Part shown: positions 1 through 36,775 of the stretch, piece by piece | How the letters are laid out: every line of letters begins with the position of its first letter | Position numbering within the stretch: position 1 is the first letter of the stretch | NCBI GenBank assembly: GCA_017396555.1 | Contig: JAFQLS010000047.1 | Coordinates: 1 to 36,775, forward strand | DNA: 36,775 bases | Reading direction: 5' to 3' | DNA from: Lachnospiraceae bacterium | GTDB lineage: Bacteria; Bacillota; Clostridia; Lachnospirales; Lachnospiraceae | Translations under genes and position numbers: made by a program | The notes under the pieces: generated by a model | The model's database searches: none | Told to the model about the DNA's origin: nothing | What the model saw: only the letters and a program-made list of their open reading frames with translations

Positions 1-369
1 TACGGATTTGAGTTAGATGGAAAATGGTGGATGACGAGTGAACATTATTTTCAAGCACAGAAATTTTGTGGGACTGAGTATGAAGAGATAATTCGTTTAC
101 TTGATAATCCTATGAAAGCAGCAGAAATGGGAAGAAATAGAAAATTACCATTAAGAGCTGATTGGGAACAAGTCAAAGATGATATCATGCGAAAAGCAGT
201 ATTAGCGAAATTTACACAAAACGAAGAGATTAAAAATGTATTATTATCTACTGGAAGAGAGACCATAGTTGAAAATACATCCAATGACTATTATTGGGGA
301 TGTGGTAAAGATGGTTCTGGGAAAAATATGCTCGGAATTATATTGATGGAAATAAGAGAAAAATTTTAA
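1..369 (+). CDS. NADAR (YbiA-like) family protein, 5'-truncated by window edge
   Basis: The reading frame is open from base 1 and begins inside the protein (YGFELDGKWWMTSEHYFQAQ), so the gene starts before the window; the Met at base 31 is internal. The motif SEHYFQAQKF, followed by AAEMGR, a conserved DW and a final WGCGKDGSGKNMLGIILMEIR, is typical of NADAR proteins (E. coli YbiA family). Known members cleave N-glycosidic bonds in riboflavin-pathway intermediates or remove ADP-ribose-type modifications. The Glu of SEHY lies in the conserved active-site segment. Family lengths are usually about 150-180 aa, so roughly 30-50 residues are missing. A strong terminator follows. Substrate cannot be inferred from this fragment. 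Neighbouring broken RHS DNA suggests an accessory region where NADAR proteins are often carried. Confidence 0.85.
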   Translation, partial: YGFELDGKWWMTSEHYFQAQKFCGTEYEEIIRLLDNPMKAAEMGRNRKLPLRADWEQVKDDIMRKAVLAKFTQNEEIKNVLLSTGRETIVENTSNDYYWGCGKDGSGKNMLGIILMEIREKF

Positions 370-411
370 ATTCAATTATGGTTATACTTTAGGACACCAA
401 TCCCCTTAATT

Positions 412-479
412 AAAAAAAGATACTGTTACCTGCCTTTCGTTGATGTAAGTCGATTGAATGCAGATGCAGTATCTTTTTT
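412..479 (+). terminator. Hairpin terminator after NADAR gene
   Basis: AAAAAAGATACTG (about 413-425) is the exact complement of CAGTATCTTTTTT (467-479). The stem is flanked by an A-run and ends in a T-run, so it could act in both directions. The loop is unusually long (about 41 nt), so it may once have enclosed something else. It lies about 45 nt after the NADAR stop codon. Confidence 0.7.
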
Positions 480-590
480 CATTACCGAAAAGAAAAGATA
501 CCTTATGCTCAAATTTGCCCTCAGATATATGAACGGACAAAACTCGATATTCTTATGCATTTTGAGTAACAAAAAGGAACTAATTGTTTC

Positions 591-1010
591 TTGAAAAATT
601 TGTTGAAAAAGATGCGTGTGTTTTATATGCGAATTAAAAAATTGAGTTCAGATGAGGTTAAACTACATGAGAATACTCAAGTAAATTTGAAAATAGCTGG
701 AAATACTAAAGAAGTCCAATTTACAGTCATAAACGATTATGAATTCACTTATGATAAAACCGGCAACATAACAAGGATATCAGGAACAGGCAACACCACA
801 GCCATCACCCAGAGCATCAACTGTGAGATGAAATATGATGCAGCCAACCGCCTGATATGCTATAATGACAAGGAAATAACCTATGATGCAGACGGAAACA
901 TGTTACAGGGAGTAGTGGCAGGAGAAGTAACCACACTAAAATACGACTGCAGAAACCGTCTGACAGAAGCAGGAGGAACAACCTATAAGTACAATGCCGA
1001 GAATATTTAA
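591..1010 (+). pseudogene. RHS/YD-repeat protein fragment
   Basis: From about residue 50 the translation contains several YD/RHS repeats: FTYDKTGNITRI, MKYDAANRLICYNDKEITYDADGNM, TLKYDCRNRLTEAGGTTYKYNAENI. Intact RHS/YD proteins are secreted or surface shells of well over 1000 residues that enclose a C-terminal toxin. Here only about three repeats remain. The frame stops directly after YNAENI, where RHS proteins normally continue, and there is no signal peptide or core-end motif. The first ~45 residues do not look RHS-like. Possible starts are TTG at 591 or ATG at 612, neither with a convincing ribosome binding site. The repeat part has more GC-rich codons (CGC, ACC, AGC) than its neighbours. 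I read it as a decayed fragment left by rearrangement or transfer. Confidence 0.6.
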
Positions 1011-1029
1011 GCTTATATTAACAAATATT

Positions 1030-2184
1030 TTATTCCAAGCTGTTTTCAAAATCCTCAGCCGAAATAGTTCGTACATTTACTCCGTTTACTTCTATATGAT
1101 CACTAACAGTAATTACCAGACATTGTTTACCATCTATAATTCTTGTTTCAATTAAATCGGTTCTGTCAGGGTTGACCTTGATAACTACATCAGGAGTTTC
1201 TATATTGAACTTTCTTACACTTGCCACATTAGAAGCAAGAAACTCAGTCTTATCTCCGGCTGCTTCTTCGTAGTCCTTATCGAAATTCTCCATTTTTTCA
1301 TCAGGTACACCACTTTGCTCAAGCAACTGTTTTACACCTGTTTTGGTAAGAACTAAAGGCTCTGGTGCATCCTTGCTCTCGGTAATCATTTCGTTCAAAT
1401 TCTCATGTATAGTTTTAATTGTTTCGTAATCACAGTCGTTACCAAGAGTTTCAGTGATAATTGTATTGAAGGTCTCTTTCTGGCTATCTGCTGTCATTGG
1501 TACAACTGCACCAAGGACGTCGGCAACAAAGTCGGCCTGCAAATCCTCCGGGTTTTTTGAATAATATAAAACGTTATGAATATCAGTGCTTCTGTCATTA
1601 AATACCGGGAACAAAAATGCTTTAGCAGGTGGCTCAACCATCCAGTCTCGTGTTCGGTCCTCTATGGTATTCTTTTCTTCGTTATAACCAAGACCAGCTT
1701 TCGTTAGATTAACAGGACAGATACTGCACATAATAAATTCATATACCTCATCAGAAGCATCTTCCATTTCAATACCATCACTTGTTTTTCCGGGTATATC
1801 ATAAAGTGCGTGAATAAGAATAATATAGTAATTCATACCATAATCATATGTATCTATAATTTTATTATAGAATTCATTTACTAAGTCATCATCCTGAAGC
1901 TTTGTTTCTCTAAGCTTCATAAGGAAATCCTGAGTACCACCCTCCATTTCCTGTTCAATTGGAAATTCCATATTAATAAGGTTTTTACCAACTGTACCGG
2001 AAAGTGACTTCTTAAAAATGTCACAATATTTATGGACATCATCCTCAGGAAGCGAATAAAAAGCATCCTTAGAAGTTAATTTAACTGTCTTCTCACCATC
2101 AATATAGCATCCACAGATACGTGTAATAACATTCTTCTGTGGTGTAAACTGCTTCTTTATTTCAGAAATTTCTCTCTTGTTCAT
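1030..2184 (-). CDS. DUF4317 family protein
   Basis: A 384-aa reverse-strand protein starting MNKREISEIKKQFTPQKNVITRICGCYID in continuous phrases that match, from memory, the DUF4317 family of Clostridia; the function is unknown. No signal peptide or membrane segment is visible, so it is probably cytoplasmic. It is acidic, with an alpha/beta-looking N-terminal half and a C-terminal part (about 280-380) ending in short beta-like stretches (VVIKVNPDRTDLIETRIIDGKQCLVITV). The ATG at 2184 is preceded by GGAGGT with a rather long spacing (13 nt). A TTGCAT-16-TAAAAT promoter lies just upstream. It converges on the RHS fragment, whose stop is 19 nt away, and it stands alone as a single-gene transcript. 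Confidence 0.8.
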   Translation of the reverse strand: MNKREISEIKKQFTPQKNVITRICGCYIDGEKTVKLTSKDAFYSLPEDDVHKYCDIFKKSLSGTVGKNLINMEFPIEQEMEGGTQDFLMKLRETKLQDDDLVNEFYNKIIDTYDYGMNYYIILIHALYDIPGKTSDGIEMEDASDEVYEFIMCSICPVNLTKAGLGYNEEKNTIEDRTRDWMVEPPAKAFLFPVFNDRSTDIHNVLYYSKNPEDLQADFVADVLGAVVPMTADSQKETFNTIITETLGNDCDYETIKTIHENLNEMITESKDAPEPLVLTKTGVKQLLEQSGVPDEKMENFDKDYEEAAGDKTEFLASNVASVRKFNIETPDVVIKVNPDRTDLIETRIIDGKQCLVITVSDHIEVNGVNVRTISAEDFENSLE

Positions 2185-2221
2185 AATATAAAATCTACCT
2201 CCGCTCGTATGTAATAAATAA

Positions 2222-2249
2222 ATTTTATCATAATTTTTTTATTATGCAA
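2222..2249 (-). promoter_or_regulatory. Probable sigma-A promoter of the DUF4317 gene
   Basis: On the reverse strand, TTGCAT (2244-2249) is separated by 16 nt from TAAAAT (2222-2227). This lies about 40 nt before the DUF4317 start codon. The region is very AT-rich, so chance matches are possible. Confidence 0.4.
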
Positions 2250-2278
2250 TACATCAATTCTTTAAGTAAATATAGATG

Positions 2279-2598
2279 TGAGTTGCATATTTATATTTTT
2301 AGACAGCATAGGATTTTAGCAAAATAAGGTTCGGATGTTAAAAAAGCCCTTAGTCGGAGCATCTGTCTGAGAGATTGGATATATGTGACAGGGGGTGCGT
2401 AGCACATTTTCGAAATTAAAGTTACTAACTTGAAAGCTTGCTTGTGAAGGAGTAACTTTAATTTTGAAAAATACACTGTAAGTGTACCCCTGTCACATAC
2501 ATTTAATCTCGAGTTATGCGCAGACTTGGAGCGTTGCAAACACCGAACCTATATTTTGCAAAATCTGTATTGATGCAAAAATATAAATATGCAACTCA
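2279..2598. repeat. Long imperfect palindrome, MITE-like element (~320 bp)
   Basis: The ends are perfect 22-bp inverted repeats (2279-2300 and 2577-2598; outer bases TGAGTTGCATATTTATA). The arms pair along almost their whole length: TTTTAGCAAAATAAGGTTCGG with CCGAACCTATATTTTGCAAAAT, GAGATTGGATATATGTGACA with its partner near 2495-2515, and AAATTAAAGTTACT (about 2416-2429) with AGTAACTTTAATTT (about 2451-2464). The loop is about 20 nt around 2430-2450. No transposase is encoded; the reverse-strand open frame at 2291-2539 is just palindrome sequence. No clear target-site duplication is visible. It sits between divergently transcribed DUF4317 and ftsH. Alternatives are a MITE, a REP/BIME-type repeat, or a long structured RNA. 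Confidence 0.8.
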
Positions 2599-2652
2599 AC
2601 ACTATACAATAATTCAATAAAAGAAGTATTTGTTAAAAAAATGTGAAAACTA

Positions 2653-2680
2653 TTGATAAAAATATAGCATTGAATATAAT
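2653..2680 (+). promoter_or_regulatory. Probable sigma-A promoter of ftsH-uvrC
   Basis: TTGATA (2653-2658), a 16-nt spacer and a perfect TATAAT (2675-2680) lie 39 nt before the ftsH start codon and just outside the palindrome. Confidence 0.55.
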
Positions 2681-2719
2681 AAACTATATGAAATATATTT
2701 GGAAAGTTAGAGGAAAATT

Positions 2720-4594
2720 ATGGATAATAATTCGAATAATAATAAAAATTCAAAAAGAAGTCAGACCATAGCAGGGCTAATTTTAGCAGCAGTTGTAACG
2801 ATAATTTCAATAACACTTATTTCCAGTTTGTTTAATACAGACGGTTCTAAGGAGATTACGTATACAGAATTTATCAATATGGTAAAAGAGGATAAGGTTG
2901 ATAAGGTAGTTTTTTCAGAAGGAAAGATATCTATAGTTCCAAAGGAACGTCAACAGACCATATTTGGCTATACCTATACTTACTGGACAACTGAAATTGA
3001 AAATGACAACTTATTAACATTACTTGATGAACATAAGGTAACTTATAGTGCAAAGATAAAAAGTCAGGAATCTACTTTGCTTACAATATTAATGTTTGTA
3101 TTGCCATTTATTTTCATCTTTATGTTGTTTAACTTCATGATAAAGAAGATTTCTAAAGGTGGAGGCGTTATGGGCGTTGGAAAATCCAATGCTAAGGTAT
3201 ATATGGAGAAGAAGACAGGTGTTACATTTAGTGATGTGGCAGGTCAGAATGAGGCTAAGGAATCCATATCCGAGATAGTGGATTTTCTTCATAATCCTGA
3301 TAAGTATTCAAAAATCGGTGCTAAATTACCCAAGGGTGCATTGTTAGTGGGACCTCCGGGAACAGGTAAAACATTGCTCGCAAAGGCAGTTGCAGGTGAA
3401 GCAAATGTTCCATTTTTCAGTATTTCAGGTTCGGATTTTGTAGAGATGTTTGTTGGTGTAGGTGCATCCAGAGTAAGAGATTTGTTTAAACAGGCGCAGG
3501 AAGCGGCTCCTTGCATCATTTTTATTGACGAGATAGATGCAATTGGTAAAAGCAGAGATGGCAGAGTTAATGGCGGAAATGATGAAAGAGAGCAGACACT
3601 TAATCAGCTTCTTGCTGAAATGGATGGTTTTGATACATCAAAGGGTATTCTTATTTTAGCGGCTACTAATAGACCGGATGTGCTGGATAAGGCATTGCTT
3701 CGTCCGGGACGATTTGACAGAAGAATAATAGTTGATAAACCGGATTTGAAGGGACGTGTAGATATTCTTAAGGTACATTCTAAAAATGTTGCTATGGATG
3801 AAACGGTTGATTTAGAAGAAATAGGACTTAGCACAAGTGGTGCGGTAGGTTCTGATCTTGCTAATATGATAAATGAAGCGGCTATCAATGCTGTTAAAGC
3901 AGGAAGAAATGCTATTTCACAGAAGGATTTGCTTGAATCTGTGGAAGTAGTAATTGCAGGTAAGGAAAAGAAGGATAGAATCCTTGGTGCAGAAGAAAAG
4001 AAGACTGTAGCATATCATGAAGTTGGTCATGCTCTTGTTACAGCTCTTATTAAGAATAGTGAGCCTGTTCAAAAGATTACTATTGTTCCTAGAACAATGG
4101 GTTCTCTTGGATATGTTATGCAGGTTCCAGAGGAAGAAAAGTATCTTATGTCTAAGGATGAGCTGATAACAAGAATAGTTACTCTTATGGGCGGACGAGC
4201 AGCGGAGGATGTGTGCTTTAGCACAGTAACGACAGGAGCATCAAATGATATTGAAAAGGCCACAAGCATTGCAAGGTCAATGGTGACTCAATATGGTATG
4301 TCAAAGAAGTTTGGTCTTATGTCTATAGAAAGTGTTGAAAATAAATACCTTGATGGAAGAAGTGTTTCAAATTGCAGTGATATGACAGATGCACAGGTAG
4401 ACGAAGAGGTTAAAGAAATTCTTAAGAGATGCTATGAAGAGGCTTGTAAGCTTATTAGAGATAATAAGGAAGCACTTGAAAAGATTGCAGCATTTTTGTA
4501 CGAAAAGGAAACAATAACGGGTAAAGAATTTATGGAAATTTTCAATGAAGTATTACCTGATGTAACAGCATATAAAATAGAGGTTGAGATTTAA
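2720..4594 (+). CDS. ftsH: ATP-dependent zinc metalloprotease FtsH
   Basis: A membrane-anchored AAA+ protease that extracts and degrades misassembled membrane proteins and some regulators. The order is TM1 (about residues 17-38), an extracytoplasmic domain (40-115), TM2 (about 119-140), and a cytosolic AAA+ domain with Walker A GPPGTGKT (211-218), Walker B IIFIDE (266-271) and second region of homology [20 protein letters not shown] (315-334). The peptidase domain has the zinc motif HEVGH (433-437) and the third ligand Asp of TTGASND (D510). At 624 aa it has the usual length of the family, with only a short acidic tail. The ATG at 2720 has AGAGGA upstream. The stop overlaps the uvrC start (TAATG), implying translational coupling. 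Confidence 0.97.
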
Positions 4595-6462
4595 TGTTTG
4601 ATATACAGGAAGAATTAAAGAAGCTTCCCGCTTCACCCGGCGTATATATAATGCATGATAAGAAGGATGACATTATATATGTTGGTAAAGCGATAAGTCT
4701 GAAAAACAGAGTAAGACAGTATTTTCAAGCTAGTACTAACAAATCACCTAAGATAGAAAAAATGGTGACTAATATTGCTAGATTCGAGTATATAGTGACT
4801 GATTCAGAATTGGAGGCTTTGATATTAGAATGTAATTTAATAAAAGAGCATAGACCCAAATATAACACAATGCTTAAGGATGATAAGGGCTACCCTTTTA
4901 TTAGGGTAACCCTTAACGAGCCTTATCCGCGTATTAAGATGGCCAGAAAAATGTCAAGAGATAAGGCAAAATATTTCGGACCTTATCCAAGTGTTGGAGC
5001 AGTTAACAGTACTATAGATTTGCTTACCAAGCTTTATCAGATTAGAACCTGTAACAGACAACTTCCAAAGGATATAGGAAAGGACAGACCGTGCCTTAAT
5101 TACCATATCAAGCAGTGTGATGCACCATGTATGGGTTATATTAATCAGGAAGATTATAAGCAGAAATTTGAATCGGTTATAAGCTTCCTTAATGGAAATT
5201 ATGAGCCTGTAACGAAAATGCTAGAGGAGAAAATGTATGCGGCCTCAGAAGAAATGAAATTTGAAGAGGCAATGCAATACAGGGATTTATTGACTGAAGT
5301 GAAGAAGATTTCACTAAAACAAAAAATTAATACGGATGAATTTGAGGACAGAGATATAATTGCATATTCTAAAGAATACTCCGATGCAGTTATACAGGTG
5401 TTTTTTATTAGAAATGGAAAAATGCTTGGGCGTGAGCATTTTCATATAAATATTGCACCGGAAGACGAGGAAAGTGAATTGTTGTCAGTATTTATCAAGC
5501 AATACTACAGCGGAAGTCCATTTATCCCAAGACAGCTACTTTTGCAAGAAGACGTAAAAGATAAGGAGCTTATTGAACAATGGCTGACAGGTAAGCGTGG
5601 AGGCAAGGTAAGTCTTCTTGTACCGAAGAGAGGAGAAAAGGAAAAGCTTGTTGAACTGGCAAAGAAGAATGCGAGTATGGTTCTCGAAAAAGACAGGGAA
5701 AAATTGAAGCGTGAAGAGATTAGAACTACGGGAGCTGTTAATGAGATAACAAATCTTATAGGAATTGAATATGCATATAGAATAGAGGCATATGATATTT
5801 CGAATACAAACGGATTTGAGTCGGTTGGTTCAATGATTGTATACGAGGATGGAAAGCCTAAGCGAAGAGAGTACAGGAAATTTAAGATAAAAACTGTAAC
5901 GGGGCCGGACGATTATTCGAGTATGAGAGAGGTATTGACCAGACGATTTACACATGGAATCAGAGAGCAGGAAGAACTTAAGGAACAGGGGTTAAGCGAA
6001 CAGTTTGGAAAATTTAACAGATTTCCTGATTTGATTATGATGGATGGAGGAAGAGGTCAGGTAAATATTGCACTTGGGGTACTTAAGGAATTAGGGTTGA
6101 ATATTCCGGTATGTGGTATGGTAAAGGATGATTATCATAGAACAAGGGGCTTATACTTTAATAATACTGAGCTTCCTATTAATGCACATAGCGAAGGGTT
6201 CAGACTTATTACAAGAATACAGGATGAAGCACATAGGTTTGCTATAGAGTATCATAAAAGTATTAGAAGTAAGGAACAGGTACATTCTATACTTGAGGAC
6301 ATAGAGGGTATCGGACCGGGAAGAAGAAAAGCACTTTTGAAGTACTTTAAGTCATTAGAAGCTATAAAAGCAGCAGATGTGGAAACACTAAAAAATATAC
6401 CATCAATGAACGAAACGGCAGCTCGTAACGTAAAATCCTTTTTCAGCGGAAATAATGAGTGA
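4594..6462 (+). CDS. uvrC: Excinuclease ABC subunit C (UvrC)
   Basis: The nuclease subunit of nucleotide excision repair, making both incisions around a UvrB-bound lesion. The N-terminal GIY-YIG domain starts with SPGVYIM (14-20) and [16 protein letters not shown] (29-44). Four cysteines at 153, 167, 175 and 179 match the spacing of the known UvrC iron-sulfur cluster. A UvrB-binding UVR helix pair lies near 205-235. The RNase H-like 3' nuclease domain contains AYDISNTNG and [13 protein letters not shown], followed by tandem helix-hairpin-helix motifs ([37 protein letters not shown]). At 622 aa it is full length. The ATG overlaps the ftsH stop by one base, so the pair is probably coupled. There is a 105-nt gap before hprK. 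Confidence 0.97.
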
Positions 6463-6567
6463 AATTTATATTGATTTGTGGTAATATAGATGTATTGTAT
6501 GGCTTTATTTTGTAATAAGAAAATATAGCATGGTATTTAGATAAAAATAATGGAAGGTCGTGAATTA

Positions 6568-7497
6568 ATGCAACATGTAAAGCTTGAAAAAATCATTGAA
6601 AAAATGGAGCTGGTTAACCTTACTCCGGAGATTTCTGTTGAGGATATCAAGGTTACAAAAACGGATGTTAATAGAATAGGTATGCAGCTTACAGATTTCT
6701 ATGACCATTTTGATAATGAGCGTATTCAAATGATTGGTCATGTGGAAGCAGCATATATGGAAACTATCGAAGATGAAAAGAAAAGAGTTATTTATGATAA
6801 GCTTATGTCATCTGATATTCCATGCCTTATCTATTGTAGAAGCTTGAAGCCTGATGAGATTATGTTGGAAGCAGCTAAAAATAATGGGGTACCTATTTTA
6901 TCAACTAATAAGACAACTTCATCATTTATGGCGGAGATTATCAGATGGCTTAATGTAGAGCTTGCACCATTTATTTCAGTACACGGAGTGCTTGTGGACG
7001 TATTTGGTGAAGGTGTATTGATTATGGGCGAGAGTGGAATTGGTAAGAGTGAAGCTGCTCTTGAACTTCTTAAGAGAGGGCATCGTCTTGTAACAGATGA
7101 TGTAGTTGAGATTAGAAAGGTAAGTGATGAAACACTTATAGGAACATCTCCGGATATCACAAGACATTTTATAGAACTTCGTGGCATAGGTATTATTGAT
7201 GTTAAAACATTATTTGGTGTAGAAAGTGTTAAAGAAACTCAGGGTATTGATATGGTAATCAAGCTTGAAGAGTGGAGCCGTGATAAAGAATATGACAGAC
7301 TGGGACTTGAAGAGCAGTACACAGAATTTCTTGGAAATAAGGTTGTGTGTCATGCAATACCAATAAGACCTGGCCGAAATCTTGCAATTATTGTTGAATC
7401 GGCAGCAGTTAACCATAGACAGAAGAAGATGGGATATAATGCAGCAGTAGAATTATATAACAGAGTTCAGAGAAGCTTTGGAAAGACAGAAGAATAA
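6568..7497 (+). CDS. hprK: HPr kinase/phosphorylase
   Basis: Phosphorylates Ser46 of HPr or Crh using ATP or PPi and reverses the reaction, feeding carbon catabolite repression in low-GC Gram-positives. Counting from ATG 6568 (309 aa), the conserved His of SVHGVLVDVFG is near 139, the P-loop GESGIGKS is at 154-161, and the HprK signature ELRGIGIIDVKTLFG is near 203-217. I prefer 6568 to the in-frame ATG at 6550 because GGAAGG (6551-6556) gives a ribosome binding site only for 6568. The length fits the family (about 310 aa). It heads a close-packed run (gaps 18-31 nt) to glcK, murB, rapZ, whiA and a Crh-like HPr, its likely substrate. Confidence 0.95.
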   Translation: MQHVKLEKIIEKMELVNLTPEISVEDIKVTKTDVNRIGMQLTDFYDHFDNERIQMIGHVEAAYMETIEDEKKRVIYDKLMSSDIPCLIYCRSLKPDEIMLEAAKNNGVPILSTNKTTSSFMAEIIRWLNVELAPFISVHGVLVDVFGEGVLIMGESGIGKSEAALELLKRGHRLVTDDVVEIRKVSDETLIGTSPDITRHFIELRGIGIIDVKTLFGVESVKETQGIDMVIKLEEWSRDKEYDRLGLEEQYTEFLGNKVVCHAIPIRPGRNLAIIVESAAVNHRQKKMGYNAAVELYNRVQRSFGKTEE

Positions 7498-7518
7498 TAT
7501 ATTAGGAGGACTGAAATT

Positions 7519-8457
7519 ATGGCAGAATATGGATTTGGAGTAGATATCGGAGGAACTACAGTTAAGCTTGGGTTATTTGGAATAGAAGGGAATCTTATTG
7601 ATAACTGGGAGATACCAACTAGAAAAGATGATGGTGGCAAGTACATTTTAAGTGATGTTGCTGAAGCTATTATTAAAAAAATGGAAGAGAAGAATATACC
7701 AAAGCATAACTGTGCAGGTGTTGGTATGGGTGTTCCTGGACCAATTAAAGAAGATGGAACAGTTATTAAATGTGTAAACCTCGGATGGGGAATATTTAAC
7801 GTGGCAGATGAACTTAGCAAGATGTTAGATATGCATGTTAAAGTAGGTAATGATGCAAATGTTGCTGCACTTGGAGAAATGTGGCAGGGCGGAGGAAAAG
7901 GTTATAAGAATCTTGTAATGGTAACACTTGGAACAGGTGTTGGCGGTGGAATTATTCTTGATGGAAAGATTCTTGCAGGTGTAAATGGAGCCGGAGGAGA
8001 AATTGGACATATCAAGATTAATTCAGAGGAAACAGATGTATGCGGTTGTGGTAAGACAGGATGTCTTGAACAGTACGCATCTGCAACAGGTATCGTTAAG
8101 GCAGCTAAGAAGGCTCTTAATACAACAGACAGACCATCAAGATTAAGAGAGGTTCAGTATATTTCTGCTAAGGAAGTATTTGATGCTGCAAAGGCAGGCG
8201 ATGATCTTGCCATTGAATTAGTAGATGATCTGGGATATAATCTTGGTCTCGCACTTTCGCACATATCATGTGTTGTTGATCCGGAAGCATTTGTAATCGG
8301 TGGAGGAGTGTCTAAGGCTGGAGAGATTCTTATTAATACAATTAAGAAAAATTATGAGGAAAATGCATTTCATGCTTGCAGAGGAGCAAAATTTGAGCTT
8401 GCTACACTTGGAAATGATGCAGGTATATATGGTGCAGCAGCTTTGATTCTTAAGTAA
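7519..8457 (+). CDS. glcK: ROK family glucokinase
   Basis: Phosphorylates glucose to glucose 6-phosphate with ATP in the cytosol. The N-terminal ATP site GVDIGGTTVKLGLF is at residues 7-20. GVPGP, the catalytic Asp segment VKVGNDANVAALGE, and LGTGVGGGIILDGKI follow. The ROK zinc site is GEIGHIKI plus CGCGKTGCLEQYAS. At 312 aa it is the usual length of ROK glucokinases, with no N-terminal HTH, so it is an enzyme rather than a ROK repressor. AGGAGG precedes ATG 7519. Its position directly after hprK places sugar phosphorylation next to catabolite control. Other hexoses or N-acetylmannosamine cannot be excluded as substrates, but glucokinase is by far the likeliest. Confidence 0.9.
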   Translation: MAEYGFGVDIGGTTVKLGLFGIEGNLIDNWEIPTRKDDGGKYILSDVAEAIIKKMEEKNIPKHNCAGVGMGVPGPIKEDGTVIKCVNLGWGIFNVADELSKMLDMHVKVGNDANVAALGEMWQGGGKGYKNLVMVTLGTGVGGGIILDGKILAGVNGAGGEIGHIKINSEETDVCGCGKTGCLEQYASATGIVKAAKKALNTTDRPSRLREVQYISAKEVFDAAKAGDDLAIELVDDLGYNLGLALSHISCVVDPEAFVIGGGVSKAGEILINTIKKNYEENAFHACRGAKFELATLGNDAGIYGAAALILK

Positions 8458-8477
8458 TAATGGAATTGGAGAATAAA

Positions 8478-9374
8478 ATGATAAATGATTTAGTTAATAT
8501 TGTAGGTAGTGAAAATGTTGTGCAGGATGAGCCTATGAAAAATCATACAACATTTAAGGTTGGAGGACCGGCAGATTATCTTGTCACACCTGATACAGAG
8601 GATGAATTAGCAGAATTAATAAAATATTCTAAAGAACACAATATCCCATATTTTGTGATGGGTAATGGAAGTAATCTTATCGTAAAAGATAATGGTATTA
8701 GGGGTATTGTGATTAAACTTTTTAATAATTTTTCAAATTGTAAGGTGGAAGGCAATAGGTTATATGCTTCTGCAGGAGCGCTAATGTCAAAGGTTGGAAG
8801 GGTGGCATTAGAGCATAATCTTACAGGATTTGAATTTGGTGCAGGAATTCCTGGTACTATTGGTGGTGCGGTTGTAATGAACGCAGGTGCATATGGTGGT
8901 GAGATTAAGGATATTATTGTTAGTGCCAAAGTATTAACAGAGGCTGGAGAGATTCTTGAATTGTCAAAGGAAGAGCTTAATCTCTCATATAGAACCAGTT
9001 GCATTATACCAAATAACTACATTGTATTATCAGCTTGTCTTGAACTTAAGCCCGGCAATCCGGAAGAAATTAAAAGTAAAATGAACGAGCTTGCGACAGC
9101 AAGAAGAGATAAACAGCCACTTGAATATCCAAGTGCCGGAAGTACTTTTAAGCGTCCTGAGGGGTATTTTGCAGGAAAACTCATTATGGATACAGGCCTA
9201 AGAGGATATAGAGTGGGCGGAGCCCAAGTATCGGATAAGCATTGTGGATTTGTTATTAATGCAGGTAATGCTACAGCATCGGATATTTTAGATTTGATTA
9301 GTGATATTAGAGATAGGGTAGAAGATAAATTCGGAGTAAGGCTAGAGACAGAAGTAAAGGTTATTGGTGAATAA
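8478..9374 (+). CDS. murB: UDP-N-acetylenolpyruvoylglucosamine reductase
   Basis: Reduces UDP-GlcNAc-enolpyruvate to UDP-MurNAc with NADPH and FAD, the second committed step of peptidoglycan precursor synthesis. The FAD-binding core includes VMGNGSNLIV (60-69) and GAGIPGTIGGAVVMNAGAYG (121-140). SYRTSCI, the catalytic Ser of PSAGSTFKRP (S222) and the C-terminal Glu of RLETEV (near 290) complete the active site. The short length (298 aa) fits type II MurB of Gram-positives. I chose ATG 8478, which has GGAG seven bases upstream, over the in-frame ATG 8460 that touches the glcK stop and lacks a ribosome binding site. Confidence 0.95.
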   Translation: MINDLVNIVGSENVVQDEPMKNHTTFKVGGPADYLVTPDTEDELAELIKYSKEHNIPYFVMGNGSNLIVKDNGIRGIVIKLFNNFSNCKVEGNRLYASAGALMSKVGRVALEHNLTGFEFGAGIPGTIGGAVVMNAGAYGGEIKDIIVSAKVLTEAGEILELSKEELNLSYRTSCIIPNNYIVLSACLELKPGNPEEIKSKMNELATARRDKQPLEYPSAGSTFKRPEGYFAGKLIMDTGLRGYRVGGAQVSDKHCGFVINAGNATASDILDLISDIRDRVEDKFGVRLETEVKVIGE

Positions 9375-9405
9375 TTTTCATCAGTATTGAAGAACGGAGA
9401 ATTAT

Positions 9406-10287
9406 ATGAAGAAGGACAACATAAGATTTATTATAGTGACAGGTATGTCAGGTGCAGGAAAAAGTTCTGCGCTTAATCATCTCGAGGATGTGGGTTTTTT
9501 CTGTGTAGATAACCTTCCGGTACAACTCGTAGAGAAGTTTGCAGACCTGTCATATGATATCAAGGATACCAAGACAGAACCAAGAAATGTAGCTGTTGGT
9601 GTAGATATCAGAAGTGGTGCTATGTTAGCAGAACTTAACCAAGTATTTCAAAATATGCGTGAAAAACATCAAAAATATGAAATATTGTTTCTTGATGCAT
9701 CGGATGAGGTTATTATAAAGAGATTTAAAGAGACACGTCGTACGCATCCGGCATCGGCTGTTCTTAGAGTGGATGAAGCTATAGCCGTAGAGAGAAAAGA
9801 AATGGAATTTTTACGCAGGCAGGCAGATTTTATAGTGGATACAAGTATGCTATTCACAAAAGACCTGAAACAGGAGTTGGATAGAATATTTGTAAAAGAT
9901 ATTAGAAGTAAAAATATGTTTATCAATATTATGTCGTTTGGGTTCAAGCATGGTATACCACTTGAGGCGGATTTGGTATTTGATGTCAGATTTATGCCAA
10001 ATCCATATTATGTTCCGGCGCTTAAGCCAAGAACAGGTAATGAGAAACCGGTAAGGGATTACGTTATGTCTTCGTCGGTTTCTACTGAATTTGTGGATAA
10101 GCTTGTAGATATGATGAAATATCTAATTCCTCATTATGTTGCAGAAGGTAGACCACAACTAGTCATAGCTATTGGATGTACAGGTGGTCAGCATCGCTCA
10201 GTTACGACAGCCAACTGTCTATATGAGGCGTTGGCCTCTGACGATGAATATGGTATTAAGATATATCATAGAGATATTGGAAAATAG
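9406..10287 (+). CDS. rapZ: RapZ/YvcJ family nucleotide-binding protein
   Basis: A P-loop protein of the YvcJ/RapZ family. E. coli RapZ is an adaptor guiding RNase E to the GlmZ sRNA; the Bacillus homologue YvcJ binds and hydrolyses GTP and affects competence. Visible motifs are Walker A GMSGAGKS (13-20), FFCVDNLP, DASDEVIIKRFKETRRTHP and the C-terminal IGCTGGQHRSV (phosphate or metabolite-binding end). The 293-aa length is standard. A ribosome binding site (GGAG) precedes ATG 9406. It lies 18 nt before whiA, as in the Bacillus yvcJ-yvcK-whiA-crh order, but with no yvcK between. Confidence 0.95.
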   Translation: MKKDNIRFIIVTGMSGAGKSSALNHLEDVGFFCVDNLPVQLVEKFADLSYDIKDTKTEPRNVAVGVDIRSGAMLAELNQVFQNMREKHQKYEILFLDASDEVIIKRFKETRRTHPASAVLRVDEAIAVERKEMEFLRRQADFIVDTSMLFTKDLKQELDRIFVKDIRSKNMFINIMSFGFKHGIPLEADLVFDVRFMPNPYYVPALKPRTGNEKPVRDYVMSSSVSTEFVDKLVDMMKYLIPHYVAEGRPQLVIAIGCTGGQHRSVTTANCLYEALASDDEYGIKIYHRDIGK

Positions 10288-10305
10288 TGAAGGGATGATG
10301 TAGCA

Positions 10306-11256
10306 ATGTCATTTTCAGTAGAAGTAAAAGATGAATTATCTGCTCAGATTAGTAGCGGAAGACATTGTAGAATAGCAGAAATAGCAGCAATAATAAGTAT
10401 GTGTGGAAGGGTTCAAATCTCGGCTTCGGATAAGTATATGCTTAAGATACATACGGAAAATGTTGCTGTTGCAAGAAAATACCATAACTTATTAAAGAAA
10501 ACATTTGGAATAACTCCGGATGTCTCTGTTAGACAGAATACATATTATACTGTATTGATTAAATGTCATGAAGATGCTGAAAAAATTTTCAAAGCCACAA
10601 AATTAATCGACCAATTTGGAGAAATCGGCGAGAATATGTCCTTGAAGGATAATATTATTATCATGAATGAGTGTTGTAAGAGGGCATTTATTAGAGGCGC
10701 ATTCCTTGCTACAGGCTCGATAAGTGATCCGGAAAAGTTTTATCATTGTGAAATTGTATGTTCTGACCCTCAAAAATCGACACAATTATGCAAAATTATA
10801 CAAAATTTTGGAATTGATGCGAAAGTTGTTGAAAGAAAGAGACATTATGTGGTATATATTAAAGATGGGTCTGGAATTGTGGATTTACTAAATGTTATGG
10901 AAGCACATGTGGCGCTTATGAATTTTGAAAATGTTAGAATTATGAAAGAAATGCGTAACAGTGTTAACCGTAAGGTGAATTGTGAAACAGCGAACTTGAA
11001 TAAGACTGTATCGGCAGCAGTGAAGCAGATTGAGGACATTAAGTATATTAGAGATACAGTTGGATTTTCATATCTTTCAGAGGCCTTAGAAGCAATGGCT
11101 ATTGTCAGGTTAGAAAATCCGGAAGCATCTCTTAAGGAATTGGGAGATTTACTTACACCAGCTGTTGGAAAATCAGGCGTGAATCACAGACTTAGAAAAA
11201 TATGCGAGATTGCAGAGGATTTAAGGAATAACAAGGAGGACAGTTATGGTAACTAG
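10306..11256 (+). CDS. whiA: DNA-binding protein WhiA
   Basis: The conserved Gram-positive DNA-binding protein WhiA, linked to cell division and chromosome segregation in Firmicutes and sporulation control in Actinobacteria. The N-terminal half has the LAGLIDADG homing-endonuclease-like fold (AFIRGAFLATGSISDPEKFYHCEI) without the nuclease acidic residues. The C-terminal helix-turn-helix is in the stretch LKELGDLLTPAVGKSGVNHR followed by LRKICEIAEDLR. At 316 aa it is full length. ATG 10306 follows AAGGGATG-type Shine-Dalgarno sequence. It overlaps the next gene by 11 nt, so the HPr-like protein is translationally coupled to it. Confidence 0.95.
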   Translation: MSFSVEVKDELSAQISSGRHCRIAEIAAIISMCGRVQISASDKYMLKIHTENVAVARKYHNLLKKTFGITPDVSVRQNTYYTVLIKCHEDAEKIFKATKLIDQFGEIGENMSLKDNIIIMNECCKRAFIRGAFLATGSISDPEKFYHCEIVCSDPQKSTQLCKIIQNFGIDAKVVERKRHYVVYIKDGSGIVDLLNVMEAHVALMNFENVRIMKEMRNSVNRKVNCETANLNKTVSAAVKQIEDIKYIRDTVGFSYLSEALEAMAIVRLENPEASLKELGDLLTPAVGKSGVNHRLRKICEIAEDLRNNKEDSYGN

Positions 11257-11506
11257 AAACATGACTATTGGAATTCAGACAGGCTTAGAGGCTAGACCGG
11301 TTGCAGTATTAGTTCAGGTAGCAAGCCAGTTTGACAGCTCTATTTATATAGAGAGTGGTAACAAAAGAGTAAATGCTAAGAGTATCATGGGAATGATGAC
11401 ATTAGGTTTAGTATCAGGAGAGGCAGTAATGGTTTCGGCTGATGGACAGGATGAAGAGGCTGCAATTGACAGCATTGAGAAGTTCTTAAGTACAGCAGAA
11501 CAATAA
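11246..11506 (+). CDS. HPr-like protein lacking His15 (Crh-like)
   Basis: An 86-aa HPr-fold protein. Classical HPr carries phosphate on His15 in the motif GLHARP; here the motif is GLEARP with Glu at 15, so it cannot accept phosphate from enzyme I. The Ser46 region (NAKSIMGMM, S46) is intact, so HprK could still phosphorylate it. This is the combination that defines Bacillus Crh, which has Gln15 and acts as a CcpA corepressor and metabolic regulator rather than a PTS carrier. The gene order rapZ-whiA-crh matches Bacillus, and hprK lies upstream in the same run. Strong AAGGAGG precedes ATG 11246. The alternative is an ordinary PTS HPr, which the Glu15 argues against; a separate true HPr probably exists elsewhere. 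Confidence 0.9.
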   Translation: MVTRNMTIGIQTGLEARPVAVLVQVASQFDSSIYIESGNKRVNAKSIMGMMTLGLVSGEAVMVSADGQDEEAAIDSIEKFLSTAEQ

Positions 11507-11528
11507 ATAAATTATATACTTACAAAGT

Positions 11529-11565
11529 AAATGACCGTCATATGTAAATATGGCGGTCATTTTTT
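11529..11565 (+). terminator. Rho-independent terminator of the hprK-crh cluster
   Basis: AAATGACCGTCATAT pairs with ATATGGCGGTCATTT around a 4-nt loop (GTAA) and is followed by a T-run. It lies about 22 nt after the HPr-like stop codon. Apart from one G-T pair the 15-bp stem is perfect. Confidence 0.9.
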
Positions 11566-11723
11566 GAAAGGAGGTATACAAAATTAAGCCTGTCTTGTAG
11601 CTCGGAGTTGTTAAATAACTTAATAGTATCTTTATATTCTTCCAAATCCTTTTGATAGTCAAAGTTTACATGAAGGTTTTTGTCATCCTTGCAGGATTTT
11701 GTCCGTTTTTTGTATATATTTAA
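11538..11723 (-). pseudogene. Possible reverse-strand gene remnant
   Basis: About 61 codons stay open on the reverse strand with coding-like composition (for example NLHVNFDYQKDLEEYKDTIK, then LFNNSELQDRLNF), but there is no start codon with a ribosome binding site. The stop falls inside the hairpin at 11529-11565. It may be the tail of a decayed gene. I recognise no family, and in DNA this AT-rich a chance frame is possible. An orphan AAAGGAGGT on the + strand (11567-11575) has no usable start behind it, also consistent with deletion scars here. Confidence 0.2.
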
Positions 11724-11757
11724 TTATAATTGAGAAATATCTAAAATCAATACTCCA

Positions 11758-11820
11758 AGCCCCAACGGCGCTTTTCAGAGCCCCAACGACGAATTTTAGA
11801 GCACCAAATACATTTTTATG
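11758..11820. repeat. Three degenerate 21-nt tandem units
   Basis: Units begin at 11758, 11779 and 11800, each exactly 21 nt. Units 1 and 2 start AGCCCCAACG and end TTTTCAG or TTTTAG; unit 3 (AGCACCAAATAC) is more diverged. They lie in the 410-bp gene-poor gap between the HPr-like gene and the DUF3592 pair, about 100 nt upstream of the latter. No function is visible. Confidence 0.55.
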
Positions 11821-11916
11821 TCATAAATAATGGAAAACATTTAAAAATGTGTTAAAATTATAATAAATCATAAAATGAATAGTAGAATAAGTAGATAAAT
11901 ATAAGGAGGTTCAATT

Positions 11917-12654
11917 GTGGGAAAAGCATATGATAACATTGTTACGGCAACAGTTGTTAGTTGTGATATTTCTGAAACAAAGATACGAGGTATGAGCTTT
12001 GAGTGTTATGAGATAGGGTTGGAATTTTCAACACCAAATGGAATTGTACATAAAAGTCTGAAAAGGGGAACACCTATGGATATAGGAAGTGCTATTCAAG
12101 TATATTATAATCCAAAAGACGATACAATAGAAATGCCAGAGAACATTAAAAATAAAACCAATATACCTTCTAGGGCTATAAAAGTAATAGTTGCTATTTT
12201 TATTTCTGCATTTCTGGTAATTTTCTTTTACAAGGCATTTGAGTATAATGATAAGGCTGCGGCACATCTGCTTGCTATATGTATGTGCATGGTATTTGTT
12301 TTTATTGGTTTTTATGTCATTGTTTGTAGATATAAGAAAAGAAGAGTGCTTTTAGAATGCGATATTGTACCGGGAAGTGTTGTGAGTTATACAGTTCGAA
12401 ACAAAAGAGGTATATTTCCTACTTATGAATCGATATATGAATATCAGTATAAAGGAGAGGCGCATAAGGTAGGGGCCATAAGCAGTGGTATTCGAAAAGA
12501 ACCATTAGGAAATCAGGTTAATATAGCTGTTAATCGAGAAACACATGAAGCATTTTGTGTAGAAGAATCGAGAAAATATTTTATTATGGGAGCAATTTTT
12601 GCTATTGCAGGATTACTTTTAACAGGAGGTTGTATATGGAGTTATTTTTGTTAG
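11917..12654 (+). CDS. DUF3592-like membrane protein, first of a paralogous pair
   Basis: A 245-aa protein with a GTG start at 11917 preceded by AGGAGG. An N-terminal soluble beta-rich domain (about 1-80: ATVVSCDISETKIRGMSFEC, then YEIGLEFSTPNG and IQVYYNPKDD) has the look of DUF3592. It is followed by two membrane helices (about 90-108 and 115-138), a second beta-rich domain (about 145-215) and a last helix (about 222-242). The protein thus has a repeat of soluble domain plus membrane segment. It shares this architecture and many residues with the next gene, which it overlaps by 19 nt. DUF3592 proteins have no well-defined function. Position before a sensor cyclase suggests a joint membrane role, which is inference. 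Confidence 0.75.
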   Translation: MGKAYDNIVTATVVSCDISETKIRGMSFECYEIGLEFSTPNGIVHKSLKRGTPMDIGSAIQVYYNPKDDTIEMPENIKNKTNIPSRAIKVIVAIFISAFLVIFFYKAFEYNDKAAAHLLAICMCMVFVFIGFYVIVCRYKKRRVLLECDIVPGSVVSYTVRNKRGIFPTYESIYEYQYKGEAHKVGAISSGIRKEPLGNQVNIAVNRETHEAFCVEESRKYFIMGAIFAIAGLLLTGGCIWSYFC

Positions 12655-13496
12655 AAAATGGACAGTATTTACTTTTTGGAATTTTAGGTTTAGGATTTTT
12701 AATTGCAGGAATTATAACTGGTAAGATGGATAAGGGAGTAAAAAAGAATAAGGTTTATAATGCAGAGATTCTGGCTTGTGATATTGTAGAATATTACCTG
12801 GCAGGAATGCCTGTGCAGGGATTTGAGATAACATTTGGAATACAGACTAATGAGGGAACTACTACAAAGAGGTTAACAAGAAGAGAACCTCTGGATGTTG
12901 GAGAAACAATAGAAGTATATTATGATTCGGCAAAGGGTATCGTTAAACCTGTTGATGAGGTGGAAACAGTTGAAGGTGTTTATCCTACAGCATTATGTGT
13001 ACTTGGTGTAATATTTTTACTTGTTATGTGTGCATTAGCAATCTTTATTAATGTTAATATGGGTGAAGAAGTATTCCCATTTGTGTTTGGATTTGCAGCT
13101 TGTGGATTGTTTTTATATATAGGATTATATTTAGCTATACTTAGACCGCATAAGCTTAATAAGGAACTTATTAATTGTGAACTTGTAGAAGGTGAAATTA
13201 TAGATGTTATAAAAACCGGTTATGGAAATTTTGATAGCGGTAGCAGATCAAGGAATAGGAATATGTATTCTTGTGTATATGGCTATCAATACGGTGGAAA
13301 GCAAAGAACTATTAAATCCTCAAAATCAAGTAATACATATGGACCTTCCATGATAGGAAAAAAGGTTACTATAGTCATTAATCATAAATCTGGTTCCATT
13401 TATTGTGCGGAAGATGAGAAAAATCTTGGAATGGGAATTGGTTTTATGCTATTCGGTTTGATTGGAATAGCTATACTTACATATGTTGTGTTTTAA
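12636..13496 (+). CDS. DUF3592-like membrane protein, second of the pair
   Basis: A 286-aa paralogue of the preceding gene. The start is ATG 12636, with AGGAGG at about 12624-12629; an upstream in-frame Met at 12555 lies inside the previous gene and is unlikely. The order is a membrane helix (about 9-27), a beta-rich domain (KVYNAEILACDIVEYYLAG ... GFEITFGIQTNEG ... IEVYYDSAKG), two helices (about 113-135 and 143-162), a second beta-rich domain with a Ser/Arg-rich loop (SGSRSRNRN), and a terminal helix (about 265-285). Compared with the first gene it has an extra N-terminal helix. Twenty bases separate it from the cyclase gene, so one transcript is likely. Confidence 0.75.
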   Translation: MELFLLENGQYLLFGILGLGFLIAGIITGKMDKGVKKNKVYNAEILACDIVEYYLAGMPVQGFEITFGIQTNEGTTTKRLTRREPLDVGETIEVYYDSAKGIVKPVDEVETVEGVYPTALCVLGVIFLLVMCALAIFINVNMGEEVFPFVFGFAACGLFLYIGLYLAILRPHKLNKELINCELVEGEIIDVIKTGYGNFDSGSRSRNRNMYSCVYGYQYGGKQRTIKSSKSSNTYGPSMIGKKVTIVINHKSGSIYCAEDEKNLGMGIGFMLFGLIGIAILTYVVF

Positions 13497-13516
13497 ACTA
13501 GAAAAGGAAGTGGACT

Positions 13517-16267
13517 ATGAAAGCTTTATTAAAATTTATAAGAAAGCCATTAGTTGTTATTATAACTTTAGTGATAGGAATTATGTGCTTTTTAATAAGT
13601 GCATTAATTCCTGAGTATTCTTATAAGCAGGAAAATGGAAAAGTTAAGCTGGAGAGTGCGGATAATTTTTGTACTTCAAAGGACAATTGGAAATGTATTG
13701 TAGATGATAAAAAGAATATTTACTGTATTGATGAGGAAGACAAGCTGGTATATGCAATTCAGTCTGGTGAATTATCACATGAAAATGCTGAAATATTAGA
13801 TGTTACATTTGCACAGGATAACACATTGTATTGTCATATTGCTGTTTTTAATGAAGATGCATATCTTACGGATATGGAAGCTGTTGTTATGATTGATGCA
13901 GAAGGAAATGTTGTAAGGGATGTTATATACTATGACTATACTAAGAGCGATAATCCACCAAGTCATTTAGTTAGAATACAGGGCTTGCATTTCTATGAAG
14001 GCAATCTGGTATATTTATATAATGAAGAAACAGGAAATAGAATTATTAAGATTAATCCTGATAATAGTAAGCAAAGCGACGATGTATTTATTGAAAATGA
14101 AGGCTTTGCAAGAATAACAAAATGTCATGGTACGCAGGATGGAAGATTTCTTGTGCTTAAAAATAATGGTGAGATTGGATTTATTTCATATGACGGAAAA
14201 TATGAAATGTTATACAAGGCTACATATGATGCAAAAAAAGACGAGGGTATATATCCACATGATGTGTTTATGGTTGCGGACAAGCTTTATATGCTTGCGG
14301 GTCAGAAGGAATTGGTTCTATATGAATGGGTTGAAAATGACTGGAATAATTCTCTTGAATTAGCAAAAAAATCTGATTTATACAGTTTTGGAATTGGAGA
14401 ATTCGCAGGAAAAATCGCTGTTAATATGGATGAAAATATATATTTGGCAGATGTTGAAAAGGAAGAGTATTCGATAAAATGTGAACTGCCATTTAATGTG
14501 GTTATATGTGATTGGATAAAAGATAACCTTCAAATATCGGGGATAATTTTGTTGATTATAGGTATCGTAATCGGTATAGGAAATATTATGAAATGGCGTT
14601 TGTCGTTGTTATCAAAGCAAATGTTTTCAACCCTGCCAATGGTAGGTGTTATGCTTATGGTAGTAATTACAATTATGTTTACAAGCATGAGTGACCTTAG
14701 TAGAGAGGATATTATTAAGGAAACTATAGCCATAAATGAAATTGCTGCGGCTATGTTTACAGGTGAAGAGCTTGCAGATATATCAAACTATGATAGTGTT
14801 GATAATGGAAAAATTAACGAACTTAATGAAAGACTTCGTAATTTTGTAAATGGAAATAAAAACGCATGGAGCCGTAACTACAGTATGTCAATATTTGTTA
14901 GAACAACCGGTGAGAATTTTGTGTGTGTTGCTATGAGCGATGCTTCTAATCTTTTCATGGCTAATGAATTTTCAACAGATGTTCCGATTAGTGAGGCTTT
15001 TTATGAAGGTTCTAATACATTTCCGATAGGCATAAGCTACGGAGAAAATCAGAAGAATCTTCATTTGGTATTGATAACTCCGATTTATATGGAGGATGGA
15101 AGCTATGATGCAGTTATGCTGTTAAATGCTTCGCAGGACAGACTTACAAGCGAACTTAAAGCGGCAGGATTAAGCTTGTTTATAAATATTTTGTTATGGG
15201 GTTCATTGTTAATCCTTGTAATCTCACTTGTGGCAGCTAAAAATGCAGCATCCTTAAGGAGAGCTAAGGATGTTGTTGCACAGATTGCAGGCGGTGATTT
15301 CTCGGTAAGAATTGAAAAATATACTAAGGATGAGGTGGGTCAGATATGTGTAGGCGTTAATGATATGGCGGGTCATCTGGAAGCATATTTTGAAGAAAGA
15401 ATTAGAAACGAGAGATTCTACTACAAGTTTGTACCTGAGAAATTCAGAGAATTGTTACATAAGGAAAAGTTTACAGATTTGGCTCTTGGTGATGCACAAA
15501 GTGTGGATTTAACTATATTATTCTGTGATATTAGAGCATTTTCAATGAATTCTGAAATGATGACTGCAAAGGAGAACTTTGATTTTGTAAATAAGATTTA
15601 TGGCAAGGCAGGTCCAATTGTAAGAAAATATAATGGCTTTATTGATAAATATATTGGAGATGCTGTTATGGCATTGTTTGAGTCAGCTGATGATGCTGTA
15701 AATGCAGGAATGGAATTATATCAGGCAATTACTCGTAATACAAATTCAGAGGAAGAATTTGGTATTTCTTCAGTAAAGATTGGTGTTGGTATTCATTCCG
15801 GAATGGCAAGAATTGGTATAGTAGGCGAGGAAGAAAGAATGTCAGGAACAGTTATTGCCAATACTGTAAATATTAGTTCACGTATAGAATCACTTACAAA
15901 ACGATATGGTGCAGGAATGCTTGTTACCAAGGAAACTATGGATAGAATGAAGAATCCGGAAGCACTGTCAACAAGATACCTTGGTATGGTACAGGTTGCG
16001 GGAGTTAATGAGGTGGAAGGACTGTATGAGGTTATTGACTGTCTTGAAGCTGACGAACGCGAAAGGAAAGAGGGTACTAAGCTTGAATTTAGAGAAGCTG
16101 TAAGATTGTATCATACAGGTGAGCTTGATAAGTCTTTGGATATGTTTAATAAATTGAAGGAAATTGATTCAGAAGATAAGGCAGTAGAGTTATACGCAGA
16201 GTATGTAGATGATAAGATTGCCAGAGGTGAAGTAGAACATAATATCTTTAGGTTCAAGAGGAAATAA
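13517..16267 (+). CDS. Membrane-bound class III adenylate cyclase with extracytoplasmic sensor and HAMP
   Basis: A 916-aa receptor-like cyclase. TM1 is at about 11-31, followed by a ~300-residue outer domain with repeated short beta motifs (NIYCIDEEDKLVYAI, NRIIKIN, NIYLADVEKEEYSI) that looks propeller-like. TM2 is at about 340-357 and TM3 at about 372-390. A second outer region (391-550) resembles a Cache-type domain, then come TM4 (about 551-574), HAMP (575-627) and the catalytic domain (about 664-840). Catalytic features are metal ligands D671 (FCDIRAF) and D715 (YIGDAVMA), and transition-state N785 and R789 (NTVNISSR). K711 and T783 at the purine-specifying positions favour ATP. A TPR-like helical tail follows (855-900). 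GGAAG precedes ATG 13517. It probably makes cAMP in response to an outside or wall signal; the product is inferred. Confidence 0.88.
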   Translation: MKALLKFIRKPLVVIITLVIGIMCFLISALIPEYSYKQENGKVKLESADNFCTSKDNWKCIVDDKKNIYCIDEEDKLVYAIQSGELSHENAEILDVTFAQDNTLYCHIAVFNEDAYLTDMEAVVMIDAEGNVVRDVIYYDYTKSDNPPSHLVRIQGLHFYEGNLVYLYNEETGNRIIKINPDNSKQSDDVFIENEGFARITKCHGTQDGRFLVLKNNGEIGFISYDGKYEMLYKATYDAKKDEGIYPHDVFMVADKLYMLAGQKELVLYEWVENDWNNSLELAKKSDLYSFGIGEFAGKIAVNMDENIYLADVEKEEYSIKCELPFNVVICDWIKDNLQISGIILLIIGIVIGIGNIMKWRLSLLSKQMFSTLPMVGVMLMVVITIMFTSMSDLSREDIIKETIAINEIAAAMFTGEELADISNYDSVDNGKINELNERLRNFVNGNKNAWSRNYSMSIFVRTTGENFVCVAMSDASNLFMANEFSTDVPISEAFYEGSNTFPIGISYGENQKNLHLVLITPIYMEDGSYDAVMLLNASQDRLTSELKAAGLSLFINILLWGSLLILVISLVAAKNAASLRRAKDVVAQIAGGDFSVRIEKYTKDEVGQICVGVNDMAGHLEAYFEERIRNERFYYKFVPEKFRELLHKEKFTDLALGDAQSVDLTILFCDIRAFSMNSEMMTAKENFDFVNKIYGKAGPIVRKYNGFIDKYIGDAVMALFESADDAVNAGMELYQAITRNTNSEEEFGISSVKIGVGIHSGMARIGIVGEEERMSGTVIANTVNISSRIESLTKRYGAGMLVTKETMDRMKNPEALSTRYLGMVQVAGVNEVEGLYEVIDCLEADERERKEGTKLEFREAVRLYHTGELDKSLDMFNKLKEIDSEDKAVELYAEYVDDKIARGEVEHNIFRFKRK

Positions 16268-16339
16268 TACAAAAAATATAAAAACTTGCAAAATAATATA
16301 AAATATGTTAATATAAAAATAAAGAGAAGGTGTATTATT

Positions 16340-16870
16340 TTGCAAGGTAAAATAATTAAATTATTGGATAATAAAAAAATAGTTGTTATTGATAAAGTTA
16401 TATTTCAAGGTAGACAACATATAGATTGGGATAATGTAGAATTATTTATAAAACAATATGTTGGTATGGTTGTAAATATAGCGGAGACAGGAGATAAAAT
16501 TCATATTGGCAAAGATTTTCCTGATGAATATGCTAATTCGAATTATTCAATGGGATTAAGAGGTACGGTTGCAAAAGCAAAAGCTAATGCAGCACAGTCT
16601 ATATGTAAAATGATAGAAATAGCTTCAAATAAGCGATATAGGGAAAATTTAAAAATAAAACATATTAAAAATGCTGAATATGGATGGTATAGGTATGATA
16701 CGAGATTTGCAATGCCAGTGTATGATGATAAAGGTAAATTTGAAAGGTATAATTCGTTTCGAGCAGAATTATTAATAAGACATGCATCGGATTGTAAATT
16801 GTATTTATATGATGTTGTAAATATAAAAAAAGAAACGGGTACCCCGCATAAGCAATTGCCGTACGGTTAA
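16340..16870 (+). CDS. Standalone protein resembling a phage/conjugative-element nuclease-like domain
   Basis: A 176-aa protein from TTG 16340, which has GAGAAGG nine bases upstream; an in-frame TTG at 16286 has no ribosome binding site. The conserved-looking core is IDWDNVELFIKQYVG, TGDKIHIGKDFPDEYANS, KAKANAAQSICKMIEIAS, GWYRYDTRFAMPVYD, RYNSFRAELLIRHASDCKLY and LYDVVNIKKETGTP. I recall similar stretches in standalone Clostridia proteins and at the C-terminus of phage or conjugative-element proteins placed in the BECR RNase-like group, but cannot confirm it. No signal peptide or membrane segment is visible. Rare TTG start, low GC and gap on both sides (72 and 95 nt) fit an accessory insertion. 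No adjacent immunity-like gene is evident. Confidence 0.6.
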   Translation: MQGKIIKLLDNKKIVVIDKVIFQGRQHIDWDNVELFIKQYVGMVVNIAETGDKIHIGKDFPDEYANSNYSMGLRGTVAKAKANAAQSICKMIEIASNKRYRENLKIKHIKNAEYGWYRYDTRFAMPVYDDKGKFERYNSFRAELLIRHASDCKLYLYDVVNIKKETGTPHKQLPYG

Positions 16871-16965
16871 AAACTCGCTTCTTTGTAATTTAGATTATAT
16901 ATAGTATATAATTGTTTGTCAAGTTTAAAATAATGGCGGTTGTTTAATAGGAAAGAAGGTGCCTA

Positions 16966-17640
16966 ATGGAAAAAGCAATATTTTGGGATAGTGACGGAAC
17001 ACTATTATATGGAAATGAATCGTTTACAATTTCTATTGTAAGGGCATTTGAAGAATTTGGATATTCTATGAATGAGGAAACAGCCAGAAATCGTAAGAGA
17101 AATATATGCTCGTGGGATGTTCCCTGGAAAGACCATTCTAATAAAGATGGAGAACAATGGTGGAAGGATTTATTAGAAGATATTCGTGCTTTTTGTAGGG
17201 AAAATAATGTGAGAGATGAAGATATTGAGCCACTCTGTATTTCATTCAGAAAAAAAGTTATAACATATGAATATGAAGCATATCCTGATGCAAAGGAAGT
17301 GTTACATTATTTTAAAGAAAATGGATATGAAAATTACATTATTTCTAATAATTTTCCTGAACTTAGTGAAGTATTTGACAGGCTTGGATTAGGTGATGAG
17401 ATATCAGGCTATTTCACATCAGCAGCTGTAGGATATGAGAAGCCAAGCAAGGAAATCTTTGAGTATGCCATAGAGACAGCGGGTAATCCGGATATAAAAT
17501 ATATGATTGGTGATAATCCGCTAACGGACTATGAAGGTGGTATGAATGCAGGTTTGACGTCTATCCTTGTACATAATAAGGTGGAAGGGAAAGTATGCTG
17601 TGAGAGTCTTGTGGATTTGATGGGGGTTATTGAAGAGTAA
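16966..17640 (+). CDS. HAD superfamily hydrolase
   Basis: A 224-aa phosphatase-type HAD protein. Motif I is FWDSDGTLLYG with the nucleophile Asp near residue 8 and the second Asp near 10. A helical cap (about 17-90) contains many Trp and charged residues. Motif II is YIISNNFPE, motif III is the Lys of GYEKPSKEIF, and motif IV is YMIGDNPLTDYEGG. This order matches subfamily I phosphoglycolate phosphatase/haloacid dehalogenase-like enzymes that act on small phosphorylated metabolites. GAAGG precedes ATG 16966. It converges on the rhodanese gene with a shared hairpin between. The substrate cannot be deduced. Confidence 0.88.
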   Translation: MEKAIFWDSDGTLLYGNESFTISIVRAFEEFGYSMNEETARNRKRNICSWDVPWKDHSNKDGEQWWKDLLEDIRAFCRENNVRDEDIEPLCISFRKKVITYEYEAYPDAKEVLHYFKENGYENYIISNNFPELSEVFDRLGLGDEISGYFTSAAVGYEKPSKEIFEYAIETAGNPDIKYMIGDNPLTDYEGGMNAGLTSILVHNKVEGKVCCESLVDLMGVIEE

Positions 17641-17657
17641 TATTGGAATAAATTAAT

Positions 17658-17688
17658 TATGGCACAGTTACTCTGTAACTGTGCCATA
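17658..17688. terminator. Bidirectional hairpin between HAD and rhodanese genes
   Basis: ATGGCACAGTTA (17659-17670) is the perfect complement of TAACTGTGCCAT (17676-17687) with a 5-nt loop. It serves convergent genes. Its arms contain the last codons and stop of the reverse-strand rhodanese gene (stop at 17668-17670). T-runs are weak on both sides, so termination efficiency is uncertain. Confidence 0.65.
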
Positions 17689-18087
17689 TGTCCAATCAAT
17701 AATACCACCAAATTCTTTGACGTTAGTGTATCCAAGTTCTGCAAGGTCTTTTGAAACGTTTTTACTTCTTCTGCCACTTCGACAATAAACAAGTATTAGT
17801 TGATCTTTGTCTGTAAGCATACTGCTAGCCTTTTCTTTAATTTCATAATCAGGTATTAATAGAGCTCCTTTAATATGTCCAGCGTTATATTCCTCATCTG
17901 TGCGAACATCGAGGATGATATAGTTTTCTTCGCTATCCATAAGCTCTTTGGCTTTTTCGGGAGTAATTTGCTCGTAATCATTCTTAGAATCAGATGAACT
18001 TTCTTCTGCATTTTCAGGAGATGAACAACTAGAAAATACAAAAATTCCAAGTAATAAAATTAAAATAAGATATATATTTCGTCCCAT
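17668..18087 (-). CDS. Rhodanese-like domain lipoprotein
   Basis: A 139-aa exported protein. The N-terminus (MGRNIYLILILLLGIFVFSSC) is a signal peptide with a lipobox ending in Cys at about 21, followed by a Ser/Glu-rich linker (22-40). The rhodanese domain shows ILDVRTDEEYNAGHIKGALL and the active loop VYCRSGRRSKN with the catalytic Cys, ending FGGIIDWTYG. Such domains transfer sulfane sulfur or sense oxidants; here it is tethered outside the membrane. I chose ATG 18087 because AAGGAG lies seven bases upstream; ATG 18093 is too close to that site. It is divergent from the Fic gene. Confidence 0.9.
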   Translation of the reverse strand: MGRNIYLILILLLGIFVFSSCSSPENAEESSSDSKNDYEQITPEKAKELMDSEENYIILDVRTDEEYNAGHIKGALLIPDYEIKEKASSMLTDKDQLILVYCRSGRRSKNVSKDLAELGYTNVKEFGGIIDWTYGTVTE

Positions 18088-18193
18088 CAACATTCTCCTT
18101 AATATGGTATTTCTATAATAATGTATTATAGCGCTAATGGTGACGTTAGTATATAATAGAATTGAAAATTTTAAAAATAAGGGAGTAAAATTA

Positions 18194-18222
18194 TTGTTTT
18201 TTGCCCATATAATAGGTATAAT
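18194..18222 (+). promoter_or_regulatory. Probable promoter of the Fic gene
   Basis: TTGTTT (18194-18199), a 17-nt spacer and a perfect TATAAT (18217-18222) lie 48 nt before the Fic start codon. Confidence 0.5.
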
Positions 18223-18225
18223 AAA

Positions 18226-18261
18226 GCAAGATAATAAGTAAGATAATAAGCAAGATAGGAG
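18226..18261. repeat. 12-nt tandem repeat in the Fic 5' leader
   Basis: Three units in a row: GCAAGATAATAA (18226-18237), GTAAGATAATAA (18238-18249) and GCAAGATAGGAG (18250-18261). The third unit supplies the Shine-Dalgarno sequence AGGAG of the Fic gene. A change in unit number would alter leader length. Confidence 0.7.
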
Positions 18262-18269
18262 GTGCATGA

Positions 18270-19262
18270 ATGAGTGATTATATTCCACCGTTTAAGATAA
18301 CAAATGAAATATTATCCTATGTAGCTTCAATTTCTGAAAAAATCGGAAGGATTTCAGTAGTCAATAATTTAGCAGCAAAACCACATCTTAGAAGAAATAA
18401 CAGAATAAAATCTATTCATTCATCATTAAAAATAGAGGCGAACTCACTCACGCTTAGTCAGGTAAGGGATGTTATTAATGGTAAGTTTGTACTTGGAGAG
18501 CAAAAGGAAATACAAGAAGTAAAGAATGCTTATGCAGCTTATGATAAGATAAAAGATATTGATCCATATAGTATTAAGTCGTTAAAAGAGTTTCATGGAA
18601 TAATGGCTAGATATGTTGTTTCTGAATCGGGAGATTTTAGACAAGGTGAAGAAGGCGTTTTTTATGGAGATGCATGCATTTTTATGTGTCCTCCTGCTAG
18701 TTTTGTACCAAGGCAAATGGAAGAACTATTTGCTTGGATGAATGTGCATAGAGAAGATATACATCCACTTATATTGAGTAGCATATTCCATTATGAATTT
18801 GTATTTATTCATCCATTTTCAGATGGTAATGGAAGAATGGCAAGGTTATGGCATACAGCCATTTTGTCGCAATGGAAGTCAATATTTGAGTATATCCCTA
18901 TAGAGAGTCAGGTCGAGAAGTTTCAAGATGATTATTATGAAGCTATTGCAAGATGTCATGTGCAGGGAGAATCGACAATATTTATAGAATTTATGCTTGA
19001 ACAGATAGATAAAATCTTAGATGAAATTGCGGGACAAGTGTCAGATGGCTCTGAGTATATGACAGAATATCTTAAGAGAATGCTTGATGTGATGGAATAC
19101 GATGTGCCTTACACATCCGTTGCAATTATGGAGATGCTTGGTCTTAAATCAAAAGAAACATTTCGTAAAAATTATATGAATCCTGCATTGAAGCACAATC
19201 TTGTAAAAATGACCCTTCCGGATAAACCTAATAGTAAAAATCAAAGATATATAAAATTTTAA
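18270..19262 (+). CDS. Fic family protein (putative AMP-transferase) with C-terminal winged helix
   Basis: A 330-aa Fic-domain protein. The signature HPFSDGNGRMAR (around 189-200) is complete, including the catalytic His and the Gly-Asn-Gly-Arg anion site, so it should be catalytically competent. Fic proteins transfer AMP or other phospho-moieties from nucleotides to target side chains. An upstream helix SSLKIEANSLT matches the class II inhibitory motif in its Ser and Glu, with Ala rather than Gly after Glu. The N-terminal Fic_N-like helices cover about 1-100, and the last ~80 residues (from about 250) look like a winged helix-turn-helix (VAIMEMLGLKSKETFRKNYM). AGGAGG precedes ATG 18270. No antitoxin gene is adjacent, so it probably regulates itself. 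Confidence 0.93.
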   Translation: MSDYIPPFKITNEILSYVASISEKIGRISVVNNLAAKPHLRRNNRIKSIHSSLKIEANSLTLSQVRDVINGKFVLGEQKEIQEVKNAYAAYDKIKDIDPYSIKSLKEFHGIMARYVVSESGDFRQGEEGVFYGDACIFMCPPASFVPRQMEELFAWMNVHREDIHPLILSSIFHYEFVFIHPFSDGNGRMARLWHTAILSQWKSIFEYIPIESQVEKFQDDYYEAIARCHVQGESTIFIEFMLEQIDKILDEIAGQVSDGSEYMTEYLKRMLDVMEYDVPYTSVAIMEMLGLKSKETFRKNYMNPALKHNLVKMTLPDKPNSKNQRYIKF

Positions 19263-19372
19263 ATAAACTTCATAACAAGGGAACAACTTTGTTTATAAAC
19301 AAGAATGAGGTTGCAACTATTTTTTGAAATGCGTATTATTAGAATAGCAGTGCTGAAAGGAGAGAGCTTTTT

Positions 19373-19402
19373 ATGCGTAGAAGATATGTTATTGCTCAGT
19401 AG
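19373..19402 (+). CDS. Possible 9-codon leader peptide
   Basis: AAAGGAGAGAG stands at proper distance before ATG 19373, which opens the short frame MRRRYVIAQ ending in TAG (19400-19402). The Shine-Dalgarno is as strong as that of real genes here, and the frame is too short to be a normal protein. The stop codon lies in the loop of a hairpin. No family can be assigned. It could also be the scar of a decayed gene. Confidence 0.35.
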   Translation: MRRRYVIAQ

Positions 19403-19435
19403 TCTGAGCTTAAAATAAAAAGGATAGTTAAGCTC
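19394..19435 (+). promoter_or_regulatory. Two mutually exclusive hairpins upstream of the CD3324-like gene
   Basis: GCTCAG (19394-19399) pairs with CTGAGC (19404-19409) around loop TAGT, whose TAG is the stop of the short leader frame. The overlapping GAGCTTA (19406-19412) instead pairs with TAAGCTC (19429-19435). Only one stem can form at a time. The next Shine-Dalgarno (AAGGAGG) begins about 20 nt downstream. Confidence 0.4.
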
Positions 19436-19469
19436 GGATGAATCCCCGTAAATAAAAAGGAGGATTACA

Positions 19470-19751
19470 ATGAGCTATATAAGTGCAGAAGATGTTCTGC
19501 CTAAAGAACTTATAGAGACTATTCAGCAGTATGTAAGCGGGAAAAGTATATACATTCCATGCAAAGAGAAGAAGGTCTGGGGAAGCCAGACAAAAACAAG
19601 GCAGTATTATAAAGAGAGGAACCATGAAATATGCACAAAGCATAAAAATGGCGTATCAATAAAAATACTTGCCACTACATATTCTCTATCAGAAAAGAGT
19701 ATACAAAGAGTTATAAGAACGACTAGCAAGAAGGTTGATTCTGTTCAATGA
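19470..19751 (+). CDS. CD3324-like small DNA-binding family protein
   Basis: A 93-aa basic protein beginning MSYISAEDVLPKELIETIQQ. It continues with YVSGKSIYIPCKEKKVWG, a segment RQYYKERNHEICTKHKNG and a C-terminal helix-turn-helix-like stretch (SIKILATTYSLSEKSIQRVI). The pattern agrees with what I remember of the CD3324 family of Clostridia, whose HTH resembles Mor-type regulators. Probably a cytosolic DNA-binding protein of unknown targets. AAGGAGG precedes ATG 19470. It overlaps the DUF1062 gene by 4 nt (ATGA), so the two are translated together. Confidence 0.75.
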   Translation: MSYISAEDVLPKELIETIQQYVSGKSIYIPCKEKKVWGSQTKTRQYYKERNHEICTKHKNGVSIKILATTYSLSEKSIQRVIRTTSKKVDSVQ

Positions 19752-20035
19752 TTAAAGTATATCATCGCTGTGGAGGATGTGGGAAGAAGCAGGAGTTTAT
19801 TAATTCAGGAAAGTTCAGAATAAATGCTAATGGTAATAGAGTTGATGTTTGGCTCATATATAGATGTAAAAAATGTAAGCATTCTTGGAATTTAACAATT
19901 TATGAAAGGAAGAAACCTTCGAAAATAAATAAGGAGGAGTACAAACTTTTCATGGAGAATGATTATGAACTGGCTTCAAAATATGGAAATGATATAGATT
20001 TTCTGAAACGAAACAATGCTGAAATAAAGTCTTGA
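19748..20035 (+). CDS. DUF1062 family protein
   Basis: A 95-aa protein with two Cys pairs that could bind zinc: CGGCG near the start (residues 8-12) and CKKC in the middle. The phrase FRINANGNRVDVWLIYRCKK followed by CKHSWNLTIYER is characteristic of DUF1062; full members are often longer (about 170-200 aa), so this is a short version covering the zinc-ribbon part. The ending near ELASKYGNDIDFL also fits the family. Function unknown. It is coupled by an ATGA overlap to the CD3324-like gene, and the cobalamin riboswitch starts about 45 nt after its stop. Confidence 0.8.
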   Translation: MIKVYHRCGGCGKKQEFINSGKFRINANGNRVDVWLIYRCKKCKHSWNLTIYERKKPSKINKEEYKLFMENDYELASKYGNDIDFLKRNNAEIKS

Positions 20036-20080
20036 CTTTGCTAAGGTTTGAGATTATTCTATTAGAGAATTAAATATTTG

Positions 20081-20248
20081 AATCAGGTGTCAGAAGAACT
20101 CATTAAGAGTTGGTTCTGGTGAAAAGGGAAACAGGTGCAAGTCCTGTACGAACTCGTCACCGTAATTAGGGAGCTAAGCCGATATATCACTGGGAAACTG
20201 GGAAGATGGCGGATGCGATGAACTATAAGCCGGGAGACCTGCCTGATT
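20081..20248 (+). promoter_or_regulatory. Cobalamin (B12) riboswitch aptamer
   Basis: The hallmark B12-box AGCCGGGAGACCTGCC spans about 20228-20243. Upstream features match the class: an initial stem with AATCAGG (20081-20087) pairing with CCTGATT (20242-20248), AAGGGAAACAGGTGCAAGTC at about 20135, CTCGTCACCGTA and a CACTGGGAAACTGGGAAGAT segment. AdoCbl or another cobalamin would be the ligand. Downstream lie an AGCG hairpin, CTATCTTGTTAGAGATAG and a terminator, which together form the expression platform. Confidence 0.93.
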
Positions 20249-20333
20249 TTAAGTACATAAGCGTAAGCTTGATGCCACGAGTAATTGGTTGTACATGAGT
20301 CTATCTTGTTAGAGATAGTTATGTTTGAGTGGT

Positions 20334-20363
20334 AGAGAGTTATCGTTTTGATAACTCTTTTTT
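20334..20363 (+). terminator. Riboswitch-controlled terminator
   Basis: GAGTTATC (20337-20344) pairs with GATAACTC (20350-20357) around GTTTT and is followed by six Ts. It lies between the B12 aptamer and the first gene, the right place to turn the operon off when cobalamin is bound. Confidence 0.88.
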
Positions 20364-20392
20364 AATTCGGTATTTTGAGCAAAGGAGGTAAA

Positions 20393-20647
20393 ATGGAAAA
20401 TTCATATAAGTATTTTGAAAATCGAAATTGTGAATATTATCCGTGTCATTCAGGAGCACAGAACATAAATTGTCTGTTCTGTTATTGCCCGTTATATAGC
20501 ATGGAAAAATGTCCGGGGAATTATAAATATATTGAAGTAAACGGGAAGAAAATCAAAGAATGTACAGATTGTACATTCCCACATAAGTCGGAAAATTATG
20601 ATAAAATAATATGTATTTTAAAGGAGAAAAACAAAAATGAGATTTAG
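20393..20647 (+). CDS. Cysteine-rich small-domain protein of a B12 operon
   Basis: An 84-aa protein with many Cys in zinc-finger-like spacing. Key motifs are YKYFENRNCEYYPCH, NCLFCYCPLYSMEKCPGNY and ECTDCTFPHKSENYDKI. These match the cysteine-rich small domain (zf-like, PF04071) often found next to or fused to cobalamin biosynthesis and salvage genes. Its biochemical role is not established; metal binding is likely. The true start is ATG 20393 after AAAGGAGG; an upstream in-frame start includes that site and is rejected. It is the first gene after the cobalamin riboswitch and overlaps the next gene by 11 nt. Confidence 0.88.
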   Translation: MENSYKYFENRNCEYYPCHSGAQNINCLFCYCPLYSMEKCPGNYKYIEVNGKKIKECTDCTFPHKSENYDKIICILKEKNKNEI

Positions 20648-21095
20648 TGTAAATAAGAAAATTAGTTCATGGTTAATTTGTATGATGCTTGTAGTAACTA
20701 TGGCATTCATGGTAGTAGGATGTGGAAAAAATGACACAGAAAATACTACTACAACTGAGTCACAGAGTGCTTCAGAGGAATCAAAAGTAACTGTATTAGG
20801 CGAAGGTAATACAAAGTTTGCATTTACAGTTGTTGATAAAGATGGTAACGAAACTGAATTTGAAATCAATACAGACAAGGAAACTGTTGGAGATGCCTTA
20901 TTAGAGGTTGAATTAATTGAAGGAGAAGAAAGCGAATATGGCTTGTATGTTAAGAAGGTAAATGGAATTACAGCAGACTATGATAAAGATCAGACATATT
21001 GGGCATTTTATGTAAATGGTGAATATGCATCTTCAGGTGTTGACACAACAACTATTGAAAATGGCGCTGAATATATGTTTAAAGTAGAAAAATAA
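20637..21095 (+). CDS. DUF4430 (transcobalamin-like) lipoprotein
   Basis: A 152-aa exported protein. The N-terminus is a basic stretch, a hydrophobic helix and a lipobox MVVGC with lipid Cys at about 29, then a Thr/Ser/Glu-rich linker. From about 50 a beta-rich domain runs through FAFTVVDKDGNETEFEINTD, TVGDALLEV, YGLYVKKVNGI and YWAFYVNGEYASSGVDTTTI, ending in ENGAEYMFKVEK. This is the DUF4430 pattern, related to the C-terminal domain of transcobalamin and intrinsic factor. Under a cobalamin riboswitch and directly before an ECF S component, it is likely an outside B12-capture lipoprotein (inferred). AAGGAG precedes ATG 20637, and the stop overlaps the next start (TAATG). Confidence 0.88.
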   Translation: MRFSVNKKISSWLICMMLVVTMAFMVVGCGKNDTENTTTTESQSASEESKVTVLGEGNTKFAFTVVDKDGNETEFEINTDKETVGDALLEVELIEGEESEYGLYVKKVNGITADYDKDQTYWAFYVNGEYASSGVDTTTIENGAEYMFKVEK

Positions 21096-21613
21096 TGAAA
21101 TTATCAGTTAGAGAAACAGTTATATTTGGTATGCTTGGTGCAGTGATGTATGCATCTAAAATTATTATGGAAGCATTACCTAATATACATTTATTAGGAG
21201 TATTTACAATAGCATTTACAATTGTGTATAGAAAAAAAGCGCTATATCCCATTTATACATATGTTTTTATAAATGGAATATATAGTGGTTTTGCTACATG
21301 GTGGATTCCGTATTTGTATTTGTGGACGGTTCTTTGGGGAGTAACAATGTTGCTTCCTAAGAAAATGCCGAAAAAGATAAAGCCTATAGTATTTATGGTG
21401 ATAAATGCTTTGCATGGCTTTTTATACGGTGCACTTTATGCACCGGCACAGGCAATTTTATTTGGTTTAAGCTTTGATGGAATGGTAGCATGGATAATAG
21501 CAGGACTTCCGTTCGATTTTATTCACGGAGTGAGTAATTTCTTTTGTGGTATGTTGATTTTACCTATCGCAAGTCTGCTGCTAAAGCTTGAGAGAGTTAG
21601 TAATAGAAGATGA
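21095..21613 (+). CDS. ECF transporter S component, probably for cobalamin or precursor
   Basis: A 172-aa membrane protein with about five to six helices (around 8-25, 32-48, 50-70, 73-88, 100-125 and 140-163). The N-terminus VRETVIFGMLGAVMYASK fits the S-component start that contacts EcfT (alanine/glycine-rich first helix). No ATPase or EcfT genes are in the window, so it would use a shared energy module. The riboswitch and the DUF4430 partner point to a corrinoid as substrate. CbrT-type cobalamin S components and CblT alpha-ribazole transporters are known, and I cannot tell which is closer. The start overlaps the DUF4430 stop by one base. A terminator follows. Confidence 0.8.
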   Translation: MKLSVRETVIFGMLGAVMYASKIIMEALPNIHLLGVFTIAFTIVYRKKALYPIYTYVFINGIYSGFATWWIPYLYLWTVLWGVTMLLPKKMPKKIKPIVFMVINALHGFLYGALYAPAQAILFGLSFDGMVAWIIAGLPFDFIHGVSNFFCGMLILPIASLLLKLERVSNRR

Positions 21614-21617
21614 TATA

Positions 21618-21671
21618 AAATGTTATGGTTATTTTGATGGAATCGTGATAAAATAGCCATAGCATTTTTTG
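21618..21671 (+). terminator. Terminator of the B12 operon
   Basis: AAATGTTATGGTTATTTT pairs with AAAATAGCCATAGCATTT, apart from G-T pairs, around a 15-nt loop and ends in a T-run. It lies a few bases after the ECF S-component stop and before dnaE. Confidence 0.88.
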
Positions 21672-21695
21672 TTATATAAGGAATGGAGGAAGATT

Positions 21696-24600
21696 ATGTC
21701 ATTTGCGCATTTGCATGTCCATACAGAATTTAGTCTGTTAGATGGTTCATCGAAAATTAAAGAATTGCCGGCAAGAGCTAAAGAGCTTGGGATGGATGCA
21801 ATAGCCATAACGGATCATGGTGTAATGTATGGTGTAATTGACTTCTATAGAGAATGTAATAAGGTTGGTATAAAGCCGGTTATTGGGTGTGAGGTGTATG
21901 TTGCACCTGGCTCGAGATTTGACAAGGAGCAAAATCATGGTGATGACAGATATTATCATTTGGTATTGCTTGCGGAGAATAACAAGGGCTACGATAACCT
22001 TATGAAAATTGTATCCAAGGGCTTTGTGGACGGTTTTTATTATAAACCCAGAGTAGATTATGAAGTACTAAGAGAATATAGTGAGGGTATAATCTGTCTT
22101 AGTGCCTGTCTTGCAGGAGAGGTTCAAAGATACCTGGCAAGAGGAATGTACGAAGAGGGTAAGGAAGCGGCCCTTAGATATCAGGAAATTTTTGGTGTGG
22201 GCAATTTCTTTCTTGAATTACAGGACCATGGTATTCCTGAGCAAAGAGACGTTAATGCAGCCCTGATGCGACTTCATAATGATACAGGAATAGAAATGGT
22301 AGCTACAAATGATATTCATTATACATATGCAAGTGACTGGGAAGCACATGATATTTTACTATGTATTCAAACCGGTAAAAAGGTAGATGATACAGATAGA
22401 ATGCGATATGAAGGCGGACAGTATTACTGCAAATCGCCACAGGAAATGGAACAGCTGTTTCCATATGCAAAAGAAGCTCTTGAAAATACAGGTAAGATAG
22501 CAGACAGATGTAATGTTGAGATAGAATTTGGTGTAACCAAGTTACCTAAATATGATGTGCCGGAGGGTTATACATCATGGGAATATTTACAATACCTTTG
22601 TAATAGAGGTCTTAATGAAAAATATCCGGAGGATGACGGTTCGCTTAGAGAAAGACTTGATTATGAGTTGAATACTATACACGATATGGGATATGTTGAT
22701 TATTTTCTTATTGTGTGGGATTTTATACATTTTGCAAGGGAAAATGATATTATGGTTGGCCCGGGTAGAGGGTCAGCGGCAGGAAGCCTTGTATCATACT
22801 GTCTTGGAATAACTAATATTGACCCTATCAAATATAGCCTTCTGTTTGAAAGATTTCTTAATCCCGAACGTGTATCCATGCCCGATATAGATATTGATTT
22901 TTGTTATGAGAGAAGACAGGAAGTAATAGATTATGTAGTTAGAAAGTATGGAAAAGAACAGGTTGTACAGATTGTAACCTTTGGTACACTTGCGGCTCGT
23001 GGTGTAATCAGAGATGTGGGACGTGTTCTTGACATTCCTTATGCTACGTGTGATTTGGTGTCTAAATCTGTTCCGATGGAGCTTGGAATTACTATAGATA
23101 AAGCACTGGAAAAGAATCCTGAATTGCGGGAAATGTATAATAGTGACGAGGTTATTCATAAGCTTATAGAGATGTCTAAGAGACTTGAAGGCTTACCTAG
23201 ACATACCTCTATGCATGCTGCAGGTGTAGTTATTTCGCAAAAGCCTGTAGATGAATATGTTCCTTTGTCACGTTCTTCTGATGGTTCAATAACCACCCAG
23301 TATATTATGACAACACTTGAAGAACTTGGACTTCTTAAGATGGATTTTCTTGGTTTAAGAACACTTACGGTTATTCAAAATGCTGTTAAATACGCAGAAA
23401 AGAGTAACGGAATTAAGATAGATATTAATAATATTGATTATAATGATAAGAAGGTACTTGAGTCGCTTGGAACAGGTAAGACAGATGGTGTGTTCCAGCT
23501 TGAAAGTGCCGGAATGAAGAACTTCATGAAGGAATTAAAACCTGAAAATCTTGAAGATATAATAGCCGGTATTTCACTTTACAGACCGGGTCCGATGGAT
23601 TTTATACCAAAGTATCTTGAAGGTAAAAATAATCCGGATAAGATAACCTATGACTGCCCACAGCTTGAGCCTATTCTCAAGCCTACTTATGGTTGTATTG
23701 TATATCAGGAACAGGTTATGCAGATAGTTAGAGATTTGGCAGGTTATACCTTGGGACGAAGCGATTTGCTTAGAAGAGCTATGTCCAAGAAAAAACAGGA
23801 GGTTATGGAAAAAGAGCGTCAGAGCTTTGTATATGGTAATCCGGAGGAAAATGTACCCGGCTGTATTGCTAATGGAATACCTGAAAATATAGCAAACAAG
23901 ATTTATGATGAAATGATTGATTTTGCAAAATATGCATTTAACAAATCCCATGCAGCAGCTTACGCAGTAGTGTCGTATCAGACAGCATATTTAAAATACT
24001 ACTATCCGGTAGAATTTATGGCGGCATTAATGACGTCTGTAATAGATAATACATCAAAGGTATCAGAATACATTTATGCATGTCGTTCAATGAAAATAAA
24101 TATTTTACCACCGGATATAAACGAGGGCGAAAGCGGCTTTACAGTCAGCGGGAATTCTATAAGATATGGTCTTTCTGCTATTAAAAATGTTGGTAAAAAT
24201 GTCATTGACTCAATAGTTGCAGAGCGTTCTGAGAATGGAAAATATGCTTCTATCAAAGAGTTTGTAGAAAGAATGTTTGATAAGGGTCTAAATAAGCGGG
24301 CTATTGAGAATTTCATTAAAGCAGGAGCTTTTGATGGACTTGGAGGAAATAGAAAACAGTATATACAAGTATATGGAATGATTATTGACCAGGTGGTGAA
24401 TGAAAAGAAAAAATCCATATCAGGACAGATGAGTTTGTTTGATATTGCTACAGATGATGCTAAAGATGCATTTGAAATAAAACTTCCAAATGTTTCCGAA
24501 TACGAAATGGAAGAAAAGCTTGCATTCGAAAAGGAAGTTCTTGGTATATATGTAAGTGGCCATCCGTTAGATAATTATATGGATAGGATGAAGAAAAATA

Positions 24601-25160
24601 TAACAATCCTTACAAGTGATTTAGTACCTGATGAAGAGGGAAATACTGTAGCTAAGGATAAAACAAATGCCACAGTAGGTGGAATGATAACAAATATCAC
24701 AATAAAAACAACCAAGAATAACAAGCTAATGGCATTTATTACTTTGGAGGATTTGGTTGGAACAGTTGAAATTATCATTTTTCCTAATGATTATGAGCGT
24801 TACAAGAGTAAGCTGGTGGTGGATAATAAGGTATATGTTACAGGAAAAGTATCTGTAAATGAAGAGGAAAACGGAAAAATCGTATGTAGTAGTATAGTAG
24901 GATTTGACGATTTAGAAAAACAGATTTGGATACAGTTTGCCACAAAGGATGAATATTTTTCAAAAGAACAGGAATTAATGGATTTGATTAAATATTCAGA
25001 TGGCAAGGATGATATTGTAATATATATAAAGGATGTAAAAGCGAAAAAAGTATTACCGCCTAATTGTTCGGTAAATGCAGATGAAATACTAATAGAGAAG
25101 TTGAATAAGACATATGGCGAAGAAAATGTAAAATTGGTGGAAAAAACAATAAGGAGGTAA
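21696..25160 (+). CDS. dnaE: DNA polymerase III alpha subunit (DnaE)
   Basis: A replicative C-family polymerase of 1154 aa. The N-terminal PHP domain has AHLHVHTEFSLLDG (4-17; His 5, 7 and 9) and ITDHGVMYG. The palm has GPGRGSAAGS (355-364) and the catalytic PDIDIDF (Asp 397, 399 and 401 region), with the third Asp in LLKMDFLGLRT. Motifs of the fingers (GVFQLESAGM; KKKQEVM), the helix-hairpin-helix region (INEGESGFTVSG; IRYGLSAIKNVGK) and an OB-fold (TVGGMITNITIKTTKNNKLM near 990) are present. No 3'-5' exonuclease domain is inserted, so it is DnaE-type rather than PolC. ATG 21696 follows GGAGGA; an upstream TTG at 21669 is rejected. Six bases separate it from pfkA. Confidence 0.97.
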   Translation: MSFAHLHVHTEFSLLDGSSKIKELPARAKELGMDAIAITDHGVMYGVIDFYRECNKVGIKPVIGCEVYVAPGSRFDKEQNHGDDRYYHLVLLAENNKGYDNLMKIVSKGFVDGFYYKPRVDYEVLREYSEGIICLSACLAGEVQRYLARGMYEEGKEAALRYQEIFGVGNFFLELQDHGIPEQRDVNAALMRLHNDTGIEMVATNDIHYTYASDWEAHDILLCIQTGKKVDDTDRMRYEGGQYYCKSPQEMEQLFPYAKEALENTGKIADRCNVEIEFGVTKLPKYDVPEGYTSWEYLQYLCNRGLNEKYPEDDGSLRERLDYELNTIHDMGYVDYFLIVWDFIHFARENDIMVGPGRGSAAGSLVSYCLGITNIDPIKYSLLFERFLNPERVSMPDIDIDFCYERRQEVIDYVVRKYGKEQVVQIVTFGTLAARGVIRDVGRVLDIPYATCDLVSKSVPMELGITIDKALEKNPELREMYNSDEVIHKLIEMSKRLEGLPRHTSMHAAGVVISQKPVDEYVPLSRSSDGSITTQYIMTTLEELGLLKMDFLGLRTLTVIQNAVKYAEKSNGIKIDINNIDYNDKKVLESLGTGKTDGVFQLESAGMKNFMKELKPENLEDIIAGISLYRPGPMDFIPKYLEGKNNPDKITYDCPQLEPILKPTYGCIVYQEQVMQIVRDLAGYTLGRSDLLRRAMSKKKQEVMEKERQSFVYGNPEENVPGCIANGIPENIANKIYDEMIDFAKYAFNKSHAAAYAVVSYQTAYLKYYYPVEFMAALMTSVIDNTSKVSEYIYACRSMKINILPPDINEGESGFTVSGNSIRYGLSAIKNVGKNVIDSIVAERSENGKYASIKEFVERMFDKGLNKRAIENFIKAGAFDGLGGNRKQYIQVYGMIIDQVVNEKKKSISGQMSLFDIATDDAKDAFEIKLPNVSEYEMEEKLAFEKEVLGIYVSGHPLDNYMDRMKKNITILTSDLVPDEEGNTVAKDKTNATVGGMITNITIKTTKNNKLMAFITLEDLVGTVEIIIFPNDYERYKSKLVVDNKVYVTGKVSVNEEENGKIVCSSIVGFDDLEKQIWIQFATKDEYFSKEQELMDLIKYSDGKDDIVIYIKDVKAKKVLPPNCSVNADEILIEKLNKTYGEENVKLVEKTIRR

Positions 25161-25165
25161 TTAAT

Positions 25166-26143
25166 ATGTCTGAAAAAATAGAAACAATAGGAGTGTTGAC
25201 TAGTGGTGGGGATGCTCCGGGTATGAATGCAGCTATAAGAGCAGTAGTAAGACAGGCTCTTGCAAAAGGCTTGAAGGTTAAAGGGATTAAGAGAGGTTAC
25301 GCAGGTCTTCTTAATGAAGAAATAATAGATATGGATGCAAAGAGTGTGTCGGATATTATTCAAAAAGGCGGAACTATTTTGTATACGGCCAGATGTGATG
25401 AATTCAGATTTGAAGAATATCAGAAAAAAGGTGCAGAAATATGCAAAAAGCATGGTATTGATGGCCTCGTTGTTATAGGTGGAGACGGTTCATTTAAAGG
25501 AGCACAGAAATTATCACATCTTGGAATAAATACCATAGGTGTTCCGGGAACAATTGATTTGGATATAGCATGTACTGATTATACAATTGGATTTGACACA
25601 GCAGTTAATACAGCTATGGAAGCTATTGATAAGATTAGAGATACATCTACATCGCACGAAAGATGTAGCGTGATTGAAGTTATGGGGCGTAGTGCCGGTT
25701 ATATTGCATTATGGTGTGGTATAGCAAATGGTGCAGAAGATATTCTGCTTCCGGAGAGATATGATGGAAATGAAGAAATTCTTCTTAATCATATTAAGCA
25801 GACTAAGGAAATAGGAAAGAAGCATCATATAGTCATAAATGCAGAAGGTATTGGACATTCTGCAAGTCTTGCTAAAAAAATAGAAACTGAGACAGGTATG
25901 GAGGCAAGAGCTACAATTCTTGGTCACATGCAAAGAGGTGGTAGTCCGACCTGTACAGACAGAGTACATGCAACAGTGATGGGAGCCTTGGCAGTTGATT
26001 TATTATGTCAGGGTAAGAGCGACAGAGTTATTGCATATAAAGATGGAAAATATGTAGATTTCGAAATAGATGAGGCGCTCGCAATGAAAAAAGATATAGA
26101 TGAATATCAGTTCACAGTAAGTAAACTTATGTCAAGAGCATAG
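25166..26143 (+). CDS. pfkA: ATP-dependent 6-phosphofructokinase
   Basis: Phosphorylates fructose 6-phosphate to the 1,6-bisphosphate with ATP, the committed step of glycolysis. The ATP-site GVLTSGGDAPGMNAAIRAV is at 9-27, and GGDGSFKGAQ at about 105-114 has Gly after Asp, the ATP-type residue. The catalytic segment is GVPGTIDLDIACTDYTIGFD (about 125-144); position 128 is Gly, where PPi enzymes carry Lys. The usual TIDNDI is TIDLDI here; the Asp residues are kept. EVMGRSAGYIAL and GHMQRGGSPTC complete the active and effector sites. At 325 aa it has the normal bacterial length. GGAGG precedes ATG 25166. It follows dnaE by six bases. Confidence 0.96.
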   Translation: MSEKIETIGVLTSGGDAPGMNAAIRAVVRQALAKGLKVKGIKRGYAGLLNEEIIDMDAKSVSDIIQKGGTILYTARCDEFRFEEYQKKGAEICKKHGIDGLVVIGGDGSFKGAQKLSHLGINTIGVPGTIDLDIACTDYTIGFDTAVNTAMEAIDKIRDTSTSHERCSVIEVMGRSAGYIALWCGIANGAEDILLPERYDGNEEILLNHIKQTKEIGKKHHIVINAEGIGHSASLAKKIETETGMEARATILGHMQRGGSPTCTDRVHATVMGALAVDLLCQGKSDRVIAYKDGKYVDFEIDEALAMKKDIDEYQFTVSKLMSRA

Positions 26144-26171
26144 TGTAAATGCTTCGGAATGTGAGGTTAAT

Positions 26172-26960
26172 ATGATTACAGCTACTTCAAATAGTCAGAT
26201 AAAAAATATTACTCAGCTTATGACAAAATCCAAAGTTCGTCGCGAACAAAAGGCATATATAATAGAAGGAATAAGAATGTTTCTTGAAGTGCCAAAGGAA
26301 CTTTTGATTAAGGCGTATATATGCGAAAACTCTCTAGCGCAGTCTGATGACAGAATAAAAGGAAGATTAAAATATGTAGAATATGATGTTGTCTCAGAAA
26401 AGGTATTTAAAAGTATTTCAGGAACAGTTACTCCGCAGGGAATTCTTGCAATAGTGAAAATGAAGGAATATTCATTTGAAGAGTTAATTGGTACGAGTGA
26501 CGAAAATGCTCTATTTATGATTCTTGAGGATATACAAGATCCTGGTAATCTTGGTACTATAATGAGAAGTGCCGAGGCTACGGGAGTAAAAGCTCTGATA
26601 ATGAGCAAAGGAACTGTGGACATATATAATCCAAAGGTTATACGCTCGACGATGGGAACAATTTACAGGGTGCCTTTTATATATGTAGATAATATTTTAG
26701 AGATGACAGAAAATATGAAGCAGAAAGGCATTAATATCGTGGCAGCACATTTGAAAGGTGATAAGTGGTATGACGAGATTTCTTATAAATGCAAGACTGC
26801 ATTCATTATAGGAAACGAAGGAAATGGTATTAGTGACGAGCTTAGTGATAAAGCTGATATATTAATGAAAATTCCTATGGAGGGTAAGGTAGAATCCCTG
26901 AATGCTTCTGTAGCAGCCTCTGTACTTATGTACGAGGCTTATAGACAGAGAAGAAAATAA
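26172..26960 (+). CDS. TrmH/SpoU family RNA 2'-O-methyltransferase
   Basis: A SPOUT-fold methyltransferase of 262 aa that should methylate ribose on 23S rRNA or tRNA from SAM. The N-terminal substrate-binding domain (about 1-95; KVRREQKAYIIEGIRMFLEV) is L7Ae-like. The C-terminal SpoU domain has motif 1 EDIQDPGNLGTIMRSAEATG (116-135), motif 2 FIIGNEGNGIS and motif 3 KIPMEGKVESLNASVAASVL with the trefoil-knot SAM site. Length and order fit the RlmB/YsgA group; the exact target nucleotide is not evident. ATG 26172 has GAGG upstream with about 6 nt spacing. It follows pfkA in the same run and ends before a terminator shared with the reverse DUF6465 gene. Confidence 0.9.
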   Translation: MITATSNSQIKNITQLMTKSKVRREQKAYIIEGIRMFLEVPKELLIKAYICENSLAQSDDRIKGRLKYVEYDVVSEKVFKSISGTVTPQGILAIVKMKEYSFEELIGTSDENALFMILEDIQDPGNLGTIMRSAEATGVKALIMSKGTVDIYNPKVIRSTMGTIYRVPFIYVDNILEMTENMKQKGINIVAAHLKGDKWYDEISYKCKTAFIIGNEGNGISDELSDKADILMKIPMEGKVESLNASVAASVLMYEAYRQRRK

Positions 26961-26962
26961 TT

Positions 26963-27003
26963 ATAAAAAAATCGCTGTAGATATAAAACCTACAGCGATT
27001 AGT
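26963..27003. terminator. Bidirectional terminator between methyltransferase and DUF6465 genes
   Basis: AATCGCTGTAG (26970-26980) is the perfect complement of CTACAGCGATT (26990-27000) around ATATAAAAC. An A-run lies before it, giving a perfect T-tail for the reverse strand, and a shorter T-rich stretch follows on the + strand. Confidence 0.88.
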
Positions 27004-27014
27004 TTTGTCTGAAA

Positions 27015-27356
27015 TTAAAGTTCTACGAAAAATTCTGGCTGTGACTCTCCGTTTACTACGAAGTAAGCCTTATGTTCTTCAGTCTTTACATATATGTCGA
27101 TTGTCTTGATGTCTTTAATCTTGCCTTTAGTCTGTGCTGTCCAAGCTTTCTTTACATTTGCAATGATATCTTTTTCAGCAACTTCCTTGTTAGCAAACTG
27201 AAGAAGAACGTTTGTCTTGATTTCTGCCTTCTTAGCAGGTGCCTTTTTAGCAGGTGCTTTCTTAGCAGCAACTTTAGTTTCTTCTTTCTTAGGTGCTTCA
27301 ACTGTTTTAGCTGTCTTAGCTTCTACAGCAACCTTCTTAGTATCTTTACTTGCCAT
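27015..27356 (-). CDS. DUF6465 family protein with Lys/Ala/Pro-rich tail
   Basis: A 113-aa reverse-strand protein. The N-terminal ~45 residues are low-complexity and basic (KKAPAKKAPAKKAEIKT), like histone H1 or bacterial histone-like tails. The C-terminal ~65 residues (VLLQFANKEVAEKDIIANVK ... IDIYVKTEEHKAYFVVNGES ... FFVEL) form an alpha/beta domain that I associate with DUF6465, common in Lachnospiraceae. The start is ATG 27356, with GAAGGAGG eight to nine bases upstream; the TTG at 27374 is part of the same ribosome binding site and rejected. Function is unknown; binding nucleic acid through the tail is plausible. It stands alone between a terminator and its own promoter. Confidence 0.85.
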   Translation of the reverse strand: MASKDTKKVAVEAKTAKTVEAPKKEETKVAAKKAPAKKAPAKKAEIKTNVLLQFANKEVAEKDIIANVKKAWTAQTKGKIKDIKTIDIYVKTEEHKAYFVVNGESQPEFFVEL

Positions 27357-27393
27357 AATAGTTTCCTCCTTCAAACCTAATAACTCCTCTAAG

Positions 27394-27422
27394 ATAATAT
27401 AACGACAAATCTAAAAATGCAA
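27394..27422 (-). promoter_or_regulatory. Probable sigma-A promoter of the DUF6465 gene
   Basis: On the reverse strand TTGCAT (27417-27422) is followed by a 17-nt spacer and TATTAT (27394-27399), 38 nt before the start codon. The spacing is ideal. Confidence 0.5.
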
Positions 27423-27520
27423 GGAATTTTTGAAAAATTTGAAAGTTTATGTAAAAATACTAATAAAATCGATATAAAACGTACTATTTTGTGCAATATT
27501 TAGAAAAATTATAAAAATAC

Positions 27521-27549
27521 TTGCAAAAAAAATCAAAATAGTTTATAGT
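27521..27549 (+). promoter_or_regulatory. Probable sigma-A promoter of the GtrA gene
   Basis: TTGCAA (27521-27526), a 17-nt A-rich spacer and TATAGT (27544-27549) lie 34 nt before the GtrA start codon. It is divergent from the DUF6465 promoter. Confidence 0.55.
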
Positions 27550-27582
27550 TCTAGCTTGTGAATTAATTTAAGGAGATTTAGA

Positions 27583-28002
27583 ATGAAAGCAATATATGGC
27601 AGACACAGAGAATTTTTTGCATATGCAGGATATGGCTGTGGAACTGTAGCAATTAATTTTATAATATATTACATATGCTACTATGAATTTTGTATGACAA
27701 ATGTAAATAGTAATATCGTAGCGTGGTTTATGGCAATGGCATTTGCGTTTATTACAAACAAATTATATGTATTCGAAAGCAAGTCATTAAAGTTACAGAT
27801 TTTAGTACACGAGTTGATAGCATTTGTAGGTTTTAGAGTTGTTACCGGAGCATTTGATGTAATGATGATGTATTACACAGTAGACAGGTTACATCTTGAT
27901 GGTATGGTTATGAAAGCTATGGTAAATGTTATTGTAATAGCTCTTAACTATGTTGCCAGCAAGAAGTTAGTGTTTAAAAATGAATATGATAGTGTAATAT
28001 AG
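27583..28002 (+). CDS. GtrA-like membrane protein
   Basis: A 139-aa protein with four predicted membrane helices (about 10-30, 40-58, 70-92 and 105-127). It fits the GtrA/PF04138 fold: FAYAGYGCGTVAINFIIYY at the start, an AFITNKLYVFES motif after helix 2 and a final NYVASKKLVFKN. GtrA proteins are thought to flip bactoprenol-linked sugars for glucosylation of wall or surface polymers. GGAG precedes ATG 27583 and a promoter is visible upstream. No glycosyltransferase is adjacent, so the substrate is unknown. Confidence 0.88.
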   Translation: MKAIYGRHREFFAYAGYGCGTVAINFIIYYICYYEFCMTNVNSNIVAWFMAMAFAFITNKLYVFESKSLKLQILVHELIAFVGFRVVTGAFDVMMMYYTVDRLHLDGMVMKAMVNVIVIALNYVASKKLVFKNEYDSVI

Positions 28003-28043
28003 GAATTAAAATACTGTATATTAATAAAACTATAAATAATGAA

Positions 28044-28148
28044 ATGACCGAATTCGCACTTATGAATTTAATATCTTTATTGGCACTATCACTAATGTAC
28101 ATATTACCGATTTTGGCTTTTAATAATGTAAAAAAACTTAAGGGTTGA
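28044..28148 (+). CDS. Possible small single-helix membrane peptide
   Basis: ATG 28044 opens a 34-codon frame (MTEFALMNLISLLALSLMYI, then LPILAFNNVKKLKG) with one clear hydrophobic helix followed by a basic end, as in real small membrane proteins. There is no Shine-Dalgarno and the upstream context (ATAATGAAATG) is A-rich, so translation is doubtful. Its stop overlaps the -35 box of the next promoter. It may be a tail of the GtrA transcript or chance. Confidence 0.25.
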   Translation: MTEFALMNLISLLALSLMYILPILAFNNVKKLKG

Positions 28149-28173
28149 CAAAAATATCCATATTTGCTAGAAT
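28145..28173 (+). promoter_or_regulatory. Consensus extended sigma-A promoter of the wall hydrolase gene
   Basis: A perfect -35 TTGACA (28145-28150), a 17-nt spacer and TAGAAT (28168-28173) with TG one base upstream (extended -10). It predicts transcription start near 28180 and a ~70-nt leader before the ATG at 28249. Confidence 0.8.
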
Positions 28174-28248
28174 ACTTTCGTAATAATTGTAACAAATTCG
28201 TAATAAAATTAAAAACATTTGTAAATTATAACTACGAGGTAAAGGATA

Positions 28249-29472
28249 ATGAACAATATTTTAAAGAGTAAATATGGAAAGATTATTGCAGCATCAGCTA
28301 CAGCAGTTGTAGTATCTGCAATGATTGTTGCTGTATGTCTTGCATTTCCTAAGTCAGATGAGAAGAAATCTGATAAGGAGGCAGAGTTGGTAATGGAAAC
28401 AACAAAACCACAGGAAACAGAAAAAGAGGTAGCAGATCTTGAAGAGGTATCACATGAAGTTGTGATGAAGCAGGAAGAGACAACTACTGTAAAAGAAACT
28501 AAACCAGCATACAATGGTCCGTTTGCAGGAAAGTTTGTAGTTAATATTAGTAGTGATTACCTTAATGTAAGAGCTAAAAATAGCACTGACGCAGAAGTAG
28601 TTGGTAAGTTATATGTAGGTGCCGGTGGAAAGGTTCTTAAGAGAGGTAAGAATTGGACTAAGATTGAATCAGGTTCAGTTACAGGCTGGGTAAGTACAGA
28701 ATATCTTGTGTTTGATAAGGCTGCTGAGAAGAAGGCAAATGAGGTTGGTACATTAAATGTAACAGTTATAGCTGATACATTAAGAGTAAGAGAAGAAGCA
28801 GGAACAGATTCATCTGTTGCAGGAGTTGTAGGAAAAGGTCAGACATTTGTTGGTAAACGTGTCAACGATGAATGGATTGCTATTACCTTTGAAGGTGAGA
28901 CAGGATATATCTCAGCTGAATTTGCTACAACAGAGTTAACGATTGGTAAAGCTATTTCTATAGAAGAGGAAATGGAAGCAATTAGACTTGAACAAGAGAG
29001 AATCGCTGCTGAAAAGGCAGAGGAAGAGAGATTAGAAAAGGAGCGCCAGCAGGCTATGGAACAGGCTGTTGCTAATAGTTCAATAGTTGAGACTGTTCAG
29101 GGTGCTAAATATAATATAACAGAAGAAGAAGCATATATGATAGCTTGTGTTATTACAGCAGAAGCTGGATATGAGTGTTATGAAGGACAGCTTGCTGTTG
29201 CTAATATTATTCTTAACAGATATGCAAGTGGAAGATATGGAAGTGTTAAGGATGTATTATATGCACCGGGTCAGTTCACAGTTGTTAATACAAGCAGATA
29301 TGCAAATGCTGTGGCTAATGGTCCTTTTGAATCGTCAATTAAAGCTACACAGGAAGCTATAGCAGGTAAGAATAACGTACCAGGCTTCACAAGCTTTGCA
29401 GCTTTATGGGGAGCTAATTACAGCTTATATACAGAGTATACTATAATTGGTAATCAGGTTTATTATAGATAA
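28249..29472 (+). CDS. SH3b-domain cell wall hydrolase (SleB-type)
   Basis: A 407-aa exported wall enzyme. A signal or membrane anchor covers about 12-34, then an acidic Thr/Glu-rich linker (35-95). Two bacterial SH3 domains follow (about 96-155: VVNISSDYLNVRAKNSTDAE and GWVSTEYLVF; about 165-230: VTVIADTLRVREEAGTDSSV and GYISAEFA). A charged coiled coil (about 238-275; EEMEAIRLEQERIAAEKAEE) leads to the C-terminal Hydrolase_2/SleB domain (about 288-407) with ACVITAEAGYE, whose Glu is the likely catalytic acid, and VANIILNRYASGRYGSVKDV. SleB-type enzymes cleave peptidoglycan glycan strands, first known from spore cortex lysis, though many are vegetative. Strong promoter upstream; GAGGTAAAGGAT precedes ATG. 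Confidence 0.9.
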   Translation: MNNILKSKYGKIIAASATAVVVSAMIVAVCLAFPKSDEKKSDKEAELVMETTKPQETEKEVADLEEVSHEVVMKQEETTTVKETKPAYNGPFAGKFVVNISSDYLNVRAKNSTDAEVVGKLYVGAGGKVLKRGKNWTKIESGSVTGWVSTEYLVFDKAAEKKANEVGTLNVTVIADTLRVREEAGTDSSVAGVVGKGQTFVGKRVNDEWIAITFEGETGYISAEFATTELTIGKAISIEEEMEAIRLEQERIAAEKAEEERLEKERQQAMEQAVANSSIVETVQGAKYNITEEEAYMIACVITAEAGYECYEGQLAVANIILNRYASGRYGSVKDVLYAPGQFTVVNTSRYANAVANGPFESSIKATQEAIAGKNNVPGFTSFAALWGANYSLYTEYTIIGNQVYYR

Positions 29473-29491
29473 ATAAAATATGATAAGTTTC

Positions 29492-29525
29492 AAAAGCGCC
29501 GGTATTTGCACGATACAGGCGCTTA
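29492..29525 (+). terminator. Hairpin after the wall hydrolase gene
   Basis: AAAAGCGCC (29492-29500) and GGCGCTT (29518-29524) pair, extended by GTAT and ATAC around TTGCACG. The stem is GC-rich, followed by AATTTATT rather than a pure T-run. Its position 20 nt after the stop supports a terminator. Confidence 0.7.
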
Positions 29526-29559
29526 ATTTATTATATAGTGCACGAATACATTAAAGTGT

Positions 29560-29588
29560 TTGCAAATATTATTTTTATAGAGTATTAT
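29560..29588 (+). promoter_or_regulatory. Probable sigma-A promoter of the NfeD-SPFH pair
   Basis: TTGCAA (29560-29565), a 17-nt spacer and TATTAT (29583-29588) lie 41 nt before the NfeD start codon. Confidence 0.5.
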
Positions 29589-29628
29589 ATATAAGTACAT
29601 AATAATGACGCAGAAAGGAGTGAGAAGT

Positions 29629-30066
29629 ATGAATATGATATCAGCTTTTATTTGGCTGGCAGCTTTCATTTTCTTCCTAGTTGTTGAAGTTGCTACTGTT
29701 ACTTTAGTATCTGTATGGTTTGCAGGAGGAGCATTGGTTGCGTTTATTGTGAATCTTGCAGGATGTGATAATATTTTTATACAGATAGCAGTATTTGTAG
29801 GTGTATCGTTGGTATTGTTAGCAATTACCAGACCATTGGCATCAAGGTTTATTAATAAGAATATTGTAAAGACTAACGCAGATGAGATTATCGGTAAAAG
29901 CATCAAGATACTTGAAAAGGTTGATAACATAAATGGTACAGGGTTAGCTAAGTATAATGGGCTTGAATGGACTGTTAGAGCTAGCGATGACAATGTTATC
30001 ATTGAAGAGGGGGAGATGGTCAGGGTAATTGAAGTAAGCGGTGTTAAATTAATCGTTGAAAAATAA
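29629..30066 (+). CDS. NfeD family membrane protein (short type)
   Basis: A 145-aa protein with three helices in the first half (about 4-22, 24-43 and 50-72), then an OB-fold beta barrel (about 85-145: GKSIKILEKVDNINGTGLAK, EWTVRAS, VIIEEGEMVRVIEVSGVKL). This is the short NfeD form without the serine-protease domain (DUF107/NfeD1b). Such proteins partner with SPFH/stomatin proteins in membrane microdomains. The start is ATG 29629 after AAAGGAG; ATG 29605 lies upstream of that site and is rejected. The SPFH partner follows after 34 nt. Confidence 0.9.
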   Translation: MNMISAFIWLAAFIFFLVVEVATVTLVSVWFAGGALVAFIVNLAGCDNIFIQIAVFVGVSLVLLAITRPLASRFINKNIVKTNADEIIGKSIKILEKVDNINGTGLAKYNGLEWTVRASDDNVIIEEGEMVRVIEVSGVKLIVEK

Positions 30067-30100
30067 TTTATAACATATATTATTAGGAGGTTGAATAATC

Positions 30101-31072
30101 ATGAATATTTTATTAAGTAGTTCTGCAAATGGCAGTAATGGTTTTGCAAACTTTGGACCGTTTTTAGCAATCGCACTTATAGTAATAATTCTTATTATAA
30201 TTGCTTCGTGCTTTAAAATTGTTCCACAGGCAACAGCATATGTAGTAGAAAGATTTGGTGCTTATCAGGCAACATGGTCAGTAGGTTTCCACTTTAAGAT
30301 TCCTATTCTTGATACAATTGCAAAGAGAGTTACACTTAAGGAACAGGTTGTAGATTTTGCACCACAGCCGGTTATCACAAAAGATAACGTAACAATGAGA
30401 ATTGATACAGTAGTTTTCTATCAGATTACAGATCCTAAGTTATTTGCTTATGGTGTTGAAAATCCAATTATGGCTATTGAAAATCTTACAGCAACAACAC
30501 TTAGAAATATCATTGGTGATCTTGAATTAGATGAAACACTTACATCAAGAGAGACAATTAATACTAAGATGAGAGCATCTCTTGATATAGCAACAGACCC
30601 TTGGGGAATCAAGGTAAACAGAGTTGAGCTTAAGAACATCATTCCACCGGCAGCTATTCAGGATGCGATGGAAAAACAGATGAAAGCTGAACGTGAAAGA
30701 AGAGAAGCAATTCTTATCGCAGAAGGTGAGAAGAAGTCAACAATTCTTGTTGCAGAAGGTAAGAAGGAATCAGCAATTCTTGAGGCAGAGGCTGAGAAAG
30801 CGGCAGCAATTCTTAGGGCAGAAGCTAAGAAAGAAGCTACAATTAAGGAAGCAGAAGGTCAGGCAGAAGCAATTCTTGCAGTACAGAGAGCTAATGCAGA
30901 AGGTTTGATTGCACTTAAGGAAGCAGCTCCGGATAGCAATGTATTACAGCTTAAGAGTCTTGAAGCTTTCGCTAAGGCGGCAGATGGTCAGGCTACAAAG
31001 ATTATAATTCCATCGGATATTCAGGGATTGGCAGGTTCGATTTCGGCAATTGCAGAAACTGTTAAGAAGTAA
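30101..31072 (+). CDS. SPFH/Band 7 (stomatin-like) protein
   Basis: A 323-aa membrane-anchored scaffold protein. After a helix at about 21-41 comes the SPFH domain (about 45-215: KIVPQATAYVVERFGAYQAT, then VGFHFKIPILD, VTLKEQVVDF and TRDNVTM-like KDNVTMRIDTVVFYQI). A long Ala/Glu/Lys coiled coil follows with repeated AEG/AEA-type units (about 190-265), ending in LKSLEAFAKAADGQATKIII. This matches stomatin/QmcA proteins that form membrane oligomers and organise microdomains, commonly with NfeD. AGGAGG precedes ATG 30101. It ends 24 nt before a terminator and forms a two-gene unit with NfeD. Alternative HflK/HflC naming is less apt as there is no pair. Confidence 0.93.
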   Translation: MNILLSSSANGSNGFANFGPFLAIALIVIILIIIASCFKIVPQATAYVVERFGAYQATWSVGFHFKIPILDTIAKRVTLKEQVVDFAPQPVITKDNVTMRIDTVVFYQITDPKLFAYGVENPIMAIENLTATTLRNIIGDLELDETLTSRETINTKMRASLDIATDPWGIKVNRVELKNIIPPAAIQDAMEKQMKAERERREAILIAEGEKKSTILVAEGKKESAILEAEAEKAAAILRAEAKKEATIKEAEGQAEAILAVQRANAEGLIALKEAAPDSNVLQLKSLEAFAKAADGQATKIIIPSDIQGLAGSISAIAETVKK

Positions 31073-31095
31073 TAAAAAATAATTGAATATTGTAT

Positions 31096-31129
31096 TTAAG
31101 GCGGGTTACATTATGACCCGCCCTTAATT
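31096..31129 (+). terminator. Terminator of the NfeD-SPFH unit
   Basis: TTAAGGCGGGT (31096-31106) pairs with ACCCGCCCTTAA (31116-31127) apart from one bulge, around TACATTATG. It is GC-rich and followed by TTG. It lies between the SPFH stop and argF. Confidence 0.82.
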
Positions 31130-31165
31130 GCTATATAGAGATAGAAATAGAACGGAGGACTAAAA

Positions 31166-32167
31166 ATGAACTTAAAAGGACGTCATTTTTTAACATTAAA
31201 GGACTATACGCCGGAAGAGATTATTTATATGATTGATTTGGCACAAGAGCTTAAGGAAAAGAAGAAGAAGGGAATACCGGTTGATTATTTAAGAGGAAAA
31301 AATGTTGCGCTTATATTTGAAAAGACAAGCACACGTACACGTTGTTCATTTGAGGTTGCAGCACACGACCTTGGAATGGGAACAACCTATCTTGACCCAT
31401 CAAGCTCACAGATTGGTAAAAAGGAAAGCATAGCAGATACAGCAAGAGTTTTAGGAAGAATGTATGATGGTATTGAATATCGTGGCTATGGTCAGGAAAT
31501 AGTTGAAGAGCTTGCTAAATATGCAGGTGTACCTGTTTGGAATGGTCTTACTAATGAATATCATCCAACTCAGATGCTTGCGGATATGCTTACAATTCGT
31601 GAACATCTTGGAGAGTTCAAAGGTTTGAAATTTGTATATATGGGTGATGCAAGATATAATATGGGTAATTCACTTATGATAGTATGTGCAAAGCTTGGTT
31701 TGCATTTTGTTGCTTGTGCACCAAAGGAATATTTTCCGGAAGCAAAGCTTGTTGCATTGTGTGAGGAATATGCTAAGGAATCAGGCGGTTCTGTAACACT
31801 TACAGAAAATGTTGAAGAAGGAACAAAAGAAGCAGATATAATTTATACTGACGTATGGGTTTCAATGGGCGAGCCAATGGAAGTGTGGGAAGAAAGAATT
31901 CGTGTCCTTTCGCCTTACCAGGTAAATTCGCAGGTTATGTCAAATGCAAAGTCTTCAGCAATTTTCATGCATTGTCTGCCAGCTTTTCATGACCATAAGA
32001 CAGTTATTGGTAAAGAAATGGGAGAAAAATTTGGACGTTCTGAAATGGAAGTTACAGATGAAGTATTTGAATCAGAGCAATCAGTAGTATTTGATGAAGC
32101 AGAAAACCGTATGCACACAATTAAAGCTATAATGCTTGCAACACTTGGCGAGCCGGAATCAAAATAA
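31166..32167 (+). CDS. argF: Ornithine carbamoyltransferase
   Basis: Forms citrulline from ornithine and carbamoyl phosphate in arginine synthesis. The carbamoyl phosphate loop is STRTR (55-59) in [19 protein letters not shown] is at about 133-136 in [11 protein letters not shown]. The ornithine site shows [19 protein letters not shown] (SMG loop) and the catalytic Cys of [10 protein letters not shown]. At 333 aa it is full length. Anabolic (argF) and catabolic (arcB) forms look alike; no arcA or arcC is adjacent, so the anabolic role is likelier. CGGAGG precedes ATG 31166. No ARG box is evident upstream. Confidence 0.95.
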
Positions 32168-32189
32168 TTGTTTAAGGATTGGAGACTAT

Positions 32190-32483
32190 ATGGAAAGAAT
32201 AGTTAGAGGTCGTAGATCATACAAAAAATCAGGTTCGATTACAAAGATAATAAATTTGATTTTGTCAATTGCAATAATTATTTGTGGTGTAATGAATATT
32301 GTTAATCCAAAAGGAAATGCAGAGTTATTTCCAATAATATGTATTATGGGGGCTGTTTTAAATGGTTCTATGTGCGTAAAGTATTATATGAGAAAGGATT
32401 TTGCAAGGGCAATAGCACTTACAATAGCGGCAATTTTTTTGGCGGTTTTAGGAGTTATAACATTTATAGCACTGCTACTGTAA
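32190..32483 (+). CDS. Small three-helix membrane protein of unknown function
   Basis: A 97-aa protein with a basic start (MERIVRGRRSYKKSGS) and three membrane helices (about 18-37, 46-65 and 72-95). I recognise no motif. The real start is ATG 32190 with GGAG about five bases upstream; an upstream in-frame ATG at 32136 lies in argF. It follows argF by 22 nt and precedes the DUF6145 gene by 21 nt, so it is probably co-transcribed. A role in the membrane is all that can be said. Confidence 0.7.
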   Translation: MERIVRGRRSYKKSGSITKIINLILSIAIIICGVMNIVNPKGNAELFPIICIMGAVLNGSMCVKYYMRKDFARAIALTIAAIFLAVLGVITFIALLL

Positions 32484-32504
32484 TATGCCGGAAGGAGAGG
32501 AAAA

Positions 32505-32849
32505 ATGTACGAGGATAAGGTTGTATTGTGCGGTTCAAACGCATATGAACAAAAATATTATTTGAATCCTGATTTTGAGAAGCTTCCTGAAAGTATAAAG
32601 GATGAGCTTAAGATAATGTGTGTATTATTTACTGAAGATATTGGCGGAGTACTCACACTTGAATATGACGAAAAAGGAAATCTTATGTTAAATGTTATGT
32701 GTGATGAAGGCGACCTTTTATTTGATGAGATTGGATGCGGTCTGAAAATCAGACAAATTCAAAGAGAAAAAGTAGAACTTCTTGAGGCGCTGGAAATGTA
32801 TTATAAGGTGTTTTTCTTAGGAGAAGAATTTGATATGGAGGGTAAATAA
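32505..32849 (+). CDS. DUF6145 family protein
   Basis: A 114-aa soluble acidic protein starting [20 protein letters not shown] and continuing [40 protein letters not shown] and [11 protein letters not shown]. From memory this is the DUF6145 family of Lachnospiraceae, typically found beside coaX and dusB. No catalytic motif is evident. GGAGAGG precedes ATG 32505. The stop overlaps the coaX start by one base (TAATG), so the two are coupled and perhaps functionally linked. Confidence 0.75.
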
Positions 32850-33628
32850 TGCTTTTAGCAGTTGATGTAGGAAATACAAATATAACATTTGGAGTATTTA
32901 ACAAAGAAAATTTGGAAGCTACATTTCGTATGACGACAAAACTTCCAAGAACGTCTGATGAATATGGAATAACTATAAGAGATTTGCTTGGAGCAAAGGG
33001 TATTGATTGGAAAATTATTGAAGATGTTATAATTTCTTCAGTAGTTCCTAATATTATGCATTCGTTTCAAAATTCATTTATAAAATATTTTGATAAGAAG
33101 CCTATGATTGTTGGACCGGGAGTTAAGACTGGAATCAAACTTCCTATTCCTAATCCAAATGAGGTTGGTTCGGATAGAATAGTTGATGCCGTTGGTGCAT
33201 ATTATATGTATGGTGGACCGGTTATTGTTATTGATTATGGAACAGCTACCACCTATGACTATATTTCATCAGATGCTTCGTTGCTTGCAGCAGTGACATC
33301 TCCCGGAATAAGAATATCGGCGAAGGCTTTGTGGGAGGATGCAGCGAAGCTTCCGGAAATAGAAATAAAGAAGCCGGAATCGATTATGGCTAAAGAAACT
33401 ATTTCAAGTATGCAGGCTGGACTTGTATATGGCTACATTGGTCAGACAGAATACATTATTGATAAGATTAAGGAAGAGTGTGGCGAGGACAACGTTAAGG
33501 TTGTAGCTACAGGTGGTCTTGGAAAGCTTATAGCAGATGAGACTGATAAAATTGATATATATGATATGGATTTAACTCTTCATGGACTGAGAATTATATA
33601 TGAAAAGACAAAAGGTTTGAACAAATGA
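32849..33628 (+). CDS. coaX: Type III pantothenate kinase
   Basis: Phosphorylates pantothenate to 4'-phosphopantothenate, the first step of CoA synthesis. The 259-aa ASKHA-fold enzyme has [16 protein letters not shown] (2-17; phosphate loop), [13 protein letters not shown] (about 111-123) and [12 protein letters not shown] (about 131-142) with the catalytic Asp. [20 protein letters not shown] and [10 protein letters not shown] follow. Unlike type I/II enzymes it needs a monovalent cation and is insensitive to CoA. The start overlaps the DUF6145 stop (TAATG), and the end overlaps dusB by 4 nt (ATGA), so the three genes are strongly coupled. Confidence 0.95.
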
Positions 33629-34578
33629 AAATAGGAAATGTTGTTATTGATAATAATATTGCGCTCGGGCCTATGGCTGGTGTTACAGATTTGCCGTTTA
33701 GAATATTGTGTAAGGAGCAGGGCTGTGGTCTGCTCTATACGGAAATGGTAAGTGCAAAAGCGATATTATATAATAATAAAAATACAGAAGAATTATTAAG
33801 AACTCTACCGGAAGAATCGCCTGTTGCTGTTCAGCTATTTGGAAATGACCCGGATATAATGACGGAGATAGCATTAAGGCTGGAGGAAAAACCATTTGAT
33901 ATAATTGATATCAATATGGGGTGTCCTGTTCCCAAGATAGTAAATAACAGAGAGGGAAGTGCTCTTATGTTAGAACCTCAGACAGTAGAGAAAATTCTGT
34001 CAAAAATGTCTAAAGCATTACATAAGCCTTTAACGATTAAAATTCGTAAGGGATTTGATGATGCTAATATAAATGCTGTAGAAATAGCAAAGATAGCTGA
34101 GGCTTGCGGAGTTGCTGCTATCGCAGTTCACGGTAGAACAAGACAGCAATATTATTCAGGTGTTGCAGATTGGGATATAATTAGGCAGGTTAAGGAAAAT
34201 GTTAAGATTCCTGTTATTGGAAATGGTGACATTACAGATGGTTATACTGCAAAGAAAATGCTTGATGAAACTGGTTGCGATGGAATAATGATAGGAAGAG
34301 CTGCACGTGGGAACCCTTGGATTTTCAATCAGGTTAGTAAATATATTATTAATGGCGAAATAGTGGACAGACCGGCTATTGAGGAATTGAAGAAAATGAT
34401 TTTGAGGCATAGCAGGATGCTACTTGAAATGAAGGGTGATTACACAGGCATAAGAGAAATGCGTAAGCACGTTTCGTGGTACACAGCAGGTTATCCTCAT
34501 TCGGCAGAAATCCGAAGGAAGGTAAATATGGTTGAAAGCTACGAGGAACTTGAGGAAGTTTTAGGGCTTTTGTATTGA
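33625..34578 (+). CDS. dusB: tRNA-dihydrouridine synthase (DusB family)
   Basis: A flavin enzyme of 317 aa that reduces uridines in tRNA to dihydrouridine. Motifs in the FMN TIM barrel are [20 protein letters not shown] (14-33), [17 protein letters not shown] and [12 protein letters not shown] with the catalytic Cys. [28 protein letters not shown] and [10 protein letters not shown] follow, with [15 protein letters not shown] near 221. The helical C-terminal tRNA-binding domain begins near 240. ATG 33625 overlaps the coaX stop (ATGA). Its stop lies inside a strong promoter for greA-lysS. Confidence 0.95.
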
Positions 34579-34603
34579 CATTATGGGATTATTACTATAT
34601 AAT
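34575..34603 (+). promoter_or_regulatory. Consensus promoter of greA-lysS overlapping the dusB stop
   Basis: A perfect TTGACA (34575-34580), a 17-nt spacer and a perfect TATAAT (34598-34603). The dusB stop codon TGA (34576-34578) is part of the -35 box. The predicted start is near 34610, 55 nt before the greA ATG. Confidence 0.85.
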
Positions 34604-34664
34604 TCTAGTTTAGCAAAATTGAAAAATGTAATTGGTTGTATAACCATAGAAAGTGGAGGACGTT

Positions 34665-35147
34665 ATGGCAGATAAGAAGAACATACTTACTTATGAGGGT
34701 TTGAAGAAATTAGAAGATGAATTACAGGATTTAAAGGTAAATAGGAGAACAGAGGTTGCTGAGAAGATTAAAGAGGCAAGAGAACAGGGTGATTTATCTG
34801 AAAATGCTGAGTATGATGCAGCTAAGGATGAGCAGAGAGATATTGAAGCAAGAATTGAAGAAATTGAAAAGATTCTTAAGAATGCAGAAGTTGTTGATGA
34901 AGATGAAATTGACCTTGAAAAAATTAGCGTAGGTTGTAAGGTTAAGGTTTTGGATTTGGATTATAATGATGAAATAGTATTTAAAATTGTAGGTTCTACA
35001 GAGGCTGACAGTTTGTCAAATAAAATTTCAAATGAGTCACCGGTTGGTAAGGCTCTTATTGGAAAGAAGAAAAATGATGAAGTTAAGGTAGAGACTTTAA
35101 TGGGATTTTCAAGCTATAAAATATTAGATATACAGAGAGCTAACTAG
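34665..35147 (+). CDS. greA: Transcription elongation factor GreA
   Basis: Rescues backtracked RNA polymerase by stimulating transcript cleavage through the secondary channel. At 160 aa it is standard. The N-terminal antiparallel coiled coil (about 10-75) carries the tip [17 protein letters not shown] with the conserved acidic residues D43 and E46. The C-terminal FKBP-like domain (about 80-160) includes [38 protein letters not shown] and ILDIQ. The start is ATG 34665 with GTGGAGGA upstream; the GTG at 34653 overlaps that site and is rejected. It has a consensus promoter and lies 17 nt before lysS. Confidence 0.97.
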
Positions 35148-35164
35148 TGGAAGGAGAGAGTACA

Positions 35165-36658
35165 TTGGCTAATCAGCAGAACAATGAAACACAGCAGGAT
35201 ATTAATCAGTTATTAAAGGTTAGAAGAGAGAAGCTTGCTGATTTACAGGCGAATGGTAAGAATCCATTTGAGATAACAAAGTATGATGTTTCTCATCACA
35301 GCCAGGAAGTTAAGGATAATTTTGAAGAGCTTAATGGAAAGGTTGTAACTATAGCAGGTAGAATGATGTCTAAGCGTGTTATGGGTAAGGCGTCATTTTG
35401 TAATGTTCAGGATTTAAAGGGAAATATTCAGTCATATGTAGCCAGAGATAGTGTTGGTGAAGAAGCATATAAGGATTTTAAGAAGTTTGATATCGGCGAC
35501 ATTATTGGTATTGAAGGCGAAGTATTTGAGACTAAGACAGGCGAAAAGTCTATCCATGCTACTAATATTACATTATTATCGAAGAGTCTTCAGATTCTTC
35601 CGGAGAAATATCATGGTCTTACTAACACTGATATGAGATACCGTCAGCGTTACGTTGACCTTATTATGAATAATGAAGTTAAGGATACATTTATAAAGCG
35701 TTCACAGATTATAAAGGAAATTCGTAAATACCTTGATTCACAGGGATTTATGGAGGTTGAGACACCTATGCTTGTATCTAATGCAGGTGGTGCGGCAGCA
35801 AGACCATTTGAGACACATTTTAATGCCCTTGACGAGGATTTAAAGCTTCGTATTTCTCTTGAATTATATCTCAAGAGGCTTATTGTAGGTGGCATGGAAA
35901 AGGTATATGAAATTGGACGAGTATTCCGTAACGAAGGTCTTGATACAAGACACAATCCGGAATTTACGCTTATGGAATTATATCAGGCATTTACAGATTA
36001 TCATGGTATGATGGATTTGACTGAAAATATGTTTAGACATGTTGCGCAGGAAGTGCTTGGAACTACTAAGATTACATACAGCGGAATTGAAATGGATCTT
36101 GGTAAGCCATTTGAAAGAATTACTATGATTGACGCAGTTAAGAAATATGCAGGCGTTGATTTTAACGAAATTAATACACTTGAGGAAGCTAGAGCTATCG
36201 CAAAAGAAAAGAATGTAGAATTTGAAGACAGACACAAGAAGGGAGATATTCTTAACCTCTTCTTCGAAGAGTTTGTTGAGGAGCATTTAATCCAGCCTAC
36301 ATTTGTTATGGATCATCCGATAGAGATTTCTCCACTTACAAAGAAGAAACCAGAGAATCCGGATTATGTTGAAAGATTTGAGTTGTTTATGAATGGCTGG
36401 GAAATGTGTAATGCTTATTCTGAGCTTAATGACCCAATCGACCAGAGAGAAAGATTCAAGGCTCAGGAAGAGCAGCTTGCTCAGGGTGATGATGAAGCTA
36501 ACACAACAGATGAAGATTTCTTAAATGCCCTTGAGATTGGTATGCCTCCAACAGGTGGTATCGGATACGGTATTGATAGATTAGTTATGTTGTTAACTGA
36601 CTCGCCAGCGATTAGGGATGTATTGTTGTTCCCCACGATGAAGTCATTAGACAAATAA
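35165..36658 (+). CDS. lysS: Lysyl-tRNA synthetase, class II
   Basis: Charges tRNA-Lys with lysine. The ~497-aa protein has an N-terminal OB-fold anticodon domain (about 60-150; [20 protein letters not shown] and [11 protein letters not shown]). The class II core follows: motif 1 around [20 protein letters not shown], motif 2 [20 protein letters not shown], a lysine-pocket loop [16 protein letters not shown] and motif 3 [20 protein letters not shown]. It ends [14 protein letters not shown], without an extension. I prefer TTG 35165, eight bases after GGAGAG; the GTG at 35147 lies upstream of that site. It forms a pair with greA, a common order in Clostridia. Confidence 0.95.
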
Positions 36659-36775
36659 AGCCAGTATTTTCAAGGGTTTGAAGGGCATATTATCATGTTA
36701 CTGCAACAAAGGTGCAACAAATTTTAAACGAATAATACGGAATAATACTTCCATATACGTTTATTGTTGTGCTGA
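36659..36775. other. Gene-free 3' flank of lysS with possible att-like and repeat motifs
   Basis: No open frame of note is seen in the last 117 bases. A GC-modest stretch CCAGTATTTTCAAGGGTTTG (36661-36680) directly follows the lysS stop. A direct repeat TGCAACAAAGGTGCAACAAA (about 36701-36720) and an AT-rich ACGAATAATACGGAATAATAC (about 36728-36748) follow. No terminator is obvious before the window ends, and the flanking context is cut off. Confidence 0.35.

Follow-up and report, generated by a model that had tools for sequence, protein, structure and literature searches.

A candidate corrinoid import operon of a Lachnospiraceae bacterium pairs a transcobalamin-like lipoprotein with a CbrT-family ECF S component, and its relatives carry a variant cobalamin riboswitch

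A compact operon of a Lachnospiraceae bacterium (assembly GCA_017396555.1, contig JAFQLS010000047.1) probably encodes an ECF-type corrinoid importer that relies on a shared energy module, has its own surface capture lipoprotein, and is repressed by vitamin B12. The operon lies in the 36,775-nucleotide stretch of DNA that we analyzed as a whole (here, the window) and is a real member of a conserved, previously predicted kind of unit, a B12-controlled CbrT-type ECF corrinoid importer that includes a transcobalamin-like lipoprotein. The new part is regulatory and is located in the relatives, as a variant of the riboswitch.

The initial annotation had read positions 20041..21671 as an aptamer, a terminator, three overlapping genes (for a Cys-rich small protein, a lipoprotein, and an S component), and a closing terminator. 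This layout is correct, and scans and sequence bear out every element of it, including gene overlaps of 11 nt (Cys-rich protein/lipoprotein) and 1 nt (lipoprotein/S component) (Table 1). A terminator scan of the window found 4 sites versus 2.6 expected in shuffles, the attenuator hairpin among them, and the stretch around it (20295-20370) folds at z -4.3; the closing terminator was absent from the output of this simple scan. Promoter scans of the window gave 23 sites versus 28.7 in shuffles, i.e., below the shuffled level. A chance origin of the unit is ruled out by the RF00174 and Pfam matches, the conserved pairing, the CbrT profile match, and the terminator fold. By ORF inspection, the gene that follows the operon resembles dnaE. 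Upstream, on the minus strand (17668-18288), the window encodes a rhodanese-domain protein with an apparent lipoprotein signal.

TABLE 1 Features of the candidate corrinoid import operon (positions in the window)
Feature	Position	Strand	Evidence
Class I cobalamin riboswitch aptamer, canonical B12 box AAGCCGGGAGACCTGCC	20068-20260	+	RF00174 107.2 bits, gathering score 31.5, E 4e-26
L13-like element CCACGAGTAATTGG	20275..20288	+	ACGAGU at 20277-20282 complementary to L5 ACUCGU at 20152-20157
Attenuator/intrinsic terminator before first gene	20334..20363	+	hairpin 20334-20360, then T's
Cys-rich small protein	20393-20647	+	84 aa, PF04071 zf-like, E 4.6e-23
DUF4430 lipoprotein	20637-21095	+	152 aa, PF14478 44.9 bits versus cut-off 23.8
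CbrT-family ECF S component	21095-21613	+	172 aa, profile match to 6fnp_A
Closing intrinsic terminator	21617-21668	+	-20.9 kcal/mol, z -5.67, 0/200 shuffles as good

From its sequence, the aptamer is a class I cobalamin riboswitch, for which corrinoid binding and switching are predicted. It is the sole RF00174 match found in the source genome (2.34 Mb, 57 contigs, 85% complete). The B12-box/junction sequence GGAGACC of the Rfam consensus is kept in the window and its 13 aligned classic relatives (14/14). Complementarity of L5 and L13 is the usual kissing-loop pair of cobalamin riboswitches; in the window this loop is supported by sequence complementarity, both of its sides hardly vary in 14 classic sequences, and ACGAG lies 3' of the aptamer in all 14 classic riboswitches examined.

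The lipoprotein carries a lipobox (VVGC, by inspection), a low-confidence linker, and a beta-grasp domain from about residue 52, modeled by AF2 at a pLDDT of 96 to 98 over residues 51-152. Structure prediction upheld the proposed relation of DUF4430 to a transcobalamin domain: the model adopts the beta-domain fold of transcobalamin, intrinsic factor, and haptocorrin, scoring far above unrelated folds, at a sequence identity to these carriers of 12 to 19%. Pfam match and fold together place the protein in the DUF4430/transcobalamin beta-domain (SLBB) family. Burroughs et al. defined a transcobalamin-like SLBB clade of bacteria in 2007, noting signal peptides as well as operons with a CbiO-like ATPase and a CbiQ-like protein; they suggested that such proteins scavenge B12 or precursors of it (PMC1796856). 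The DUF4430 protein LGG_02295/LRHMDP2_2713 of L. rhamnosus has been named "Additional lipoprotein component of putative cobalamin ECF transporter" (PMC9963975). Among the open-access papers that we found, none reported corrinoid binding or transport by a bacterial DUF4430 protein.

The S component by itself matched nothing over the Pfam or NCBIfam cut-offs. Profile A2, searched against the PDB, found a sole sequence at E ≤ 1, 6fnp_A (E 1.2e-16), which the window protein alone matched at E 0.026. Its AF2 model (pLDDT 94.7) looks compatible with an ECF S-component fold; Foldseek returned nothing at E ≤ 0.001 and 6FNP is missing from the VIA-align list, so membership in the CbrT family rests on sequence. 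The ECF S component of the initial annotation can thus be named more closely as a CbrT-family protein, with Cbl and Cbi as its predicted substrates. ECF-CbrT of Lactobacillus delbrueckii, a demonstrated importer of both Cbl and Cbi, complements an uptake-deficient E. coli strain (PMC5997447). Several genomes contain CbrT-like stretches within open frames of 812 to 907 aa (for example, G550:C3, G491:C3, and G307:C40), possibly S components fused to other parts.

The shared EcfA/EcfA'/EcfT module that a CbrT-type importer requires is present in the genome. EcfT (PF02361, 174 bits) adjoins an ECF ATPase (TIGR04521, 389 bits versus a cut-off of 330), falls under the cut-off of the cobalt-specific TIGR02454 (89.7 versus 111.8 bits), and sits with the ATPase beside rplM and truA (neighbors by inspection). 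A MetH-like ORF with a B12-binding domain scores 413 bits over a 621-residue part, below the full-length cut-off of 1010.85. The second PF02310 match of the genome (L114, 22 bits, below cut-off) was rejected as a B12 enzyme, as its ORF reads by eye as IMP-dehydrogenase-like. A search for FecCD-family permeases (BtuC) gave no match in the 85% complete genome, with 13 of 14 controls detected; at that completeness the absence is weak evidence. The genome therefore encodes an energizing module and a corrinoid consumer. As no classical permease turned up in this 85% complete sequence, a BtuFCD-like system was rejected. Fold, CbrT family, pairing, ECF module, and the lack of a FecCD match all favor the proposed lipoprotein-assisted corrinoid uptake; its novelty is not supported, as the idea appears in the work of Burroughs et al. 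(PMC1796856) and in the L. rhamnosus annotation (PMC9963975).

A survey of how DUF4430, the S component, and B12 riboswitches co-occur was largely positive. We kept the best 80 of 157 loci from a contig scan for S relatives. Their labels mostly name Lachnospiraceae or other Clostridia; one locus is given as Bacillus, two as Bacillota without further rank, and one simply as uncultured bacterium. In 79 of these 80 loci, all except L051, the S gene has DUF4430 immediately upstream; with start codons chosen by rule, the gap is at most 10 nt in 59 of the 79 (median 2, longest 139). Across the class, 62 of 291 genomes drawn, the window's own included, encode an S homologue at E ≤ 1e-8. Among the best 30 loci of this set, one is the window itself; DUF4430 stands beside S in 25 of the other 29 (25/28 readable), and is absent in 3 (L162-L164); 1 locus is cut by a contig end (L172). 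A cobalamin-type riboswitch precedes the pair in 55 of the 80 loci; none was found in the other 25, 4 of which are cut by contig ends, leaving 21 of 76 readable loci without one. Six class-level loci among the more distant ones (L173-L178) show a B12-box pattern upstream.

The Cys-rich gene is an occasional passenger of the operon: PF04071 occurs in 5 of the best 80 loci (L003, L007, L009, L029, and L067), and because most relatives lack it, its product appears dispensable for the core system. Elsewhere in the class, 33 of 196 genomes have PF04071 genes. We listed the flanking ORFs at 29 loci and ran 10 flanking proteins from seven chosen loci against Pfam, yielding CbiJ (three), CobT (one), CobU (one), and KhpB-type, guanylate-kinase-like, and other proteins. 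The copies beside CbiJ, CobT, and CobU (L195, L200, and L201) suggest a cobalt or corrinoid role in some genomes; further copies lie beside unrelated genes.

Scanning 79 of the 80 loci (L002-L080) with Rfam gave two kinds of RF00174 match, classic (90.9 to 108.5 bits) and weak (33.0 to 53.5 bits). The weak matches are one coherent variant. An alignment of 36 variants (A1) supports 33 base pairs, with 97.8% of cells paired and 22 compensatory pairs versus 8.8 in shuffles and 4 to 8 in slid controls. By inspection, P1 of the variant abuts the P3-P4 core and the P2 hairpin is absent. At one locus (L033), the Rfam alignment shows the junction AGCCAGGAGACC replaced by AGUCGAAAUAUC. When the junction was located by similarity to the variant motif, it was readable in 69 of 72 variant-type sequences: none had GGAGACC, 41 matched AGUCGAAAUAU exactly, 27 had one or two changes relative to it, and one was intermediate (AGUCGAAAGAC). 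A loop like GCGAGYGCCGG (≤2 mismatches) then follows in 44 of 45 variants. RNAalifold missed one variant helix because a subgroup of the sequences is shifted in the alignment; the longest run of pairs between a sequence's own strands averages 7.6, versus 5.2 with the strands of others, and exceeds the others' mean in 56 of 69 sequences (13 were unsupportive, and three of the 72, in which the motifs could not be located, were excluded).

A covariance model built from the RNAs found beside the DUF4430-S operon (R1) scored 45 variants in the 80 loci at 107.6 to 175.8 bits, classic riboswitches at 31.8 to 44.5, and the window at 37.8. A classic riboswitch lies upstream of the pair in 13 loci; in three of these a variant follows behind it (L003:4305-4468, L012:1503-1665, and L018:4269-4432), and 42 further loci carry the variant. 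A classic riboswitch downstream of S at L054 was left out of the counts. Rfam scans gave RF00174 as the best of its clan for the variant RNAs; RF01689 we take to be the AdoCbl-variant riboswitch family. Identity with the AdoCbl riboswitch RF01482 was rejected, with no match at E ≤ 0.001 in 19 genomes (18 variant-bearing plus the window's). Atypical B12 riboswitches of M. tuberculosis are reportedly the subject of one study. Since RF00174 matches most variant RNAs above its cut-off, they may already sit unremarked in its full alignment. Searches of the open-access literature found no description of the variant: cobalamin riboswitch classes I, IIa, and IIb have been named (PMC11477304), 26 AdoCbl doublets have been counted (PMC9481103), and the available part of a further report does not describe this RNA (PMC9600662).

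In wider scans, R1 reached at least 91 bits in 18 of 299 family genomes, at one place each, and in 8 of 391 class genomes, one of them shared with the family set, for 25 genomes in total; at least 3 of the 18 overlap with the first set of loci (L083, L087, and L089). At these scores the variant accompanies the pair almost throughout, with the caveat that R1 derives from RNAs beside this operon: DUF4430 comes next on the same strand in 24 of the 25 loci (in L120 only its first part before the contig ends), and L082 ends before any gene. S follows DUF4430 in 22 of the 23 loci readable that far; at the exception, L121, the variant and DUF4430 have no S behind them. The genome with the truncated DUF4430 gene (G423) has an S gene without DUF4430 on another contig (L164).

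The clean score gap between variant and classic riboswitches in the 80 loci (107.6 versus 44.5) did not survive the wider scans, where 71.6, 63.3, 59.5, 52.5, 50.9, and 50.2 bits fill it. Three of these RNAs precede DUF4430 and S (L122, 71.6; L100, 63.3; L101, 52.5), one precedes a Peripla_BP_2 gene and a FecCD gene, i.e., a btuFC-type pair (L123:1501-1637, 59.5), one precedes CbiM and CbiN (L124:1501-1650, 50.9), and one precedes a protein with a DUF4430 match just below cut-off (L125, 50.2). Mixed junctions occur among them: GGAAUACC in L123 and L124, GAAAGACC in L101 and L122, and AGAAGACC in L125. GGAGACC itself is present in only 3 of 16 low-scoring loci whose junctions were examined (L104, L109, and L110), and 13 depart from it. 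The variant thus sits at one extreme of a range of junction forms. Because partly changed junctions serve ordinary B12 and cobalt transport genes, we argue that the variant still senses a corrinoid, and the spread lowers the odds that its ligand has changed.

Of the 18 variant-bearing family genomes, six have one classic riboswitch each, and scans of the other 12 detected none. In the two of the six that were checked by Pfam (L126 and L127; genomes G048 and G288), the classic switch precedes a CbiK cobaltochelatase-family protein, which has an apparent lipoprotein signal. On a tree of S components (81 rows; weak support at 44 of 78 inner branches), the variant label needs 15 changes, classic-only 8, and no riboswitch 14, of which the starred branches force only 3, 2, and 3. 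The nearest rows to the window include classic, variant, tandem, and riboswitch-free loci. Addition of a classic riboswitch upstream followed by loss of the variant would fit; the tree does not separate gain from loss.

We propose the following mechanism. With corrinoid in ample supply, the class I riboswitch would bind it, the L5-L13 kissing loop would form, and the attenuator hairpin would stop transcription; this course of events is taken from what is known of the family, and the anatomy itself is observed. When corrinoid is scarce, the three proteins would be made. The DUF4430 lipoprotein, lipid anchored through a flexible linker, would hold a corrinoid in its modeled beta-domain and present it to the outward-facing CbrT-like S component, perhaps sandwiched as by the alpha and beta domains of transcobalamin. 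The S component would then dock on the housekeeping EcfA-EcfA-EcfT module, whose genes are present, and the corrinoid would be released inside, for example to the MetH-like methionine synthase. The Cys-rich protein may aid metal or corrinoid handling.

Several observations run counter to this explanation, and some favor other readings. That S imports corrinoid alone while the lipoprotein stores or protects it, or withholds it from competitors, with no hand-over, is doubtful in our judgment, although it deserves weight: the L. delbrueckii transporter works, and the available part of its report mentions no lipoprotein (PMC5997447), so the lipoprotein may be an accessory or have another role. S also occurs without adjacent DUF4430 in L051 and L162-L164, as does DUF4430 without S in L121. 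Against this reading, the two genes adjoin in nearly all of the 80 loci, mostly with short gaps, which argues for joint action though not for contact. The readable loci without a cobalamin riboswitch likewise weigh against the proposed importer, as does the different ligand that Burroughs et al. suggest for archaeal members (PMC1796856).

Instead of cobalamin itself, the cargo could be a corrinoid precursor or a different corrinoid (cobinamide, pseudo-B12, or another cobamide). Cobinamide is bound by CbrT and by isolated TC-beta (PMC5997447, PMC5599065), and many relatives have the changed-junction riboswitch; the window aptamer, however, is canonical, and partly changed junctions also precede btuFC-type and cbiMN genes, so that such a change is not in itself a sign of a different ligand, and we regard this reading as unlikely. 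We hold a more elaborate scenario for the relatives to be quite improbable, namely that a distinct variant lacking P2, with GGAGACC changed to AAAUAUC, took over service of the DUF4430 unit and senses a different corrinoid or axial-ligand state, that tandems give two-input control of uptake, and that lipoprotein and S act as a split transcobalamin closing on the corrinoid. Least of all do we expect B12 to be only the repressor of a unit whose cargo is a metal ion or another metal tetrapyrrole. In favor of this reading, the depositors of the DUF4430 structure 3u7z labeled it a putative metal-binding protein, the Cys-rich protein looks metal binding, and an ECF heme importer exists (PMC7299338), but among PDB S components the S profile picks out CbrT alone, and the DUF4430 model resembles B12 carriers much more closely than unrelated folds.

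With corrinoid import by lipoprotein and S component together as the preferred reading, the unit is a widely conserved candidate corrinoid importer of gut-type Clostridia, whose lipoprotein, S component, and shared module are each open to expression and assay. Through it, a bacterial surface domain in its functional setting is connected with the B12 carriers of mammals, which opens the 2007 proposal to direct tests. Should the ligand of the variant riboswitch differ, the variant would show how bacteria with one common importer tell cobamides apart; should it be the same, it would still show how far a cobalamin aptamer can be rebuilt.

Among known systems, ECF-CbrT of L. delbrueckii (PDB 6FNP) has an S component of the same sequence family and a shared ECF module, and its Cbl/Cbi substrates are expected here; the words "lipoprotein," "riboswitch," and "operon" do not appear in the available part of its description (PMC5997447), whereas the window operon has both a lipoprotein and a riboswitch. 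The operons of the Burroughs SLBB clade, as far as that source is available, hold CbiO- and CbiQ-like genes, in contrast to the lone S component, ECF module elsewhere, and riboswitch control seen here. The L. rhamnosus protein has the same domain and the same proposed role as the window lipoprotein; its gene neighbors rtpR (an AdoCbl-dependent reductase), and its description, in the part available, mentions neither a riboswitch nor an S component (PMC9963975). BtuFCD, also a capture lipoprotein with an ATP-driven importer, would be alike in function, although its proteins are unrelated to those of the window unit. Transcobalamin, intrinsic factor, and haptocorrin share the beta-domain fold of DUF4430 and possess an alpha domain that the lipoprotein lacks.
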